DNA from: Ignavibacteria bacterium | GTDB taxonomy: Bacteria; Bacteroidota; Ignavibacteria; Kapaibacteriales; UBA4661 | Direction: 5' to 3' | DNA: 64,000 bases | Assembly: GCA_013298775.1 (NCBI GenBank) | Contig: JAAFIV010000004.1 | Location: 124,001-188,000, forward strand | Shown here: piece after piece, positions 1-64,000 of the stretch | Position numbering within the stretch: position 1 is the stretch's first letter | How the letters are laid out: every line of letters begins with the position of its first letter | The notes under the pieces: generated by a model | Told to the model about the DNA's origin: nothing | Databases searched by the model: none | The model's input: the letters and a program-made list of their open reading frames with translations, nothing else | Made by a program: the position numbers and the translations under genes

Positions 1-75
1 GATGTACGCGGGAAACGTGTTGGTATCATCCTTTCGGGCGGCAATGTGGATTTGAACAAGCTCCCTTGGCAGTGA
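1..75 (+). CDS. threonine dehydratase family, C-terminal fragment
   Basis: The frame is open from the first base and ends in TGA at 73-75, giving 24 residues. The tail GKRVGIILSGGNVDLNKLPW is the typical C-terminal strand of PLP-dependent threonine/serine dehydratases (fold type II), where the glycine-rich SGGN segment lies near the cofactor. Only the last few per cent of the protein is in the window, so biosynthetic IlvA, catabolic TdcB and serine racemase-like members cannot be told apart. No C-terminal ACT domain follows, which favours the short catabolic/TdcB-like form. Confidence 0.75.
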   Translation, partial: DVRGKRVGIILSGGNVDLNKLPWQ

Positions 76-115
76 ATCCATTGTTGTAATATTTCTGAAA
101 TCCCCGATTTTTCCG

Positions 116-123
116 TAATTTTG
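116..123 (+). promoter_or_regulatory. candidate -7 element TAATTTTG
   Basis: TAATTTTG matches the Bacteroidota -7 consensus TAnnTTTG exactly. A clear TTTG at -33 is missing (TTTCTG at 92-97 is the nearest match). If used, transcription of the nucleotide-sugar dehydrogenase would begin about 230 bases before its start codon and the leader would include the hairpin at 171-296. Confidence 0.35.
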
Positions 124-170
124 TCATCTCGTTTGACGATACACTTTTTTGTAATTGGCGATGGTATTAT

Positions 171-296
171 CCCGTCGGGCGGCTGTTATCACAAGAGCAG
201 TAGCCGTCCGGCGGGTGTACACGGGACAACTTCCACACGACCCCCAAAGAACTCGCCGGACGGCTACGGTGCTTGTGATAGCAGCCGCCCGACGAG
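171..296. repeat. family B palindromic element, copy B1
   Basis: Two inverted arms of about 46 bases (171-216 and 251-296) pair with only a handful of mismatches around a 34-base loop. The arms carry the core GCCGTCCGGCG and the inner segment TTATCACAAG. The same arms occur at 40984-41093 and 60982-61130. The downstream ACCTGACC at 303-310 matches the right terminus of the 60982 copy. This copy sits in the leader of the following gene, and an open frame reads through it. Confidence 0.85.
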
Positions 297-363
297 AGAA
301 TTACCTGACCGAATACCTCTTTTTGCAGATTCATTCTCTGCGATAATTTCCCTCATTTCAACT

Positions 364-1881
364 ATGCTCTCACGCTCACCTTTCGGCGAACAGTACGAAT
401 ACCGCATCAACGCTACACAGGAACAAGTACGCCTTCAAGAATTTACCGCAAACCCGCGCAAAACCGTCGTTATTCAAGGGTTGGGATTTGTGGGAACTGC
501 TATGGCTGCCGCCGTTGCAAATGCCAAAGATGCAAGCGGTACTGCGCTCTACAACGTTATCGGTGTGGATTTGCCGACCGAAGAACATTACTGGAAAATT
601 GCACGAGTAAATGCGGGATTGGCATCCGTCGTTTCCACCGATGCTAGTCTGGATGCGGCGTACAAGACGGCTCATGCGCAAGGAAATCTCACGGCAACTT
701 ACTCGCCCTTTGCCTACACGCTCGCCGATATTGTCGTGATTGATATTCACCTCGACATCAAGAAAAAGCAGCTTGGCAATGCCCGCGACTACGATTTTAG
801 CTTCGACCGCTACAAAGAAGCAATCATGCCGATTGCGCAGCGCATTCGCAACAACACGCTTGTTCTCGTGGAGACGACCGTTCCGCCTGGCACGACAGAG
901 AAAATTTTGTACCCAATGTTCGAGCGCATTGGGCGTGAACGCGGCTTAAATACAAGCACCGTCCACCTTGCGCACTCCTACGAACGCGTGATGCCGGGCA
1001 AAGAATACCTGAGTTCGATTACCAATTTTTTTCGTGTCTATTCTGCGATAACTCCAGAAGGCAAGCGGGTTGTACGGGATTTTCTTAGTTCATTTATCAA
1101 CACCAACGATTTCCCGCTCACCGAACTTCATTCCACAACGGCAAGCGAAATGTCGAAGGTGTTGGAAAATTCCTTCCGCGCCATGAACATAGCATTTATG
1201 CAGGAATGGACGGAGTTTGCGCAGGATGCGGGTGTGAATATGTTCGATGTGATTCAAGCAATTCGCGTCCGCCCAACGCACCGAAATATCATGGCTCCAG
1301 GCTTTGGCGTAGGTGGGTACTGCCTTACCAAAGATTCGCTCTTGGCGGACTGGTCGTATTCCACGCTCTTTGAATCCGATAAACGGCTTGAAATGTCGCT
1401 TGCAGCCATTAACACCAACGACCTCATGCCAAATGCAACGGTGGATTTGCTGAAATCCGCGCTGCCCGACGATTGGAAAAGCCTCGCTGGAAAGCACGTA
1501 ACCGTGCTGGGTGTGTCGTATTTGAACGATGTTGCCGATACGCGCTATTCTCCCACCGAACTTTTTTTCGATGCTTGCACAAAAGAAGGCGCGACAATGC
1601 AACTCCACGACCCGCTTGTTTCCTATTGGGTGGAAAAGAAACTCCCCGTAGAAACCAGTCTGGACGCGCTCTCCACGCTGAAGCATGACGTAGCCGTTTT
1701 TGCCGTGCGCCACAGCGAGTATCTCAAAATGGATGCAAACCAGATTCTATCAGTCTTGCAGGGCGTTCGCGTCGTTGTCGATACGTTCAATATCATTTCC
1801 GATACCACCGCCGAAGCCTTGCGCAAAGCGGGCGTGCGGGTTGTAGGGGTGGGAAAAGGGCATTGGATGGAATTGGTGTAG
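364..1881 (+). CDS. nucleotide-sugar dehydrogenase (UDP-glucose/UDP-ManNAc dehydrogenase family)
   Basis: 505 residues. The family oxidises the C6 hydroxyl of a UDP- or GDP-sugar to a carboxylate in two NAD-dependent steps, feeding capsule, O-antigen or other cell-surface glycans. The N-terminal Rossmann motif GLGFVGTAMAAAVA is at about residues 40-53. The central motif VETTVPPGTTEK and the catalytic-cysteine segment GVGGYCLTKD are present, followed by the C-terminal UDP-binding domain with ADTRYSPT. The frame is open upstream to 121, but that part reads through repeat B1. The ATG at 364 fits the family length. The loop GVGGYC resembles the WecC/VipA branch more than Ugd (GGSCFPKD), so UDP-N-acetylhexosamine is the likelier substrate, but this is an inference. 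No glycosyltransferases lie beside it. Confidence 0.88.
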   Translation: MLSRSPFGEQYEYRINATQEQVRLQEFTANPRKTVVIQGLGFVGTAMAAAVANAKDASGTALYNVIGVDLPTEEHYWKIARVNAGLASVVSTDASLDAAYKTAHAQGNLTATYSPFAYTLADIVVIDIHLDIKKKQLGNARDYDFSFDRYKEAIMPIAQRIRNNTLVLVETTVPPGTTEKILYPMFERIGRERGLNTSTVHLAHSYERVMPGKEYLSSITNFFRVYSAITPEGKRVVRDFLSSFINTNDFPLTELHSTTASEMSKVLENSFRAMNIAFMQEWTEFAQDAGVNMFDVIQAIRVRPTHRNIMAPGFGVGGYCLTKDSLLADWSYSTLFESDKRLEMSLAAINTNDLMPNATVDLLKSALPDDWKSLAGKHVTVLGVSYLNDVADTRYSPTELFFDACTKEGATMQLHDPLVSYWVEKKLPVETSLDALSTLKHDVAVFAVRHSEYLKMDANQILSVLQGVRVVVDTFNIISDTTAEALRKAGVRVVGVGKGHWMELV

Positions 1882-2091
1882 GGGAGAGCAATTGGCAATA
1901 GACGCTATGCAGATGAGTGATTTTTGCTCTTCAAGAAGCGACTCAATCATCTTGTTCGCGAGCGTTGGTGCGAGATTCAGGCAAGGAACACCGACAAACT
2001 GATGTGCCTCATCAGGTCGCTACCATACATTTCATCCTGAGTCGTAGCCTTCTCTACTGAAAATGGGTAAAAATCGTATGCGTTTAACTCG

Positions 2092-2318
2092 CCCGACGGC
2101 AGCGTTCTCGCACTCCTCAGCCGCCGCAGGGCTGTTAAGTTCTGCCAATTTTGCCCTCACCCCTCGCTGCGCGAGACCCTCTCCCAAAGGGCGAGGGTAG
2201 ATTTGGAGAGGTTTCCAAAGCCCTCTCCCTCTGGGAGAGGGTTGGGTGAGGGCTTCGTGAGGACTTCGTGAGGACGGAACTTAACAGCCCTGCTCAGCCG
2301 CCGGACGAGAAGAGCGTC
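2092..2318. repeat. family C element interrupted by a family A element
   Basis: The left part (2092-2125, starting CCCGACGGCAGCG) and right part (2294-2318, ending GACGAGAAGAGCG) together match the uninterrupted unit at 18163-18208. The bases CTCAGCCGCC occur at both junctions (2116-2125 and 2293-2302), as expected for a target duplication left by insertion of the element at 2126-2293. Confidence 0.75.
2126..2293. mobile_element. family A element A1, MITE-like, with flanking duplication
   Basis: The 168-bp unit has perfect 17-bp terminal inverted repeats (GCAGGGCTGTTAAGTTC at 2126-2142 and its complement at 2277-2293). The interior is the family A core: CCCTCACCC, CCCTCTCCC and GGGAGAGGG blocks. 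A 9-bp direct repeat TCAGCCGCC (2117-2125 and 2294-2302) flanks it. It encodes nothing and must be mobilised in trans, if it still moves. Confidence 0.75.
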
Positions 2319-2390
2319 CTACCCTTGTTGAGTATATCGTGCTTCCCGCCTCATTCTTCCTTCGTGCAGAACTTGATTGAGAACTTCTTG

Positions 2391-2421
2391 ATTGGCGTTC
2401 CCAAAAAAATGAGTATTTTTG
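2391..2421 (+). promoter_or_regulatory. candidate murA promoter, Bacteroidota type
   Basis: ATTG at 2391-2394 is separated by 19 bases from TATTTTTG at 2414-2421, which matches TAnnTTTG exactly. The spacing fits the -33/-7 arrangement read by Bacteroidota sigma-A. The proposed start codon is about 70 bases downstream. Confidence 0.45.
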
Positions 2422-2490
2422 CGGTGCAGCAACCGCATTCGGGCGTACAAGCTCGAATGTACCTCTTCCTTTCACTTTCCTTTCGTTTCT

Positions 2491-3759
2491 GTGGATAAAT
2501 TCGTTATCACGGGCGGTAAACCGCTCAATGGTCGTATTGCCATTTCTGGCGCGAAAAATGCTTCCCTTGCCATCATGCCCGCGACATTCCTTGCTCCGGG
2601 CGCATTTCATCTCACGAACACCCCGAATCTCCGCGATGTCTGGACGCTCTCGCGCCTTATGGGTGCAATGGGCGCACATTGCGAATTGAACGACAATGAC
2701 TTGTTTGTGGACACCGCAAACATCACCTCGTTTGAAGCTCCCTACGAACACGTGAAAAAGATGCGTGCATCTTTTCACGTTCTGGGACCGATTCTCGCTC
2801 GGTACGGTGAGGCGCGTATTTCCTTGCCCGGCGGCTGTGCGTGGGGTCCGCGTCCAGTGGATTTGCACTTAAAAGGTATGGAAAAATTAGGTGCGGAAAT
2901 CACGATTGAAAATGGCTATGTGAATGCCAAAGCCCCCAATGGTGGCTTGCGTGGGGCGCGTTTCCACTTCGATATTTCCAGCGTCGGCGCGACGGAAAAC
3001 GTGATGATGGCGGCAGTTCTCGCAAAAGGTACAACTATTCTCACCAATGCAGCATTGGAGCCAGAAGTAACCGCGCTTGGGCGAATGCTCGTGAAAATGG
3101 GTGCAAAGATTGAGGGAATCGGCACAACAACGTTGGAAATTGAAGGCGTGAGCGAACTCAAACCCGTGAACGAAGAAACCATTCCCGACCGCATAGAAGC
3201 AGGAACATTCCTCATTGCGGCGGCAATGACACGCGGAAAAATTACCATTGATAATATCAATCCCTATCACCTTGCGGCGGTGATTGCAAAGCTGGAAGAA
3301 TCTGGCTGCGAAGTAGATGTGAACGGCGACAGTATCACGCTCACCATGACCGAATCGCCAAAGCCGACGGACATAACAACCGCGCCATATCCAGGCTTTC
3401 CCACCGATTTGCAAGCGCAATGGATGGCGTATATGCTCACTGCGCAAGGCACATCCAGCATTACCGATACCATTTACACCGACCGCTTTAAGCACGTGCC
3501 AGAGCTTCTTCGCTTAGGCGCGGATGTAGAAATGGCGGACAATACAGCTATTATCAAAGGCGGTAAGAAACTAAGCGGCGCGACGGTGATGTCCACTGAT
3601 TTGCGGGCAAGTGCATCGCTTATTCTCGCGGCTATTGTAGCGGAAGGACGCAGCGAGATTTTACGTGTCTATCACCTCGACCGTGGTTATGATGCGATTG
3701 AAAAACGCTTGAATTTGCTTGGCGCAAGTATTCGTCGCGAAAACACGGAAGAGTTTTAA
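2491..3759 (+). CDS. murA: UDP-N-acetylglucosamine 1-carboxyvinyltransferase
   Basis: 422 residues; MurA is usually about 420. It transfers enolpyruvate from PEP to UDP-GlcNAc, the first committed step of peptidoglycan synthesis, in the cytoplasm. SGAKNASL near residue 20 holds the conserved Lys-Asn pair that contacts substrate. LPGGCAWGPRPVDLHL near residue 115 carries the PEP-attacking cysteine, so the enzyme should be fosfomycin-sensitive in principle. DRIEAGTF and the late TDLRASASL segment are also typical. The GTG at 2491 is chosen because the protein then begins MDKFVITGGKPLNG as in homologues; an in-frame extension to 2419 has no family match. No strong Shine-Dalgarno sequence precedes it. 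Confidence 0.95.
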   Translation: MDKFVITGGKPLNGRIAISGAKNASLAIMPATFLAPGAFHLTNTPNLRDVWTLSRLMGAMGAHCELNDNDLFVDTANITSFEAPYEHVKKMRASFHVLGPILARYGEARISLPGGCAWGPRPVDLHLKGMEKLGAEITIENGYVNAKAPNGGLRGARFHFDISSVGATENVMMAAVLAKGTTILTNAALEPEVTALGRMLVKMGAKIEGIGTTTLEIEGVSELKPVNEETIPDRIEAGTFLIAAAMTRGKITIDNINPYHLAAVIAKLEESGCEVDVNGDSITLTMTESPKPTDITTAPYPGFPTDLQAQWMAYMLTAQGTSSITDTIYTDRFKHVPELLRLGADVEMADNTAIIKGGKKLSGATVMSTDLRASASLILAAIVAEGRSEILRVYHLDRGYDAIEKRLNLLGASIRRENTEEF

Positions 3760-3764
3760 GGATT

Positions 3765-4352
3765 AGGACTTTCGCAAACGGCGCAGACAAGAGTGTTATC
3801 TGTAGTGGAGTAGAAGTCATAGAGTTCTTTGACAATCAGAGTTTTGATAGTCCATGGAAAATGGCTTTGCAGCTTGTCGCATTCGCCCCCTTGATAAAGG
3901 GAAAACGGGGGATTGCTGTTTTGCGCGGTCTCCAGCACCCCAAGCTCACGCGAAGGCGACCCAATCCCCCGTTCCCCCTTTATCAAGGGGGCGAAGGATT
4001 GATGCGGCTTTCACGGCATTGTCGGCAAAAGACCGAACTACCAAAACTTTCGTTGTCAAAGACCATACTGCCGTCTACTCCAGTGCAGGTAACAAGAGTG
4101 TCTGCGCCACGGTCAGGCTTCAGTTTCATCTGGCTTTGGTACGGCAGACACTCTGTACACGACAAAACTTTTTTCATAGTGGCGTGAGACTTCTTGTCTG
4201 TGAGTGTTGGTGCGGGGTTCAAGCAACGAACACAGACAAGAAGTCTCAAGCCACTGAAGCCTGATTTAATGCACTTTTCAGAGGTTTTGTCGTGTACAAA
4301 GACGGCAGACACTCTTGTCTGCCCCATGAAACAAACCGTTTGCGAAAGTCCT
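3765..4352. repeat. 588-bp composite palindromic element
   Basis: The ends are perfect 17-bp inverted repeats (AGGACTTTCGCAAACGG at 3765 and its complement ending at 4352). Inside are nested palindromes: 3779-3850 pairs imperfectly with 4038-4112; TCGCCCCCTTGATAAAGGG at 3883 pairs with 3976-3994; TGTACACGACAAAACTT near 4153 pairs with a site near 4290; and a family E hairpin lies at 4172-4265. Overlapping frames exist on both strands but look like palindrome artefacts. It fills the whole murA-to-4404 gap and could stop or fold readthrough transcripts. Confidence 0.75.
4172..4265 (-). repeat. family E hairpin, copy E1
   Basis: Inverted arms GACTTCTTGTCTG and CAGACAAGAAGTC enclose a loop with the conserved bases of TTGAACCCCGCACCAACACT (minus strand). 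The complement aligns along its full length with 58388-58481. The stem sequence differs there (ATTCTTG versus CTTCTTG), but both arms changed together, so pairing is kept. Confidence 0.75.
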
Positions 4353-4403
4353 CAATATACTTGAAACAACGTCTGCATTATCATCCAACTTTCACCTTCT
4401 CAC

Positions 4404-4865
4404 ATGGCGCGAAATCTCGCACAAATATTCGAGCAAATACGATTGAAGCAAATAAGCAATCGTGGACGCATGACGCTTGCCGTCGCGCTTTTGGCGGGTG
4501 CGCCATTGCTGTTCTATGGCTTGGTGCAGTATTCCAACGTGAAAACTGAGATTGACAACAGCACTTTCACGCGAGGGCGCGTCATCAAAACGATGCAAGT
4601 CGAAGGGGGCTTTTTTCCAATGGTGCGCTTGGAAACAACGCAAGGAGCGGTGCGCTTTACTGACCGCGCTGGCTCGCAAGAACCCGAATTCCGCGATGGC
4701 GAAATTGTCGAGGTGGTCTTTCCACAATACGAACCCCAGAGAGGGCGTATTTACTCATGGAAACGCGTATGGCTTATTCCCACGCTTACCGTGCTGGGAG
4801 GCGCGTTACCACTCATTATTGGCGTTGTGGTCATGCTATTCATTGAGCGGAAGCGTGTTTCGTAA
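4404..4865 (+). CDS. DUF3592-like two-helix membrane protein
   Basis: 153 residues. A hydrophobic helix (about 24-45, LAVALLAGAPLLFYGLVQY) is followed by an extracytoplasmic beta-rich domain (about 50-115) and a second helix (about 120-147, LIPTLTVLGGALPLIIGVVV). The middle domain, with the pattern G-x-V-(x)n-P-x-V-x-F/L-x-T and RDGEIVEVVFPQYEP, resembles DUF3592, a family without an established biochemical role. It lies 36 bases before the EnvC-like gene in the same direction and may be cotranscribed. The start ATG is the only good one. Function unknown. Confidence 0.65.
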   Translation: MARNLAQIFEQIRLKQISNRGRMTLAVALLAGAPLLFYGLVQYSNVKTEIDNSTFTRGRVIKTMQVEGGFFPMVRLETTQGAVRFTDRAGSQEPEFRDGEIVEVVFPQYEPQRGRIYSWKRVWLIPTLTVLGGALPLIIGVVVMLFIERKRVS

Positions 4866-4901
4866 GACGAAAGATGAATGATGCAATATGAGGGATGAAT
4901 T

Positions 4902-6287
4902 ATGAAACATACACAGCTATTTTTTAACCGCAACAACGCATCATTGCTTGTATTGGTGATAGGTTTCCTCTGGTTGCCGATTGCTCTTTTTCCTGCTTCA
5001 CCTCAAAAAAAATCGCAAAAAAAATCATCGTCTAGCAAAAAAGCTGTTGCTCAAGCACGTTCCCACGCAAGTTCAAACGCAGCATCGAAAAAGAAACAAG
5101 GCGGAAAGCCACCTGCGGCATCCAAACTGCGCACGTTACAGCGTGATATCGAACGCGACCGCGCAAAACTTCGTGCCGTAAAACAGCAAGAACGCGCGAC
5201 CGCGCAGCACATCAAGTCCTACCGCGAAAAAGATAAGCAATTACAAACGTCATTACAGAAAATATCCGTTGAGTTACGCCAAACGCAAGATTCTGTGCGT
5301 TCTGCCGCAAAAAAGATTTCCAGTACCGACCAAAACGCACAAGAACTTCGCCGCCGCTATGCAGCAGTAGTGCGGATGCTGGGGTTGCACAGCGAAGCCT
5401 CCGATGCGGAATATCTGAACCGCGCTGGTGCGATGGAAGAGGAACTCCTCACGCAAGGAATTGTCCGCCACATAGCCGCAAACACCGATAAACGCTTGAA
5501 CTTTGTTCAGCGCGAGCGCGATTCGCTTGCCGAAGCACAAGCGCGATTCCGTGCCGAATACGGCGAAGCTGCGGAGATGAAACATCGAACAGAATCGGAA
5601 AAGAATAAAGTTGTTGGGGAATTGAAGTCGGAACAAAAGGAACTACGCGGCTTGCAGGCGACAAAGCAACAGCTTATGCAGCAAATTGAAGAGAAAAAAG
5701 CAAGCGCACGAAAAATGGAACGTATTATTGCGGGAATGGTGGGAAAATCGAATAATTCGAGTAACTCCAGTAATGATGCGGCTTCTGAGCCGTCATCTTC
5801 AGCGCGTTCTGGCGCGTCGCGCAAGCATTCGTCCAGTGAAGAAGAAACAAACCAAGCGACCTACGAAGCCCGTGCTGCCAGTGTTCGCGGGGGATTCCGT
5901 CGCCATTCGTTGCCTTTTCCTGTGCAGGGCGCACACCGCACACTGCATAGCTTTGGTGCGCATACCAACGCCGCAACTGGTACCGTTATTGAAAATCCGG
6001 GAATTGACATTCAATCACCCAAAGGAACAAGTGTTTGTGCGGTTGCGAAGGGAACCGTGTCCTTAGTAAATTGGCTTCCGGGCTACGGTTCGCTTGTTAT
6101 TATTGACCATGGCAATACGTTTCGCTCCGTGTATGCAAATTTAGCATCGGTGAAAATTCAACAAGGACAAGCCGTGAAAGCAGGTACCGTGCTGGGTGTA
6201 AGCGGTCGAGCCGCCGACGGTGAGTATGTGCATTTTGAACTTTGGCACGACCGACATAAGCTGAATCCCGCAGTGTGGCTACAATAA
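4902..6287 (+). CDS. EnvC-like murein hydrolase activator with degenerate LytM domain
   Basis: 461 residues. An N-terminal hydrophobic segment (about 13-30) serves as signal peptide, then a Lys/Ser-rich linker, a long charged coiled coil (about 65-285), a Ser-rich linker and a C-terminal LytM/M23 domain (about 345-460). In active M23 peptidases zinc is held by HxxxD and HxH. Here the first site reads NPGID and the last reads YVH, so two ligands are missing while the fold motifs (IIDHG, VHFELW) remain. This matches EnvC-type proteins, which activate septal amidases rather than cutting peptidoglycan. FtsEX, its usual partner, is not in the window. A GAGGG Shine-Dalgarno lies ahead of the ATG. 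Confidence 0.85.
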   Translation: MKHTQLFFNRNNASLLVLVIGFLWLPIALFPASPQKKSQKKSSSSKKAVAQARSHASSNAASKKKQGGKPPAASKLRTLQRDIERDRAKLRAVKQQERATAQHIKSYREKDKQLQTSLQKISVELRQTQDSVRSAAKKISSTDQNAQELRRRYAAVVRMLGLHSEASDAEYLNRAGAMEEELLTQGIVRHIAANTDKRLNFVQRERDSLAEAQARFRAEYGEAAEMKHRTESEKNKVVGELKSEQKELRGLQATKQQLMQQIEEKKASARKMERIIAGMVGKSNNSSNSSNDAASEPSSSARSGASRKHSSSEEETNQATYEARAASVRGGFRRHSLPFPVQGAHRTLHSFGAHTNAATGTVIENPGIDIQSPKGTSVCAVAKGTVSLVNWLPGYGSLVIIDHGNTFRSVYANLASVKIQQGQAVKAGTVLGVSGRAADGEYVHFELWHDRHKLNPAVWLQ

Positions 6288-6302
6288 ACTCAATAGCACT
6301 CC

Positions 6303-6908
6303 ATGACGAAAAACGAACTGCGCACACACCTGAAAGCCGCACGGCAAGCTCTTTCTGAAGCAGAACGGCAAGAAAAAAGTATGCGTATTGCCGAGCAGCT
6401 TTTTTGTACGCAGGAATGGCAGTCTGCTGATACAATACATTCCTACGTTTCCTTTCGGACGGAAGTTGCCACAGAGCGCATCATTACTCGTGCGTGGGCG
6501 GAGAAAAAAAATGTTGTTGTGCCAATCATTGACCCCACAACAAACGAGATGCTACACGCAGAAGTTTATCCTGAAACCCTCTTCATTCCTGATTCCTTTG
6601 GCATTCCTACTCCACAGGTTTCTCCTGACCACCTATACGATTGGCACAAAAAAATACTGCAAAACTTACCAATGTGCATTATTGTCCCACTTCTTGGATT
6701 TGATGATACCTGTTATCGGATTGGGTATGGGAAAGGGCATTACGACCGCTTCTTTGCTGGCTTGTCGGACAATACTTTTCCTCGAATTGCGAAAATTGGC
6801 TGTGCGTTTCAGTGCCAGTGTGTGCCAGAACTTCCCCGCGAGGCGCACGATATTCCCTTGGACATGGTCATAACTGAAGAGAGCTTATATCGCCCAGAAA
6901 CTCGGTAA
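6303..6908 (+). CDS. 5-formyltetrahydrofolate cyclo-ligase
   Basis: 201 residues, the usual length. The enzyme uses ATP to convert 5-formyl-THF into 5,10-methenyl-THF, returning stored folate to the one-carbon pool. The N-terminal basic helix with the KxELR pattern (KNELRTHLKAARQAL), the YVSFRTEV substrate strand and the phosphate-binding signature GYGKGHYDR with the preceding LGFD are all present. It starts 15 bases after the EnvC-like gene and ends facing the esterase gene on the other strand. Confidence 0.92.
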   Translation: MTKNELRTHLKAARQALSEAERQEKSMRIAEQLFCTQEWQSADTIHSYVSFRTEVATERIITRAWAEKKNVVVPIIDPTTNEMLHAEVYPETLFIPDSFGIPTPQVSPDHLYDWHKKILQNLPMCIIVPLLGFDDTCYRIGYGKGHYDRFFAGLSDNTFPRIAKIGCAFQCQCVPELPREAHDIPLDMVITEESLYRPETR

Positions 6909-6934
6909 ATACTGGCTTGCGGGAATAGTTTTTT

Positions 6935-8533
6935 CTAGGGCTGCCAAGGTAAAATGTAAACATGATTGAAAGATAATGCCCCAATCCCGCGTGAATTCAC
7001 AATCCACGGACCTTGATACACGACACCAGGTGAATTAGCATAGTATGATTTGTGCGCGTAGGAAATGTAATGCGCAGAGCTATGCGGCTCGTGAAGCGTC
7101 AAAATAACACTGTCAAACCCCGCAGGGCGCACGTCTGCTATTGAGCCGGTACGTGAGTGTGCGCCTGTCTCATCATCAAAAGAAAATGCTTCGGCAATCG
7201 TATGTTTCTTCCCGCCAACGCTCGTATCTGCGGTGATGGCGAGCATATTCTGCGTTTCTAGGGGATTGTGCGAGAAAGATAACATCAACTCACAATGTGC
7301 GCTATCTAACCAAAAAGCTAGTTCAATGTTGGGAGCGTGTAGATGCTGGGCATCGCGGGAGTGGTAAAAGTCATGGGCAATGTGCCGAGAAATCTGCTCA
7401 GCAAGCACGACATACCCTGAATCCTTGTAATGGCAACCATCGTGGAAGGGAACGGCATTGCTGCTAATGAGTGTAATGTTCGGGAGGGTGCGTGCAAGCT
7501 GGCGTTGGGCTTCTTTGAGCTTGTGCTGGTCGTAATTCATACACATCGAAGCGTGAATCTGCACGACGTAAATATGCTCCAAGTTTGGATAATCTTGCAT
7601 CCAGCTATAATGGAGCATGTAAAAGAGAGAATCATAGTGCCTCGCATCGGAATTTGATTCGCCCTGATACCACACCAAACTTCGCGCTGCGTGCCTGACC
7701 ATTGCTTGCTCTGAGCGATAGTATAAATTCCCATAAATATTATTTGGCTTCACACGCGTATTTGCATTGGTATCAGCAAAATGCTGTTCAATCGTGGTCG
7801 CATTTACGCCGCCGTGCATGATACAAAGCGGGATATTCACCCCTTGATGAATCTGCTGCTGCACGCCGAGCGCAAGTCCGCCCATTGTATAGCCTTTGCT
7901 CTGCGCAAGGCGCGTACTTACCCATACAGGATTGCGCATCTGCTGGTCGTAGCCATAGGGAATAATAACGCCGTTGGTGTCGAGGAACGTCCGTCCGAAG
8001 CCATCAAGCGGGGTAAGTGGCTTCCCCAAAACAGTATTCGATTGCCCGCTCACGAGCAGCACATCGCCGCAAATCAAGCTATCACGCGCTGCGACGACGC
8101 TATCCCACGTAGCAGTACGAAAGCCAAGTTTGAAGGAATACGAGCTGCATTCCGCACCAATACTACATTCGGCATAAAATCGTCGCTCTGTTGGAATAGC
8201 ATTTAGCGCAATATTGTACGCAAGCGGCGGGAGAGAAATTTCACACTGTTTGTAGGGTAGATTGTTCTTAAACACCAGCAAATACGCACTCTTCACGGAA
8301 TCGGCATACAGTATTCCGCCAACGCATAGGCTCGCGCTCAGTCCAGCACTATCACGTGGAAAAAACTGACCATTTTGGGGGAAATCAGCATCGGGAAGCC
8401 AGAGTGGACGCGGTGTTGCGGGGATATTCGTTGGAGGAGATTGTGCATGAAGGAATACACAGGAGATAGCACTCCAAACCAAGATACAGACAGTAATCAC
8501 TTCCCACAAAAGAGGTTTGATAAAATAGCGCAT
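6935..8533 (-). CDS. secreted sialate O-acetylesterase-like SGNH hydrolase
   Basis: 532 residues. A signal peptide (about 1-30, ending near VFLHAQ) directs export. The SGNH/SASA blocks are in order: VSGQSN (nucleophile serine, about residue 160), GGVNATTIEQ, WYQGESN (about residue 290) and DGCHYKDSGY with the catalytic Asp-His pair (about residue 365). The family removes acetyl groups from sialic acids or other acetylated glycans. A C-terminal beta-rich domain (about 400-530) follows. The gene begins 9 bases after the CheY-like gene and is downstream of susCD, so it is probably the periplasmic enzyme of this glycan-uptake cluster. The exact acetyl ester is not predictable. Confidence 0.75.
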   Translation of the reverse strand: MRYFIKPLLWEVITVCILVWSAISCVFLHAQSPPTNIPATPRPLWLPDADFPQNGQFFPRDSAGLSASLCVGGILYADSVKSAYLLVFKNNLPYKQCEISLPPLAYNIALNAIPTERRFYAECSIGAECSSYSFKLGFRTATWDSVVAARDSLICGDVLLVSGQSNTVLGKPLTPLDGFGRTFLDTNGVIIPYGYDQQMRNPVWVSTRLAQSKGYTMGGLALGVQQQIHQGVNIPLCIMHGGVNATTIEQHFADTNANTRVKPNNIYGNLYYRSEQAMVRHAARSLVWYQGESNSDARHYDSLFYMLHYSWMQDYPNLEHIYVVQIHASMCMNYDQHKLKEAQRQLARTLPNITLISSNAVPFHDGCHYKDSGYVVLAEQISRHIAHDFYHSRDAQHLHAPNIELAFWLDSAHCELMLSFSHNPLETQNMLAITADTSVGGKKHTIAEAFSFDDETGAHSRTGSIADVRPAGFDSVILTLHEPHSSAHYISYAHKSYYANSPGVVYQGPWIVNSRGIGALSFNHVYILPWQP

Positions 8534-8542
8534 TTCAACCTC

Positions 8543-8944
8543 TTAAATTCTTGACAATCCGGACTCAATTGCTTCAATTAATTCTTGCTCATTCCAAGGC
8601 TTATTCAAGCAACGATGCAGGTTTGCATTTACTTTTGCATTTTCTACCGCGCTCACATCGGCTTGCCCCGTGAGCATAACCTTGACAATGTGCGGATATT
8701 TTGCATGAATTTTCGTCAGAAGCTCATCACCACGCATTTCGGGCATAAGCCAATCCGAAACAATCACCAGCATTTTTGAGCCATTGGCAACAATTTCATC
8801 TACAAGTGCCAGTGCATCGGCAGGGTCTTCGGAGAATTCAAAATTAAAGCGACTTCCAAAGTAGTTTTCAAGCTGCATTTGCAGGCTTTCCAAAATAATT
8901 TGCTCGTCATCAACGCAAAGAATCGTTATTTCATCGGTCGTCAT
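8543..8944 (-). CDS. single-domain response regulator (CheY-like)
   Basis: 133 residues, a bare receiver. The acidic pair VDDE, the phosphoacceptor in SDWLMPEM, the switch threonine in LTGQAD and the lysine in NKPW are all present. The NKPWNEQEL ending of strand 5 is typical of receivers linked to HD-GYP and adenylate-cyclase type regulators. The ATG at 8944 is preferred over a TTG four codons upstream. It lies between susD and the esterase on the same strand, so it may be cotranscribed with them. It has no output domain and must act by protein contact or as a phosphate sink. Confidence 0.85.
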   Translation of the reverse strand: MTTDEITILCVDDEQIILESLQMQLENYFGSRFNFEFSEDPADALALVDEIVANGSKMLVIVSDWLMPEMRGDELLTKIHAKYPHIVKVMLTGQADVSAVENAKVNANLHRCLNKPWNEQELIEAIESGLSRI

Positions 8945-9047
8945 ACGGTAGGGCAAAAAGTGAACGGAACTGGAATCACGAGCAAGATAGGGAAAGGCGA
9001 GCTTCTTTGCAAATCTTGTCTGCTGTAGTACACTACTCCCAACAACT

Positions 9048-10547
9048 CTACTTATCCCACCACACCGGCGCAGTCATGCGCTCATAGCCCGCACCCGCAC
9101 GTTGTACGGCGGCATCCACGTTGGTTTTGTTGAAGGTAAATTCCGATGGCGGATAGAGCAAGCGCACAGGAAATGCGCCGCCCGTTACGTTTCCACGCGG
9201 GCTAGCAGGTTTCAAGCGCGGAAAGCCCGTTCTGCGGTATTCGGCGTAGGGTTCGTAGCCGTCGAGGAAGAGTGCAAGCCATTTTTGAGTGTGAATCTGC
9301 TCCAATGCTTTGCTCTGCGTGAAGACAACCTCCGCGCCGCGTAAATATGCGTCTTGCGCACTTGCCGAAATCACTGGCGGATTCTCTGGATAAATGCTGT
9401 ATTGCGTCAGTGCCGCCCGAACACCGCGCTCGTAGTGGTTTTGCGCCGATTGCGTTCCTGACCAGCCCTTCAATGCTGCTTCTGCTTGCAAAAATTCTGC
9501 CTCTGCCGCACACAATATCATGTTCACGCCCGAAAAATCCTCTGGAGCGAAGTGTTTGCTGGGGCGCGAGGCGCGTTTGTTGCTGTCGAGCGTTCTTTTT
9601 TCTTCAAAATACAATCCATTTGGTAAACCGACGGCGGGCATTTTATCAGAAAAAATTGGCAAACGCGGGTCATTGCTCGCTTTCATGCGCTCGACGAGCG
9701 TTTCACTGAGCGTAAACAAATCTTCCGTTACCGCAAAGGGCGTGAGCGTATTGCGATACCAAAAGCTGGACGCGATAAAATTCGTGTACGCATTATCGCT
9801 GTTCGAGCGCAAAAGCCCACCGCGCAATGCCTCTTCGCCATGCTGCCGCGCCAGTGCTGGTGCAACCGTTGAAATTCGCATTGCCAAGCGCAAACGCAGC
9901 GTATTGGCAAAGCGTCGCCATTTCTCCACATCTCCCTGATACACCGCATCGTTGCTCATTTCTCGCTTGCTCGCATCCAACGCTGCCGCCGCTTCTTTTA
10001 ATTCCTTCAGCATATCGGTATAAATTGCCTCCTGTGTGTCGTACTTGGGCGCGAGCGTCGTGCTTGGGAGGCTGCCTTTGCCTGCTTCACTGTACGGTAC
10101 ATCGCCAAAAAGGTCGGTAATACGCTGCATCTGGACGACGCGCAATATCCGCGCTACCGAGCGAACATTCACGAAGTCAGCATTTGTGCGGCTTTGCTCA
10201 ATGATTTCCTCTGCAATGCGCAAGGGACTATGCATATTGTAAAATCCCGCAAAGAGAAACTGCCACACGTCGCGGTCGGTGGCGGTCGGCGTTGGGCGAA
10301 AAACGTCGAACTCCGTGTGATAGACAGGCGCGAGATGCTGCACCACGCACGAAAGCGTGCCATACTGCACCGAAAAACCTTGCAAGGATTCGCCCGCCAA
10401 GCGTTGCTGACAGTTTGCGAGGAGCAAATGCGGGTCTGCGCTTGTGGCGCGTGTGGGATTGATATTCACGTCCTCAAGCCGCTCAGAGCAAGCATTGATG
10501 CTGAGTGCGAGGAGGATTGTAGTCAGAAGAAGGATGTTTTTTTTCAT
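9048..10547 (-). CDS. SusD/RagB-family outer-membrane lipoprotein
   Basis: 499 residues. The signal peptide ends at a lipobox cysteine (residue 20, LLALSINAC). The next segment, NPTRATSADPHLLL, and the helical TPR-like body with RITDLFGDVPYSEAG are characteristic of SusD-like glycan-binding lipoproteins, which cap the SusC channel and hand it oligosaccharides. The C-terminus ends in PVWWD, as is common in the family. The ATG at 10547 gives a normal signal peptide; the frame continues upstream only through repeat A2. It follows susC by 182 bases filled with that repeat. Confidence 0.88.
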   Translation of the reverse strand: MKKNILLLTTILLALSINACSERLEDVNINPTRATSADPHLLLANCQQRLAGESLQGFSVQYGTLSCVVQHLAPVYHTEFDVFRPTPTATDRDVWQFLFAGFYNMHSPLRIAEEIIEQSRTNADFVNVRSVARILRVVQMQRITDLFGDVPYSEAGKGSLPSTTLAPKYDTQEAIYTDMLKELKEAAAALDASKREMSNDAVYQGDVEKWRRFANTLRLRLAMRISTVAPALARQHGEEALRGGLLRSNSDNAYTNFIASSFWYRNTLTPFAVTEDLFTLSETLVERMKASNDPRLPIFSDKMPAVGLPNGLYFEEKRTLDSNKRASRPSKHFAPEDFSGVNMILCAAEAEFLQAEAALKGWSGTQSAQNHYERGVRAALTQYSIYPENPPVISASAQDAYLRGAEVVFTQSKALEQIHTQKWLALFLDGYEPYAEYRRTGFPRLKPASPRGNVTGGAFPVRLLYPPSEFTFNKTNVDAAVQRAGAGYERMTAPVWWDK

Positions 10548-10563
10548 GGTAAAGGAAAGTATT

Positions 10564-10701
10564 TTGAAATGTAGGTAACTCTTGCGCCCCCTCATCCCAA
10601 CCCTTCTCCCAGAGGGAGAAGGGCAAGAGACAGAGCCATTTCCACAACCCTCGCCCTCTGGGAGAGGGTCTCGCGCCGTCTTCGGAGCGAGGGGTGAGGG
10701 C
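10564..10701. repeat. family A element A2, between susC and susD
   Basis: Two CCCTTCTCCC/GAGGGAGAAGG-type palindromes are separated by about 30 bases. The left end (TTGAAATGTAGGTAACTCTTGC) aligns with the reverse complement of the terminus of copy 14403-14574. The other end has lost recognisable symmetry against the last codons of susC. In the susCD message it would form strong stem-loops just downstream of susC. Confidence 0.75.
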
Positions 10702-10729
10702 AGTGCGCGTGCTGCGTTTGGTGAAATTC

Positions 10730-13700
10730 TCAAAATTTCAGATTCACATTCACGCCCACGCTCCGCGCCGTTGGGTACGCGCCCATTTCTAAGCCTTGTC
10801 CGTTGGCGTTGGTGTAGCTTGTTTGCGGGTCAATGCCGGGAACAAAATTCAGCAAAAATGCCACATTCCGCGCCACAAGCGACACCGCCAGCCCACGCAC
10901 AATTCCCCCAAAGGCTGATGCAATCTGCTCTTCAGGCACTACGTACCCCAAGCGAACCTCGCGCAATTTCACAAAACTTGCATCATAAATAAACGGCTCG
11001 GCTGCTTGCGCAATGACGGGGTAGTACGCGGAGGCGCGTAAACGCTTGGTGTTCGTCTGACCATTCTCCAACACGCCTTCCGAGAGAACGCCCTCTTCCC
11101 GCCCTTTCAGGGTTTGTTTGTGATTGCCAACGTCGGTTTGAACGGCGTTGGAGTAGGAAAACATCTGCCCGCCGAAGCGGAAATCAATGAGTGCGCTGAG
11201 GGTAAAATTCTGCCACGCGAAAGTATTGGTGAAGCCGCCCAAAAGCGTCGGAGTCGAGTTCCCAAGCGGGATGTAGTCGTTGGTGAGAAGCGGTACGCCA
11301 TTTTCATTGTGCAAAATGCGCCCTTGTGCATCGCGCCGAAAACCCGTGCCTTGCAGCACGCCGTAAGGCTGATTCACCGTCGCCACGACGTTTGCAAGAT
11401 TGCGCCCTTCCTCCAAGAGCAAGGTTTCAAGCCCTGGCGAGAGCGAGGCGACAAGATTCCAGTTCCGCGCCAGATTCGCGCTCATGTCCCAGCGCAGTTC
11501 GCTGGGAAGCCGCCCTGCAAGCGGTGTTGCGGTCAGCACGATTTCTATGCCGTCATTCCGCATCTCGCCAACGTTGATAATTGCTTGGCGGAAGCCCGTG
11601 GTATAGGAAACGTCGGTGGGCAAAATTTGGTCAAAAACGCGCTGCGAATACCACGTAACATCAATTCCCAAGCGATTCTCTGCAAAGCGAGCATCTATGC
11701 CGAGTTCGAGCGTGTTTGAGCGCGTTGGGCGCAAGCTCGAAAGCGGTATCACAAAGCTCGACGCGCGAGCAATGGTGATGCTTCCACGCGGTTGATGTGC
11801 GGTTTGGTCAATGCCGTAGGTTTGCGTGAGTTGGTAGGGGTCGGTGTCGCTGCCAACAAGCGCGTAGGAAGCGCGGAGTTTTGCAAAGGAAATCGCCTCT
11901 GGAAGTCGCATCAATTCTGACAAAATGATGCTTGTGTTCACCGACGGATAGAAGTAGGAATTGTTCAAGGCGGGCAGTGTGGACGACCAATCATTTCGCA
12001 CCGTAACTTCGGCGAAAAGCCAGTTGTCATGCGCTAACTGGGCTGTTCCGAACACCGACAAAATGCGTTTGCGGGATAAATCGTAATACACATCGCGGTT
12101 TTTCACATTGCCAACGTTCACAATGTTGGGCAAAATAAATTCGTAGCCATTGACGTAATTCCCCTCAAAGCGACTATTCATCGCGTTTCCACCCAACGTA
12201 AAGGTCAGGCTCGTTTTTTCGGCAAGCGATTTCGTGTACGTCAAAAGCGCGTCGGCATTGATTTCTTCAGAGCTTGAGCGCGAATCGTATATCGCACCCG
12301 TCGGATTATACGGCGTTCCCGTACTTTCGATGAAAGCGTTGTTGCGAGCAAGCGCGTCGCGTCCAGCGCGGACTTGCAGCGTGAGTTCGTCGGTGATGGT
12401 ATAGCGCACGAGGGCAGATGCAATCAGGCGTTCAACGCTTTGGCGCGCAAAATGTTCATTTATCAAAAAGTACGGATTCGGATTGTACGCATCGCTTGTA
12501 AAGCTGACCACTTCTCCGTTTGCGGCGCGGTGCGAGCGAATCATCTCATTACTGATGCTTCGCGCCATGTACATAAAACTGCGTCCGGGATTGGCGAGGT
12601 CGGCAAGAGCGGTGCGGTTGGAAGATTCATTCACATAATTCACCTTCGCCTCAAGTTTGATGCGGTCTCCAAGCAACGCACCGCCAGTGAGCGTGAAGGT
12701 GCTGCGATTCAAAAAACTATTCGGAATCATGCCGCTATTGTCCATGTTCGAGGCGGAAAAGCGCACCGTTGCTGCTTCGGTGCCGCCTGAGAGCGCGACC
12801 GTATTGGTCAGCGTTCTACCTGTTTGGTAAAAATTTGCAATAGTGTTCGGCTGCGGAAGCAAGGGACGGCGCACTCCGTCGAAAAATTCTACCATTTGCC
12901 CCGTCATTTTGCTGCCCCAAGAGACCGTACCTGCATCCAGCGCGTCTGCTCGTGTTGCGGGCGTGAAGCCGCCGTAGCCGTGTCCGTATTCGTTTTGCAA
13001 ATCGGGCAAAATAAGCGGCGTTTCAAAGCTGAGATTGCCGTTGTACTCAATGCCCACGCCGTTTCGAGAGCCTCCAATAGTGCCTTTTTTCGTGGTAATC
13101 AAAATCACGCCATTTTGCGCCCGCGAGCCGTAGAGCGCGGAAGCCGCCGCACCGCGTAGAATGGACATCGAAGCCACGTCGTCGGGATTGATATGCTGAA
13201 TGCCGTCGCCCCAGTCCACACCGCCGTACTTGCCCGGCTGCGAGCCGCTTGCATTGTCAATCGGAATGCCGTCCACGACGTACAAAGGCTGGTTATTTTG
13301 ATACGCGCCCAGCAGCTTCACGCCGCGCAAAATCACGCGCGTCGAAGAGCCAACCGCACCGGTATTGATATTTACTTGGGCTCCGGCGACTTTGCCCACG
13401 AGTGCCGCAGAAATGTTCGTTTCGCGGGCTTCGGAAAATTCCTGCCCTTGTAGCTCCGAAACCGCATAACCAAGCGTCTTTTGCGCTTTCTCAATGCCAA
13501 TCGCCGTTACCACAACGGCATCGGTGCGGGCGGGGTCGAGGTCAAGAAGGATTTCTTTCGGGGAAGTGCCATTTTGTGCGGCTTCTGGCGATTGTTCAGC
13601 AAAGGAATCAAGGCGGATAAATTTCGTTTTGAACCCAACGTAGAACACTTCCAACACCGCTTGAGAACTTGTGTTTGCGGGAATCTGCACACGAAACGCG

Positions 13701-13900
13701 CCATCTGCGCCCGTGATAGCACCAAGCACTGTTCCCCGCAGCATCACCCGCGCACCCGATAGCGGCTGCTTTGTGGCAGCTTCGCGCACAACGCCAGTAA
13801 TGGAGCGGTTTGTGGGGGTAAGATTTGTTGAATTTGTTTGCGAAAAAAGAGGCGAAAGGCACACGACAAAAAACATTGACACGAGAAACAATCGTTTCAT
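10730..13900 (-). CDS. SusC/RagA-family TonB-linked outer-membrane transporter
   Basis: 1056 residues. A signal peptide (1-20) is followed by a carboxypeptidase-regulatory-like beta sandwich (about 30-110, SITGVVREAATKQPLSGARV), a plug domain (about 130-260) and a 22-strand-type barrel ending in phenylalanine (NLKF). The SusC signature LYVVDGIPID and ILRGAAASALYGSRAQNGVI are clear. It imports oligosaccharides across the outer membrane using TonB energy, with SusD as lid. The ATG at 13900 is preferred over an upstream TTG. A -7-like box TAGCTTTG lies 47 bases upstream. The divergent sensor kinase at 14622 is the likely regulator. Confidence 0.93.
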   Translation of the reverse strand: MKRLFLVSMFFVVCLSPLFSQTNSTNLTPTNRSITGVVREAATKQPLSGARVMLRGTVLGAITGADGAFRVQIPANTSSQAVLEVFYVGFKTKFIRLDSFAEQSPEAAQNGTSPKEILLDLDPARTDAVVVTAIGIEKAQKTLGYAVSELQGQEFSEARETNISAALVGKVAGAQVNINTGAVGSSTRVILRGVKLLGAYQNNQPLYVVDGIPIDNASGSQPGKYGGVDWGDGIQHINPDDVASMSILRGAAASALYGSRAQNGVILITTKKGTIGGSRNGVGIEYNGNLSFETPLILPDLQNEYGHGYGGFTPATRADALDAGTVSWGSKMTGQMVEFFDGVRRPLLPQPNTIANFYQTGRTLTNTVALSGGTEAATVRFSASNMDNSGMIPNSFLNRSTFTLTGGALLGDRIKLEAKVNYVNESSNRTALADLANPGRSFMYMARSISNEMIRSHRAANGEVVSFTSDAYNPNPYFLINEHFARQSVERLIASALVRYTITDELTLQVRAGRDALARNNAFIESTGTPYNPTGAIYDSRSSSEEINADALLTYTKSLAEKTSLTFTLGGNAMNSRFEGNYVNGYEFILPNIVNVGNVKNRDVYYDLSRKRILSVFGTAQLAHDNWLFAEVTVRNDWSSTLPALNNSYFYPSVNTSIILSELMRLPEAISFAKLRASYALVGSDTDPYQLTQTYGIDQTAHQPRGSITIARASSFVIPLSSLRPTRSNTLELGIDARFAENRLGIDVTWYSQRVFDQILPTDVSYTTGFRQAIINVGEMRNDGIEIVLTATPLAGRLPSELRWDMSANLARNWNLVASLSPGLETLLLEEGRNLANVVATVNQPYGVLQGTGFRRDAQGRILHNENGVPLLTNDYIPLGNSTPTLLGGFTNTFAWQNFTLSALIDFRFGGQMFSYSNAVQTDVGNHKQTLKGREEGVLSEGVLENGQTNTKRLRASAYYPVIAQAAEPFIYDASFVKLREVRLGYVVPEEQIASAFGGIVRGLAVSLVARNVAFLLNFVPGIDPQTSYTNANGQGLEMGAYPTARSVGVNVNLKF

Positions 13901-13946
13901 AGACAACCTCGCAAAAAACGTGGACGCAGTCTGCTGTAAGCGGCAT

Positions 13947-13954
13947 CAAAGCTA
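13947..13954 (-). promoter_or_regulatory. candidate susC -7 element TAGCTTTG
   Basis: On the minus strand TAGCTTTG matches TAnnTTTG exactly, 46 bases ahead of the susC ATG. No good TTTG is seen at the expected -33 distance, as would suit a promoter that needs an activator. Confidence 0.4.
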
Positions 13955-14030
13955 GGTTTTGACTTGAAAATATTGCACGAAATGTACTGGCACAGCCGAG
14001 CTTTGAAAGCGTGATACCGCAGACACGGTG

Positions 14031-14201
14031 AAATGATGAATTCACCTTACGCATACCCTCGTGCCGCCCTCACCCCTCGCTACGCGAGACCCTCTCCCAC
14101 GCGAAGCGCGGGGCGAGGGTTGGTGGAGACTAGCTCTGAAGCCCTCTCCCTCTGGGAGAGGGTTGGGTGAGGGCGATGTACGTAAGGTAAAATGATGAAT
14201 T
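14031..14201. repeat. family A element A3 with 12-bp flanking direct repeats
   Basis: AAATGATGAATT occurs at 14031-14042 and again at 14190-14201. Between them ACCTTACG (14044) and CGTAAGGT (ending 14188) are inverted, and the interior is the CCCTCACCC/CCCTCTCCC family A core. The terminal repeats differ completely from those of A1 and A4, although the core is the same. Confidence 0.7.
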
Positions 14202-14402
14202 TTTCCCAGACAAAATTCTGATAGAGAATCAGCACGAAAATAGAATTTTTTGTTGATGAAGCAAACAGAAACGTGTATCTTTTCAGCCTCATATAAAAAA
14301 AATGAGTAGTTTGTAAGTAGTAGTGTATTAAAGTGTTATGCTGTTCTACGAAATGTGTCGTTGTTTATCAACGCTTTGTGCGTAATTTCTGAGTAGTCGT
14401 TT

Positions 14403-14574
14403 TTGAAGTTTAGATAAAATTCTGAAAGCCGCATAAAACCATGACCTGCACGAAGCCCTCACTTGAGCCCTCTCCCAGAGGGAGAGGGCTTCAGAACCCG
14501 CATAGAATCTTGCCCTTCTCCCTCTGGGAGAAGGGTTGGGATGAGGGCGGCGCAAGAGTTTATCTACACTTCAA
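14403..14574. repeat. family A element A4 with long terminal inverted repeats
   Basis: The left end TTGAAGTTTAGATAAAATTC is inverted at the right end (…GTTTATCTACACTTCAA) with two mismatches. The interior has the family A core palindromes. The unit aligns end to end with 33125-33306. It ends 47 bases before the kinase start codon, so it lies in that gene's leader or promoter. Confidence 0.8.
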
Positions 14575-14621
14575 CATTTATGTCGCTCTGTTTTCAGTCT
14601 CGCTCTTCTTTGGTTTGAGGT

Positions 14622-17600
14622 ATGATGTTTTCTCGTGTTTCTTTGGCGATTATTTATTTGATGATGTTGCAAAGCCTCATCATTCCTTGTGTTGCACAAA
14701 ATTTATTACACAATACTACCCCAAAAACCTTCCCACCTCGCTTCGACCGCATCACCAGCAAACACGGGCTTTCCAGCAATAGCATTACCTGTTTTGTGCA
14801 GGACAAGCGCGGTTTTCTGTGGATTGGAACGCATCACGGCTTGAACCGTTTCGACGGCTATCGCTGCAAAACATTCTTTGCAGACCCCGCAAAACCTCAC
14901 GCTCTCATCAACGACGACATTATGGACATCCTCGAAGACCGCGCAGGAACACTCTGGGTGGCGACGCACAATAGCGGCGTTGCGGCATTTCAGCCCGAAA
15001 CCGAGACCTTTACACACTTTCGGCACAATCCCGCCGACCCGCGTAGTCTCAGCGACGACAACGTTCACTCGCTCACGCTTGATTCTACGGGTTGTCTGTG
15101 GGTGTGTACCTACAATGGCGGTTTGAACCGTTTCGATGCTGCAAGCCTCACCTTTACTTGCCTCAAGGGAAAATTTCGCGGCGGCGAATGCGGCACCAAC
15201 GAGTGTTCGCTCACGGTCGTAGCAACGGCGCGGGATGGCGCGTTGTGGGTGGCTTCCGAAGGCGGCGGCACGTACCGCATTACCTTTCCCAAGCTGCAAC
15301 ATTCTGAGCAAAAATTCTCCCTGAACAGCGCATCAATACAAGCCTTTGCACAGGCTTCGACTTCGACAATCAATATGAAATCGAACTTCACCTCCGCGCT
15401 TGCTCCCTGTGCTGGAAGCGGCGTGTGGAGCGGCTCCTGGGGTGGCGGCATTGCGCACATTTTTCCCAAAGTAGAAGGTGGAATACGGCGCGTTCTTCGG
15501 AGCAGAACAAGCCCAAACACCGCACAAACACTGAGCGAGAGCGGTTTGTCGAACAACACTGTCAGCGCACTTTTTTGTGAAACCGATGGTACGCTCTGGA
15601 TAGGCACGTGGGGCGGCGGCTTGGTGCGCTACAAGCCGAATGCTGTGCCTGAACATGAGGCATGGAGCGAGGAATGGACAACATTCCAGCATGACGAATC
15701 GCATCCCGAACCGCTTGGCAGCAACTTCATCACCGCCATTTACCGCGACCACAATGGCATTTTGTGGATTGGCACTGAGAACGCGGGCGTGTCGGTGTGG
15801 AATCCCCACAAGCCGCAATTTACCGTGCTTAGGAGCAATTCATCATTGCAGAATTCCGTTCAGAATCAGCAAATATCAAGCCTGTATATGCACGACAACA
15901 TGATTACTGCCTTGGGAGGCAGTAGCGGTGCGGGTGTGTGGATTGGCACCATGAATGCGGGTTTGCAGCATTTCGACCCCGCAAGCCGCATTATTACTCA
16001 TTTCCCAAGCAATCTTTCCAATCCCAACGCCCTCAGCCACCGCTTTATCCAAGCACTTGCCGATGATGGAAAAGGGACGCTTTGGATTGGGAATGATAGC
16101 GGCGGCGTGAGTATGGTGCAATACGGCTCAACACCTGATAACATCAAGGCGCACAAGACATTTCATCCGCGCTCGTGGCGTATCAAAACGAATAATCCGC
16201 GTCAGTATTTGGAAACGCCTGGACTTGTTGAGGCAATGTTGCTGGATTCAGCACAAGCATCTTCGGGCGAAAAACAGCCACAAGCCGCTCTCTGGCTTGC
16301 TCTCACGGGAACGGGTTTGGTTCACTCGGCAATGTTTCGAGATTCGGCAACGGCGTTTATTCCACAGACACGTTCACCACGAAGTAAGCCTGGACCTGCT
16401 TCCACGCGGGTTATGGCAATGCTGCGCGACACCGATGGCGCGTTTTGGCTTGCAACCGACACGGCGGGTTTAGATAAATTTTACCCCGAAAGCCACACCG
16501 TTACACACTTTCGGCATCGTGCAAATGACACCACATCTCTTAGCAGCGACCAAGTGTCGTGCTTGCTCAAAGCAAGGAATGGTGCGCTGTTTGCGGGAAC
16601 GGGATTGGGTTTGAATCGTTTAGATATATCTCATCCAAATAATTCTGGTAAAAATTCCCCAACACAAGCATTTACGCGCTTTACCGTCGAGGACGGTCTG
16701 CCCGATAACGGCATTATTTCAATGCTCGAAGATGCGAAGGGTCGGCTCTGGATTGGCACAAATAAAGGCTTGTGCAGGGTGAGTTTTCCAACCCCGACGA
16801 CGCTCCAAGTCCGCGTCTTTACTGAAGCGGACGGCATTGCGGGCAATGAGCATACACGCGCTGCCTACCGCGCCCCCGACGGCACAATGTACTTTGGCAC
16901 ATCAAGCGGGCTGACGATATTTCACCCCGATTCGATTCGGGAAAATCCGAATCCTACAAGGCTCGCACTCACGGGCTTGAGGAAATTCAACCGCCTCGTA
17001 CAACTCGACTCCAGCGTAGCATATATGCGGGTTCTGCCGCTTTCGTACTTGGAAAATATCATCACGGTCGAGTTTGCCGCGCTGGGCTTTACGGTGGTGG
17101 AAAATCAGCAATATTCCTACAAAATGGACGGCTTCGACCGCGACTGGATTGCCGCCGGAACAAGTAGGGAAGCCACGTACACGAATCTTCGCGGTGGCGA
17201 GTATGTGTTTCGCGTTCGTGCGTTGCAGGGCGATGGCTCGTGGAGCAGCGAGGAAGCCCGACTCACGCTTGCCGTAACGCCACCCTTCTGGGAAACGGCG
17301 TGGTTTCTGACCTTGCTGGCAGTGAGTGTTTTGGGCGGCGTGATTGCGCTCACCTCCTTTGTGGCGCGGCAACGCCTAGCGGTGCGGGTGCAGGAATTGG
17401 AGCGGGAGCGGGCAATTCAAATCGAGCGCGAGCGAGAACGGGAGCGGATTTCGGCGGATATTCACGATGAAATTGGCTCTGGGCTGACGCACATTGCGAT
17501 ACTCAGCGAAGTTATCAAACAACAAACCTCCAGTGAAATGCCCTCGCGCCCGCACGTGGACACGCTTTCGGAGACAGCTCAGGACGTGGTAAAATCTATC

Positions 17601-18083
17601 GGCAACATCGTCTGGGCATTAAATCCCGACCACGACGAACTCCCGCATTTCCTCGCCTACACGCGCGAGTATTCCTCGACGTTTTTGCGCAGCGCGGGCA
17701 TTCGCTATGCTATTCGCTTTTCCGACGAAGCTCCGCCATACCGCTTAAAATCACTCATTCGGCGGAATTTATTTTTGATTGTGAAAGAATCGTTGAATAA
17801 TATCGTAAAATATGCGGATGCAAAAAATGTGGAAATTATCTTTTCGTTTCCAGAAGAATCTGCTCCCCACACAAGCAATGAAGCGGCAAACACGGCGATT
17901 GAATGTACACTCGTTGTGCGCGACGATGGTTGCGGGATGTCGTCGCTGGAAGGTCGGAAATTCGGACACGGCATGAAAACAATGCGTCGGCGGGCAGAGG
18001 AAATTGGCGGGACGTTTTTGTTGGAAAGCGAGCTTGGCAAAGGCACGGTGATTACGGTAAGGTTTGCGCTGGAAGGCGTGTAA
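14622..18083 (+). CDS. Reg_prop/Y_Y_Y periplasmic sensor histidine kinase (HisKA_3)
   Basis: 1153 residues. After a signal anchor come about fourteen propeller repeats (about 45-790; recurring GxLWIGTxxGGLxR pattern) forming two periplasmic beta-propellers, a Y_Y_Y domain (about 825-885, GGEYVFRVRA), one transmembrane helix (about 892-914), a short coiled coil, a HisKA_3 dimerisation domain with phospho-histidine in ISADIHDEIGSGL (about 948), and a HATPase_c domain (N box KESLNNIVKYADA, then DDGCGM). It resembles Bacteroides hybrid sensors that read periplasmic oligosaccharides, but carries no receiver or AraC domain. The NarL-type regulator 178 bases downstream is the likely partner. It is divergent from susC, which suggests control of that cluster. 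Confidence 0.92.
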   Translation: MMFSRVSLAIIYLMMLQSLIIPCVAQNLLHNTTPKTFPPRFDRITSKHGLSSNSITCFVQDKRGFLWIGTHHGLNRFDGYRCKTFFADPAKPHALINDDIMDILEDRAGTLWVATHNSGVAAFQPETETFTHFRHNPADPRSLSDDNVHSLTLDSTGCLWVCTYNGGLNRFDAASLTFTCLKGKFRGGECGTNECSLTVVATARDGALWVASEGGGTYRITFPKLQHSEQKFSLNSASIQAFAQASTSTINMKSNFTSALAPCAGSGVWSGSWGGGIAHIFPKVEGGIRRVLRSRTSPNTAQTLSESGLSNNTVSALFCETDGTLWIGTWGGGLVRYKPNAVPEHEAWSEEWTTFQHDESHPEPLGSNFITAIYRDHNGILWIGTENAGVSVWNPHKPQFTVLRSNSSLQNSVQNQQISSLYMHDNMITALGGSSGAGVWIGTMNAGLQHFDPASRIITHFPSNLSNPNALSHRFIQALADDGKGTLWIGNDSGGVSMVQYGSTPDNIKAHKTFHPRSWRIKTNNPRQYLETPGLVEAMLLDSAQASSGEKQPQAALWLALTGTGLVHSAMFRDSATAFIPQTRSPRSKPGPASTRVMAMLRDTDGAFWLATDTAGLDKFYPESHTVTHFRHRANDTTSLSSDQVSCLLKARNGALFAGTGLGLNRLDISHPNNSGKNSPTQAFTRFTVEDGLPDNGIISMLEDAKGRLWIGTNKGLCRVSFPTPTTLQVRVFTEADGIAGNEHTRAAYRAPDGTMYFGTSSGLTIFHPDSIRENPNPTRLALTGLRKFNRLVQLDSSVAYMRVLPLSYLENIITVEFAALGFTVVENQQYSYKMDGFDRDWIAAGTSREATYTNLRGGEYVFRVRALQGDGSWSSEEARLTLAVTPPFWETAWFLTLLAVSVLGGVIALTSFVARQRLAVRVQELERERAIQIERERERERISADIHDEIGSGLTHIAILSEVIKQQTSSEMPSRPHVDTLSETAQDVVKSIGNIVWALNPDHDELPHFLAYTREYSSTFLRSAGIRYAIRFSDEAPPYRLKSLIRRNLFLIVKESLNNIVKYADAKNVEIIFSFPEESAPHTSNEAANTAIECTLVVRDDGCGMSSLEGRKFGHGMKTMRRRAEEIGGTFLLESELGKGTVITVRFALEGV

Positions 18084-18092
18084 AATCTTCCT

Positions 18093-18204
18093 CTTCCCGT
18101 CCTACCGCTTCTTCGCGGTAGCACGGGTTTCCCAGAAGAGCGTTATTGCCGTGAAACCCGTGCGACGGCAGCGTTCACGCACTCCTCAGCCGTCGGACGG
18201 GAAG
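18093..18204. repeat. family C palindromic element between kinase and regulator genes
   Basis: The outer ends CTTCCCGTCC (18093-18102) and GGACGGGAAG (18195-18204) are inverted. An inner perfect 10-bp stem CACGGGTTTC/GAAACCCGTG spans 18122-18162. The right half (18163 onward) matches the unit split by A1 near 2092-2318. It lies within the probable kinase-regulator transcript. Confidence 0.75.
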
Positions 18205-18260
18205 AGCGTTGTTTCTATTCTCGGTATAATCATAATTTCTCAACTTTTTTGATAATAACA

Positions 18261-18938
18261 ATGCCAATCAGCGTCACAATCGTCGAAGATAATGCAAAAA
18301 TTCGGACAGGACTGGAATTCCTCATCGGAAGCAGTCAAAACTTTACCTGTGTGGGAGCATTCTCCAGCGCGGAAGAAGCATTGGAGCAGCTTCCAAGCCT
18401 TAGCGCAGATGTCGTTCTCATGGATATTGAACTGCCCGGAATATCGGGAATTGAGTGCATGAAACAGCTCGTCCAGCAAGGAACGACCGCGCAGATAATG
18501 ATGATGACGGTCTTTGAAGACCACGAAAATATTTATCACTCCATTCTCGCGGGTGCGACGGGCTACTTGATAAAAAGCACACCACCGGCGGAATTACTCG
18601 CCGCAATCGCCGACCTGCATAGCGGCGGTTCGCCGATGTCGAGCCAAATTGCGCGAAAAGTTTTGAAAGCGTTTCAGGAAATTGCCGCCGCGCAAGCAGC
18701 ACAACCACGCCAACCTAGCCAAGCGGAAGTAAGTATTTCCGCCCAAGAAGCACATGAATACAGCCTTGGCAAACGCGAGCAGGAAATTATTGAACTTCTC
18801 GCGCAAGGGTTGTCCTATCAAGAAATTGCCGATAAAATCTTCCTCAGCCATGCCACCATTCGTACGCATATTCGCAACATTTACCGCAAAGTGCAGGTGC
18901 AATCTCGCTCCGAGATGCTGAGTAAATTTGCGAAGTGA
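18261..18938 (+). CDS. NarL/FixJ-family response regulator
   Basis: 225 residues. The receiver (about 3-120) has VEDN, the phosphoacceptor aspartate in LMDIELPG, the switch threonine in MMMTVFED and the lysine in YLIKSTPP. A C-terminal LuxR-type HTH (about 165-225) reads KREQEIIELLAQGLSYQEIA then SHATIRTHIRNIYRKV, the usual recognition helix. The ATG at 18261 is preferred over a TTG four codons earlier. Its partner is probably the upstream HisKA_3 kinase, since that kinase class pairs with NarL-type regulators. Regulation of susCD is inferred from position only. Confidence 0.92.
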   Translation: MPISVTIVEDNAKIRTGLEFLIGSSQNFTCVGAFSSAEEALEQLPSLSADVVLMDIELPGISGIECMKQLVQQGTTAQIMMMTVFEDHENIYHSILAGATGYLIKSTPPAELLAAIADLHSGGSPMSSQIARKVLKAFQEIAAAQAAQPRQPSQAEVSISAQEAHEYSLGKREQEIIELLAQGLSYQEIADKIFLSHATIRTHIRNIYRKVQVQSRSEMLSKFAK

Positions 18939-19168
18939 TTGTTCTCATTCTTTCACACCACTACGACGAAATTACGTTTGTCTATCTCCTTAAAATTACA
19001 GTCTCCCTGCTAACCAACTCATAATACGACGTTTATACGGTTTTGTGCCGCTTCGTAAAGCACTAGATTTGCCATTATTCACATTTCTTCAAAAGCGCGT
19101 CCTTGCTTGCTTGTTCGCTTAGTACGCATTCACGAAGAAATTCTGTTCAATGGCTTTTCTTTTGTGTT

Positions 19169-19852
19169 ATGAAGTGCCGTATAGTGCTGATAGAATCTCG
19201 CTTGCAGACGAGAAACGGTTTGTTTTTGCTTCTGAATACAATGCCGCATATAGAGTGCCTTGCCACCTTCCCCAATGCCGCATCCGCTCTTGCTGCGCTG
19301 CCCAACGTGCAGCCCGATGTCGTACTGACTGCACTCGACCTGCCCGACGTGCCAGATGCCACCGAATATATCCGCCAACTTTCCTCCGAATCCGCATCAA
19401 TACTACTATTAGCAAATTCCGAACCCGATGAACTGCTCGCAGAGTGTATAGAATCTGGCGCGATGGGCTGTGTTTACAAAGGCGCATCACCACTGACGTT
19501 GCAAGAAATGATGCTCAATCTTGCTTCCGCACGGGCAGAAATTTCCGCACCAATCGCACGGCTTCTCTTGCATAATCTCTTGCATCTCCCTCGCAAGCGT
19601 GGTGAAATCTTTGCTATTACCCACGATGCCGACCTGCATTGCGTACGGCTTTTTGCGTACGGCTACACCGACACCGACCTTGCTGAACAACTCGCACTCA
19701 CGCCCAACGACGTGAAAAGCCGCATCTTTCGGCTCTTGCAACACATTCACGCATTGCAGAGAGACTTTCGGGAAAAATTTCAGGAAGAGTCGAAGAGAGA
19801 ATCAATACTGCCAATTATTTCATCGCCGCTTTATAGGGAGAGAGCCGCATGA
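19169..19852 (+). CDS. degenerate (pseudo-)receiver protein related to NarL regulators
   Basis: 227 residues. It aligns along its whole length with the upstream regulator (for example DVVLTALDLPDV against DVVLMDIELPGI). The phosphoacceptor position is alanine, the acidic pair is reduced to ES, and the switch threonine region reads LLLANSE; only the lysine (VYKGAS) remains. The C-terminal HTH is also altered (LFAYGYTDTDLAEQLALTPNDV) but keeps helix spacing. It therefore cannot be phosphorylated in the normal way and may act constitutively, by ligand or by heterodimerisation. It overlaps the next gene by four bases (ATGA), so the two are translationally coupled. The ATG at 19169 aligns with the regulator start. 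Confidence 0.7.
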   Translation: MKCRIVLIESRLQTRNGLFLLLNTMPHIECLATFPNAASALAALPNVQPDVVLTALDLPDVPDATEYIRQLSSESASILLLANSEPDELLAECIESGAMGCVYKGASPLTLQEMMLNLASARAEISAPIARLLLHNLLHLPRKRGEIFAITHDADLHCVRLFAYGYTDTDLAEQLALTPNDVKSRIFRLLQHIHALQRDFREKFQEESKRESILPIISSPLYRERAA

Positions 19853-20208
19853 AATCGACACTTTTCATTCAAACGCTCTTGAAATACCCTGTTTTTGTCG
19901 CAAATCTGCGGGAACGCTCGCCAGACATCACGCGTCAAGAGCTGATTGTTACTATTCTTTTGCGGGCAGGCTTGTCGTCAAGCGAGATAGCGGGGCGTTT
20001 GCATTGTTCAGTGCGCACGGTGGAAAATCATCGTTTTCGGATCCGCCAAAAGCTAGAGCTGGAGACGAATACCCATCTTGCGGATTTCCTCTTGACGATA
20101 AAGGGAGAAAACCCAACACTGTTTTATGCTCTTGAACAAAACGCTGAACCACGCTATTCCTCTCATTTCGAGCAGAAGCACAAAAATCAGAAGAGTAAAA
20201 ATGAGTAG
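19849..20208 (+). CDS. solo LuxR-type HTH protein
   Basis: 119 residues. A GerE/LuxR HTH occupies about 25-90: RQELIVTILLRAGLSSSEIA, then CSVRTVENHRFRIRQKL, which keeps the VRTVENHR recognition helix. There is no receiver or ligand domain; the rest is a basic, poorly structured tail (KHKNQKSKNE). An AGGGAGAG Shine-Dalgarno and the ATGA overlap couple it to the pseudo-receiver gene. The pair may act together as a split regulator, with this protein supplying intact DNA binding. That is inference. Confidence 0.75.
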   Translation: MKSTLFIQTLLKYPVFVANLRERSPDITRQELIVTILLRAGLSSSEIAGRLHCSVRTVENHRFRIRQKLELETNTHLADFLLTIKGENPTLFYALEQNAEPRYSSHFEQKHKNQKSKNE

Positions 20209-20615
20209 AAATCGCTCACGCCACACAAAACTTATTTGACAGACGAATAGGGCAATTGTTAAGTATAAGTAGTAAATGAGTAGTAAATGAGTAGCGATTA
20301 AGCCATTAAGCAGCAGTATCTTACAGAAGATATTTAGTGCAATTATCACGTGATATTTCAGAAGTGCTTCTCTGAAAATCCGAAAAGTAAGAAAAACAAG
20401 GAGACGTTCCCCGAAGGGCGTGGTGTAATGTTATCTGCAAGGTTATATGTGCAAAAAGATACTCAATATCTGATAAGCAAGAAAAATCCAACTGTTCAGG
20501 TCTTCTCTGAGAGACTGCCTTTGTAAGGCGGGCTGTTACTTTTTGTGCTATTCATATCTCTTTTTCAACAATTCAAAACACAAGGAATGATGCCGTAATG
20601 ACGCTTTCGCACCAG
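20209..20615. other. gene-free, AT-rich gap
   Basis: No coding frame is convincing. AAATGAGTAGTAAATGAGTA-type repeats (about 20265-20295) and a perfect palindrome ATCACGTGAT at 20345-20354 are visible. Small hairpins near 20500-20535 precede ACTTTTTG. This is the convergent junction between the solo HTH gene and the HicBA pair. Confidence 0.5.
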
Positions 20616-20840
20616 TTACAACAGCGTTTTGAGGGCTTCTCGGCTCATCTCGCAATCGCGGAGAATTTGTGCCAAAAGTCCTGGACCAATGGTTTCGCCA
20701 GCATGAAGAGGAATAACTGTTTTTCGACCGTCAGGATGTTCAATAATGTGATGACTCCCTTTGATGCGGGTTTCTACAAAACCAGCTTTTTGCAAAGCGC
20801 GGAGAAGTTCTTTCCCAGTGAGAACAGGAGCGTGGGGCAT
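20616..20840 (-). CDS. hicA: HicA-family mRNA interferase toxin
   Basis: 74 residues, normal for HicA. The dsRBD-like fold motif GKELLRALQKAGF is followed by RIKGSHHIIEHPDGRKTVIPLH, with the conserved G-S-H catalytic histidine. HicA cleaves mRNAs in translation-independent fashion and is neutralised by HicB. It begins 6 bases after hicB, so the order is antitoxin first. Confidence 0.9.
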   Translation of the reverse strand: MPHAPVLTGKELLRALQKAGFVETRIKGSHHIIEHPDGRKTVIPLHAGETIGPGLLAQILRDCEMSREALKTLL

Positions 20841-20846
20841 ACAATA

Positions 20847-21098
20847 TTACGAAACGGAAGGGTGATTGGAAATGCGGGGCTTGAGAGGAATACTCATGCG
20901 TTGAACGCCCAAAAACTCCAGTTCTTCTGCGGGTTCTGGGCAATCTTCGAGGCAAAGTTCAATCGCTTCTTTGATGCGTTCCATCAGGGTATCAAGCGAG
21001 CGGGCTTGGGTGTGGCAGCCGCGTAGTTCTGGCACCGAAGCGACGTAATAGCCTTCGGTATCGCGCTCAATGACAATGCTAAACTCACGGTACATCAT
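20847..21098 (-). CDS. hicB: HicB-family antitoxin
   Basis: 83 residues. The N-terminal partial RNase H fold is clear: YREFSIVIERDTEGYYVASV, then PELRGCHTQARSLDTLMERI and EAIELCLED. The short C-terminus (LKPRISNHPSVS) has no obvious HTH or ribbon-helix-helix, so autoregulation by this protein is uncertain. The ATG at 21098 (or the next codon) matches the family start; the frame extends 38 codons further upstream without family similarity. Confidence 0.88.
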   Translation of the reverse strand: MMYREFSIVIERDTEGYYVASVPELRGCHTQARSLDTLMERIKEAIELCLEDCPEPAEELEFLGVQRMSIPLKPRISNHPSVS

Positions 21099-21283
21099 AA
21101 CAGATAACGCAATAGTGAAAAGAATACAACCCGAAAAGACACAATCTACAACAATAATTCTGTTTTTCCATACTCCCCAAACACAAGGAATGATGCCTAT
21201 GACAACGCTCACGCCGCCTATTCGCGCCGCACCAAAGAGAAAATCACAACAGCCCTAATTCAATTTTTTTTCATCTTTTACAA

Positions 21284-22252
21284 ATGCTTATGAAAAGGTT
21301 CAATTTCCCAAAGATAGCAAGTGATGTGCTCGTTTACGACTTTAACAGGTCTTATTCTAAAGCGCGGTACATTTTGCTTCTGCTATTTGGAGCATCTATT
21401 GTTCACCTTGCCAGTTGTACCGCAACATCACTATCTATCCAGCAACGTGCTGCCTCTGTAGCATCAAAAGGACAGGAGTTATGTGCTGCTGCTAATAAAT
21501 CGTATTCCTTAATTGAAAAGCATCATTTGGTTGATGTTAATCAGGAATGGTTGCAAAAAGTGATAAGTCATCCCAATCCCGCTTCAGTAAAACTTAGCGA
21601 GTTAAAATTTGTTTCTCCCTTTAATTCACAACTCAAAGAGCGCAAAGGGCTTTTCGATTCTCTAAAACGCTGCTATTCAGTATTCTATACACTTTCAGAC
21701 GTTGCCTTTGCTGATAAAGCAAAAGATGGTGTAGATGCTGTCAGTAAAGCGGTTGAGGGACTATCAAAAAGCAAAAATTCTCCTTTGGTTGCGGCAGCAT
21801 TACCTGAAATTACTACAATGGTTGCGCAAGGAATTCAAGCAGGTGAAATCAAAAAGCATAACAAAGTGCTGCATTCTCTCTGTCAGTCCTATAAGTCATT
21901 GTGGGAAATGGATAAAGTACAATGGAAAGATTATCTTAATCAAACGTATCAATCCACTGCCAATGGCTTGAATAATCTTGCAGAAAACCACATTGAAGCT
22001 AGTCGGTTAAAAGAATTAATCAAAGAACCCTTTACCCAAACCATTAATTTTCAGTTGTATAAGCTCAAAAAACTTGCGGAGGCTGATTCCCTCCGCAATA
22101 ATATTCTGGACAACATTGAAAATGTTAATGACGGCTTTGATGCACTAGAAAAACTACACGCTGAATTGGCTAAAAACGAGCCTGCAATCAGCGAAATTAC
22201 AGCAATCTTAGGCAAACTTGACGTTGTGCTTAAAAAAATAGAAAAGGAATAA
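21284..22252 (+). CDS. unknown lipoprotein, helical
   Basis: 322 residues, no family recognised. A basic N-terminal stretch precedes a hydrophobic segment and a lipobox-like cysteine (IVHLASC, about residue 45), so it is probably a lipoprotein with an unusually long n-region; translation may start later. The rest is predicted largely helical, with Lys/Glu-rich heptad-like segments (about 235-322). The base composition is more AT-rich than in neighbouring genes. A 4-base gap separates it from the next gene, so the two are surely cotranscribed. Confidence 0.65.
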   Translation: MLMKRFNFPKIASDVLVYDFNRSYSKARYILLLLFGASIVHLASCTATSLSIQQRAASVASKGQELCAAANKSYSLIEKHHLVDVNQEWLQKVISHPNPASVKLSELKFVSPFNSQLKERKGLFDSLKRCYSVFYTLSDVAFADKAKDGVDAVSKAVEGLSKSKNSPLVAAALPEITTMVAQGIQAGEIKKHNKVLHSLCQSYKSLWEMDKVQWKDYLNQTYQSTANGLNNLAENHIEASRLKELIKEPFTQTINFQLYKLKKLAEADSLRNNILDNIENVNDGFDALEKLHAELAKNEPAISEITAILGKLDVVLKKIEKE

Positions 22253-22256
22253 TCCG

Positions 22257-22613
22257 ATGGCAACGGTAAAAATAAATTCCGATATGTTGAAAAGCTCAAT
22301 TCTTCAAGCTATTAACGTATATGAGCAAGATAGGGCGAAAATTCTGAAGGAAGCATTCAATGAAGGTGGCGGTGATTTGGTAAATGATTTGGAAAACGAG
22401 CACGACGCTTTGCGCGATGCCTACTATGAAGTTTTTCGTAAAGAACTCGACCAGAACCATACTCAATTTACCGTACTACTTCAAAAAACCAAAGTAGCAA
22501 CGAATGAGATTGAAAAGTCAATTAAGAACCTCAGGACAGCAACTGACGTTTTGAACGCACTTGGTACTGCAATTAACCTTATTGGTCGGGTTCTCATAAT
22601 TCTTTCCATTTAA
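22257..22613 (+). CDS. unknown small coiled-coil protein with C-terminal membrane segment
   Basis: 118 residues, no family recognised. Residues about 1-95 are charged and helical (for example EHDALRDAYYEVFRKEL, then TKVATNEIEKSIKNLRTA); the last 20 (LGTAINLIGRVLIILSI) form a hydrophobic tail that could anchor it. AAAAGGAAT is a good ribosome site. It lies between the lipoprotein gene (4-base gap) and the large repeat protein gene (20-base gap). A role as partner of the lipoprotein is inferred from coupling only. Confidence 0.6.
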   Translation: MATVKINSDMLKSSILQAINVYEQDRAKILKEAFNEGGGDLVNDLENEHDALRDAYYEVFRKELDQNHTQFTVLLQKTKVATNEIEKSIKNLRTATDVLNALGTAINLIGRVLIILSI

Positions 22614-22633
22614 ATCCTTATTCCTAAAAAAAT

Positions 22634-25600
22634 ATGAAAACCTTACGAATATTTCTTTTTTTGCTGACACTTCTCGTGTTCACGCACACCAATAACTCTT
22701 TCGCGCAAGTAGGTGTCGTAACAACCCTAGCGGGTGATGGCACTTTTGCTTTTCTTGATGGCATAGGCACGGGAGCCCAGTTTCGTGGTCCTTCTGGCAT
22801 TTGCAGCGATGGTGCTGGCAATCTTTTTGTGGCGGACCGGGTCAATAACCGTATCCGCCGCATCGTTATCGCCACAGGTATGGTAACAACGCTAGCAGGT
22901 GATGGTACTGCTGACTTTCTTGATGGCACAGGTACGGGAGCGCGGTTTAATACTCCTGTTGACGTGTGCAGCGACGGAGCAGGCAATCTTTTTGTGGTGG
23001 ACCGGGTCAATAACCGTATCCGCCGCATCGTTATCGCCACAGGTATGGTAACAACGCTAGCAGGTGATGGTACTGCTGGCTTTCTTGATGGCACAGGTAC
23101 GGGAGCGCGGTTTAATACTCCTCAGGGCGTGTGCAGTGACGGTGCAGGTAATCTGTTTGTAGGGGACGGTGGCAATAACCGCATCCGTCGCATCGTCATA
23201 GCCACGGGTGTGGTAACGACCCTGGCAGGCAATGGTACATTTGGCTTTCTTAATGGCACGGGCACGGGAGCGCAGTTTCGTAATCCTCATGGCGTGTGCA
23301 GCGACGGAGCAGGCAATCTTTTTGTGGCGGATATGACCAACGCACTCATCCGCCGCATCGTCATTGCCACGGGTGTAGTAACGACGTTAGCGGGCTTTCC
23401 GAGTGCACATGGCTTTGTTGATGGCACAGGCACGGGAGCGTGGTTTAATTTTCCTATTGGCGTGTGCAGCGACGGTGCGGGCAATCTTTTTGTGGCGGAT
23501 AATGGCAACGCCCGCATCCGTCGCATCGTTATCGCCACAGGTGTGGTAACAACGCTGGCAGGTGATGGTACTACTGGCTTTCTTGATGGCACAGGCACGG
23601 GAGCGCGGTTTAATACTGCTTACGGCGTATGCAACGATGGTGTAAGCAATCTTTTTGTGGCTGACATAAACAACAATCGCATCCGTAAGGTTGTTATCGT
23701 CAATTCCGCTGCTGCCTACTCTGGCACAACTTTCCCCGAAGCAGGCGCGAATAACGGCACTATCACTGTTACCCGCGACGTAACGCTCACGGGCGATACA
23801 TGGCTTCCAGCAGGCGCGTTCACAGGCGGTGGCACACACTACACCGCTACGGGCGTTCCAGGCGGTTTAGCGATAGACATTAACCGCATCTCCGCAACGG
23901 TAGCGCGTATTTCCTTCACAGGAACGGCGGCGGCGCATCAAAACGCGAATGATGCAACGGTAACATTGAACTTTACCAATGCCGCGCTCACAGGCGGTAA
24001 TGCAGCCACGGTAACAGGCTTAAATCCTGCCTCACTGACGCTGGACTTCAACGATAATCCCATCGCAGCCTACACAGGTACAACCTTCGCGGAAGCAGGT
24101 GCGAACAATGGCACTATCACCGTTACGCAAGACGTAACGCTCACAAGCGATACCTGGCTTCCCGCAGGCGCGTTCACAGGCGGCGGCACGCATTTCACCG
24201 CAACAGGCGTACCTGCGGGCTTGGCGATAGCAATTAACCGCATATCGGCAACAGTGGCGCGTATTTCCTTCACAGGAACGGCAGCAGCACACCAAAATGT
24301 GAACGATGCAACGGTAACGCTGAATTTCACCAATGCAGCGCTTACGGGCAATAATGCAGCAGGCGTAACAGGTTTAAACCCCGCGTCGCTGACACTAGAC
24401 TTCAACGATAATCCCACTGCCGCGTACACCGGCACAACGTTCGCCGAAGCAGGCGCGAACAATGGCACCATCACCGTTACGCAAGACGTAACGCTTACCA
24501 GCGATACGTGGGTTCCTGCGGGCTTGTTCACAGGCGGTGGTACGCACTACACCGCGACGGGCGTACCTGCGGGTTTGGCAATAGCAATTAACCGCATTTC
24601 GGCGACAGTGGCGCGTATTTCCTTCACCGGTACGGCGGCAGCACACGCCAACGCCAACGATGCAACGGTAACGCTGAATTTCACCAATGCCGCGCTCACA
24701 AGTGGCGTAGCGGCGGCAGTAACAGGCTTAAATCCTGCATCGCTGACGATTGATTTCAACGACCCGGGACCATCCGCCGCCTACACAGGCACAACGTTTG
24801 TCGAAGCAGGTGCGAATAACGGCACCATCACCGTTACCCGCGATGTAACGCTCACAAGTGATACGTGGCTTCCAGCAGGCGCGTTCACTGGCGGCGGCAC
24901 GCACTACACCGCAACAGGCGTACCTGCGGGCTTGACGATAGCAATTAACCGCATATCGGCAACGGTAGCGCGTATTTCCTTCACAGGCACGGCGGCGGCA
25001 CACGCTAACATGGACGATGCAACCGTAACGCTGAACTTCACCAATGCTGCGCTCACGAGCAATAATGCGGCGGCTGTGGGCGGCTTAAATCCTGCCTCGC
25101 TGACGCTGGACTTTAACGACCCTGCGCCTGTCGCACCCACAATGTTTACAGCCGCCACGCCGCCCGCAGGGACAGAAAGCGCGGCATACAGCTACACCTT
25201 TGTTGCCAACGGCTCGCCCACTCCCACCTACACGCTGTTTTCGGGAACCTTGCCGCCAGGGCTGATGCTCTCTGGCGCGGGCGTACTTTCTGGCACACCG
25301 ACAATGGCGGGAACCTTTGGTCCCTTCGTTGTTCGAGCGACCAATATTGCGGGGAATACCAGCACGGTGGGGCTCAACATTACTATCAATGCTGCTATTG
25401 TGCCGCCTCCACCGCCACCGCCGCCAGTGCTTACTGCGCCGACGATTTCAGGCGGTACGTTTTCTGCTTCGGTCGGTCTGCCGTTTGGTGCAAATCTGGG
25501 CTTGAGCGGCAACCCTACGCCGAGCGTAAGCGTGAGTGCGGGCGCGTTGCCGTCGGGCATAACGCTTGCTGGAAGCAGTCTGTCGGGTGTTCCTTCCGAA

Positions 25601-27115
25601 CAAGGCACGTTTACGGCAACGATTACCGCCACAAATAGCGAAGGCACAGCAACGACGGCGATTGTTGTGAATGTTGGTCCAGCAGTGCCGCTTATCACGA
25701 GCGTTTCTCCCGCTTCGGGGACATTTGGCTCAACGATAACGATTGGAGGCTTCAACATTACTGGCGTGAGCGCGGTCAATATCGGCGGCGTTCCAGCACA
25801 GAGTTTCCGTATGGAAGGCGGCAGCATTGTTGCGGTCGTGGGTGGCGGCGGGACGGGTTCGGTGAATATTACAACACCGCTTGGCAGCACGTCGGGCGGC
25901 TTTTTCACCTTTGAAGTGCCAGAACCACCCGTACTGACGGGCATTCTGCCAAAAACGATTACCACTGGTGATGAAAACGCGAGCATCTTCCTTGCAGGGC
26001 AGAATATCCCTGTGTATGCGTCGGTGAGCCTCGCGCCACTTGCAAGCAATGGTAAGGCGTTGGAAGGAAGTATTTCATTGCCGATTGTTGGCACAAGTTC
26101 CACGGGCGCGACGGTGCTTGTTCCCGTCTTTGCACGACTTTCTGGCACGAAGCGAATATCGGTGAAGGTTGGGGACGCGCTTGTGTCGGCAACGCTTGCT
26201 ATTGTGCAAGCCGCGCCACCGCTTGCCAGCGACCTTAGCCTCCGTTCCACCACCGCAAGCGGCGAAGCATTTACAACGTTTGTGAACGGTACGGGCTTCT
26301 TCCGCAACGGTTTTGCACGGATTTTCTTGAACGATGAGCAGAGTTTTTACAGCAACGTTGTGTCGGCAAACCAAGTGCGGGTGCATATTCCAGCCGAAAT
26401 GAATGTGCGAAACGGTACAGTGCGCATTCGCATTCAAAACATGGATGGTCAGGAAACTTCAGCAACGGTGCGGATTATCGGTCGCAACGCGCCGCTTATC
26501 ACGAGCATAACGCCGCGTTGGGTGAACGGCAATTTATCGTTTATCGTACGTGGTGTGGCGTTCAGCCCGCGCATTACGGCAATTCTTGGCAGACGACAAG
26601 TAACGGTGCTGCCAGGCGGTACGGATATTGAGTTTGAAGTGGCAGTGCCATCGGATTATCCCGCTCCGACCTTTGGAACGGCATTGCTGATGGTGGAAAA
26701 TCCCGACCGCCAACGCTACGGCATTTTGGTGGATGCGTCGCTGTTCGTGCGCCCATCGAACGCCCTTGCCACAGCAGAAAAATCTGCCTCCATTGCCAAT
26801 AGCGGTGCGAGTAGTAGTGCAAGTAGTAGTGCAAGTAGCAGTACGGCTTTCAAAGCCAGTAATGGTGCGAGTTTTGGCGCGTTGTCGTGTTCGCCAAACC
26901 CCGCTAGCGAGCTTCTGACGCTGGATGCACCTGCCTTCACGGGTCAAGCGCGTGTGCAGATTGTGAATGCGCGCGGCGAGGTGGTAATTTCTGGCACGGT
27001 TTCGGGCAGCGAGCGTTTGCAGGTGGATGTTCATTCATTGTCGGCAGGCGCATATTTTGTGCGGCTTCTGGGCGAGGGAATGAGTACAATGGCGCAGTTT
27101 ACGGTTATCCGATAA
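22634..27115 (+). CDS. large secreted NHL-propeller and tandem-repeat protein with T9SS sorting domain
   Basis: 1493 residues. Signal peptide (1-25, FAQ); seven NHL repeats of about 56 residues (about 28-360, pattern NLFVADxxNNRIRRIVIATG) forming a propeller; four 118-residue repeats (about 360-832, each starting AAYTGTTFxEAGANNGTITV); two putative Ig/He_PIG domains (about 836-1015) joined by a PPPPPPPP linker; IPT/TIG-like domains (about 1020-1380); a Ser/Ala-rich linker; and a C-terminal sorting domain (about 1418-1493, CSPNPASELLTL … LSAGAYFVRL) of the type IX secretion kind. It is likely a cell-surface or released adhesin or polymer-binding protein. Its function is not predictable from sequence. 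Confidence 0.85.
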   Translation: MKTLRIFLFLLTLLVFTHTNNSFAQVGVVTTLAGDGTFAFLDGIGTGAQFRGPSGICSDGAGNLFVADRVNNRIRRIVIATGMVTTLAGDGTADFLDGTGTGARFNTPVDVCSDGAGNLFVVDRVNNRIRRIVIATGMVTTLAGDGTAGFLDGTGTGARFNTPQGVCSDGAGNLFVGDGGNNRIRRIVIATGVVTTLAGNGTFGFLNGTGTGAQFRNPHGVCSDGAGNLFVADMTNALIRRIVIATGVVTTLAGFPSAHGFVDGTGTGAWFNFPIGVCSDGAGNLFVADNGNARIRRIVIATGVVTTLAGDGTTGFLDGTGTGARFNTAYGVCNDGVSNLFVADINNNRIRKVVIVNSAAAYSGTTFPEAGANNGTITVTRDVTLTGDTWLPAGAFTGGGTHYTATGVPGGLAIDINRISATVARISFTGTAAAHQNANDATVTLNFTNAALTGGNAATVTGLNPASLTLDFNDNPIAAYTGTTFAEAGANNGTITVTQDVTLTSDTWLPAGAFTGGGTHFTATGVPAGLAIAINRISATVARISFTGTAAAHQNVNDATVTLNFTNAALTGNNAAGVTGLNPASLTLDFNDNPTAAYTGTTFAEAGANNGTITVTQDVTLTSDTWVPAGLFTGGGTHYTATGVPAGLAIAINRISATVARISFTGTAAAHANANDATVTLNFTNAALTSGVAAAVTGLNPASLTIDFNDPGPSAAYTGTTFVEAGANNGTITVTRDVTLTSDTWLPAGAFTGGGTHYTATGVPAGLTIAINRISATVARISFTGTAAAHANMDDATVTLNFTNAALTSNNAAAVGGLNPASLTLDFNDPAPVAPTMFTAATPPAGTESAAYSYTFVANGSPTPTYTLFSGTLPPGLMLSGAGVLSGTPTMAGTFGPFVVRATNIAGNTSTVGLNITINAAIVPPPPPPPPVLTAPTISGGTFSASVGLPFGANLGLSGNPTPSVSVSAGALPSGITLAGSSLSGVPSEQGTFTATITATNSEGTATTAIVVNVGPAVPLITSVSPASGTFGSTITIGGFNITGVSAVNIGGVPAQSFRMEGGSIVAVVGGGGTGSVNITTPLGSTSGGFFTFEVPEPPVLTGILPKTITTGDENASIFLAGQNIPVYASVSLAPLASNGKALEGSISLPIVGTSSTGATVLVPVFARLSGTKRISVKVGDALVSATLAIVQAAPPLASDLSLRSTTASGEAFTTFVNGTGFFRNGFARIFLNDEQSFYSNVVSANQVRVHIPAEMNVRNGTVRIRIQNMDGQETSATVRIIGRNAPLITSITPRWVNGNLSFIVRGVAFSPRITAILGRRQVTVLPGGTDIEFEVAVPSDYPAPTFGTALLMVENPDRQRYGILVDASLFVRPSNALATAEKSASIANSGASSSASSSASSSTAFKASNGASFGALSCSPNPASELLTLDAPAFTGQARVQIVNARGEVVISGTVSGSERLQVDVHSLSAGAYFVRLLGEGMSTMAQFTVIR
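22800..23700 (+). repeat. coding NHL repeats, partly identical at DNA level
   Basis: The units are about 168 bp. The second and third, about 22840-23120, are nearly identical over more than 130 bases, which suggests recent duplication or gene conversion; the later units are more diverged. Confidence 0.8.
23711..25132 (+). repeat. four tandem coding repeats of 354-357 bp
   Basis: The units start at 23711, 24065, 24419 and 24776, each at the codons for AAY. They encode 118-119 residues rich in Thr, Ala, Gly and Asn, ending LNPASLTLDFND. Differences are mostly synonymous. Confidence 0.9.
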
Positions 27116-27158
27116 CCGTCAGGTAGCAGGGGACAGAATCGCAAGAGTGTTCTATGCA

Positions 27159-27206
27159 AGACCCTCAGTACCAGCTATGAAGCGGTATTGAGGGTCTTAT
27201 TTTTAT
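27159..27206 (+). terminator. intrinsic terminator after the repeat protein
   Basis: AAGACCCTCAGTACC pairs with GGTATTGAGGGTCTT around an 11-base loop, followed by ATTTTTAT. It lies between convergent genes. Confidence 0.8.
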
Positions 27207-27219
27207 ACGTCTTTGTTCG

Positions 27220-28140
27220 TTATTGCCCGACCGAAAAATCTTGCGGCACATTTCCATGCCCGACAATATCAATAAAAATGCTCAAGAGCGAAGGCTGGAC
27301 GCGCTCGACTTTATGCAAGGTCAAATGTGGTAGGATATGCGGTAGAAGCTCGTTCAGCGTCGCCTCTTCGCGAAGAATAAGCTCGGCGTAATGCGGAAAA
27401 ATCTCCGCTTTTTCGACGAGTGCAAGCGAGGAAAGAAACTGTGCGTCGCCGTCGAATTCCACGCGGAGTGTATTCGAGCCAAAACGTTGCTTTACCGCTT
27501 CAACAGTGCCTTGCACGACAGCTTTTCCCTTATTGTACAGTACAATTTCATCGCAAATTTTCTCCGCCGATTCCAGCTGGTGCGTGCAAAAAATAATGGC
27601 TTTGCCCTCATTCCGTAAATCCTGCACGACATCCTTGAAAAGAAGCTGGTTCACAGGGTCGAGACCAGAAAAGGGTTCGTCCAAAATGAGCAAATCGGGG
27701 TTGTGTAGCACCGCCGCGATAAACTGCACTTTCTGCTGATTTCCTTTGGAAAGCTCTTCAATTTTCCGCTTTTCCATACCACCCAGATTGAAGCGTTCAA
27801 GCCATGTTGCGACGATTTTTTTTGCTTCAGGCTGCGGATGTTTGAGTTCGGCAAAATACTGTAAGCTATCGCCAATCGCGCTTTTACGATACAGTCCGCG
27901 TTCTTCAGGAAGATACCCAATCTGGCTTTTCGTCGTTTCTTGGACGGGATTTCCTTGAAAAGTAATCGTGCCTTCATCGGGCTTCAAGATATTCAAAATC
28001 ATGCGAATCGTTGTGGTTTTTCCTGCACCATTGGGACCAAGAATGCCAAGAACCATGCCACTTTCCACGCGAAAAGACACGCCATCAACGGCTTTAATTC
28101 CGCCCTTATACGTTTTACGAATAGAATCAACGATAAGCAT
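27220..28140 (-). CDS. ABC transporter ATP-binding protein (DUF4162 type)
   Basis: 306 residues. Walker A GPNGAGKTT (about 35-43), Q-loop near GYLPEERGLY, signature LSKGNQQKVQ, Walker B LLILDEPFSGLDP and switch histidine THQ are all intact. The C-terminal 80 residues match the DUF4162-type extension of Nat/CcmA-like exporters. An ATG at 28140 with AAAGG upstream fits the domain start; an upstream in-frame extension does not. No permease gene adjoins it, which is unusual, since the partner membrane subunit normally follows directly. Substrate unknown. Confidence 0.9.
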   Translation of the reverse strand: MLIVDSIRKTYKGGIKAVDGVSFRVESGMVLGILGPNGAGKTTTIRMILNILKPDEGTITFQGNPVQETTKSQIGYLPEERGLYRKSAIGDSLQYFAELKHPQPEAKKIVATWLERFNLGGMEKRKIEELSKGNQQKVQFIAAVLHNPDLLILDEPFSGLDPVNQLLFKDVVQDLRNEGKAIIFCTHQLESAEKICDEIVLYNKGKAVVQGTVEAVKQRFGSNTLRVEFDGDAQFLSSLALVEKAEIFPHYAELILREEATLNELLPHILPHLTLHKVERVQPSLLSIFIDIVGHGNVPQDFSVGQ

Positions 28141-28290
28141 AGAGTACCTTTCAAATGAAATTTCAAAAGAAAAATGACGCAACAAAAGCGTTGCACAAAG
28201 AGTATGAGAGCGAAATATTCACAAAATGTGGAAAAATATTACATTTCGGATAATTTTCCAGATATTCTGTGCATGAAATTCGCTAAAGTA

Positions 28291-28304
28291 TTGTAAATTT
28301 ACAA
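28291..28304. promoter_or_regulatory. perfect palindrome TTGTAAATTTACAA in a divergent promoter region
   Basis: This 14-bp palindrome lies between the divergent ABC ATPase (28140) and sixA (28442) genes. It contains TAAATTTA, similar to motifs ahead of other genes (CGTAGATTTAC near 49727, CGTAAATTACG near 58650). It may be overlapping -7 elements of two promoters or an operator. Confidence 0.35.
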
Positions 28305-28441
28305 GTTGTTTTATGAAATTCTTTTGGGCAAATGCAATTGCATACAATAGGGCGGACAGAAGATTTCATCGGCATTGTAGGAAATTTTCACGCAATTTTT
28401 TGTACTCTTTTTCACTCTTACGTTGTAATCTCTACGTTGTT

Positions 28442-28945
28442 ATGAATACTATTTACCTTGTGCGGCATGGCATTGCCGAAGAAGCCAACATTTTGAAGCC
28501 AGATTCAGGGCGCGAACTTACGGAAGAAGGGCGCATTCGCGTTCAAAAAATCGGAGCAAAACTCGCGCAAATGAGCATCAAACCTCATCTTATTGTCTCC
28601 AGTACCTACACTCGCGCTATCCAAACTGCGGATATTTTGGCAAAAGAGTTAGGCTATACGGGCGAGCGTTTGCAGGATAACCGTATCACTCCCAATGGTC
28701 GGTACGAATCTTTTGCCGCATTGTTTCAAGAAGTGAAGCAGCATCGGGAAATTATGTTTGTTACGCACGACCCGTGTGTAAGCTACCTTGTGGGGTCGGT
28801 CTGTGGTGCGGCAAACTTTAATGTGGATTACAAAAAAGCGGCTGTAACCTGTATCGGTATTGGTCGCCAAAGTCCGCCGCTTGGCTCGCTTCTATGGTTC
28901 GCGCCGCCGCGTTTGCTTCTTGGTGATGGTTCGCAGAATGAATAA
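28442..28945 (+). CDS. sixA: phosphohistidine phosphatase SixA
   Basis: 167 residues. It belongs to the histidine phosphatase superfamily: the RHG motif with phospho-acceptor histidine is at LVRHGIAEE (residue 8), SSTYTRAIQTADIL carries the second arginine, and VTHDP the second histidine. SixA proteins dephosphorylate phosphohistidine on HPt domains or on the nitrogen PTS. The ATG at 28442 gives the standard start MNTIYLVRHG; the open frame upstream has no family similarity. No HPt domain or PTS gene is in the window. Confidence 0.88.
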   Translation: MNTIYLVRHGIAEEANILKPDSGRELTEEGRIRVQKIGAKLAQMSIKPHLIVSSTYTRAIQTADILAKELGYTGERLQDNRITPNGRYESFAALFQEVKQHREIMFVTHDPCVSYLVGSVCGAANFNVDYKKAAVTCIGIGRQSPPLGSLLWFAPPRLLLGDGSQNE

Positions 28946-28981
28946 TGTTTTTTGCCCAGATTGTATGTGAAACATGCTATT

Positions 28982-29030
28982 CGACAAGCTCCGTGTGAAG
29001 AGCGCATTACGTCTCACATTGAGCTTGTTG
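28982..29030. terminator. hairpin between convergent genes
   Basis: CGACAAGCTC pairs with GAGCTTGTTG, with a nested TGTGA/TCACA stem. It separates sixA and the convergent T9SS cargo gene. There is no U-run, so it is a weak candidate for intrinsic termination. Confidence 0.4.
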
Positions 29031-29042
29031 GAGGTGATTACT

Positions 29043-29825
29043 CTACTCAATCACCAAACGCTGCACAACATCGCCGGAATTGCTCGTGAAGCGCACAAAA
29101 TACGTTCCTGCTGCGATATTCCCTCGCGGAATCCACGTTTCAATGTGTGAACCGCGTCCCTGCTTGCGCTCAATGCGCTCTACTTCCTCGCCGCCAATAT
29201 TGTAAATGTAAAAAATAATATCCGAAGGCGCATCAATAGTGTATGCCCAGCGTGTTGCTGTGCCGCGTACAACGGGATTTGGTGCATTTGCTTGCATTTG
29301 TGCAAAGCGCACAAATGGTACTGACACATCAAGTATTGTTGCAAAAATGCTCCCCGAAACATCAGGAATTGCGCTGCTTCCACGCGAATCCGTGTAGCGC
29401 ATGTTGCTTGCGCGAATCTGGGACACCGTATCGGAGCCGGCGAGAATTTCGCATCGTAAATACGCCAGTGTATCGTGATTTGAAGTTGATGTTCGGCGGC
29501 AGTTTACGACGAAATTATACGTGGAGTCATTTACGCGCATAAGCCGTGAAGCAAGATTTTGTGCGCCTTGTGGGAATTGCCATTCTACTGGAAAAACAAC
29601 ACTTGAATTCGATAACACCAAACGACCTTCCAGCGTCATCGTCTCGCCTTGCAGACCACGCCCCACAAGCCGAAACGGTACAGAAATAGTTTCGCCCAAC
29701 GCCCCACGTGCAGATTCTATGCGGAGTTGCGGCGTAGTTTGCGCAAAAATGGGGCATGGATTAAGCGCGAAAAGAAGCAATAAATATCCCAAAGCAAACG
29801 GAAGAATATGTCTTGAAGGGCGCAT
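29043..29825 (-). CDS. secreted protein with T9SS C-terminal sorting domain
   Basis: 260 residues. The signal peptide ends at PIFAQ (about residue 29). Residues 32-165 form a beta-rich, cohesin-like domain (RIESARGALGETISVPFRL), and the last 85 residues form a Por-secretion sorting domain (ANAPNPVVRGTATRW … IAAGTYFVRFTSNSGDVVQR). The protein should cross the outer membrane by the type IX system. A cohesin-like fold suggests binding but no partner is identifiable. It stands alone between the sixA and cyclase genes. Confidence 0.75.
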   Translation of the reverse strand: MRPSRHILPFALGYLLLLFALNPCPIFAQTTPQLRIESARGALGETISVPFRLVGRGLQGETMTLEGRLVLSNSSVVFPVEWQFPQGAQNLASRLMRVNDSTYNFVVNCRRTSTSNHDTLAYLRCEILAGSDTVSQIRASNMRYTDSRGSSAIPDVSGSIFATILDVSVPFVRFAQMQANAPNPVVRGTATRWAYTIDAPSDIIFYIYNIGGEEVERIERKQGRGSHIETWIPRGNIAAGTYFVRFTSNSGDVVQRLVIE

Positions 29826-29893
29826 AAATGCTGGAGGTGTGAATTGAGATGCAAATTAAAATATCAACTCGAATATGGTTGCGAGAGTAAGTA

Positions 29894-31669
29894 TCATCGT
29901 AGTCCTGTGAGAAAATACGTGTTCATCACGCCTTTTCCCTTGATTTCCATTGTTCCGCGTGCTTCAAAGCTGAATGTGCTTGCCAATGCACGCTGCACTG
30001 TTTCCGACACGTGGATTTTCCCTGCTTCGCCGTGCGATTCCATGCGTGATGCGGTGTTTACGGTATCGCCCCACAAATCGTAGGAGAATTTCTTCTGCCC
30101 GATAACGCCCGCCACTACTGCGCCTGTGTGAATGCCAATACGAATATCTATCGGGCTTGGCAGACTTTTCGAGAGCAAGTGAATCGTTTCTAGCATTTCC
30201 AATGCCATATTCGCCACCGACTCGGCGTGATGCGGGTTCGGATGCGGCACGCCGCCTACAATCATGTACGCATCGCCAATGGTTTTGATTTTTTCTAAAT
30301 TGTACTGCTCGGAAAAAATATCAAAAGCAGAAAAGATGCGGTTCAGAAGGCTGACCAATTCTTCGGGTGAGTGCTTGGCAGCAAGTTGGGTGAAATCCAC
30401 AATGTCCGCAAAAAGTACCGTTACATTCTCGAAGTATTCTGCAATCATCGTTTCACCTGATTTCATGCGCTTTGCAATGGCTTCTGGCAGCACGTTCAGC
30501 AGCAATCGCTCATTTTGGCGATTCACCTCAGCAAGCTCTTCATTGCGCAGACGGTAAATCTCGTTTTGCTGCCGCGCTTTATCGAATTCGTATGCTTGCC
30601 GAAAATACTGCGAGGTTTGCTGTGCCTCGCGTTGGAGCAGGTCTTGGTTCAATTTGTGGTAATATTCGTAATACTCCAATGCTTGCTCAAACTCTCCCAT
30701 TTGCTTGAGATAATTCGCCATTTCAAGATAGACATTCACCAGCACCGTCCCTGCCGAGCCGTGTTTCTTCGCAAACTCAAAGGTTTCCAGCAAGTATTTA
30801 CGCGCTCTTTCGGGCTTCTTGCTTCGTTTCAATACCCGCGCAATGCCGAGGTTAATAAATACCTCTGCCTGCGGCGACCCCACGGGAGAGTCCCGCAACA
30901 ACCGCGCTAAACGATGGTATTCTTTCAGTGCTTCGCAGGGTTTTCCTTGCTTTTCCATCACGGATGCCATGCCGTAATTGCTTGTTCCCATGCCCATTGC
31001 GTCGCCCTGTTCGCGGCGTAATTCATAGCTTTGGCGGTAGGTTGCGATGGCATCATCAAGGCGGTTCATTTCTTCGTATTCCCGCGCAAGGCTCCATAAT
31101 GCTTGGCTTTCGAGAACACCATCCTGAACTTCTCGTGCAACACGCAATGCCTCGCGGTGTTCAATGATAGCTTTTTCTGGCTCTTTGTTCATCATGTAGC
31201 AGTCGCCCACAATCGTCGTGGCATAGCCGACAAGATTTATCAAACCAAGCTCTTTCGCCAGCATTCGTGCCTGTTCTGCGTATTCCAAGCCCGTTACGTA
31301 CATCCCGATATTTCGGTAAGTTATCGCAATCCACCGCAAAGCACGCACTTCGCCTTCCTGAGCATGCAGGCGGCGAAACCGCTCCAATGCTTGAAACAAT
31401 GCCTCCAGTGCAATATCAAACTCGAAACTGCACGATGCCACTACGCCACGCGCAAAGTACCATTCCGTGCGTGTTTGCGAGGGTGCCTCCTGCTCCTCAT
31501 CAGCTTTTTCTGCACTATGACGAATGCTCTCGAGCAATCGTACTGCTTCTGCTGCATTGTTGTTCCGTAGCTCGAACGCTAGTTCTAATGCGGCTTCTAC
31601 GCGTTTTTCTTCCGTAGCTGCGGTTTTTGATAATTCCTCAAGTTCGGCGAGGCGTTGCAAATGCTTCAT
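29894..31669 (-). CDS. TPR-domain class III adenylate cyclase
   Basis: 591 residues, no membrane helix. About eight TPR units (about 30-350) are followed by a coiled coil and a class III cyclase domain (about 410-590). The metal aspartates are in FADIVDFT and TIGDAYM; the lysine of EKIKTIGDAY and aspartate of DLWGDTVNTASRM are the adenine-selecting pair, and N and R of NTASR stabilise the transition state. All catalytic residues are present, so it should make cAMP as a homodimer. The gene overlaps the upstream histidine kinase by four bases (ATGA), so its synthesis, and perhaps its activity, is tied to that kinase. Confidence 0.92.
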   Translation of the reverse strand: MKHLQRLAELEELSKTAATEEKRVEAALELAFELRNNNAAEAVRLLESIRHSAEKADEEQEAPSQTRTEWYFARGVVASCSFEFDIALEALFQALERFRRLHAQEGEVRALRWIAITYRNIGMYVTGLEYAEQARMLAKELGLINLVGYATTIVGDCYMMNKEPEKAIIEHREALRVAREVQDGVLESQALWSLAREYEEMNRLDDAIATYRQSYELRREQGDAMGMGTSNYGMASVMEKQGKPCEALKEYHRLARLLRDSPVGSPQAEVFINLGIARVLKRSKKPERARKYLLETFEFAKKHGSAGTVLVNVYLEMANYLKQMGEFEQALEYYEYYHKLNQDLLQREAQQTSQYFRQAYEFDKARQQNEIYRLRNEELAEVNRQNERLLLNVLPEAIAKRMKSGETMIAEYFENVTVLFADIVDFTQLAAKHSPEELVSLLNRIFSAFDIFSEQYNLEKIKTIGDAYMIVGGVPHPNPHHAESVANMALEMLETIHLLSKSLPSPIDIRIGIHTGAVVAGVIGQKKFSYDLWGDTVNTASRMESHGEAGKIHVSETVQRALASTFSFEARGTMEIKGKGVMNTYFLTGLR

Positions 31670-32931
31670 TCCGCACCATCCGTGATGTTCTGCGCTTCTT
31701 CGAGTGAACCTACCTCAGGTGAACGCGCTTCAATTGGCAAAGCAAGCAAAAATGTTGCTCCATGCCCCAGCACCGATTCGCACCACACTTTGCCGTGCAT
31801 TGCTTCGGCGAGTTTGCGGACAATCGAAAGCCCCAAACCCGTAGAATGCTCACCACCAGTGGGCTGCGCGGAAAGACGAGCAAATTTTCCAAAGAGTTTT
31901 TTCATGTCATCGGGCGAAATTCCTGGACCTTCGTCAGCAACTTCAACGCGAAGAAAGGAGGAAGTATGAGGGCTGAGGGCTGAATCTGGGTCTAAATCTG
32001 AGGCTGAATATTGCTTCATACTTCCGCCCTCATACTTCATCCTTACAAAAACGTTCTTCCCATGCGGCGAGTATTTAACGGCATTGGAAATGAGATTTTC
32101 CATGACTTGTTCGCTGAGGTGTTCATCGGCAAAGACAACCATTTCTTCGTGTTCGTAGTCGAAATGCAGCGTGATTCCTTTGCTTGCGGCACGTTGCGTG
32201 TAGCTTTCGATAACACCATTGACAAGCGGAACAAGGTCGAATCGCTGCGCCTGAACGGAAATACCGCCGCGTTCAATTGCATTCACATCCAACAAATTAC
32301 GCACTAATTCAAACATTTTTGCCGATGATTCGCGGATAAGTTTTGCAAATTCCTTAATCTCTGAAAGCGGCATAATATCTGTATCTTGCTCGATAATGCG
32401 GGCAAGGTCGGCGATATTATTCAGCGGATTTTTGAGGTCGTGCGCGGCAATTCCCAAAAACTCATTTTTTTCCTGATTCAACGCCACAAGTTCGTGGTTT
32501 TGCGCCTCTAATTTCTCGCGTTGATGTTTGATTTCCTTATACGAATCCTGCAAGGCAAGAGTTGCACGGACACGCGCCAAAAGTTCAGTTTTATCAATTG
32601 GCGTGCGGAGATAGTCCGAAGCACCAGCATTTAAGGCATATTCCACATGCTTCGCCGAACCAAGCCCAGTGAGCATCACCACCGGAATATCATGTGTTTC
32701 GGTGCGCTCTTTGAGCAACATCAAGGCTTCCAAACCGCTCATTTCGGGCATAATCCAATCCATAATCACCAAATCTGGCTGCGCAAAAATGGCTTTCTGA
32801 CAGCCTTCCTGACCATTTGGCGCGGTCAAAACGGTATATTCTTCTTGCGCCAAACGCAGACACGCCCCGATAGCTTCGAGGTTTGCGGGATTATCATCAA
32901 TAATGAGAATGGTATGTTTTTTCTGCGCCAT
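31666..32931 (-). CDS. receiver-histidine kinase hybrid, soluble
   Basis: 421 residues. An N-terminal receiver (about 5-125; IIDDN, phosphoacceptor in IMDWIMPEM, switch LTGLG) is joined by a coiled coil to HisKA (phospho-histidine in AAHDLKNPL, about residue 165) and HATPase_c (NLISNAVKYSPHG, DEGPGIS, GLGLSIV). The receiver lysine is replaced: YLRTPID instead of YLxKP. A Ser/Asp-rich insert of about 25 residues lies between the N box and the G1 box. There is no membrane segment or PAS domain, so it takes its signal from another protein, perhaps a kinase that phosphorylates its receiver. Output probably reaches the coupled cyclase. The ATG at 32931 is preferred. Confidence 0.88.
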   Translation of the reverse strand: MAQKKHTILIIDDNPANLEAIGACLRLAQEEYTVLTAPNGQEGCQKAIFAQPDLVIMDWIMPEMSGLEALMLLKERTETHDIPVVMLTGLGSAKHVEYALNAGASDYLRTPIDKTELLARVRATLALQDSYKEIKHQREKLEAQNHELVALNQEKNEFLGIAAHDLKNPLNNIADLARIIEQDTDIMPLSEIKEFAKLIRESSAKMFELVRNLLDVNAIERGGISVQAQRFDLVPLVNGVIESYTQRAASKGITLHFDYEHEEMVVFADEHLSEQVMENLISNAVKYSPHGKNVFVRMKYEGGSMKQYSASDLDPDSALSPHTSSFLRVEVADEGPGISPDDMKKLFGKFARLSAQPTGGEHSTGLGLSIVRKLAEAMHGKVWCESVLGHGATFLLALPIEARSPEVGSLEEAQNITDGAE

Positions 32932-32939
32932 AAAATGCG

Positions 32940-33124
32940 GTGTGGTGAAATTCAAGAATGTTCAACAATGCTAAAACAATGCTAAAATAATGCTCAAAGA
33001 ATGTCCAATAATGCTCAATGGAGCAAATACAGTCAGATTCAGGCAAAAGCCATGCACAAAGATACACTCTTTCCGTCATTCTTTACAAACTTCCTTTCGA
33101 CTTCCTTTCGATGCGGCATCCATA
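32940..33124. other. kinase upstream region with short A-rich repeats
   Basis: About 32950-33020 holds degenerate repeats of CAATGCTAAAA/AATGCTCAA, 11-13 bp each. No gene is seen. It probably contains the promoter for the kinase-cyclase pair. Confidence 0.45.
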
Positions 33125-33306
33125 TTGAAGTTGAGATAAAATTCTGCGACCCGCATGAAACCTTGCGTCCACGATTGCCCTCACCCAACCCTCTCCCAGA
33201 GGGAGAGGGCTTTAGAAGCGTTTGATTTTCTTTGTCTTAGCTCCTTCTCCCTCTGGGAGAAGGCGGGGGATGAGGGCAAAAGCGCACGATTTTATCTAAA
33301 CTTCAA
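33125..33306. repeat. family A element A5
   Basis: 182 bp. The termini TTGAAGTTGAGATAAAATTC and its complement (GATTTTATCTAAACTTCAA at 33288-33306) are nearly perfect inverted repeats. The interior has two CCCTCTCCC/CCTTCTCCC palindromes and aligns throughout with 14403-14574. It lies upstream of trmB. Confidence 0.8.
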
Positions 33307-33402
33307 CCAGAGAAACGGGCATAAAAAATTACCAGCCCTCGCGCTTTCTTGGTAAATTGCATGGCTGAACTATGATTTTTGAATGATGTTCATGGAAAAA
33401 CT

Positions 33403-34149
33403 ATGACCAATGATACACCCACACCTCTGATGAATACTTCGTTTGAGAGCAATGTGATTGATTACAAAAAATACCCACGCCCGCGCTCGCGGCATCACGT
33501 CAGCCCGAACCAGTACATGGCGCGAGAGCGCATCGGCATTGAGCCAAGGTACTATCCGCCGCTGTATCCCACGCATCCCGCAATGTCGTGGCACGAACAC
33601 TTTGCAAACGGCTCTGCGCCTCAGTTTGTGGACATCGGCTGTGGCATGGGGAAATTTCTTTTGGAAACCGCACTCGCAACGCCCGAAAAAAACGTGCTTG
33701 GCTTGGAAGTGCGCGAATACGCCGTGCGCTGGATACAGAGCGTGATTGAAGGCGAGCGACTAGGCGGTCGCTTAGGCAATGCACAAGCACTTTGGTACAG
33801 TGTGCCGAATGGTCTCGGTTTCTTGGAAACAGGCAGCGTGGAGAAGATTTTTTACTTTTTTCCCGACCCGTGGTTTAAGAAGCGGCATCAGTTCAAACGA
33901 GCATTTACGCCAGAGTTCGTGCAGGAATGCGCTCGCGTTCTACGTGCAGACGGCACCTTGTATCTTATGACCGATGTTCCCGAAGTAGACGTTGCGCAGC
34001 GTGAAATTTTGGACAAGCAAGGACTTTTTACCGTCGAAGAACCTAGCAATAATGCGGCATGGAGCTTGTCTGTGCAAACCGACCAAGAAGTGTTTTCGCT
34101 CAAAAAAAACATACCCTACACGCGGGCAATGTGCCGCAAGAAACCGTAG
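33403..34149 (+). CDS. trmB: tRNA (guanine-N7-)-methyltransferase
   Basis: 248 residues. It methylates G46 of tRNA using SAM. The SAM motif VDIGCGMGKFLLE (about 78-90), the acidic LGLEVREYAV, and the hallmark FPDPWFKKRHQKRA-like segment (here FPDPWFKKRHQFKRAF) are present, followed by LYLMTDVPEV. The N-terminal 35 residues are longer than in most homologues and probably disordered. The ATG at 33403 is the first reasonable start; an upstream TTG is unlikely. Confidence 0.95.
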   Translation: MTNDTPTPLMNTSFESNVIDYKKYPRPRSRHHVSPNQYMARERIGIEPRYYPPLYPTHPAMSWHEHFANGSAPQFVDIGCGMGKFLLETALATPEKNVLGLEVREYAVRWIQSVIEGERLGGRLGNAQALWYSVPNGLGFLETGSVEKIFYFFPDPWFKKRHQFKRAFTPEFVQECARVLRADGTLYLMTDVPEVDVAQREILDKQGLFTVEEPSNNAAWSLSVQTDQEVFSLKKNIPYTRAMCRKKP

Positions 34150-34162
34150 AGATGAGGCACTG

Positions 34163-34255
34163 GTGAGGCTCTCACTTCCTAGTGAGGGTCTCACTTTGGT
34201 AAAGTCTCACTTTGGTAAAGAAAGTGAGACCCTCAATAAGAATTGAGAGCCTCAC
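34163..34255. repeat. family D repeat D1, covering the helicase stop codon
   Basis: GTGAGGCTCTCAC/GTGAGGGTCTCAC units alternate in inverted orientation (GTGAGAGCCTCAC type palindromes). The right end includes 34252-34254, the stop codon of the leftward helicase gene. Related blocks are at 37702-37906 and 39901-40032 and nowhere else in the window. Confidence 0.75.
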
Positions 34256-37200
34256 ACAGACGGATGCTCAACAAAACCATCCGCAGACCGCACAAAATCT
34301 AAAAACTTGGCAAATATCTTCTGCTTCGCCAATACTTCCTCACAGCCCAGCACCACAAGCTGCTGCCGCGCCCGTGTGAGCGCGACGTTGAGTTTGCGGT
34401 CAATCGTGCCATCGGCGGAGAGCGATTGCACCGAAGCAAGCTGCGACGGGTAGTTCACGGCAAAAGAGAGGATAATTACATCGCGCTCGCTGCCTTGATA
34501 CCGCTCGACCGTGTCCACGCTCACCATTGTTCGCAATTCCTCTGGCAAATGACGGTGAATGGCGGCAATCTGCGCCCTGAAGGGCGTAATGATGCCGATG
34601 CTGCCCGCATGAAAGCTCTCACCCAACTGCTCGCGGAAATACGCCGCCAAACCTGCCGCCCGCACCGCTTCTTGCTCATGGACTTTTGTTTGCTTTTCTA
34701 CCTCTGAAGACCAGAATACAAGCCGTTTCTCGCCAATACGCTCACGAACATTTTCCCATGCTGTTTCCGAAGCAAGTATTTCTGAGCTTTGCAGGCTACC
34801 TCGCTCAAATTCTTCTCCAAGCGGCATAAATGCTTGCTCTTCGCGCTGCCATGCTGCAAGCGGCGTAAGAACGCTATTGTAAAACTGTTCGTTTGGAAAG
34901 CGCATGAGTGCTTGGTGCATACGCCCTTGCTGCGAAATAATGCCGTAGCCCTTGTGCCAACCTTGCTGAATGCAGCGTGTGAGCAAGCGTTCAAAGAGCG
35001 AGGTACGCAAATCCACGATACCGACGGCGTTTAATTCCGCATCGCTTGTAAACGTGCCACGCTCCGGCTGCACAACGACGGCGGGAAGCTGTTTCTCGTC
35101 CCCAATCAAAATGCAGCGCGGGAATTTCGTCAGCAAACCGCACAGTTGCGGCTCTACGACTTGGGATGCCTCATCAATAATCACCGTACCGAAGGTTTTG
35201 ATTGCCAATAATTCTGGCGTTTTGAGGAGCGAAGAAATTGTCGAAACAATAATCCGCGTTCCCTTCAGCAAGGCGCGTATTTCCTCAATACTTTTGCCTT
35301 CCATCTGCGCATACAACACGCGGTCGGTGTGCTTGGTGGATTCTTTCGCGCCAAGCCTGATAAAATCAAGCGTTGGCGTGTCTTTTTTCGCATATTTCAA
35401 CGCTTCGCACATTTCGTCCACAGCGCGGTTCGTGAAGGCAAGCAGCAGCACGTGTTCATCGGTGTTTTCAAAGAGATGCCGCGCCATAGATTTCAGCATC
35501 CGCGAGGTTTTTCCTGTGCCAGGCGGACCTTGCAGCAAAAAATAATCTTTCGCGCTCATAGCGCGGCGCAAACGCTCGTTTTGTTCGTCCGTAAGGTCTG
35601 GATAGCTGATGTTTGCTTCCTCCGTGAATTCAGGCTCGCGCAAGCCCAGCAATAATGAGCGTTTTGCGTCATCGGCGCGGAGAAATTCGTACAAGGATTC
35701 GTATTGCGATTTGAATTCTGTTCCCATAAAATCTGGTTCAATCGCCCATAAACGCTCGCCAGAGAACAAATTTTCACCCAGCAATTTATTCCGCAAACTC
35801 ACCACGACGCGCTCTTTCGTCAGACTTTTGATGTAGCCTTTTGCCAGTGAAGCGCGTAAAAAGGTGCGTTCGTCTTGTTCTTCTTTCTGTTCTTCGCCAT
35901 CTTCTACACTTTCCGCCATTGGATAGGCAATCACAATATCGCCCACGCGAAAGTTCGCAAGGGCTGATGTTTGCTCGCTTCGGCGGAAGTGGAGGTGGAA
36001 TTGCGCGAAGTCGGAGGTTTCTGTGTCCAATTCCAAATGGCTCAAAACCGCGTAGTTATCGGCTTTTTCAGTCAGACTTGTTCGCCAGAGCGCAGCAAAC
36101 CCGCGTGAACGCTCGCCGCCTAAGCGCGTGGACCAATTCTCTCGCATCACAAATGCCGTGAAGACCTGAAAATACTTGCGTTCAAGGCTACTCGCGCCCG
36201 CAAAAGCGAAGGCGAAATGCCGCACGGTTTCGCTCAAAAAAGGTGGCAGCAAGCCAATGTGTTCAGGATGCAACTCGCGCAAGGGCTTGAATTGACGCGA
36301 CAACACGGCGTGTTCCTGAGCAATGATGCGGTTTCTGAGCGCAAGGACGAATTGTTTAGAGCGAGCATCGTTGATAACATTCCTCAAGGGGCGCGTCAAA
36401 TCTTGCGCGTAGAAGATAGAGCTATCGCCAGAACGCTCACGAAAACAGGCATCCAAAAGCAGATTGTAGCACGTTACCTGCGCCGCATTGTTCTCCCACG
36501 TACCATTCACGGGCGGCGAGCCAGATTTTAACTCAATCACGGTCTTGCGCCGCGCGTCGTCGTCGTATTCCAGCATCAAGTCCAAACGTCCTTGTACGCC
36601 GTAGAGCGGAGCCATGAAACTGGCTTCAATACTGGCTTTGTCCCAATTCAAATTGCCCAGCAAGGTTTTGATATTGCTAAAAATCATGCTCGCTTGCAAG
36701 CGCAATCGTGCCAGCGCGTCGGGATGCTCTTCCTCCAAAGCCACGATTTGGAGCGGTCTCTGGAGGATTGCGGTTTGAAAAACGGTATCGAAATGTGCAT
36801 TCTTGTCCGACAAAAGCGCGTCGAAAGCGTAGTTTGCGACGTTTCCGCCCACGAGCGACATTTTTGCTTCGGTTGGTAAAAACTTCTTCAGCAAGGAAAG
36901 ACGCGGGTTTCCGCCGTGCGGTAAGGGACGCTGGACGCATTCGGCAATTTCGGTAACGTCCATAAGATAATCTGGCTCCAGTACAACAACGGAATCATTG
37001 GAAGTCTCGTAAATACTGGTCTCGGAGCGTGTGCCGTCGTCGTTGTCGGTAAAATTCGTTTCCACGTGGCGCATCTGCGTACAATGCAACGTCGCGCCCG
37101 CCCAGACGAGCTGCCCCGTCTCGTGCCAAGGGTCGCTGAGGCGCAGCACCAACGTTTCGCCTTCATGCGACAAGCCTTGCACGGGCTGAATGGCGCGTCC

Positions 37201-37692
37201 GTGCTTGTTTTCAACGGGGAAAAGTTCTTGAATAGTACAACGCAAAAGCGGTAAGGTTTGAGCGCGGACACGAGCAGCCTCGCGCGCAAGCGGTTTTGCT
37301 TGCAAAAGCACGGTACGAAGCGGCTCTTCGGCACGAACTTCGGAAAAATAAAACACCACCAAAGCGAGCGCACGTGCCGCGCCGTGCAGGGTTGCGAGGT
37401 CAATGTTTGTGCGCTGTTTACGCTGCGCTTTCGTTGCAATGCGCCGAAAAGCGTGTGCTTCGCGGCGGATATAGTCGGGAAGCTCGTATCTATCAGCAAT
37501 GAAGACCAAACGCGAGTACATATCGCTAAAAAGCTGGGGTTCGGCGGCGGTAAGTGAGTGCAGAATTTCAGCAAACACAGAGCGCAACATCAGTATTGAC
37601 GAGCCTTGCGGAGGATTTGCCACAAAGAGCGACTCCGTAATCTCACGGTAAAAATACGCAGCCGCATCGGGCGAGAGAAGGAGGTGTGCCAT
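34252..37692 (-). CDS. Dna2-like PD-(D/E)XK nuclease and superfamily 1 helicase
   Basis: 1146 residues. A PD-(D/E)XK nuclease module (about 300-450) has GRLDLMLEY, then VIELKSG and AAQVTCYNLLLD. A superfamily 1B helicase (about 690-1140) follows: Walker A GPPGTGKTS (about 721), DEAD-box equivalent IIDEASQV (about 837), GDEKQLPAV, the QGSERD-type motif V (YQGSERDVIILSF) and ALTRARQQL (motif VI). A four-cysteine iron-sulphur cluster, usual in Dna2 and Cas4, is not evident. The N-terminal 250 residues are unassigned. Roles in DNA end processing or defence are both possible. The gene stands alone and is bounded on both sides by family D repeats. Confidence 0.85.
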   Translation of the reverse strand: MAHLLLSPDAAAYFYREITESLFVANPPQGSSILMLRSVFAEILHSLTAAEPQLFSDMYSRLVFIADRYELPDYIRREAHAFRRIATKAQRKQRTNIDLATLHGAARALALVVFYFSEVRAEEPLRTVLLQAKPLAREAARVRAQTLPLLRCTIQELFPVENKHGRAIQPVQGLSHEGETLVLRLSDPWHETGQLVWAGATLHCTQMRHVETNFTDNDDGTRSETSIYETSNDSVVVLEPDYLMDVTEIAECVQRPLPHGGNPRLSLLKKFLPTEAKMSLVGGNVANYAFDALLSDKNAHFDTVFQTAILQRPLQIVALEEEHPDALARLRLQASMIFSNIKTLLGNLNWDKASIEASFMAPLYGVQGRLDLMLEYDDDARRKTVIELKSGSPPVNGTWENNAAQVTCYNLLLDACFRERSGDSSIFYAQDLTRPLRNVINDARSKQFVLALRNRIIAQEHAVLSRQFKPLRELHPEHIGLLPPFLSETVRHFAFAFAGASSLERKYFQVFTAFVMRENWSTRLGGERSRGFAALWRTSLTEKADNYAVLSHLELDTETSDFAQFHLHFRRSEQTSALANFRVGDIVIAYPMAESVEDGEEQKEEQDERTFLRASLAKGYIKSLTKERVVVSLRNKLLGENLFSGERLWAIEPDFMGTEFKSQYESLYEFLRADDAKRSLLLGLREPEFTEEANISYPDLTDEQNERLRRAMSAKDYFLLQGPPGTGKTSRMLKSMARHLFENTDEHVLLLAFTNRAVDEMCEALKYAKKDTPTLDFIRLGAKESTKHTDRVLYAQMEGKSIEEIRALLKGTRIIVSTISSLLKTPELLAIKTFGTVIIDEASQVVEPQLCGLLTKFPRCILIGDEKQLPAVVVQPERGTFTSDAELNAVGIVDLRTSLFERLLTRCIQQGWHKGYGIISQQGRMHQALMRFPNEQFYNSVLTPLAAWQREEQAFMPLGEEFERGSLQSSEILASETAWENVRERIGEKRLVFWSSEVEKQTKVHEQEAVRAAGLAAYFREQLGESFHAGSIGIITPFRAQIAAIHRHLPEELRTMVSVDTVERYQGSERDVIILSFAVNYPSQLASVQSLSADGTIDRKLNVALTRARQQLVVLGCEEVLAKQKIFAKFLDFVRSADGFVEHPSV

Positions 37693-37701
37693 GTGGGAAG
37701 G

Positions 37702-37906
37702 AATTGTGGTGTGAGGCTCTGACTTCTTCGTTGGGGTCTCACTATTTTCTAAAATTTCTAAAAGTGCAATAAAAAAGCGAGTAATTGTGGTGTGAGGCTC
37801 TGACTTCTTCGTCAGGGTCTCACTATTTTCTAAAAGTACAATAAAAAAGTGAGAGCCTCACTCTGAAGTGAGACCCTCACGTAAACACAAGTATTCATCG
37901 GCTTTG
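37702..37906. repeat. family D repeats D2, with an 81-bp tandem duplication
   Basis: AATTGTGGTGTGAGGCTCTG starts at 37702 and again at 37783, a direct period of 81 bp with few differences. It is followed by GTGAGAGCCTCACT and GTGAGACCCTCACGTAAA. The final 45 bases (CCTCACGTA … GTATTCAT) match the end of D3. Confidence 0.8.
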
Positions 37907-37922
37907 CAGAGGATACGCTCTC

Positions 37923-39809
37923 TTAGCGCATCATCGTTCGCTCGACGCGGAATAAGCCTAAAAGCTGGCGCAAATCTGCCATAAGCGTATCAAGCTGTTC
38001 GCTTGCGCGGGCAATGCCAGACGACGTTTCGGCGGTACTTTGCGCCGATTGCGACATGGCATCAATACTTTTAGCAATTTCCTCCGTCGAGCCTGACTGC
38101 TGCTCGCTTGCGTCAGCGATGTGCCGTACCATTGTTTGTACTTCTTGCGTTCCGTGAATAATTTGCTCTAGTGCGCTTCCCGCCTGATTTGCCAGCTCAA
38201 TTGCTGCGTCTCCTTGCGCACTACTTTTGCGAATAGACTGCACTGCCGCTTCTGAGTCGCGCTGAAGCGTTTGAATCATGCTTGAAATCTGCTTCGTGGC
38301 TTCGGCGGTGCGCTCGGCGAGCTTTCGCACTTCATCAGCAACGACCGCAAAGCCGCGTCCCGACTCGCCTGCGCGGGCTGCTTCAATCGCTGCATTCAAG
38401 GCAAGCAAGTTTGTTTGGTCAGCAATTTCGGTAATCACCTGCACCACGTCGCCAATTTCTTGGCTAGAATCGCCCAAGCGCATAATCACGGTTGCGGAAT
38501 GTTGAATTGCATCGCCTATATCCCGCATCGTTCCTAATGTTTTCTGCAATACCTCACCGCTTTGCAATGCCTGACGGCGATTCTCTTCGGCTACATTCGA
38601 GGTGCGAAGCGCATTCTGGGCATTTTCGGCAACGGTTTGTGCCATTTCTTCGATAGCAGCAGCAAGCTGTGATGTCTGCGAAGATTGCTCCTCAGCGGTG
38701 GCTGCAAGCTGCATCGTTGCTGAACTGATGTGCCGTGTGCCAGTATTAACGCGGTCGGTATTTGCTAAAATTTGCTGCACAACTTTATTCATCTGCTCAA
38801 CGCTTGAATTAAAGCCCTGAAAGAGCATTGCTACATCGTCGCCAGCGCGTTCTGCTTGCACACGCACGGTCAAATCTCCACCAGAAAAAAGACTCATTTC
38901 CTGCATAATCGCGCCCACACTGCGGTTCAAGTATTCGCCCTGTTCTTCGGCGGTGGATTGCGCCTGAACCGCTTGTTTGCTGGCTTGCTCGGCAATAATC
39001 GTTTTTTCTTTCGCATCCTCGCTCGCTCGGCGAATTGTTGCCACCATTTGATTAAAACTTGTTCCGAGTTTGCCCACTTCATCGCGGCTGCGCACCTGCA
39101 CATGCGCGTTCAAATCGCCCTTGATAACGCTGCGTGCGGCTTGTTCCAAATCTTTGACGGGATTTGCAATGAGCCGCGCAATAACAATCGCCAACAGCAC
39201 GACAAATACTCCATTCACCACGATACCAATAATGCTGTGCCGCAAAGATTTTTCAAAGAATTCATCGCTGAGTTCGGCTTCTTTATTGCCACCTTTTACG
39301 TTGAACTCGACCAACTCATGCAATACACCACGAATAATGTCATATTGCGCACGGGCTTTGTTGAGCATGACATCTCGCGCCACGTCCACTTGCCCTGCGG
39401 AGAGAAGGTCCTCGGCTTTTTGAACGTCAGCATAGTATTCGTCTGTATGCCGCTTTAACTCTTGATACTTTTCGGTTTCCCATCCCTGCGTAAGGAGAGC
39501 CGCATACGCTGCTTCGTGCTTGATGTATTCTTGGTGTGCAGTATCGGCTCGGTGAATAAAAAAATCACGCTCGGCGGAATCAGCATACATCAGGCGTACA
39601 GCTGCCACGCGCCCAATAGCTACCGCCGATTGCATAGAGGTAATACCCGTGATAGACGGCATCCAGTTAGTAGTAATATTTTTTGTGTACTGATTCATCT
39701 GCTGCTTATCTCGGTAGGTGAGATAATTCAGCACCAATGCGGCGACGAGGGCAAGCGCGAAAACCGAAAGAATTTTAAAACGAATAGTGCGATTCAAAAA
39801 CCACGACAT
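37923..39809 (-). CDS. methyl-accepting chemotaxis protein
   Basis: 628 residues. TM1 (about 10-29), a four-helix-bundle periplasmic sensor (about 30-190, 4HB_MCP type), TM2 (about 190-213), a HAMP domain (about 214-268), a second HAMP-like segment (about 295-345), and the MCP signalling domain (about 360-620). The hairpin tip [20 protein letters not shown] and EVRKLAERT are conserved. There is no C-terminal CheR-docking pentapeptide. No che genes are nearby, so its array partners are elsewhere. A homologous signalling domain ends the sensor at 51599-55369. Confidence 0.93.
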
Positions 39810-39900
39810 AAATCAACAAAATAAAATGAAAAAAATATGGCTTTCTTCCCGTGAAAGCCGCTTTATTGCTGGATTTGAAGCAAATAATTACCTGCATGGA

Positions 39901-40032
39901 GTGAGGCTCTCACTTCCCAGTGAGGGTCTCACTGTGGTAACGCTCTCATAACGCGAAGTGAGAGCCTTATGTAAAATGAGAGTCTCATCTGAAATGAGAC
40001 CCTCACGTAGAGATTAGTATTCATGAGCTTTA
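39901..40032. repeat. family D repeat D3
   Basis: It begins GTGAGGCTCTCACTTCCCAG as D1 does, continues with inverted units (GAAGTGAGAGCC, ATGAGACCCTCACGTA) and ends AGTATTCATGAGCTTT, matching AGTATTCATCGGCTTT at the end of D2. Confidence 0.75.
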
Positions 40033-40046
40033 CGGGCGTTTTTTGC

Positions 40047-40916
40047 TTACGCAACTGAACCCGTCAGATGCACCACAGTATCGCCTTTTTTGTTCAAACT
40101 CGTGATGCGAAAATGAATATCTGCGCCGCTTGTTTCGAGGTATTCAATATTTACGGTCGTCGGCATCATTACTGGCTTGGCGAATTGTACATCAATCTTT
40201 TTGACGGTCATTTTTTTGATGCTTTCAATCACCGACGCAAACATCGAAACAGAATACCAACCGTGTACCAATTTTCCGGGCAGACCAAATGCTTTTGCCG
40301 CAAATCCAGCAATGTGAATGGGGTTGAAATCGCCTGAAACCTTTGCGTAGTCCCATCCGATGCTATCCGGCATGACAATTTTACCACCATCTTTTGCGGC
40401 AGAAAAATCTATCGGCTTGGGCGATTCTGTTTTCGCCGCTGATGCTTCTGCAGCCTTGTCGCCACCACCGCGCTTGACGATGTAGCCGCTCGTGATGTGT
40501 GCAATCTTGGTCGCACCTTGCGAAATTTCCACTGTAAACTGCGGAAACAAGGAACCGCCTGGCTTGCCAGGTATTTCCGCCGACGCGCTAATGCTGACGG
40601 GCTTACTTACGTCGGGCGCGTTCAATAGTTCCAAACCATTGGTAATATGTACCATACCAGGCGCGGGAAGCGGAAAGCCCGATTCCAGCATAAGCCGAAT
40701 CTGCGCCCGTTGCGCCAAGCAATACAGCCACGAAGCAGGAACCACGCCGCTTTGAAAACCGCAAAACGCAGTGTACGCCTTGATACCATCCGCATCCAGC
40801 GCGACGCTTTCAAAGTTCATGGAAAGATTCACGGTTTCTTTTACGGACGGATTTCCGCGCGTCAGCGTCATCATGACGGGCAAAAGCATTTGAGGAATTG
40901 TGCCGAGTTGAGCCAT
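40047..40916 (-). CDS. MaoC-like (R)-hydratase domain protein
   Basis: 289 residues, a double hot-dog architecture. The C-terminal half has the hydratase 2 motif YAKVSGDFNPIHI with catalytic Asp and His, followed by LVHGWYSVSM. The N-terminal half is a degenerate hot-dog without the motif. An Ala/Lys-rich linker (about 155-180) joins them. The family hydrates enoyl-thioesters in fatty-acid or polyester metabolism; the substrate here is unknown. It is flanked by family D and B repeats and has no metabolic neighbours. Confidence 0.82.
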   Translation of the reverse strand: MAQLGTIPQMLLPVMMTLTRGNPSVKETVNLSMNFESVALDADGIKAYTAFCGFQSGVVPASWLYCLAQRAQIRLMLESGFPLPAPGMVHITNGLELLNAPDVSKPVSISASAEIPGKPGGSLFPQFTVEISQGATKIAHITSGYIVKRGGGDKAAEASAAKTESPKPIDFSAAKDGGKIVMPDSIGWDYAKVSGDFNPIHIAGFAAKAFGLPGKLVHGWYSVSMFASVIESIKKMTVKKIDVQFAKPVMMPTTVNIEYLETSGADIHFRITSLNKKGDTVVHLTGSVA

Positions 40917-40983
40917 TATGTTGCTCCAAAAAGTGTGAAAAGGAAAGGTGTTTTTTGCGTGATTATTGTTATCGAAATTCTTC

Positions 40984-41093
40984 CCCGTCCAAGCGGCTGA
41001 GGAGTGCAGATACGCTGCCGTCCGGCGGGCGGGGCATCTGCACAGAACCCACCGGACGGCTACTGTACTTGTGATAACAGCCGCTTGGGCGGG
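40984..41093. repeat. family B element B2 with one arm of family C type
   Basis: The left arm (40984-41029) reads CCCGTCCAAGCGGCTGAGGA, with an interior like family C (AGGAGTGCAGATACGCT). The right arm (41048-41093) has the family B interior (TACTGTACTTGTGATAA). The outer 15 and inner 14 bases still pair. Families B and C are therefore arm variants of one structure. Confidence 0.7.
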
Positions 41094-41189
41094 AGGACAC
41101 CTGCGTAGTTACCTATTTCGCCCGTTGCAATGCACTCTCAATATACGATAGATTCCGCTTGAAATCAAGCCGTGCGCAGCTTTCGCGCA

Positions 41190-44100
41190 TTACGCTTCCT
41201 GCACACTGTCTGCATTTGCCATAAGCTGTGCTTTTGTCGCCTCAATTATCTGCCGAAGCAGCATGAGCGCGGCTTCCAAGCTCCCAACACGGCTTTGCAC
41301 CAGCACTTTTTTCCCTTTCGGAAGGAGCTGCACCGATTTCATCCCCGTCAGCGCAGTAATCATCGGCTGGAAGACCGTTTCGTAGAAGCGCACTTTTTCT
41401 TCGGGTGGAAATTCACAAATAAGAATGCCGCCTTTGAAGGAAACGTGTCCGAATCCCGTTTCCAGCGCGGCAATGCGCAAATGCACCGCATCCACGAGGC
41501 GCAGAGCGGCTTCTGGGAGTGCGCCAAAACGGTCGCGGAGTTCGCTGGTGGTTGCCTCTACTTCCTGCATCGTTCCTGAGCGGAAGAGCTTTTTGTAAAA
41601 TTCGTAGCGTTCTACTTCGTTGCTGATATAGTTTTTGGGAATCATCGCGTCGCCGTCAATATCAACGGTTAAATCGTCATTCTTTGGTAATTCAATCGCT
41701 TCCACTTCGCCAAGCGCATTGGTGCGGCGGTGCATCTGCTTTTCAGGCGCGAACACGTCCGCAAACTCGCTTGTTTTCAGCTCTTGTACGGCTTCGTCGA
41801 GGATTTTTTGGTACAATTCAAACCCAATATCCGAAATAAACCCGCTTTGCTCCGCGCCCAGTAAATTCCCCGCTCCGCGAATTTCCAAGTCGCGCATGGC
41901 AAGATTGAAGCCGCTTCCAAGCTCGCTAAATTCCTCCATTGCCTGAAGCCGCTTCAGTGCTTGCCGCGTGAGCGTTTGCGGCGGCGGAATGAGCAAATAG
42001 CAAAACGCCTGCGTGTTCGACCGCCCCACGCGCCCGCGCAACTGGTAGAGTTCCGCCAAGCCGAAATTATCCGCATTGAAAATAATCATCGTGTTTGCAT
42101 TCGGAATATCAATGCCCGATTCGATAATTTTCGTTGCCAAAAGCGCGTCGGCTCTGCGTTCCAAGAACATTTCCATTTGCTTTTCCAATTCTTCGGGAGT
42201 CATTTGCCCGTGCGCGTAGGCAATGCGGAGGTTCGGCGCAAGTTCGCGTAAATTGTCCGCAATCGTCGGTAAATTGCCAATTCGGTCGTTCACGACAAAA
42301 AGCTGTCCACCCCGCGCCAATTCTCGCTCCAACGCCGTGCGCAGCACTTTCGCATTCCACATCGTAATTTCCGTTTTAACGGGCAAACGATTGCGCGGCG
42401 GCGTGTTGATGACGCTCACGTCGCGTGCGCCCATGAGCGAGAAGTTGAGTGTACGCGGGATTGGCGTTGCGGTGAGCGTCAAGGTGTCAATACTGACGCG
42501 CATTTGACGCAGTTTTTCCTTTGCCGAAACCCCGAAACGATGCTCTTCATCAACAATCAGCAAGCCCAAATCTTTGAATTTTACATCCTTGCTCAAAATG
42601 CGGTGTGTGCCAATCAAAATATCCACCGAGCCAGATTCCACGCGAGTGAGAATCTCTTTCTGCTCGCCAGTAGCGCGGAAGCGGGACAAACAGTCGCATA
42701 GCACAGCGTAGCGTTGCAAACGGTCGCGGAACGAGGAGAAATGCTGCTCGGCAAGAATGGTCGTTGGAACAAGCACGGCTACTTGCTTTCCCGCTTGCAC
42801 TGCCTTGAACGCCGCGCGTATTGCCACTTCTGTTTTTCCAAAGCCTACATCGCCGCAGATGAGCCTATCCATCGGCGTTTGGGACATCATGTCTTCTTTT
42901 ACGTCGCTTGTGGCGGTGGCTTGGTCGGGCGTGTCCTCGTACATGAAGGAGGCTTCCATTTCCTTTTGCCAGAGCGAGTCCGAAGGGAACGCAATGCCAG
43001 ACTGCATCTTGCGTTCAGCGTAGAGTTTGATGAGGTCGCGGGCAATATCTTTTAGGCGTTTTTTTGTTTTTTCCTTTTTCTTCGACCACTCGCCCGTACC
43101 GAGTTTGGTCAGAACAGGCGCGTTTCCTTCTTCGGCGGAGTATTTTTGCAAACGATTGATGTAGTTCAAATGCACGTACATTTTGTCGCCGCCCGCAAAG
43201 AGAAGCCGCACCGATTCTTGCTCGCCGCCACCAACGGTGATTGTTTCCAAGCCATCAAATTGCGCAATTCCCTTATCCGAATGCACAACGTAATCGCCGC
43301 GCTTCAACTGCTGCAATTCCTTCATGGAAATACCTTTCGGGGAAGACTTCACGCCTCGCGCTCGCTCCGATGCTTGCTTCTCCGCCTTACGCCGCATGAA
43401 TACTTGATGCTCGGTAAATACCGCCAATTTCATTTCATGGCAAATAAAACCTTCGGTGAGCGAAAGCGGCATGAGAACGAGCTTTTGGAGGGTTTCGTCG
43501 GTGTCGGCGAGAGCGTCAATGTTACCCTCACCCAACCCTCTCCCAGAGGGAGAGGGCTTTTGTTTTTCTTTCTCCCTCTCCCCGCGCTTCGCGTGGGAGA
43601 GGTCTGGGGTGAGGGGCATGGGGAGGGCTTCCGCACCCACACCACCCTCCAACGCGCTTTCCAACAAATCCTTCACCCGCTTCATCTGTCCCTGCCCTTC
43701 CGACGACACAAACACCGCATAACCACGCGCTATCAAGCGGCGAATTTCCACCGTCAAATTCGCAACCGAGCTTTGAAAATTCGGCTGTGCAACGGCATCC
43801 ATCAGGGTTGTTGTTGCGTCATTTCCCAAACCATTCATCACAACAGTCGGTAGCTTCCGAAGCGAGGAATGGAGCCGTTCTAGGGATTCTTCGGAAACAT
43901 CGTAGGAATGATTGTCGGAATGGAGAAGGTCGTGCAGCATGGATTGAATCGCTTCGGGCTGTGCGTGAAGCGCGAGAGTGCTGGCGGGCAAGTAATCAAG
44001 CAGGGTTGCGGCGATGTGGTGTTCGTCGTTGTGGAAGAGATGCGACACAAGCGCGATTTCCTGCACTTCCTTGATACTACGCTGCGAAAGCGGGTCAAAT

Positions 44101-44747
44101 TCACGCAAGGAATCAATTTCATCGCCGAAAAATTCAATGCGAATCGGATTTTCCATGCCCGGCGGAAACACATCCACAATGCCGCCGCGCACGGCAATAT
44201 CGCCTGTTGTTTCGACGAAATCTTTGCGGTCGAAGCCGCTTGAAGTCAAGGTAAAAACAAATTCATCGAACTTCCGCTCCTCGCCACGCCGCAGCGTGAG
44301 GACGTTTTGGGAAAATTCCTTTGGCGCAGGAACGGGAAAGAGCAGCGCGTGTGCGGGCGCGACGATGCAAGCGTGCGTCATGCTTACAAGCGCGGTCAGT
44401 GCGCCCGTTACGCCGATAAGCTGCGTGTCGAGCTGTTCTGCGTCGAGCGCGAGTTTTTTATCGCTTTCGGCGTACCACAGCACATTTTCCGCACCAATGA
44501 GGCTTGCGAGGTCGTTGCGAAGAGCCTCGCCGCTTTCGTCGTCGGGCGCAATCACGAGTGTATGCGCTTCTTGGCGTGTTTGCCAGAGCAAGGCGGCAAC
44601 GGCGGCGGGAAGCGAACCGAACAAATGCTTGATATGATGCGGCTCGGAGGGTGCATTCATGTTCTGAACCTGCTCCAAAAGCGGCTTCAGTGCGGGTGCA
44701 GATTCGAGATTACGGAGAATTGTTTGAAATGAGGTAGCTATTTTCAT
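41190..44747 (-). CDS. mfd: transcription-repair coupling factor
   Basis: 1185 residues. Mfd removes RNA polymerase stalled at DNA lesions and recruits UvrA. UvrB-like region (about 1-340), RNA-polymerase-interaction domain (about 470-560, KRGDYVVHSDKGIAQFDGL), SF2 translocase (about 590-960: CGDVGFGKTEVA, DEEHRFGV, TATPIPRTL, RVGRSNTQAF) and C-terminal TRCF domain. A family A repeat encodes about residues 377-408 (KQKPSPSGRGLGEG), in the linker before the polymerase-interaction domain; the protein is some 30 residues longer than usual, consistent with an insertion. The frame is intact. Confidence 0.97.
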   Translation of the reverse strand: MKIATSFQTILRNLESAPALKPLLEQVQNMNAPSEPHHIKHLFGSLPAAVAALLWQTRQEAHTLVIAPDDESGEALRNDLASLIGAENVLWYAESDKKLALDAEQLDTQLIGVTGALTALVSMTHACIVAPAHALLFPVPAPKEFSQNVLTLRRGEERKFDEFVFTLTSSGFDRKDFVETTGDIAVRGGIVDVFPPGMENPIRIEFFGDEIDSLREFDPLSQRSIKEVQEIALVSHLFHNDEHHIAATLLDYLPASTLALHAQPEAIQSMLHDLLHSDNHSYDVSEESLERLHSSLRKLPTVVMNGLGNDATTTLMDAVAQPNFQSSVANLTVEIRRLIARGYAVFVSSEGQGQMKRVKDLLESALEGGVGAEALPMPLTPDLSHAKRGEREKEKQKPSPSGRGLGEGNIDALADTDETLQKLVLMPLSLTEGFICHEMKLAVFTEHQVFMRRKAEKQASERARGVKSSPKGISMKELQQLKRGDYVVHSDKGIAQFDGLETITVGGGEQESVRLLFAGGDKMYVHLNYINRLQKYSAEEGNAPVLTKLGTGEWSKKKEKTKKRLKDIARDLIKLYAERKMQSGIAFPSDSLWQKEMEASFMYEDTPDQATATSDVKEDMMSQTPMDRLICGDVGFGKTEVAIRAAFKAVQAGKQVAVLVPTTILAEQHFSSFRDRLQRYAVLCDCLSRFRATGEQKEILTRVESGSVDILIGTHRILSKDVKFKDLGLLIVDEEHRFGVSAKEKLRQMRVSIDTLTLTATPIPRTLNFSLMGARDVSVINTPPRNRLPVKTEITMWNAKVLRTALERELARGGQLFVVNDRIGNLPTIADNLRELAPNLRIAYAHGQMTPEELEKQMEMFLERRADALLATKIIESGIDIPNANTMIIFNADNFGLAELYQLRGRVGRSNTQAFCYLLIPPPQTLTRQALKRLQAMEEFSELGSGFNLAMRDLEIRGAGNLLGAEQSGFISDIGFELYQKILDEAVQELKTSEFADVFAPEKQMHRRTNALGEVEAIELPKNDDLTVDIDGDAMIPKNYISNEVERYEFYKKLFRSGTMQEVEATTSELRDRFGALPEAALRLVDAVHLRIAALETGFGHVSFKGGILICEFPPEEKVRFYETVFQPMITALTGMKSVQLLPKGKKVLVQSRVGSLEAALMLLRQIIEATKAQLMANADSVQEA
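43524..43617. repeat. mfd: family A element A6 inside the mfd coding sequence
   Basis: CCCTCACCCAACCCTCTCCC starts at 43524 and GGGGTGAGGGG ends at 43617, with the CCCTCTCCC palindrome core between. It is in frame with mfd and adds about 31 codons. No terminal inverted repeats like those of A1 or A4 remain. Confidence 0.8.
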
Positions 44748-44828
44748 GGGTTCGTGAAGAGAAAAGGGAACTTGAATTCAAGGAATTTTTTTGTAGTGAA
44801 ATTTTGTGGTAAAAAACAACGCCAAATG

Positions 44829-44852
44829 GGTGGGTTCGTGCGAGAACCCACC
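44829..44852 (-). terminator. hairpin after the TonB receptor gene
   Basis: GGTGGGTTC pairs perfectly with GAACCCACC around a 6-base loop. Read on the minus strand it is followed after about 10 bases by GTTGTTTTTTACC. It lies between the receptor stop and the mfd start. Confidence 0.5.
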
Positions 44853-44917
44853 TGTGAGAACGCTTCTGTGGTGAATGAAGCAAGCAAATATGCTCAATTT
44901 GGCAAATCTACACAACC

Positions 44918-47071
44918 TTAAAACTTCACCGTCAAACCAGCAAAGAAGCCGCGTCCGGGAAAAAGCGGCAAAGAATTAATACGCCGCGTAATATCAGGAA
45001 TCCAGACCGTCTCAGCATTCAAGAGGTTTTCGGCACGGAGATTCACAATAAAATGCGGCAGATTTGACAAGTCTGCAAGTTCGGTAATATCAATGTTCAC
45101 CTGTGCGCTCAGTAGGTGATACGCCACAACGGTAGGATTCACAAATGCTGGAGCCATCCCGCCGCCGCCAGGCATCGCAGGGCTATTTGGCGCAGAATTG
45201 TAAATGTTAAAGACGCTCGCCGCAAAGCCGTTTTTCATATCGTAGCCAATACCTGTTTTTACCATGAACGATGGCATCAGCGTTATGTCTCGTGCCGTTA
45301 TCTCGGCGTAGTTTGTTTGATATGAGAACGAACCCAAGAAATAGAGTTCATTGATCGGGGCGTATTTGCCCTCAAACTCTGCGCCTTCCATTTGAAAACT
45401 GAGGAAATTTGAAACCACGTTTTCAGGCGGTCTTCCAGGCGGTGCAACATTTCGCGGTGCAATCAGGTTTGTTTGCCATGAACGGTAGTATACAGCCGCA
45501 AGGCGCATGTTTCCTTGCTCCCAGAAGATTTCACCGTCAATGGATTCATTCGTTTCGGGGCGCAAACGCGGATTTCCCACGCCATTCATAGAAAGCGTAA
45601 AATTCTCAAATCCTGCCGCCGCCCGAAATGCCTGACCGTAGAAGGCTTTCACGCCAAGTTCGGGCGTAATGTTCCAAATCACCGCAACACGCGGCGACAC
45701 AGCGGCATCAATGTTCACGGCTTTGTTTAACTGCGCTCCAGCGCGAATTTTCAGGTTCTCAAGCGGTTGCCACTGCGCTTCGGCGTACGCACTCCACCAA
45801 ATTTGGTTGTATTCCGGCACAAGCACATTTCCGCTTGTTGTTATTGTTCCTACGCCACTCCGACTATGCACCAAGCCACCAAGCAAGAATTGAAGCGTCT
45901 TTTGAGGCTTGTAGGCAAGGGTAATTTCACCAAGTGCGTCGTTGGAGCGCAGTATTTCCGAATGGCGTGTGTCATAGACGTTCAGCGTTCCATTCACCGA
46001 AGCCGAGAGAACCTCGCTAAATTCATGGGTGTAGCCAATGTCAGCGTTGATGGTACGATTGGTGAGGTCGAATTGCGAGCGTGTTGCCTGCGGACCAAGC
46101 GTTGCTGCCGTGTAATCCGTTGCAAAAATTTGTGCCTTGAATCCGCCCAACGACGCGGATAAAAAACCACTGAGCGAGCGTTGGAAAGGATTGTACGTGA
46201 TAGTGCGCTGCGGACGACCTGCTTGCGGCTGCAAATTAAATGGCACATTCCATGCTGTATTATTGTTGTTGTATAGCAAACCCGCATCAATCCTACCATC
46301 GCCAAGCCCTGTTGCAAAAGATATTCCTGCATTTGCCGATGCCGTAAGTGTGCCGTTTCCGCCACCAAGCGCATGAATACTGACTTCGTTACTTATTTTG
46401 GTAATGATATTTACCGTTCCTGTAAACGCATTTGTACCGTATAAAACTGAACCGGGACCGCGTAAAACCTCAATCCGTTCCACCGATGCAAGAGGAAAAC
46501 CATTCAGCACTTGAGCGTAAATTCCACCAAAAAGCGATTCTCGAAGCGGGCGACCATTGATAAGAATGAGGATATGTTTAGCTGTGATGGAGCGGTACAA
46601 ATCGCCGCGCATCGTCATATTTCCTTGATACAGCGTTGTTGCAAAAAGTTGTATCGAAACGATGTAATCAAGCGCGTCTGTAAGTGTTCGTGCGCCAAAA
46701 AGTTGTAGTTCTCGTGCCGTGATGACGGAAATCACGCCAGGCGCGTCGTTCAAGGTTTCATTGTTCTTGGAAGCAGTATTGACGAGGAGTTTGAGCAATT
46801 CATCCACCGACGATACGCCGACAATGCTAGAAAGTTCGGTTAATTCTTCCAGTGATAATGCGCTTAGTTCCTCGAATTTCATTGCCAAAATTTGCTTGCG
46901 CGTGGGTTTAGTCTGGAAGGCGCGTGCGGGCTTGTCTGATGCCATATTTGCTTGTATTGGCAAGGATTCTTGCGCTTGCGCTTCATGCGCAAACGATATT
47001 GCCAAGACAACGATTGCAAAGACTGAAAGCATAGTATTCATGCGGGTAATAAGCGAAGTAAGAATATCCAT
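44918..47071 (-). CDS. TonB-dependent outer-membrane receptor paired with YfiR
   Basis: 717 residues. A signal peptide (ending near AQAQ, about residue 33) is followed by a helical leader with LSLEELTELSSIVGVSS and VNTASKNNETLNDAPGVISV, then the plug (about 95-210, IEVLRGPGSVLYGTNAFTG) and a barrel ending in TVKF. It belongs to the branch whose leader carries repeated S-L-E-E-L motifs and which often accompanies YfiR proteins. The ligand is unknown; siderophore or cofactor uptake or signalling are possible. Its ATG overlaps the YfiR stop (TAATG), with AGGAGG just upstream, so expression is coupled. Confidence 0.9.
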   Translation of the reverse strand: MDILTSLITRMNTMLSVFAIVVLAISFAHEAQAQESLPIQANMASDKPARAFQTKPTRKQILAMKFEELSALSLEELTELSSIVGVSSVDELLKLLVNTASKNNETLNDAPGVISVITARELQLFGARTLTDALDYIVSIQLFATTLYQGNMTMRGDLYRSITAKHILILINGRPLRESLFGGIYAQVLNGFPLASVERIEVLRGPGSVLYGTNAFTGTVNIITKISNEVSIHALGGGNGTLTASANAGISFATGLGDGRIDAGLLYNNNNTAWNVPFNLQPQAGRPQRTITYNPFQRSLSGFLSASLGGFKAQIFATDYTAATLGPQATRSQFDLTNRTINADIGYTHEFSEVLSASVNGTLNVYDTRHSEILRSNDALGEITLAYKPQKTLQFLLGGLVHSRSGVGTITTSGNVLVPEYNQIWWSAYAEAQWQPLENLKIRAGAQLNKAVNIDAAVSPRVAVIWNITPELGVKAFYGQAFRAAAGFENFTLSMNGVGNPRLRPETNESIDGEIFWEQGNMRLAAVYYRSWQTNLIAPRNVAPPGRPPENVVSNFLSFQMEGAEFEGKYAPINELYFLGSFSYQTNYAEITARDITLMPSFMVKTGIGYDMKNGFAASVFNIYNSAPNSPAMPGGGGMAPAFVNPTVVAYHLLSAQVNIDITELADLSNLPHFIVNLRAENLLNAETVWIPDITRRINSLPLFPGRGFFAGLTVKF

Positions 47072-47646
47072 TACTGACCTCCTTCGACAATCGTTGCGAG
47101 GCGCAGTAACTCGTCTTGAATGCGAAGACCAGCATTTTCGGCTGCTTTTTTGTTGATTTCAAATTTCTTTTCGCCACTTGCTAAAATACTGATATGGCTG
47201 CCCTCCCGCGCCATTCCTGTTCCTTTGGTAATTATCAGCACGGGCTTTCCGCGCACAGCATCGAGAATGCGAGCAAGTTTTTTGCTGTATTGGTCGGGGA
47301 GAAAAATAATGTGGCAATTCCCCAAACCCGTGATTTCATCGAAGAGACGGACTTTTATCGTTTGCTCGCCAACTTTTTTTCCCGTCAGCGAACGGTCAAT
47401 TTGCGCAGCAATATCGGGACTGCCAACAACGCCAATAATGTATTCTCCATTTGTTCGCTCTGCTGGATAACGCACCATTCCTGTCATTTTGAGGATATAC
47501 AATGATTCAAACAAGCCTTGCTGACCCGCAAGGTCAATACCCGACGCGCTCGAAAAGACCAGCATCACGAGTGAAATAAAGCACCATCGCCTCAGACGTA
47601 AGCCTTGACGCACGATGGCAGCAAATATGGAGGAAAAGAATTTCAT
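47071..47646 (-). CDS. YfiR-family periplasmic protein (DUF4154)
   Basis: 191 residues. A hydrophobic signal (about 20-42) is followed by the YfiR fold: YILKMTGMVRYP, YIIGVVGSP, then CHIIFLPDQYS and VLIITKGTGMAREGSHI. In Pseudomonas YfiR restrains a diguanylate cyclase (YfiN) from the periplasm. No YfiN-type gene is next to it; instead the gene overlaps a TonB receptor by one base. Some family cysteines that make disulphides are absent (only one, in NCHII, remains in the core). What it regulates here is unknown. Confidence 0.8.
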   Translation of the reverse strand: MKFFSSIFAAIVRQGLRLRRWCFISLVMLVFSSASGIDLAGQQGLFESLYILKMTGMVRYPAERTNGEYIIGVVGSPDIAAQIDRSLTGKKVGEQTIKVRLFDEITGLGNCHIIFLPDQYSKKLARILDAVRGKPVLIITKGTGMAREGSHISILASGEKKFEINKKAAENAGLRIQDELLRLATIVEGGQ

Positions 47647-48145
47647 GCAGCGATGAAAAGCAATTGAGGAGGAGAAAAGGAAAAGCTAAAAAACATCTCA
47701 AATGATGCACGTAACAATAGAAAGAAAATAGGGCAATACCTTGAAGAGTTACATCCCCAGCAATACCTTGTTCACAGCGCACTAACCGAGTGTTTTTCTG
47801 AACTTTACCATCAAAATACTTTGGAACGACTTCGTACATTTTCGCGGGGATAAAATACGGCAATATCCTAGATTATCCAACAACAAAAAGCTATCAATAA
47901 AAAACCTCACAACCCTGATAAAATCAGACGTTGCGAGGTTTTTGTTTTTGAATGTTTGGCTAGGTTTTCACAAAACCAAACACGCATCAAACGGAGTGTG
48001 GAGTGTGTGTGTCCCCTTAAAAAATCGTCATAAGTTATTCATCAAGTTGTTCATCGTATTTTTCCTTCTTGGGGGCAGAGTGGATGCCACACTCGCATCT
48101 TCATTTCATCCCTCAGCCCTCATCTTTTTATGAGTCCGATTGCCC
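47647..48145. other. gene-free region with one hairpin
   Basis: Short frames exist but have no credible composition or start. The one clear element is the hairpin at 47900-47943. The part from 47650 to 47890 is AT-rich and probably holds the promoter of the YfiR-receptor pair; 47944-48145 shows nothing recognisable. Confidence 0.55.
47900..47943 (-). terminator. intrinsic terminator, probably for the ammonium transporter transcript
   Basis: AAAAACCTCACAACC pairs with GTTGCGAGGTTTTT, with A-runs on one side and T-runs on the other, so it can act in both directions. Read on the minus strand it lies 200 bases past the amt stop codon. Confidence 0.65.
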
Positions 48146-49495
48146 CTAAACAAGAGCTTTTACGCGGTCTAGGAGGGAATCTTCATCGCTGAGAGACTCA
48201 CCGTGTTGGCTCATATCCAAACCGACAGCTTCTTGTTCCGGCGATACGCGGAGCGGCAAGATAAGGTCGGTAATTTTGTACAAGGCAAAAGAGCCAATAA
48301 AGGTGAAACTGCCGACAATCACAAGCGCGAGCAAGTGCATGAAGAATGTTGTTGTTTGACCGCTCATCAAGCCTACGCCAGAAGCAAATACGCCTGTTGC
48401 AAGCATACCAAATGCGCCACCGATACCATGACATGGGAATACGTCGAGCGTATCGTCGAGGGAAGATTTTGATTTGAAATATACTGCCATATTGCTGATG
48501 ATTGCTGCTGCCGTACCGATGAAGATACTCACGCCAACGCTGACAAATCCAGCTGCCGGAGTAATTGCCACCAAACCTACAACCGCACCAATACACGCAC
48601 CTAAAGCAGATGCTTTGCGTCCGCGAATCACATCAAAGAATACCCACGCCAGAGCCGCAGCCGCAGAAGCGGTGTTCGTGGTGGTAAATGCCATTGCGGC
48701 GGTTTCGTTTGCAGCGAGCGCAGAGCCAGCATTGAAGCCGAACCAGCCGAACCAAAGCATACCTGTCCCTAAAATTACAAAGGGAATGTTTGCTGGTGCG
48801 TGTGTTTCGCTTTCAACGTGTGCCTTACGGCGACCAAGCACGATTGCACCTGCCAATGCCGCAAAACCTGCCGACATATGAACAACCGTTCCACCTGCGA
48901 AGTCGAGGACACCCCATTTGCGCAAGAAGCCGTCCGGATGCCACGTCCAGTGTGCAAGCGGCGCGTAAATGAACAAACAGAAAAGGCATATAAAGAGCAA
49001 ATAGCTTGAAAAGCGCACCCGTTCTGCAAAGGAGCCAGTAATAAGCGCGGGAGTAATGATAGCAAATTTCAACTGAAACATTGCAAATAATACAAGCGGA
49101 ATCGTTGGGGACAAGGTTGGGTGCGTCGCGCTGCCTACATGACCAAACATAAAAAAGGTCATCGGATTGCCAATAAGCCCGCCAATACTATCGCCGAAGG
49201 AAAGGCTGAACCCAACAAAAATCCACAACACGCTCACAACGCCCATTGCAATAAAGCTCTGGAGCATGGTTGAAATCACGTTTTGACGGCTTACCATACC
49301 ACCGTAGAAAAACGCAAGACCAGGAGTCATAAAGAGAACCAATGCCGTTGCACACAGCATCCACGCTACATCGCCTGGCACAATTGCGCCGCCTTTGACC
49401 AATGCTTCCGATGACGGAGCAAAGATACCCATGATGCTCACTGCTACGAGTAAGCCAAACGGCACAAGCCAGTTTTTGTTGAAGGAAGTAATCAT
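48146..49495 (-). CDS. amt: ammonium transporter
   Basis: 449 residues, eleven membrane helices expected, with an N-terminal hydrophobic segment that may be cleaved. The family signature is clear: AFFYGGMVSRQNV, FAGGTVVHMSAG (pore histidine 1), FGWFGFNAGSALAAN and VFPCHGIGGAFGMLATG (pore histidine 2). A 45-residue cytoplasmic tail follows (SPEQEAVGLDMSQHGES), the usual site of GlnK/PII interaction. No glnK gene follows, although amt and glnK are often linked. A sigma-70-like promoter is seen at 49606-49634. Confidence 0.96.
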   Translation of the reverse strand: MITSFNKNWLVPFGLLVAVSIMGIFAPSSEALVKGGAIVPGDVAWMLCATALVLFMTPGLAFFYGGMVSRQNVISTMLQSFIAMGVVSVLWIFVGFSLSFGDSIGGLIGNPMTFFMFGHVGSATHPTLSPTIPLVLFAMFQLKFAIITPALITGSFAERVRFSSYLLFICLFCLFIYAPLAHWTWHPDGFLRKWGVLDFAGGTVVHMSAGFAALAGAIVLGRRKAHVESETHAPANIPFVILGTGMLWFGWFGFNAGSALAANETAAMAFTTTNTASAAAALAWVFFDVIRGRKASALGACIGAVVGLVAITPAAGFVSVGVSIFIGTAAAIISNMAVYFKSKSSLDDTLDVFPCHGIGGAFGMLATGVFASGVGLMSGQTTTFFMHLLALVIVGSFTFIGSFALYKITDLILPLRVSPEQEAVGLDMSQHGESLSDEDSLLDRVKALV

Positions 49496-49605
49496 TTCTA
49501 TAAACCCTCTGAAGATTATGGAACAGATTTTTTACGAATTATTTCGCGCTTTATGCTTCGCGCAAAAGAAAAACTAAAAGTAAATAAAATTAACTTACAC
49601 TTACA

Positions 49606-49634
49606 AATATGCGAAACATTTTAACCTTTGTCAA
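49606..49634 (-). promoter_or_regulatory. candidate amt promoter
   Basis: On the minus strand TTGACA is followed after 17 bases by CATATT (four of six -10 positions) and then TTGTAAG. The start codon is about 110 bases downstream. Confidence 0.45.
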
Positions 49635-49806
49635 TAGAAAAATAAAAAAGTAATGTTTTTGCCCTAAAAACTTAAAAAGTTTTTTCGCTGGGAGCGAAAT
49701 CATATCTGAAAAGCGTGATTTTTTCGTAGATTTACAAGGGAAATACCCTTACAAACCGCATAACGACTTGCACTCGGCATTTTTTTTCTCAATTCATCCT
49801 ACATCT

Positions 49807-50583
49807 ATGACCTGGAATACAACGCTCTATGAATCGCAGCACTCCTTCGTTGCTGCCTTTGGTAAAGACCTTCTTTCGCTCTTGAATGCACGAGCGGGCG
49901 AGCATATTCTCGACCTTGGCTGCGGAACGGCGCATTTAACCAATGAAATCGCTGCGCAAGGCTCACAAACACTAGGCTTGGATGCTTCGGCGGAAATGCT
50001 TGCCGAAGCGCGGAGGCTCTATCCCACACTCCGCACAGTTCAAGCAAATGCAGCAGATTTTACGATGGAAAGTATTGGCGCAGAATCTCGGTTTGATGCG
50101 GTTTTTAGCAATGCCACGCTGCATTGGATTCCCGACGCGGAAGGCGTTGTTCGCTCGCTTGCGAAGGCTCTGAAACCGCATGGACGCTTCGTTGCAGAAT
50201 TTGGCGGAAAAGGAAATGTCGCACAGATTCGTGCGGCAGCACGGCGAGCATTGCAGGAACTCGCGCAGAAAGATGTTCCCGACCGTTTTTATTTTCCTTC
50301 GCCCGCCGAGTACACCTCATTGCTGGAGAAACACGGCTTTCGCGTGGAAGCACTGTGGCATTTCGACCGTCCGACACCGCTTGCAGGCTCGCATGGCGTG
50401 GCAGATTGGCTCCGAATGTTTGGCGGAGCAATTTTTTATGATATTTCCGACGACCTACGCGAGCAAGCAATCATGCGCTCGGAAGAGCTTTTGCATGGAA
50501 GCGCGTTGCACAACGAAGCAGAAGCGGATAATCCGTGGACAGCAGATTACGTGCGCCTTCGCGTAGTGGCGCGGTTGCAGTGA
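49807..50583 (+). CDS. SAM-dependent methyltransferase, trans-aconitate methyltransferase-like
   Basis: 258 residues. The class I motif LDLGCGTAHLTNEIA (about 35-49) and the second strand LGLDASAEMLAEAR, then VFSNATLHWIPD and GRFVAEFGGKGN, follow the Tam/Methyltransf_11 pattern. The C-terminal region with RPTPLAGSHGVADWLRMFGG and the polar tail is that of trans-aconitate 2-methyltransferase relatives. The small-molecule substrate cannot be assigned with certainty. The ATG at 49807 starts the domain directly (MTWNTTLYESQHSFV); the upstream AT-rich DNA holds TTTTTTCGTAGATTTAC, a likely promoter motif. Confidence 0.8.
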   Translation: MTWNTTLYESQHSFVAAFGKDLLSLLNARAGEHILDLGCGTAHLTNEIAAQGSQTLGLDASAEMLAEARRLYPTLRTVQANAADFTMESIGAESRFDAVFSNATLHWIPDAEGVVRSLAKALKPHGRFVAEFGGKGNVAQIRAAARRALQELAQKDVPDRFYFPSPAEYTSLLEKHGFRVEALWHFDRPTPLAGSHGVADWLRMFGGAIFYDISDDLREQAIMRSEELLHGSALHNEAEADNPWTADYVRLRVVARLQ

Positions 50584-50706
50584 GAATACGTAAAAATCCA
50601 CGACCACGAATCCTGCACAGATATTTGTTTTCCGCGTATTTGCAGTGTAAATTTGATGCAGATACACGCTTCCAATACCATTTTCCACCAACAAGGAGGA
50701 ATCGCT

Positions 50707-51573
50707 ATGGCAGACATCGTTCTTGAACAAACAAGTCTTGAACAAACAAGTCTTGAACAAACAAGTCTTGAACAAAAAAGCATGAGCGAGGCGCATGATG
50801 CAGAACTCTTCGCGCTTCCCACCGATTTTCCTATTCCTTTCACCGAAGATGAACTTCCTTACGACGACGGAGAACCAATGGAATCTGCAAAACACCTCGC
50901 CCAAATGACCTTACTGATTCAAGCCCTAGAGCAGCACTACACCGCGCTCGGTCGGCAAGATGTGGCTATTCACGGCAACATGGGTTTGTATTACAGCATG
51001 GTGCAAGCACGGAAGCAGAACTTTCGCGCACCAGATTTCTTCGTGGTTTTGGGTGCGAAAGCTCGAAGACTGCGTAAATCCTGGGTTGCGTGGGAGGAAG
51101 AGCGTTTCCCGAATCTTGTTATTGAGATTCTCTCCGAAAGCACTCAAGCGGCAGATAGAGGCATAAAAAAAGAAATTTATCAAGATATTATGCGGGTTCC
51201 AGAGTATATTTTACATGATGTTGTGCAGAATACTTTCGAGGCATATCGTTTATCGCCCAACGGAACACGGAATCTCTATTACGAGGAAATTCCCGTACAA
51301 AAAACCTCATACTCTGATGCCGTGTTCCTCAGCAAAGAGCTAGGTTTGGAGCTGGTTCTGTGGGAGGGAGATGTAGAAGGATATTGGGATACGTGGCTGC
51401 GCTGGCGTAATCCCGAAACAGGCGCATTGCTTCTGACAGGCACGGAAAAAGCTCGCGTGGAATATCAGCGTGCAGAACAGGAAAAAACTCGTGCAGAACA
51501 GGAAAAAACTCGTGCAGATATTCTTGCGGCAAAATTACGCGAACTTGGCATCAATCCTGATACGTTGGGATGA
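50707..51573 (+). CDS. Uma2-family (DUF820) putative endonuclease
   Basis: 288 residues. The PD-(D/E)XK fold of Uma2 proteins is seen: FRAPDFFVV (catalytic Asp), LVIEILSEST (Glu), then KKEIYQDIMRVPEYILHD (Lys and the Y-x-x-G/P-EYW-like end). All catalytic residues appear intact. Four LEQ[TK]S units at residues 8-27 and two AEQEKTR units near the C-terminus come from short tandem DNA repeats. The C-terminal coiled coil is common in the family. AAGGAGG directly ahead of the ATG at 50707 fixes the start. Uma2 proteins are numerous in cyanobacteria and some Bacteroidota; their role is unknown. Confidence 0.85.
   Translation: MADIVLEQTSLEQTSLEQTSLEQKSMSEAHDAELFALPTDFPIPFTEDELPYDDGEPMESAKHLAQMTLLIQALEQHYTALGRQDVAIHGNMGLYYSMVQARKQNFRAPDFFVVLGAKARRLRKSWVAWEEERFPNLVIEILSESTQAADRGIKKEIYQDIMRVPEYILHDVVQNTFEAYRLSPNGTRNLYYEEIPVQKTSYSDAVFLSKELGLELVLWEGDVEGYWDTWLRWRNPETGALLLTGTEKARVEYQRAEQEKTRAEQEKTRADILAAKLRELGINPDTLG
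50722..50781 (+). repeat. 15-bp tandem repeat in the Uma2 gene
   Basis: CTTGAACAAACAAGT is repeated three times exactly and a fourth time with changes at the end (50767-50781). The unit is a multiple of three, so copy-number changes keep the frame. Confidence 0.95.
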
Positions 51574-51598
51574 TGTGGCTTTGTTGTTTTGCACATCT

Positions 51599-54500
51599 TT
51601 ACATCAACGAAAACCGCGCAACCTGCTCTTGCATTACGCTTGTGAGGCGGCGTAAATTCTCGGCTGCTTCGGCAATATCCGCAATGCCGGCGGCGGCGTG
51701 CTGTGTGGCAGTGTGCATGGATTCAATACTTTTCAGGCTTTCTGCGCTTTTTTCGGTTTGTGCAAGGCTCATTTCCGAGATACGCCTCATTTGCTTTTCA
51801 TTATCATTCGCGCTTGAAACCACGTGTTGGAGGGTTATTCGGGTCTTTTCAGCAAGATGTACGCCTTCATTCATTTGTGTTGCTCCTTCGCCCAGCGAGC
51901 GCACCGCCGAAGCAATTTCCTTTTGAATCGTCCGCACCGTCGCGCTAATTTCCTTCGTAGCGGTGGCGGTGCTTTCGGCGAGTTTCCGCACTTCGTCCGC
52001 AACCACCGCAAAGCCTCGTCCTTGCTCGCCTGCGCGGGCGGCTTCAATCGCGGCGTTCAGCGCGAGTAAGTTTGTTTGGTCGGCGATGGTTTGAATAGTT
52101 TCGGTGATGTCGCTAATGCGGTCGCTGAGAGAAGCAAGTTCGGCAACATTTTTGGAGGAAACGTCCACAAGCCGCGCAATATCGTGGATTTTCTGTACCG
52201 TTTGGTTCACAATCGTATCGCCTTCTTGCGCAATTTTCCGTTCTTCATACGCAAGCAATAATGAGGCTTGCACGGTGGCAGCATTTTCTGAAATTTCCTC
52301 AACGCCCAAGCGCATCATTGCTGCTACATCGCCCGCATTGCCTGATTGCTGCTCGGCAAAGGATGCCAGCGACAGCGCAGAACGATTGATATTCTCACCC
52401 GACGAGGCTACTTCGGAAGCCGCATTTGCCACACCACCGACGATAGACCTCATCATTGCTATTGTTCGATTGATGCCGTCGTATAATTCCCGAATATCCT
52501 GATATGCAGAATCGTACTTGTTTTGCGGCAAGGTTTGTGCGCTTATTCCACCAGAAAGCTCGTCATTACTTGCTTCCAGACGAACAGATAAATTCCCCTG
52601 CGCAACTTCATCCAATGCTTGCAAAATATACTGAACGCTTTCCGAAAGGTACCTGCGCCGTTCTTCGGCGTTTTGCTGCAATGCTTCCGCAGAATGGCGT
52701 AATTGCTCGGCTTCTGTGAGTGCGCGTTCTGTGCGGTCTTTTTCGGACGTGATTTCTCGTGTACGAGCTTCCACAAGTGCCAAAAGCTCTTCTTCCCGCT
52801 TCAAGGCTTGTCTCTCGCGGTATCGCACTGCCAGAAAACCAAGCGCAATCACGCAAAGTAGCACAAAGCCGCGAAACCACCACGTTTGATAAAAATACGG
52901 TTTCAATTCAAACGAAAACACCGCGCCTTCATCGTTCCAAAGCCCGTCGTTATTGGCGGCGCGAACGCGAAACGTATAGCTGCCGGGCGCAAGATTCATG
53001 TACACTGCTTCGCGGCGCGTCCCCACGTCTTGCCAATCCTCATCCGCACCGTCCAGCTTCACGCGAAAATGTACCCGCGATGGCGCGAGATAACTGAGCG
53101 CGGCGTAAGAAATCGTAAAACGCTGCGTTCCTGCTGCAAACGTCACAGGTGCGAACAAATTCGCTGTATCGCTCTCGGTGATGCAGCGTTCAATCTTCAC
53201 GGGCGGCGGCAGTGTATTCATTTCAAGATTTTTCGGGTCAATACCCACAATCCCGCGCAAGGTCGGCATCCACAGCACACCGCTCCGCGCCTTGCACGCA
53301 AGCGATGGTGCGCTTACTTGACTACTTTTCATGCCGTCCCAGCGTCCGAAAAGGCGGGCTTGAAGTGGCGTGATTGCTTGCTTCTGACCTTGCTTCTCAC
53401 CTTGTGCGTTTTGCGCTTTTGCGTCAGCAATCGCATTCAAATCTTTTTTTGCAACACGTTGAATCCCGTCATTGCCACCAAGCCAGAACATTCCTTGCTC
53501 GTCTTCGAGAATGGTATAGACGGACTCGCTCTGCAAGCCATCTTTCAGCGTGAATGCCGTTAAAACCTTGTTCTTCCAGCGATAGAATCCTGCGTTGGTC
53601 GCAATCCACGCCGTGCCATCCGCGTCTTCGTAGGAACTCATCACCACATCGGAGGCAAGACCTTGTTTTGTGGTCAGATGCTCTGTCATCGCGCCATTTT
53701 CCCACCGACACCAGCCTTTCCCTTCGGTAGAAAGCAGTAACGACGCGCCTTTCCCACGAACAATTCCAATAATGGACGTTCCTTTCAACACACCTTTTTC
53801 ATCAGTCAAAACGCGGATAGAATCGCCTCGCATCGTTGCCAGCCCAGCATTTGTGCCAATCCACAACGTTCCGTCCTCTGCTAGAAAGAGCGTTCTGACG
53901 CGGTTTTCGGGTAATCCTTGTGCCGTTGAAAATGTTGTAAACTTCCCATTTTGCAAGCGGCACAACCCCTGATATGTTCCCAGCCAGACCGTTGCACCAT
54001 CAGGGCTGCTCGTGATAGTGCGCACCATGTTGTCGGGCAAGCCGTTTGCTTTGGAAAAATTAGTAAAAGAGAATTGCGTTGAAGAAGATTGCGTTGAAGA
54101 AGATTGCGTTGAAGAAGAACCCCCAACACTTGGCGTGAAGCGGCTTACACCTTCCGCCGTTGCTACCCAGAGGTCGCCGTTTCGCGCTTCGTGGATGCTG
54201 TACGTGTAGTCGTCCACCAAGCCTTCTTGCGCGGTGTAGGTGAGGAATTTCCCGTTTTTGAAACGATTTAATCCCCCGCGATACGTCCCAACCCAGAGAC
54301 TGCCTTCTTTGTCGGTCATCAGCGACCACACTTGATTATCGGTCAAGCCATCTTTTTTGGTGTAATTATCGAACACCGCATCAATGCTCGTGTTTGAAAG
54401 AGAGCGTTTGCGCGAAAGTCCGCCCATAGAGCCAATCCAGAGCGTTCCTGCTGCGTCTTCGGCGAAGGCTTGAATGCGATTGTCTAAGAGACCGTTTTGC

Positions 54501-55369
54501 GTGGTGAGTTGTGTGAGCGAGCGAGTATTTATGCCATCTGGAGCGGCAAACACGCCTTTGCCGAGTGTGCCAATCCAGAGCGTTTTGCGGGAATCGTGGA
54601 AGAGCGTTTTGATGGGAGTTTTGAGCAAAGAATCAGCAAGAGGAATTCCTTGAAAGACTGGTGTAATCTTGCCTTCACGCGCTGCGAACAAACCTTGCGC
54701 CGAGGCTATCCACAAAAGCGAGGACGTATCCAGCGCGAGGCTGTTAATGGGCGCGACAGGAAAGCCTTGTTCTTTGCCAAAGGCAGTAATTGTGCCGTCT
54801 CGCAGCATACATACGCCTTTGCGCGTGCCAATCCACAGCGTTCCATCCTGCGGATTCACGGCAAGCGACAACACCACATCGCTCGGCAAGCCTTCTTTTA
54901 CGCCAAAAGTCGTGAATTTCCCGTGTTCGTAGCGGAGTAGCCCGCCGCCATTTGTGCCTATCCACAAGGTAGGATGCGGGTTTGGGGCGTTTATATTCTT
55001 TGTTTCGGCAATACACCAAATACCATTGTTCTTGATACCTTCCGAAACAGCTTTACTGAAAACGGTAAACTGCGTCCCGCTAAAGCGCACCAAACCATCA
55101 AACGTGCCAAACCAAATGTAGCCGTCAGCAGCTTGAAAAAGCGTTAGGACGCTGTTGGAAGGTAAGCCTTCGTCGCGTGTCCACGTGTCGTGGTGGTATT
55201 GCGTGATTGCTTTGCTTGGATTCGGCGCGGTTCCACGCTCTTCTTGGGCGAGTATTGGCAAGGCAGAAAGAAACATTACAGCAAAAAAGAGCGATACGCT
55301 TTTTTTTCTGTTAATGGCTCTATTGCTTACGTTGAAGGATTGTTTCTCTCTTCTTGAATAGCTCATCAT
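51599..55369 (-). CDS. Reg_prop/Y_Y_Y propeller sensor fused to a chemoreceptor signalling domain
   Basis: 1256 residues. Signal peptide (about 25-45, ending PILAQ); about thirteen propeller repeats (about 60-690, pattern GTLWIGTxxG); a Y_Y_Y domain (about 745-815, [16 protein letters not shown]); one transmembrane helix (about 828-848); a coiled coil with a HAMP-like segment (about 905-940, [13 protein letters not shown]); and an MCP signalling domain (about 980-1256) with the conserved tip [20 protein letters not shown] (about 1107). The sensory part matches that of the histidine kinase at 14622, but output is to CheA/CheW arrays instead of phosphotransfer. No kinase domain is present. The start is one of two adjacent ATGs (55369/55366). 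An in-frame 15-bp repeat lies at 54073-54117. Confidence 0.88.
54073..54117 (-). repeat. 15-bp tandem repeat in the propeller-chemoreceptor gene
   Basis: ATTGCGTTGAAGAAG occurs three times in a row, coding SSTQS-type units in a loop between propeller blades. Confidence 0.95.
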
Positions 55370-55504
55370 TGCGAAATCTCCACACACAAATATATTCCAC
55401 CTTAAACCAAAATTCTCACCAACAATTGTGTGCGAATCTGCAAAAAGTTTGAGAGCAGTGCAACGATTTTTCCTGAAAAAATATTTCAGCAACTACTCCC
55501 AAAT

Positions 55505-55546
55505 AAAAAAGCGCGAACACAAGGAATAGCCTTCTGTTTGCGCTTT
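55505..55546 (-). terminator. mscL: intrinsic terminator after mscL
   Basis: On the minus strand AAAGCGCAAACA pairs with TGTTCGCGCTTT (one bulge), followed by TTTTATTT. It begins 26 bases after the mscL stop. Confidence 0.75.
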
Positions 55547-55571
55547 CGTATTGTCTGCTTGAATGCGTTTA

Positions 55572-55979
55572 TTATTTCTTCAACGCATCACGAATTTCCA
55601 TAAGCAATTTTTCTTCGTTGGTCGGTCCTGCTGGCGGTGGCGGCGGTGCGGCAGCTTCAGCTTTTTTCATGTTGTTGATTGCCTTGACCATCATAAAAAT
55701 TACCAGCGCGAGAATGACGAAATCAAAAGTTACTTGCAAGAAATTACCGTATTTGAGCAATACGGCGGCTGTTTTGCCGTCCGCAGAGGCTTCTTTGAGT
55801 GTAATAGCAAGGGTTTTGAAATTGACACCACCCAGTGCCAAGCCTATCGGCGGCATGATGACATCATCCACCAACGACGACACGATTTTACCAAATGCCC
55901 CGCCGATGATGACACCAACAGCGAGGTCGATGACGTTGCCTTTAACGGCAAAGTCTTTGAATTCCTGTACCATTCCCAT
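55572..55979 (-). CDS. mscL: large-conductance mechanosensitive channel
   Basis: 135 residues, the usual size. MscL opens as a pentamer in the inner membrane on hypo-osmotic shock. The N-terminal amphipathic helix and TM1 ([26 protein letters not shown]), the periplasmic loop, TM2 (about 75-100, [18 protein letters not shown]) and the C-terminal helix after a Pro-rich turn ([20 protein letters not shown]) are all typical. It is monocistronic, with a terminator just downstream. Confidence 0.97.
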
Positions 55980-56097
55980 AGCGAACTCCTAAAAGTAGAT
56001 TGAAGTAGATTGAAAAAGCCAAGCATTTATGCTGCTTTGGCGTTGTTTGTATTGCACATAATAAAAAAAACGAGCGTGCGAGCGTATTTATCCTTTA

Positions 56098-56199
56098 CCC
56101 CTCACCCCAACCCCTCTCCCAGAGGTAGAGGGGCAAGACACATCACCTCTTGCACCCTCGCCCTCTGGGAGAGGGTCGCTCGCAGAGCGGGGTGAGGGC
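56098..56199. repeat. family A element A7
   Basis: CCCCTCACCCCAACCCCTCTCC at 56098 is paired with GGGGTGAGGG at 56189-56198, and a second CCCTCTGGGAGAGGG palindrome lies between. It sits just past the stop of the DUF3078 gene. Confidence 0.75.
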
Positions 56200-56220
56200 T
56201 TCATTGAATGTCGCTGATTC

Positions 56221-57135
56221 CTAAAACGGATAGCTGAAACCAAAGGCTGGAACAAGGCGGAATTGCTGTGCCGCAGTGGTTGTGCCAGGCAAAAGAATTT
56301 TCGGGTCGTAGAGATAATCCGCCGCAATACTGACGTTGAAGAATTGCCAAAATTTCGCTACGAGTAAGCCTTCCCACTGCACCACGACTTGCGAAAGATT
56401 AGAATATGGCGCGAATAAATTGAGGCGTGTTTGGAAGGTGACATCTTTCACCAATTCTTGTTTGAATTGTGCGTTCAGGAGTGCGCCCAAGTCCGCACGG
56501 CTCGTGGTTCCGGGCGTAACGCCGAATGCGCCTTCGCGTGAAAGTTGCGCATCGCCGACAATCACCATACGACCAGTAACGGGCGCGATAAGAACGTTGA
56601 AGTTATCGGATGGTTTCCATTCCACACCCACTGCACCAATAAGAAAGGCGGGCGCAAAAAGGTCGGAAATAAGCGGTGTGGTGGGGCGTGTGTAATCAAA
56701 TCCTCGGTCCATTTGCGTACGAAAATCCACCAGCGCAATACCGCGCAAGTTCGGTGCAATCGGGAGTGCAGCTTTGGAATTGAAAATAACGCGGTCGTCG
56801 CTTTTGCGGTTATTTTCCAGATTATTCCCCAAGAACGTGCGTCCGTAGCCGAGTTCGAGCGAATTATCCCACGAAAACGTGCTGCTATGGTAATTTGCCG
56901 ACACAGCAAATAAACTCAAAATATTCACATTATTCTGACCGCCGCCCAGCCATTGCGACACGTACAAACCAGCAGCATTCAAGCCAAAACTGCCTTTCAC
57001 CGTCCATTTATTCGTAGTGTCTAGCACGGGTGCGGCTCCGCGAATTGCTCCTGCATCGGGTTGGGCAAAGGCTGTTTGGCTCAGGCACAAGCACAACAGC
57101 GCGGCACAAAACAGGGACGAGAAAAAACTTTTCAT
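56221..57135 (-). CDS. DUF3078-family outer-membrane-type protein
   Basis: 304 residues. A signal peptide (1-24, AFAQ) is followed by repeated amphipathic beta strands ending in an aromatic (GFSYPF), as in small outer-membrane barrels. WTVKGSFGLNAAGLYVSQWLGGGQNNVN and KSDDRVIFNSK match the DUF3078 signature seen across Bacteroidota. No function is established for the family. The gene stands alone with its own promoter region at 57136-57281. Confidence 0.82.
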   Translation of the reverse strand: MKSFFSSLFCAALLCLCLSQTAFAQPDAGAIRGAAPVLDTTNKWTVKGSFGLNAAGLYVSQWLGGGQNNVNILSLFAVSANYHSSTFSWDNSLELGYGRTFLGNNLENNRKSDDRVIFNSKAALPIAPNLRGIALVDFRTQMDRGFDYTRPTTPLISDLFAPAFLIGAVGVEWKPSDNFNVLIAPVTGRMVIVGDAQLSREGAFGVTPGTTSRADLGALLNAQFKQELVKDVTFQTRLNLFAPYSNLSQVVVQWEGLLVAKFWQFFNVSIAADYLYDPKILLPGTTTAAQQFRLVPAFGFSYPF

Positions 57136-57171
57136 AAAGCAAACTCCAAATAATTGAAAATTGAGAATAAT

Positions 57172-57199
57172 AAAAAAAACCGAATGCGAGGATTCAGTT
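57172..57199 (-). terminator. intrinsic terminator after the DAHP synthase gene
   Basis: On the minus strand ACTGAAT pairs with ATTCGGT (loop CCTCGC), followed by TTTTTTTATT. Confidence 0.6.
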
Positions 57200-57281
57200 G
57201 CAATAGCTTCAAAGCCTCGTGAATACTAGCTTGGGGAGCATTGCTTCCCTCAAGTAGTCTCAGTAATAACCAATAACCAGA

Positions 57282-58292
57282 TTACCAGTTTTCTTGCACG
57301 TTCAGCACAGCGCGGACTTTGCGGAAAAGCCGCGCAGATTCTTCATAATTGAGTGTTTGTGCGCCATCGGAGGCAGCATCTTCGGGAGATTCATGGATTT
57401 CGACAATCACACCATCTGCGCCCGCAATCACACCTGCAAGCGCGACTGGCTCGACAAACTCACGCAGACCAATGGCGTGCGAAGGATCGACAATGACGGG
57501 CAAATGCGTTTTGTCGCGGAGAATGGGAATGGCATTGATGTCGAAGGTATTGCGGCTCGCTCGCTCGTAGGTACGGATGCCGCGCTCGCATATCAGCAGA
57601 CGCTCGTTGCCGCCAGAAAACACGTACTCTGCGGCAAACAGCAGTTCTTCAATTGTGCCAGAAATACCGCGTTTAATCATCACGGGTTTATCCACTTTGC
57701 CGAGTTCATCGAGCAGATTAAAATTTTGGCTATTCCGCGCTCCGACTTGATACACATCAATATACTCGTACATCGGCTCTATTTGTGCGGGTTCCATGAC
57801 TTCGGTGATAATTTTGATGCCATATTCGCGGCAAATCGCAGCAAACATTTTCAAGCCCTCAATACCCATTCCGCGAAAACTGTACGGCGAACTGCGAGGT
57901 TTGAACACGCCACCACGCATCACACGAACACCGCATGATTTCAAGTGTTTTGCAACGCTCTCTACTTGCTTTTCGCTTTCAATCGAACACGGTCCTGCCA
58001 TGATTTGAAAATATCCATTGCCAAGTTTTACGCCATCGCCAAGGTCAATGTACGTCCGCTCGACTTTCCACTTCCGCGAAACAAGCTGATAATCATCGGA
58101 AACGTAGTGAACATCACGCACTCCAGCTAAAGAGCCGAGTGTGCGAATATCAAAATCTTTCTTCCCAACGCATACGACATAGCTTCCAAACTGCGTCGTT
58201 ACGTGTGTTGGCTGATAACCAATACCTTTTACGGCAGCGAGAAGCGCGTCGGTAGAAGGTGCGGCGAGTTTGGGTTCGAGTTGGAGAATCAT
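57282..58292 (-). CDS. aroF: 3-deoxy-7-phosphoheptulonate synthase (DAHP synthase, type I beta)
   Basis: 336 residues. It condenses PEP and erythrose 4-phosphate, the entry step to chorismate and aromatic amino acids. An N-terminal ferredoxin-like regulatory domain (about 1-75) is followed by the TIM barrel: MAGPCSIESEKQV, VMRGGVFKPRSSPYSFRG, the KRG of VMIKRGISGTIEE and DPSHAIGLREFV. The N-terminal domain is that of Thermotoga-type enzymes, where it mediates feedback inhibition by tyrosine or phenylalanine. It is not next to other aro genes. A terminator follows at 57172-57199. Confidence 0.95.
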   Translation of the reverse strand: MILQLEPKLAAPSTDALLAAVKGIGYQPTHVTTQFGSYVVCVGKKDFDIRTLGSLAGVRDVHYVSDDYQLVSRKWKVERTYIDLGDGVKLGNGYFQIMAGPCSIESEKQVESVAKHLKSCGVRVMRGGVFKPRSSPYSFRGMGIEGLKMFAAICREYGIKIITEVMEPAQIEPMYEYIDVYQVGARNSQNFNLLDELGKVDKPVMIKRGISGTIEELLFAAEYVFSGGNERLLICERGIRTYERASRNTFDINAIPILRDKTHLPVIVDPSHAIGLREFVEPVALAGVIAGADGVIVEIHESPEDAASDGAQTLNYEESARLFRKVRAVLNVQENW

Positions 58293-58762
58293 AGTTATAT
58301 GAAGAAATCAAGCATTAAAGCGCGATTGAGGAGAAAATATGTCAGATATGCTAAGTACCATACAAAACCCTTGTAGAGCGTATAGAATCAGGCTTCAGTG
58401 GCACAGACATTCTTGTCTGTATTTTTCGCTTGAACCTCGCTCCAACACTCACAGACAAGAATGTCTGTGCCACTATTGAAATTTTTTTTTTGTATGATAC
58501 TGAGACAGATATGATAACAACGTACGCCGAAAAGCTACGGAGTTTTTAGAAAACACACAATCAAAAAAATGCGCAGATGCGATAAAATCTTATGTGGTAT
58601 CACGTTCCGTGCGTCGTTATATCATTTTGCTAAAATGCGGAGTATTTTCCGTAAATTACGTGTCTTTGTTCGGCTTTGTTTTCAAAAAAGTACCTTGAAC
58701 ACAAGCAACAATCAAGCAACAATGCTTCTTCTCAAATTTTTCACAAGCAACGAGGTTTTCAG
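58293..58762. other. divergent intergenic region between aroF and glmS
   Basis: The gap holds one family E hairpin (58388-58481) followed by a T-run, and an AT-rich stretch (58560-58760) with CCGTAAATTACG as a possible promoter motif for glmS. No ribozyme-like glmS leader or coding frame was recognised. Confidence 0.55.
58388..58481 (+). repeat. family E hairpin, copy E2
   Basis: The arms GGCACAGACATTCTTGTCTG and its complement ending GTGCCACT form a strong stem. The loop keeps the bases TTGAACCTCGCTCCAACACT. A run of T at 58482-58491 follows. It aligns throughout with the complement of 4172-4265. Confidence 0.8.
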
Positions 58763-60592
58763 ATGTGTGGAATTGTTGGCTATATCGGTAGCAAAAATGC
58801 AACATCGGTTATTCTTACTGGTTTGAAGCGGCTTGAATACAGGGGTTACGACTCAGCAGGTATTGCGCTTGCGAACGGCTCGCTCACGGTCTGTAAAAAA
58901 GCGGGTAAAGTTGTGGAGTTGGAAAAAGCGGTGAAAGCCGCACAACTACGCGGTACACTTGGCATTGGGCATACACGCTGGGCAACGCACGGCGCACCCA
59001 ACGACGTGAACGCACACCCGCATACCGACATGGAAAACACGATTGCGCTTGTGCATAACGGCATTATTGAAAATTATGCTGCCATCAAGCAACGTCTGCA
59101 AAAGCAAGGCTACGTCTTCCGTTCCGAGACCGACACGGAAGTTTTGACGATGTTTATTCATTCCTTTTATACCAAGACAAAAAACTTGGAAGAGGCAGTA
59201 CGCCTTGCGTTGTGCGAAGTAGAAGGCGCGTTTGGGATTGCCGTCGTTTCCACGCTGGAGCCAAATGTGCTTATTGGTGCGCGACGCGGAAGCCCGCTTC
59301 TTGTGGGTGTGGGCGAAGGCGAGAACTTTCTTGCCTCCGACGCTTCGGCAATTTTGCAGCACACACGCAACGTCATTTACCTGCAAGACGATGAAATGGC
59401 TATTCTTACCAAAGATGGCTATACGACGAAAACCATTGACAACGAAACGACCGATAGCATTATCCATGAAGTGGAATTCGACCTCGAAAGCATTGAAAAA
59501 GGTGGTTTCGACCACTTTATGCTGAAAGAAATCCACGAGCAACCGCGCACCTTCAAAGACTGCTTTCGCGGACGCTTGCTTGCAAGTGAAGGTACAGTGC
59601 GGCTTGGTGGCTTGAATCCTGTGCTGGACAAGCTCCGCCGCGCCCAGCGCATCATTTTTACAGCATGTGGAACCTCGTGGCATTCGGCACTCGTGGGCGA
59701 ATACATCATTGAGCAACTTGCGGGCATTCCCGTTGAAGTGGAGTATGCATCGGAGTTTCGCTACCGCAACCCCGTGATTACGCCCGATGATGTGGTGATT
59801 GCCATTTCCCAAAGCGGCGAAACGGCGGACACGCTGGCGGCAATCAAAGAAGCAAAGCTAAAAGGCGCGACGGCGATAGGTTTGGTCAATGTTGTAGGTA
59901 GTTCGATTGCCCGCGAGACTGATGCGGGAATTTACCTCCACGCAGGACCAGAAATCGGCGTGGCTTCGACGAAAGCATTTACCTCGCAGCTCGCAGCAAT
60001 TATGCTGGTCGCGCTGTATTTGGGCAGAACACGGCGATTGTCGCAGCGCGATGGAATGGAAATTGCACAAGCAATAGAGCGGGTTCCAGAACAAATTCAA
60101 GCTATTCTCGACCATTCTTCACAAATTCAGAGCATTGCAAAAAAATATGCAAAGGCGCAGAATTTCTTGTACTTAGGACGCGGCTATCATTTCCCCGTCG
60201 CTCTGGAAGGCGCATTAAAGCTGAAAGAGATTTCGTACATTCACGCCGAAGGCTATCCGGCTGCAGAAATGAAGCACGGACCAATCGCGCTCATTGACGA
60301 AAACATGCCCGTTGTGTGCATTGCCACACAGGATGAAATTTACGATAAAGTTCTCTCGAACATTCAGGAAGTACGCGCCCGCAACGGTAAAATTATTGCT
60401 ATTGCTACTGAGGGCGATACGCGCATTGCCGAGTTCGCCGAACACGTGATTACCATTCCCAACACCTTGCCCATGCTTACGCCCGTGCTGTCGGTAATTC
60501 CTTTGCAGCTTTTGGCGTACTACGTCGCAGTGGAGCGCGGGTGCAACGTGGATATGCCACGCAATTTGGCAAAAAGTGTGACGGTGGAATAA
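58763..60592 (+). CDS. glmS: glutamine-fructose-6-phosphate aminotransferase (isomerising)
   Basis: 609 residues. It makes glucosamine-6-phosphate, the entry to UDP-GlcNAc, the substrate of murA above. The ATG at 58763 puts Cys directly after Met (MCGIVGYIGSKN), as the N-terminal Ntn-hydrolase needs; the upstream in-frame extension is not used. GHTRWATHGAPNDVNAHPH, the first SIS domain (CGTSWHSALVGEYIIEQLA, SQSGETADTLAAI) and the second with the C-terminal LAKSVTVE are all standard. A weak hairpin (AAGCT/AGCTT and T-run, about 60616-60642) follows. Confidence 0.97.
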   Translation: MCGIVGYIGSKNATSVILTGLKRLEYRGYDSAGIALANGSLTVCKKAGKVVELEKAVKAAQLRGTLGIGHTRWATHGAPNDVNAHPHTDMENTIALVHNGIIENYAAIKQRLQKQGYVFRSETDTEVLTMFIHSFYTKTKNLEEAVRLALCEVEGAFGIAVVSTLEPNVLIGARRGSPLLVGVGEGENFLASDASAILQHTRNVIYLQDDEMAILTKDGYTTKTIDNETTDSIIHEVEFDLESIEKGGFDHFMLKEIHEQPRTFKDCFRGRLLASEGTVRLGGLNPVLDKLRRAQRIIFTACGTSWHSALVGEYIIEQLAGIPVEVEYASEFRYRNPVITPDDVVIAISQSGETADTLAAIKEAKLKGATAIGLVNVVGSSIARETDAGIYLHAGPEIGVASTKAFTSQLAAIMLVALYLGRTRRLSQRDGMEIAQAIERVPEQIQAILDHSSQIQSIAKKYAKAQNFLYLGRGYHFPVALEGALKLKEISYIHAEGYPAAEMKHGPIALIDENMPVVCIATQDEIYDKVLSNIQEVRARNGKIIAIATEGDTRIAEFAEHVITIPNTLPMLTPVLSVIPLQLLAYYVAVERGCNVDMPRNLAKSVTVE

Positions 60593-60615
60593 GGAAGCAT
60601 CGAAAAAAACGTTGA

Positions 60616-60642
60616 GAAAGCTCACTAATACTAGCTTTTTTA
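60616..60642 (+). terminator. weak terminator-like hairpin after glmS
   Basis: AAAGCT and AGCTTTTTTAC are separated by about 10 bases. The stem is only five to six base pairs. Confidence 0.3.
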
Positions 60643-60796
60643 CTTTTGTCTACAATTATTATTTGGAAAGTATTAAAAGAAGCTGTATTTTAGTAATCTG
60701 TTTCAAACAACCACAACCTTACCAAAAGGGTAAAACGCTGGATGAAACAATTTCGGATAAGACATTTGGTTGAAACATCAAGGTTTTATCACGGTT

Positions 60797-60870
60797 CGGG
60801 GTGTAACTCAGCCCGGTAGAGTGCCAGCTTTGGGAGCTGGAAGCCGCTAGTTCGAATCTAGTCGCCCCGA
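60797..60870 (+). tRNA. tRNA-Pro (anticodon TGG)
   Basis: The acceptor stem CGGGGTG (60797-60803) pairs with CGCCCCG (60863-60869), with discriminator A. The D arm CTCAGCCCGGTAGAG, anticodon arm CCAGC-TTTGGGA-GCTGG and T arm CTAGTTCGAATCTAG are complete. The anticodon TGG reads CCA and, with wobble, other Pro codons. No CCA is encoded (CAT follows), so the tail must be added enzymatically. Confidence 0.97.
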
Positions 60871-60894
60871 CATTTTTTTGGTACTATACGTACA

Positions 60895-60945
60895 ACAGCG
60901 AAGCCGCTTCAAATCAAGGTTTGAAGCGGCTTCGCTGTTTTTTTG
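60895..60945 (+). terminator. strong intrinsic terminator after tRNA-Pro
   Basis: ACAGCGAAGCCGCTTCAAA pairs perfectly (19 bp) with 60920-60938, loop of 6, followed by TTTTTTG. Confidence 0.9.
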
Positions 60946-60973
60946 AGGATATTTTTTGTGGAACTTTGCAATA

Positions 60974-61138
60974 AAAAAATCGTAACTGGTCAGGTGATGT
61001 TCTCGCCTGGGGGCGGCTGTTATCACAAGAGCAGTAGCCGTCCGGCGAGTGTACACGGGACGCTTTATTGAGCGGAGAACCCGCCGGACGGTCAAGAAAC
61101 CGCCCGACGGGGTAGAACCTGACCAGTTACAAAAAATC
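60974..61138. mobile_element. family B element B3, MITE-like, with 8-bp flanking repeats
   Basis: AAAAAATC occurs at 60974-60981 and 61131-61138. Between them the unit 60982-61130 (149 bp) has terminal inverted repeats GTAACTGGTCAGGT and its perfect complement. The left inner arm is the full family B arm; the right inner arm has lost its TTATCACAAG segment. It lies directly behind the stop codon of the transporter gene. Confidence 0.8.
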
Positions 61139-61139
61139 C

Positions 61140-62423
61140 TTAATGCCCGCCACCACTCGGTACAGACTGCCCTTCCGAACTGCCTTCAATCTCCTTCACC
61201 AGCAACCACAATACCGCCGAAATTGCCAAGGACGCGCCTGCAATGGTAAAAATAATAGATTTATCCGCCGCCGCTTGGATAAATTTCCCTACAAAGAGGC
61301 TGGCAATGAGCTGTGGAATCACCACCGATAAATTGAAAATTCCCATAAACAGTCCCATACGATTTTTATCTACTTTTTCGGTCATAATCGCGAAAGGTAA
61401 GCTCACTACTGCTGCCCAGCCAATTCCAACAACGAGCATCAAGCCATACACGCTTGCGGGGCTTTTTCCAAACACAACTAAACCAAAATACCCAAGCGAC
61501 ATCACGGCAAGCGAAAGTAGATGCGTCCGCACGCGTCCGACGCGCTGTGCAATTGGCTCTAAAACAGCAACTGGCAATACAAACCCAACCGTATTCAGCA
61601 CAGCAAAGGCAATCGAAATGACCTGCCCAATTCCCTCATCGTTTGTGCCTTCGGGCATCATTTGCTTGGCAAAGGCAAACATATACACGAACATTGTCTG
61701 TACGCCCAACCACGAGAACGCATGCGCAAAGCAAATACGTAAAAATTGTGGTAAGTCTGTTTTGCCAACTGCGTTCTCTGCCGCATTATTACTGGTGTTT
61801 TCGGTAGCGAGTTCGCGTGGTTCGGAAATGAATAAGGTCGGAAGAATAGAAAACAACAAGACTAGTCCAACTCCAACGTAAATCAGCGTGTAATTGCCAA
61901 GAAATGCACCAATGAGATACGCAACCACGCCAAACATTCCCGAAATGGTCTGCATCCACGTATAGCCTTTTATGCGGGTTGCTCCTTCGGGCGTAACATC
62001 AGCAATGATGCTGCGTGTGGGATTAAAGCTGACATTGATAGATAAATCCAGCACGAGTGCCACCGCAATACCAATCCACAGCAAATTACTTGTCCCAAGC
62101 GCACCAGCAATGGTATCAACATTGGGCATGGCAAGTAGCATGAGCGCAGCAAGGATGCCGCCAATCAAAATAAACGGACGACGACGACCGCCCCAAAACC
62201 ACGCACCATCGCTCACAAGCCCGATAATTACTTGTCCCAAAATACCCGCAATTGGACCCGAAGCCCACACAAAGCCCACTTCCTCAATGTTCAAATGATA
62301 TTTCGTACTCATAATCCACGACAGCGCGGAAATCTGGACACAAAGCGCGAAGCCCATTGCGGTCGCCGGAAGGCTGAGCAGCGCGTAAAATGAATTGGAC
62401 AAACTGCGTTGGGACGGAAGCAT
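61140..62423 (-). CDS. MFS transporter of the sucrose/GPH symporter (SLC45-like) type
   Basis: 427 residues, twelve membrane helices expected. The motif GRRRPFILIGG between helices 2 and 3, the preceding VSDGAWFW, and PTRSIIADVTPEG in the middle are typical of sucrose-proton symporters and their SLC45-like relatives. The centre and end keep the N- and C-domain duplication. It probably carries a disaccharide or other sugar in symport with protons; substrate is not certain. The ATG at 62423, after GAGAGGTT, starts the protein just before the first helix. It is monocistronic, near tRNA-Pro. Confidence 0.85.
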   Translation of the reverse strand: MLPSQRSLSNSFYALLSLPATAMGFALCVQISALSWIMSTKYHLNIEEVGFVWASGPIAGILGQVIIGLVSDGAWFWGGRRRPFILIGGILAALMLLAMPNVDTIAGALGTSNLLWIGIAVALVLDLSINVSFNPTRSIIADVTPEGATRIKGYTWMQTISGMFGVVAYLIGAFLGNYTLIYVGVGLVLLFSILPTLFISEPRELATENTSNNAAENAVGKTDLPQFLRICFAHAFSWLGVQTMFVYMFAFAKQMMPEGTNDEGIGQVISIAFAVLNTVGFVLPVAVLEPIAQRVGRVRTHLLSLAVMSLGYFGLVVFGKSPASVYGLMLVVGIGWAAVVSLPFAIMTEKVDKNRMGLFMGIFNLSVVIPQLIASLFVGKFIQAAADKSIIFTIAGASLAISAVLWLLVKEIEGSSEGQSVPSGGGH

Positions 62424-62779
62424 ATACGAACCTCTCAAAAAAACATGAAGGAAAGAAGGAAGATAAAGAAAGGAACACCGATATAAAGAATGCGAAGTAT
62501 TCCCTGAACACCCTGAAAGATAGCGCATTTGCTGAGATTCTACAAATAATTTTGCATAAAAACCCTGTCATAAGAATTTATTTCGAGTAGATTTTTAGAA
62601 TACATACAGCAGCATGCTATGAAGTTTCTCCAGTGATTTTTCCTGTGATTTCTCCTGCAATTTTCCCCCTTGATTTTCCTCAGAATAAATGCTAAGTTTT
62701 CCCTGCAATTGCGAGCATACAATGCGCACTCTGCTTCCTTTTTTTTATTGTTCTTTCTGCTCTTTTCGGGGAGTTTTCT
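62424..62779. other. divergent intergenic region, transporter and IgGFc-domain protein
   Basis: Purine-rich DNA (62430-62500) is followed by TAATTTTG at 62547-62554, a TAnnTTTG match and a possible -7 element for the rightward gene. About 62620-62690 holds loose TTTTCCTGTGATTT repeats. No gene recognised. Confidence 0.5.
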
Positions 62780-64000
62780 ATGGTTCAATTTTCTCGCACT
62801 CCTTCTACACACTCATTTTTTCAGGTGTTTCGAGTAACGATGCTCGTGTGCTTTTTTGCACAAATACTTCTTCCGCAGATACTTCCCGCGCAAACAATCC
62901 CAATTTCACCGAAAGCTATTCGCGACAGCAGAGGAAAAGATTTTTGGATGGCATTTCCGCGAAATCACCACACCCCCGGAACAATCTACGACCGCCTGTA
63001 CATAACGATTGTCAGTGAACGCCCAACGCAAGGAAATATCAACTATGTGAACAATATGGGCGTGCGCAAAAACACCCCATTTTCTCTTCCAGCAAATGAA
63101 GTCTATACGTTGGATGTTGCCTATACGGAACTGGAACTCTTCGCGCCCACCATTTCTCGCACCGCTATTCACATCACTTCCACCGAAGAAGTAACCGTCT
63201 ATGGTCTCAGCGTTGCCTCCACCACGAGCGATGCGTTTCTCGCCTTTCCAACCGATGTCTTGGGGCGTGAATACGTGATTGCATCCTACCAAAGCAATGT
63301 CGTCTCGCAAGGTGCAAATGTGAATTTGGGTACAACAACCATGTCGCAATTTAGTATTGTCGCGCCGTACGACAGCACCCTCGTCGATATTACCCCGACG
63401 GTAAAAACGTGGAATGGCGATTCGACAACCTATACCGTGCGCCTCAATCGTGGCGATGCGTACTTGGTTTCGCTTACGCCGACGCTGGCAAATCCGTTTG
63501 CCGACCTCACAGGAAGCCGCATTGTTGCTTCTAAGCCAGTTGTCGTCTATGGCGGACACGAACGCGCACTTATTCCTGCCGGACAGAGGAGTTCGCGAGA
63601 TTATCTTGTGGAGCAAATGCTGCCCGTCGAAGTCTGGGGGCGGCGTGCGCTCATTGCGCCGTTTGCGTTGCCTGGCGGCAATGGCAATCCCGACTACGGC
63701 TGCGACCTTGTACGCGTGATTGCTGGCTACGACAACACCATTGTTCAGGTAAACGGTGCAACGCGAGCAACGCTCCAATCAGGTAAATTTTTGGAATTAA
63801 CTATCAGCACAAGTGCCGTCATTGAATGCTCCGAACCTGTGATTGTCGCAACGTACAAGTGCAGTACATCAAACCCAAACACCGTCTTAGGCGACCCTTT
63901 TTTGGCAATCGTCCCGCCCGTAGAGCAATTCCTCACACGCTACCGTTTTGCGTGCGTGCAAGGAACGCAATTAGCCAATAACAACGGCAATACAAACCGC
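62780..64000 (+). CDS. IgGFc-binding-domain secreted protein, N-terminal part
   Basis: The frame is open from ATG 62780 (GGGGAG 8 bases upstream) through the last base, giving 407 residues with no stop, so the gene is cut by the window edge. A signal peptide ends near LPAQ (residue 38). Then RGKDFWMAFPRNHHTPG begins a domain that matches the IgGFc-binding N-terminal family (PF17517-like): repeated beta units with STEEVTVYGLSVASTTSDAFLAFP, YVIASYQSN, VVVYGGHERA and EPVIVATYKCSTSN. In these phyla such proteins are large surface or T9SS-exported proteins. The name is from the family; IgG binding is not implied. Confidence 0.75.
   Translation, partial: MVQFSRTPSTHSFFQVFRVTMLVCFFAQILLPQILPAQTIPISPKAIRDSRGKDFWMAFPRNHHTPGTIYDRLYITIVSERPTQGNINYVNNMGVRKNTPFSLPANEVYTLDVAYTELELFAPTISRTAIHITSTEEVTVYGLSVASTTSDAFLAFPTDVLGREYVIASYQSNVVSQGANVNLGTTTMSQFSIVAPYDSTLVDITPTVKTWNGDSTTYTVRLNRGDAYLVSLTPTLANPFADLTGSRIVASKPVVVYGGHERALIPAGQRSSRDYLVEQMLPVEVWGRRALIAPFALPGGNGNPDYGCDLVRVIAGYDNTIVQVNGATRATLQSGKFLELTISTSAVIECSEPVIVATYKCSTSNPNTVLGDPFLAIVPPVEQFLTRYRFACVQGTQLANNNGNTNR

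Follow-up and report, generated by a model that had tools for sequence, protein, structure and literature searches.

We find that a Reg_prop histidine kinase and an intact NarL-type response regulator in an uncultured Kapaibacterium-like bacterium are followed by two overlapping genes, one for a receiver-like protein with Ala in place of the phosphoacceptor Asp (the pseudo-receiver) and one for a small protein containing a LuxR-type HTH (the solo HTH). This module is real, under selection and conserved in one sister species, and is a variation on a known theme. Our preferred reading, held tentatively and at somewhat less than even chance, is that the pseudo-receiver acts independently of phosphate and, being co-translated with a DNA-binding protein, modulates chiefly the solo HTH on the kinase, regulator and susCD promoters.

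The stretch of DNA that was analysed (the window, 64,000 nucleotides) lies on contig C34 of an assembly (G000) of 5.19 Mb in 95 contigs. Genes for a SusD-like lipoprotein (9048..10733) and a SusC-like TonB-dependent receptor (10730..13906) occupy its minus strand, followed on the plus strand by the histidine kinase, which has Reg_prop propellers and Y_Y_Y, HisKA_3 and HATPase_c domains (14622..18083), the intact regulator (RR18261; 18261..18938), the 227-residue pseudo-receiver (19169..19852, with ATG at 19169 and stop TGA at 19850-19852) and the 119-residue solo HTH (19849..20208). The gap between kinase and regulator contains a strongly folding palindromic repeat (18085-18215; z -6.0 as DNA), and its 41 genome matches mark it as a dispersed repetitive element.

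The pseudo-receiver and its co-translated HTH protein

The pseudo-receiver consists of a receiver fold (residues 1-125), a linker, a degenerate NarL-type HTH (residues about 153-195) and a neutral tail. As the first-pass annotation of this DNA had noted, it aligns with RR18261; the alignment spans 222 residues, of which 25% are identical (E 1e-14). Pfam Response_reg (PF00072) matches it at 9.5e-8, with 32.6 bits against a cut-off of 30.2; the orthologue in the nearest relative carrying the pair, Candidatus Kapaibacterium sp. isolate PH2015_12D_48_15 (G005, contig RDXM01000093.1), scores 31.9 bits. At the canonical acidic, Asp, Asp, Thr/Ser and Lys positions it has E9, S10, A55, A82 and K104, and its orthologue E, S, A, K and K. 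We surveyed 54 further NarL-type regulators from the same order and one flavobacterium; the phosphoacceptor Asp, the second Asp of the acidic pair, the switch Thr/Ser and the Lys were each found in 54/54. The Ala reported at the phosphoacceptor (codon 19331..19333, plus strand) is thus confirmed, and its retention in the only known orthologue supports the proposal of a receiver that is probably phosphorylation-dead. The acidic pair had been called broken; its second Asp is indeed replaced by Ser, but the first acidic residue, E9, is kept, as is K104, so that the pair is half broken rather than lost. The same annotation had named an orthologue with the Asp restored, or loss of the reading frame in sister strains, as evidence against it, and the sole orthologue has both the Ala and an intact frame. 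With PF00072 recognised and the phosphoacceptor Asp absent, the protein is by sequence an aspartate-less receiver.

An AlphaFold model of the pseudo-receiver, built from only four sequences, has a mean pLDDT of 71. The receiver is confident (87-93 at residues 1-70, 73-82 at 71-120), and in the C-terminal part the HTH is weak (56-71) and the tail disordered. The closest solved structures are NarL (1rnl, E 9.4e-11) and the receiver of DesR (rmsd 1.6 over 120 columns), and the fold is predicted to be NarL-like. Domain order, model and NCBIfam matches fit NarL, and the match to an HTH model of the surveyed regulators is weak. Pfam GerE gave no match at E<=1 in the window pseudo-receiver, and an HTH model built from 54 regulators scored the HTHs of the two pseudo-receivers at 19 and 24 bits, versus 98 and 105 bits for two intact ones, in agreement with the altered HTH described earlier; a model of the TPR-regulator class gave them only 4-7 bits. 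Net charge in this region is -2 in both orthologues versus +1 in RR18261, and V-K is kept in the recognition helix. Judged by sequence, the HTH is degenerate yet recognisable.

The 119-residue protein had been described as bearing an intact HTH, which a GerE match of 6.4e-11 bears out (6.1e-10 in G005 and 1.7e-10 in a second relative, G002). Besides GerE it has just HTH/sigma-region models or weak matches, which places it among solo LuxR/GerE-type proteins. The TPR-regulator HTH model scores this protein and its two orthologues at 84, 75 and 86 bits, compared to 50, 45 and 44 bits with the NarL-regulator model. These models were made from 16 proteins over 300 aa (TPR class) and 54 regulators (NarL class); four of ten shorter HTH proteins were scored, and none was used in building them. 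A domain scan of four proteins of the TPR-class set showed TPR repeats in three and a PAS domain in the fourth. The domain scan found no TPR repeats in the solo HTH or its orthologues, so it is a relative of the TPR-LuxR regulators by its HTH rather than a member of them. Its predicted structure is a LuxR-type HTH (mean pLDDT 80), with every Foldseek match above E 0.01.

The two genes overlap as ATGA, as first reported, and an identical ATGA overlap is present in G005. A stretch within the neutral tail of the pseudo-receiver, TATAGGGAGARAGCCGCATGAAATC, carries in the last codons of the gene a Shine-Dalgarno-like run for the solo HTH (GGGAGAG, 19836..19842, plus strand). Stretch and run are also conserved in G005, where six of the last seven residues of the pseudo-receiver are identical. 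Among eight other gene starts inspected in the window, two (14622 and 4902) show a short GAGG-type run and six, including that of the pseudo-receiver itself, show none. The operonic coupling proposed for the pair is conserved in G005.

Comparison of the window pseudo-receiver with its G005 orthologue gave an omega of 0.32 for the whole protein (95% CI 0.22-0.45), 0.20 for the receiver (CI 0.11-0.34) and 0.40 for the HTH region (CI 0.18-0.76). The last 27 residues are neutral (1.14, CI 0.52-2.84), the exception being the stretch with the ribosome-binding run. Residues 1-85 of the solo HTH gave 0.20 (CI 0.10-0.37). Other estimators were higher, with maxima of 0.52 (whole pseudo-receiver) and 0.60 (C-terminal 102 residues). 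In the same comparison the intact regulator gave 0.11-0.15 and the kinase 0.15-0.17; the pair evolves faster than its neighbouring genes, yet is constrained. The purifying selection on the receiver, the degenerate HTH and the solo HTH argues that these are neither decaying nor pseudogenes, and the 227 residues of the pseudo-receiver orthologues align with zero indels.

Distribution, gene order and origin

A pseudo-receiver orthologue occurs in one of the 98 other genomes of the order, G005, whose pair is 64% (pseudo-receiver) and 63-67% (solo HTH) identical to that of the window. A class-wide search with the pseudo-receiver alignment, on an evenly drawn sample, matched 12 of 294 genomes at E<=1e-18, G000 and G005 included. 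For the other ten (best E 4e-22 to 5e-19) we inspected eight regulators, all of which have the phosphoacceptor Asp; no further pseudo-receiver is among the matches listed for this 294-genome sample, and neither is G002. A scan of genome contigs returned two loci, that of G005 and a 24% identical flavobacterial regulator which has the Asp, and a plasmid search gave no match. Relatives of the solo HTH in the order are G005 and then G002 (51% identity); in the next matches (E 1.6e-15 or weaker) the HTH is part of a protein that is longer or of different architecture.

Of eight genomes of the genus, only G000, G005 and G002 have an orthologue of the kinase (E<=1e-150). The solo HTH is found in 3/3 of these and in 0/5 of the others (one-sided Fisher p 0.018), and the pseudo-receiver in two of the three. 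This co-occurrence, with the solo HTH in exactly the 3/8 genomes with the kinase, supports the suggested functional tie of the pair to the kinase system; a caution is that these three genomes might just be each other's nearest relatives. G002 (91% complete) carries the kinase, the regulator and the solo HTH. Its 5468-base contig contains neither a pseudo-receiver nor a remnant of one, and across the whole genome the best match to the pseudo-receiver is the G002 regulator, at 25%. The solo HTH can thus presumably work without a pseudo-receiver.

The order of the genes differs in each genome. The window has susD and susC (minus strand), then kinase, regulator, pseudo-receiver and solo HTH. In G005, susC, one gene, susD and the regulator are on the minus strand, with the kinase divergent; the pair, also on the minus strand, lies 7.6 kb past the kinase and is flanked by glmS and a histidine-kinase-like gene. 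Its distance from the regulator, which lies behind susD, is about 18 kb. In G002 the kinase is followed by the regulator on the opposite strand and the solo HTH on the plus strand, and the closest susC (66-68%) adjoins a different kinase. Conservation of the three-gene order, proposed earlier as a check, is not found, and only the two-gene order is kept in G005. The kinase, regulator and solo-HTH genes, though orthologous or close, thus have three different arrangements in three genomes, and the regulator genes are unusually mobile. The pair moved together with about 200 bp of upstream DNA while regulator and kinase moved apart; because this upstream region (18956..19168, plus strand) remains attached to the pair in G005, it probably contains the pair's own promoter.

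The small histidine-kinase-like gene after the pair in G005 (L068 10078-11061) was considered as a co-operon partner; its relatives occur in 7/61 genomes searched and the G000 copy is on another contig (G000:C78:40386-41366), so we regard the link as incidental. Its protein has the stretch HDIRGG and HATPase_c as its sole Pfam match, and it is present in 6/8 genus genomes and one genome of another genus.

The first-pass annotation had proposed a split regulator that arose by duplication of the adjacent NarL regulator. A split response regulator would have an HTH of the common family and a receiver protein lacking one, and neither is seen here: the TPR-class scores of the solo HTH indicate that it is not half of a NarL regulator, and the pseudo-receiver retains an HTH-like domain of its own, which argues that nothing was split. 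In a 56-row tree, which omits regulators aligned over <150 residues, ORFs >=330 aa and sequences that duplicate another in the last 120 residues, the two pseudo-receivers group as a single clade. Its stem measures 3.47 changes per column, and a well supported split (97/95, 26 rows) puts it among regulators that mostly stand beside Reg_prop kinases. Constraining them to RR18261 and its G005 orthologue alone was 3.8 log units worse, a marginal rejection (p-AU 0.042), and adding the G002 regulator to the constraint removed the cost (p-AU 0.512). The long pseudo-receiver branch makes this test suggestive only. Duplication of the adjacent gene is not supported as proposed; the tree tests would allow a duplication within this regulator lineage and do not favour a recent copy of RR18261. 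The pseudo-receiver appears to be a very diverged paralogue in the lineage of RR18261, older than the split of G000 and G005.

Possible partners of the pseudo-receiver

We propose that the pair would form a two-gene, separately promoted accessory module of the Reg_prop histidine kinase/NarL regulator system, in which the solo HTH may be a self-contained LuxR-type DNA-binding output protein. The pseudo-receiver would have kept its fold and lost the chemistry of phosphorylation and probably DNA binding. Judging from related families, the usual relay from the kinase would be impossible for a receiver without the Asp, and a receiver and HTH fold kept under selection with poor DNA-binding residues point to protein contact, with activity set by amount rather than by phosphate. 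The solo HTH would be the likeliest contact, because no linkage other than co-translation is shared by the two genomes, and the pseudo-receiver would tune its action on the kinase, regulator and susCD promoters. Against this reading count the direct neighbourhood of pair, kinase and regulator in the window only, the solo HTH of G002 that has no pseudo-receiver beside it, and the selection that still acts on the pseudo-receiver HTH; the comparison rests on the two orthologous pairs known. The case is small and testable: a protein seemingly without both of its usual activities is still kept, and protein contact would be the one function left to it. That the two proteins make up one regulator from two families, with the pseudo-receiver, devoid of phosphorylation and DNA binding, as regulatory subunit of the co-translated solo LuxR protein, we consider doubtful. 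If it were so, the two-component system would gain a second output that is phosphate-independent and set by dosage.

If co-translation is the guide, the partner would be the solo HTH; if paralogy is, it would be the adjacent regulator. The pseudo-receiver might form heterodimers with RR18261, as had been suggested at first pass, and block or retune it in the manner of TrlR on TraR, CerN on CerM or WhiI with BldM, the solo HTH being merely co-expressed. A paralogue of the same lineage, for which a clade shared with RR18261, the G005 orthologue of RR18261 and the G002 regulator is not rejected, and whose HTH is negatively charged, would suit this role, and the dimer face of NarL-type receivers is conserved between the pseudo-receiver orthologues (8/13 identical residues in alpha1, 11/14 in alpha5). 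However, alpha2 (10/11) and alpha4 (7/8) are conserved as much as alpha5, identity to the regulator is only 25%, with a stem of 3.5 changes per column, and in G005 pair and regulator are no longer linked. We judge this partnership rather unlikely, if the best of the alternatives.

Since the pseudo-receiver HTH is still selected and keeps V-K, it may still bind DNA. The protein could then be an aspartate-less DNA-binding homodimer of altered specificity, similar to BldM, with the solo HTH as a second factor of the operon. (BldM and WhiI are encoded by unlinked genes and have intact HTHs.) The omega of the HTH region, the predicted HTH helices and the better score in the NarL class than in the TPR class are in line with DNA binding, against which stand the missing GerE match, the negative charge in both orthologues and an HTH that is less conserved than the receiver. 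This seems improbable to us. That the gene is an outgoing relic, kept mainly for the ribosome-binding site at its end, would fit its absence from G002 and the conserved last residues of a neutral tail, but is very unlikely and largely refuted by selection on the receiver, which is far from neutral, and by the lack of any indel in 227 codons.

Known systems and candidate operators

No publication on a pseudo-receiver combined with a solo HTH was found in the literature searched, but related systems are described. Aspartate-less receivers are several percent of PF00072 receivers, and how pseudo-receivers are activated or inactivated is called a mystery (PMC12632262). Aspartate-less and pseudo-receivers likewise join a receiver fold without the phosphoacceptor Asp to a DNA-binding-type domain (PMC4395418, PMC12632262); in the present case the attached HTH is degenerate too, and a separate HTH protein is co-translated. 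CmrRST of Clostridioides difficile similarly has a kinase, a canonical regulator and a pseudo-receiver regulator in one system (PMC12632262, PMC12548384), but as described there its regulators are OmpR-type and in one operon, whereas ours are NarL-type with an extra solo HTH. BldM and WhiI of Streptomyces, two atypical orphan response regulators, work together as a heterodimer (PMC4125116); in that account both are full-length regulators binding DNA together, while in our pair a solo HTH from a different class takes the place of one of them. In TrlR/TraR and CerN/CerM, a DNA-binding LuxR protein is modulated by a LuxR-type protein whose own DNA-binding domain is not functional (PMC6341043, PMC11655674), the sensor domains reported for these binding acyl-homoserine lactones where our protein has a receiver fold. 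The solo HTH resembles the C-terminal HTH of TPR-LuxR regulators by its HTH class. The matches in the order include at least 10 short relatives of 146-185 aa; ours is shorter than these GerE/TPR-class relatives and is tied to a two-component system.

We also looked for operator sequences, choosing the patterns after the sites had been seen. The window contains two copies of the 9-mer ATGAGTAGT, one in the susC-kinase gap (14302) and one directly past the solo HTH (20276; 1/100 shuffles had >=2), and in G002 it precedes the solo HTH. Genome-wide it has 16 sites versus 41 for a reversed control and is therefore not enriched; of the 14 sites besides the two in the window, 11 fall within ORFs >=100 aa. 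Inverted repeats common to the pair and kinase promoters were not found. For the composite ATGAGTAGTN8AGTAGT, G000 has a single exact site, which precedes the kinase (14302..14324, plus strand), the pair's own upstream site in the window being degenerate. In G005 its one exact site is before the pair and the kinase site has one mismatch; at <=1 mismatch there are four sites, two in this system and two elsewhere. The best 24-base match of the pair and kinase promoters beat 60/60 shuffles in G005, while 36/60 were as good in the window, and for the best 15-base match in G005 52/60 were as good. The other strand carries the heptamer TACTCAT, which presumably fits the NarL heptamer consensus. The direct-repeat operator is a candidate only, a weak post hoc lead. 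The phased direct repeat GTAGTAAATGA directly past the solo-HTH gene (20269..20294, plus strand) is likewise weak.

Near-identical phased ACTACTCATTT repeat arrays occur at unrelated places in two genomes, G005:C59:8304-8326 (L155) and window 20269-20294. Two stretches of the susC-kinase gap, 14042-14246 and 14405-14575, are missing from the corresponding gap of G005, elsewhere about 88% identical, and look like inserted repeats. Genes for a hicA-like toxin and a hicB-like antitoxin lie beside the pair on the minus strand (20616-21212), and near the locus (22634-27115) is a gene for a 1493-residue protein, judged by eye to be of a secreted type, with repeated NHL-like and other stretches.

Follow-up and report, generated by a model that had tools for sequence, protein, structure and literature searches.

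The window analysed here is a stretch of 64,000 nucleotides from the genome of an Ignavibacteria bacterium. At 51599–55492 its minus strand carries a single open frame encoding a propeller-MCP, P0001, which is 1297 residues long when read from the TTG at 55492. The ATG at residue 42 (M42, 55369) suits the signal peptide best, and we place the gene at 51602–55369 (−), with the stop codon at 51599–51601. The protein comprises, in order, a signal peptide, a 14-blade twin propeller, a Y_Y_Y domain, a membrane helix, a coiled coil, a HAMP-like stretch and an MCP hairpin. Pfam profiles match Reg_prop (1.1e-49), Y_Y_Y (1.7e-14, residues 801–862) and MCPsignal (1.1e-40, residues 1082–1260), all with scores far above the curated cut-offs; the MCPsignal match is full length, at 139.7 bits against a cut-off of 34.6. 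Both halves of the protein have relatives in the PDB by sequence, 4a2l at 6e-48 and MCPs with values to 1e-22. The initial annotation had described a propeller sensor with a Y_Y_Y domain and one membrane helix, feeding an MCP domain with an intact tip, and had called for a profile search of both parts. Pfam, hydropathy and the structural model bear this description out, and the Reg_prop, Y_Y_Y and MCPsignal profiles were all matched above their cut-offs.

Two hydrophobic stretches are evident in P0001. One is the signal peptide (residues 64–83; 55244–55303, −), placed by hydropathy and with its cleavage site set by eye, and the other is the helix that follows the Y_Y_Y domain (about residues 870–892). 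Between them lie the propellers, at about residues 95–775 (53168–55210, −), delimited by the Reg_prop matches, the model and the match to BT4663, and the Y_Y_Y domain at residues 801–862 (52907–53092, −). An AlphaFold model built from 14 sequences has a mean pLDDT of 88 and a pTM of 0.81. Foldseek aligns this model with the solved ectodomain of BT4663 at 7.5e-44, and a VIA alignment covers nearly the whole length (Z 35.9, 697 residues, rmsd 3.2); among the VIA matches listed, only BT4663, BT3049 and BT4673 extend beyond a single propeller. The propeller reading thus stands, and comparison of the model with BT4663 replaces the earlier count of "13-odd" repeats with 14 blades plus Y_Y_Y, predicted to form one periplasmic unit of the BT4663 type.

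The single transmembrane helix, located by the model and by hydropathy, spans residues 871–892 (52817–52882, −). It leads into a putative coiled-coil linker (residues 893–947; 52652–52816, −), judged from sequence pattern and alignment, and then into a divergent HAMP-like stretch with an insertion (residues 948–1018; 52439–52651, −), which aligns with the clearer HAMP-like stretches of relatives and has no Pfam HAMP match. The MCP signalling hairpin occupies 51602–52438 (−), and its tip, the region of CheA and CheW contact, is intact by alignment (residues 1139–1169; 51986–52078, −). From the glutamate of the hairpin turn to the C-terminus there are 142 residues, with no C-terminal tail. Receptors of this genome fall into two length classes: a long one, in which the turn and the end of the last helix lie 140–142 residues apart (20 heptads a side, 40H), and a short one, with paired 14-residue deletions flanking the tip, which fits 36H. 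By turn distance and by alignment P0001 is a 40H receptor, a length common to most receptors of the genome. P0001 and two orthologues (L080 and L102) lack any stretch matching the methylation consensus, as tested with a strict pattern, and may therefore adapt in an unusual way or not at all. The consensus is present in receptors of the C27 type; the strict pattern is, however, also missing from about half of the other receptors in the genome, and its absence from P0001 is therefore a weak hint.

Could the fusion be an artifact? A frameshift or assembly join between the two parts had been named as a result that would refute the annotation, and none was found. Orthologues from three independent assemblies carry the same fusion: it is complete in L080, from a Kapaibacterium (86% best-segment identity), and in L102 (68% identity), and it continues as far as the contig end in L078 (67% identity). 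Sister groups likewise keep the sensor–MCP join. Values of dN/dS are 0.08–0.13 for the sensor, 0.06–0.13 for the hairpin and 0.16–0.19 for the linker (one linker comparison was saturated and gives no value); all parts of the protein are under purifying selection. Because orthologues of independent assemblies share the fusion, a chimera or frameshift is refuted, and a decaying pseudogene is ruled out by dN/dS values well below 1 throughout a single open frame; we give these explanations practically no credence. P0001 is an intact fusion in which a sugar-sensor-like outer domain, as in Bacteroides regulators, is followed by the signalling part of a chemotaxis receptor.

Two known groups of proteins are related to P0001, each by one of its halves. 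With hybrid two-component sensors of Bacteroides of the BT4663/BT3049 type (PDB 4a2l/4a2m, 3v9f) it shares twin seven-blade propellers, a Y_Y_Y domain and one membrane helix. The output of those proteins is HisKA, HATPase, receiver and HTH, whereas behind the membrane helix of P0001 Pfam finds only MCPsignal; identity to BT4663 is 21–26%. With 40-heptad MCPs it has in common the MCPsignal domain, the intact tip and the 40H length, but it differs from them in its 800-residue propeller ectodomain, in place of Cache, 4HB or PAS, in its divergent HAMP-like stretch and in the missing methylation consensus. An ordinary 4HB-HAMP-MCP receptor is encoded in the same window, at 37926–39809 (−). Closer in design are other propeller-MCPs (C27, C56, G073, G254, G373, G393, G508 and L096/L108), which combine propellers, Y_Y_Y, one helix and an MCP hairpin as P0001 does. 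Their front ends, unlike their architecture, belong to different lineages, and the hairpin of L096/L108 is shorter and distant; since the front-end lineages differ, at least two joinings are implied.

The genome of P0001 itself offers a broad series of such sensors. Three of its 30 Y_Y_Y sensors are propeller-MCPs (P0001, C27 and C56); the other 27 carry nucleotide cyclase domains (3), SpoIIE phosphatase domains (2) or, for the rest, histidine-kinase-type domains (HATPase_c in 20). The same twin-propeller sensor thus stands, within one genome, before kinases, nucleotide cyclases or SpoIIE phosphatases (L033, L026, L028, L030, L044 and L048). In the front-end tree, the C56 receptor is placed among kinase and cyclase sensors. 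Forcing all three receptor front ends together costs a delta lnL of 239 (AU p 1e-47), as computed under a simpler model on 29 rows from which long branches had been left out, in place of the 53-row tree; a single joining for all three is rejected for C56. The front end of P0001 is sister to that of a histidine kinase of the same genome, C18 (L131), in a branch with L131/L094 that has support of 96–97. C18 ends in HisKA/HATPase rather than a hairpin and is about 34% identical. This placement is not decisive, because a single origin of the P0001 and C27 front ends has an AU p of 0.146 (0.384 on the larger front-end tree). The hairpin tree sets the three receptors apart, with one origin not rejected (p 0.135, for P0001 plus C27, and 0.23). 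These trees show that within this genome the sensory part was joined to MCP outputs on at least two occasions; three separate joinings are likely but not proven. The idea of domain swapping within one genome, raised in the initial annotation, gains support from the trees and from the varied outputs of the paralogues. The kinase chosen there for comparison, a Reg_prop/Y_Y_Y histidine kinase at 14622–18083 (+), proves by Pfam, trees and identity to be a distant paralogue: the sensory part of P0001 is 32% identical to it, against 38% to C78 and C27, and descent of the P0001 front end from it is ruled out.

We also asked how widely the architecture occurs, using an 11-row profile running from Y_Y_Y to the end of the hairpin. 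Scoring was confined to the best few candidates per genome and may have passed over weaker cases. Full-length matches are found in all eight genomes of the genus. Outside it, the 391 genomes of the class yielded same-family G345 (which ends at a contig end), G073, G373 and G254, and a 395-genome sample of the phylum yielded G393, G397 and G508, of another family; reading five of these proteins confirmed their propeller repeats. The propeller-MCPs at L214:4616-8284 and L218:3212-6859 lie in near-closed genomes of 2.9–3.4 Mb (G393 and G508). A further, distant hairpin type occurs in other bacteria (L096, L108 and L109), and elsewhere the same front end precedes GGDEF, hybrid kinase, Ser/Thr kinase and SpoIIE domains. 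The motif YFYQTWWF is frequent among the relatives found because it served as a search pattern. By these searches the architecture is rare outside the genus and recurs in other Bacteroidota. The open-access full texts searched contained no description of a propeller-type chemoreceptor; the architecture is not common, nor is it already characterised in the literature covered. Every module of P0001 is already known and the combination is rare; we do not claim priority.

The remainder of the genome (5.19 Mb, 99% complete, from an uncultured relative of Candidatus Kapaibacterium) is rich in chemosensory genes, with 51 MCPsignal places, 30 Y_Y_Y places and five CheW-domain proteins. One CheA is clustered with CheB, CheZ, CheY and CheW (contig C74) and a second with CheR and CheB (contig C9), and a CheV-like protein is encoded at C5. 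CheA, CheW and CheR, which had been suggested as a check, are hence all present, along with CheB, CheZ and CheY. A CheZ-like protein at L071:4838-5977 has a C-terminal end, SQDDIDALFNSK, that resembles the peptide with which FliM docks CheY, although no gene for flagellar export was detected. Neither flagellin nor FlhA had a match in this 99%-complete genome, each with a control positive in 4 known genomes, and the T2SSE ATPase (PilB/PilT) had none either, its control being positive in 14 of 14 known genomes. The set therefore conforms neither to flagellar chemotaxis nor to a type IV pilus chemosensory system. Of the chemotaxis-type or pilus-type array envisaged in the initial annotation, the former agrees with the Che proteins found; the latter lacks support because no PilB/PilT-type ATPase was detected. 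SprA of the type IX system is present, so gliding is possible; the search for GldM_1st, also without a match, is uninformative because its control gave no true positive.

In our view, P0001 is a functional transmembrane chemoreceptor with a periplasmic sensor of the BT4663 type, a reading to which we assign a probability of about 0.7. For BT4663, a scissor-like movement of the Y_Y_Y domains has been proposed (PMC8534201). By analogy, a ligand in the periplasm, probably some solute such as a fragment of a polymer, would alter the twin propellers of P0001 and cause the paired Y_Y_Y domains to shut like scissor blades. The signal would then pass along one helix in each chain and through the coiled coil and the HAMP-like stretch to a four-helix hairpin. 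This hairpin would enter the CheW/CheA array together with other 40H receptors and set the activity of CheA, and hence the level of CheY-P. Against this reading stand the failure to detect an output motor, the missing methylation consensus and the lack of a Pfam HAMP match; so bulky a twin-propeller dimer may also be hard to pack into an array of the usual kind. The original suggestion that an MCP output is driven by a Reg_prop/Y_Y_Y front end is supported, and CheA, CheW, CheR and CheB are all encoded in the genome. Such a protein would have arisen by module shuffling, in which one type of sensor came to stand before kinases, cyclases and phosphatases and, at least twice, before MCP hairpins; the repeated meeting of sensor and MCP output supports this.

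Where the signal ends is a separate matter. With none of the usual motors detected, the candidates for the final output are gliding by the type IX system (SprA) and a target other than motility. P0001 may feed a chemosensory pathway of alternative function, acting for instance in second-messenger, surface or developmental control, and have no part in steering movement. We regard this as a serious contender at somewhat less than even odds. It would account for the lack of matches to flagellin, FlhA and the type IV pilus ATPase, cyclases and SpoIIE phosphatases are the outputs of several paralogous sensors, and 40H receptors elsewhere also serve alternative-function pathways. It fits less well with a complete, chemotaxis-like set of CheA, CheZ, CheY, CheR, CheB and CheV, with 51 receptors, a number typical of motile cells, and with SprA, through which gliding is possible. 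A bolder suggestion, which we consider rather doubtful, is that a cell without flagella or type IV pili uses some 50 chemoreceptors, three of them of the twin-propeller type, to control gliding by the type IX system or some other motor as yet undescribed. PorX, a CheY-like regulator, binds PorL, a motor protein of the type IX system, and has been proposed to act like CheY (PMC5005315), making a coupling of CheY-P to gliding conceivable.

The initial annotation went further, proposing that P0001 is a glycan sensor like those of Bacteroides and directs the cell toward glycans whose use genes a paralogous kinase induces. The predicted ectodomain fold is indeed that of BT4663, a heparin sensor, and the genome has four SusD-like matches. 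This model nevertheless seems to us improbable: no glycan-use genes were recognised beside P0001 or its orthologues, identity to BT4663 is low, some Reg_prop/Y_Y_Y sensors have no known ligand, and the kinase in question is only distantly related. A glycan ligand for P0001 would follow from resemblance only. About 4 kb downstream of the gene, the window encodes a TonB receptor together with a YfiR-like protein (44921–47646); in L102 (1-4846) the orthologue lies next to, and in divergent orientation from, genes for a YfiR/HmsC-like protein and TonB receptors.

Whichever output applies, our favoured reading of P0001 as a functional chemoreceptor raises the question of what 51 chemoreceptors and two CheA proteins act upon in a genome where neither a flagellum nor a pilus motor was detected. 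If they steer gliding or another such motor, the machinery under the control of chemotaxis arrays would be one that is not known to respond to CheY. Finally, a fold that ranks among the largest of bacterial periplasmic sensors occurs here with four outputs in one genome, namely kinase, cyclase, phosphatase and chemoreceptor, a natural series for studying how the movement of the Y_Y_Y domain crosses the membrane.
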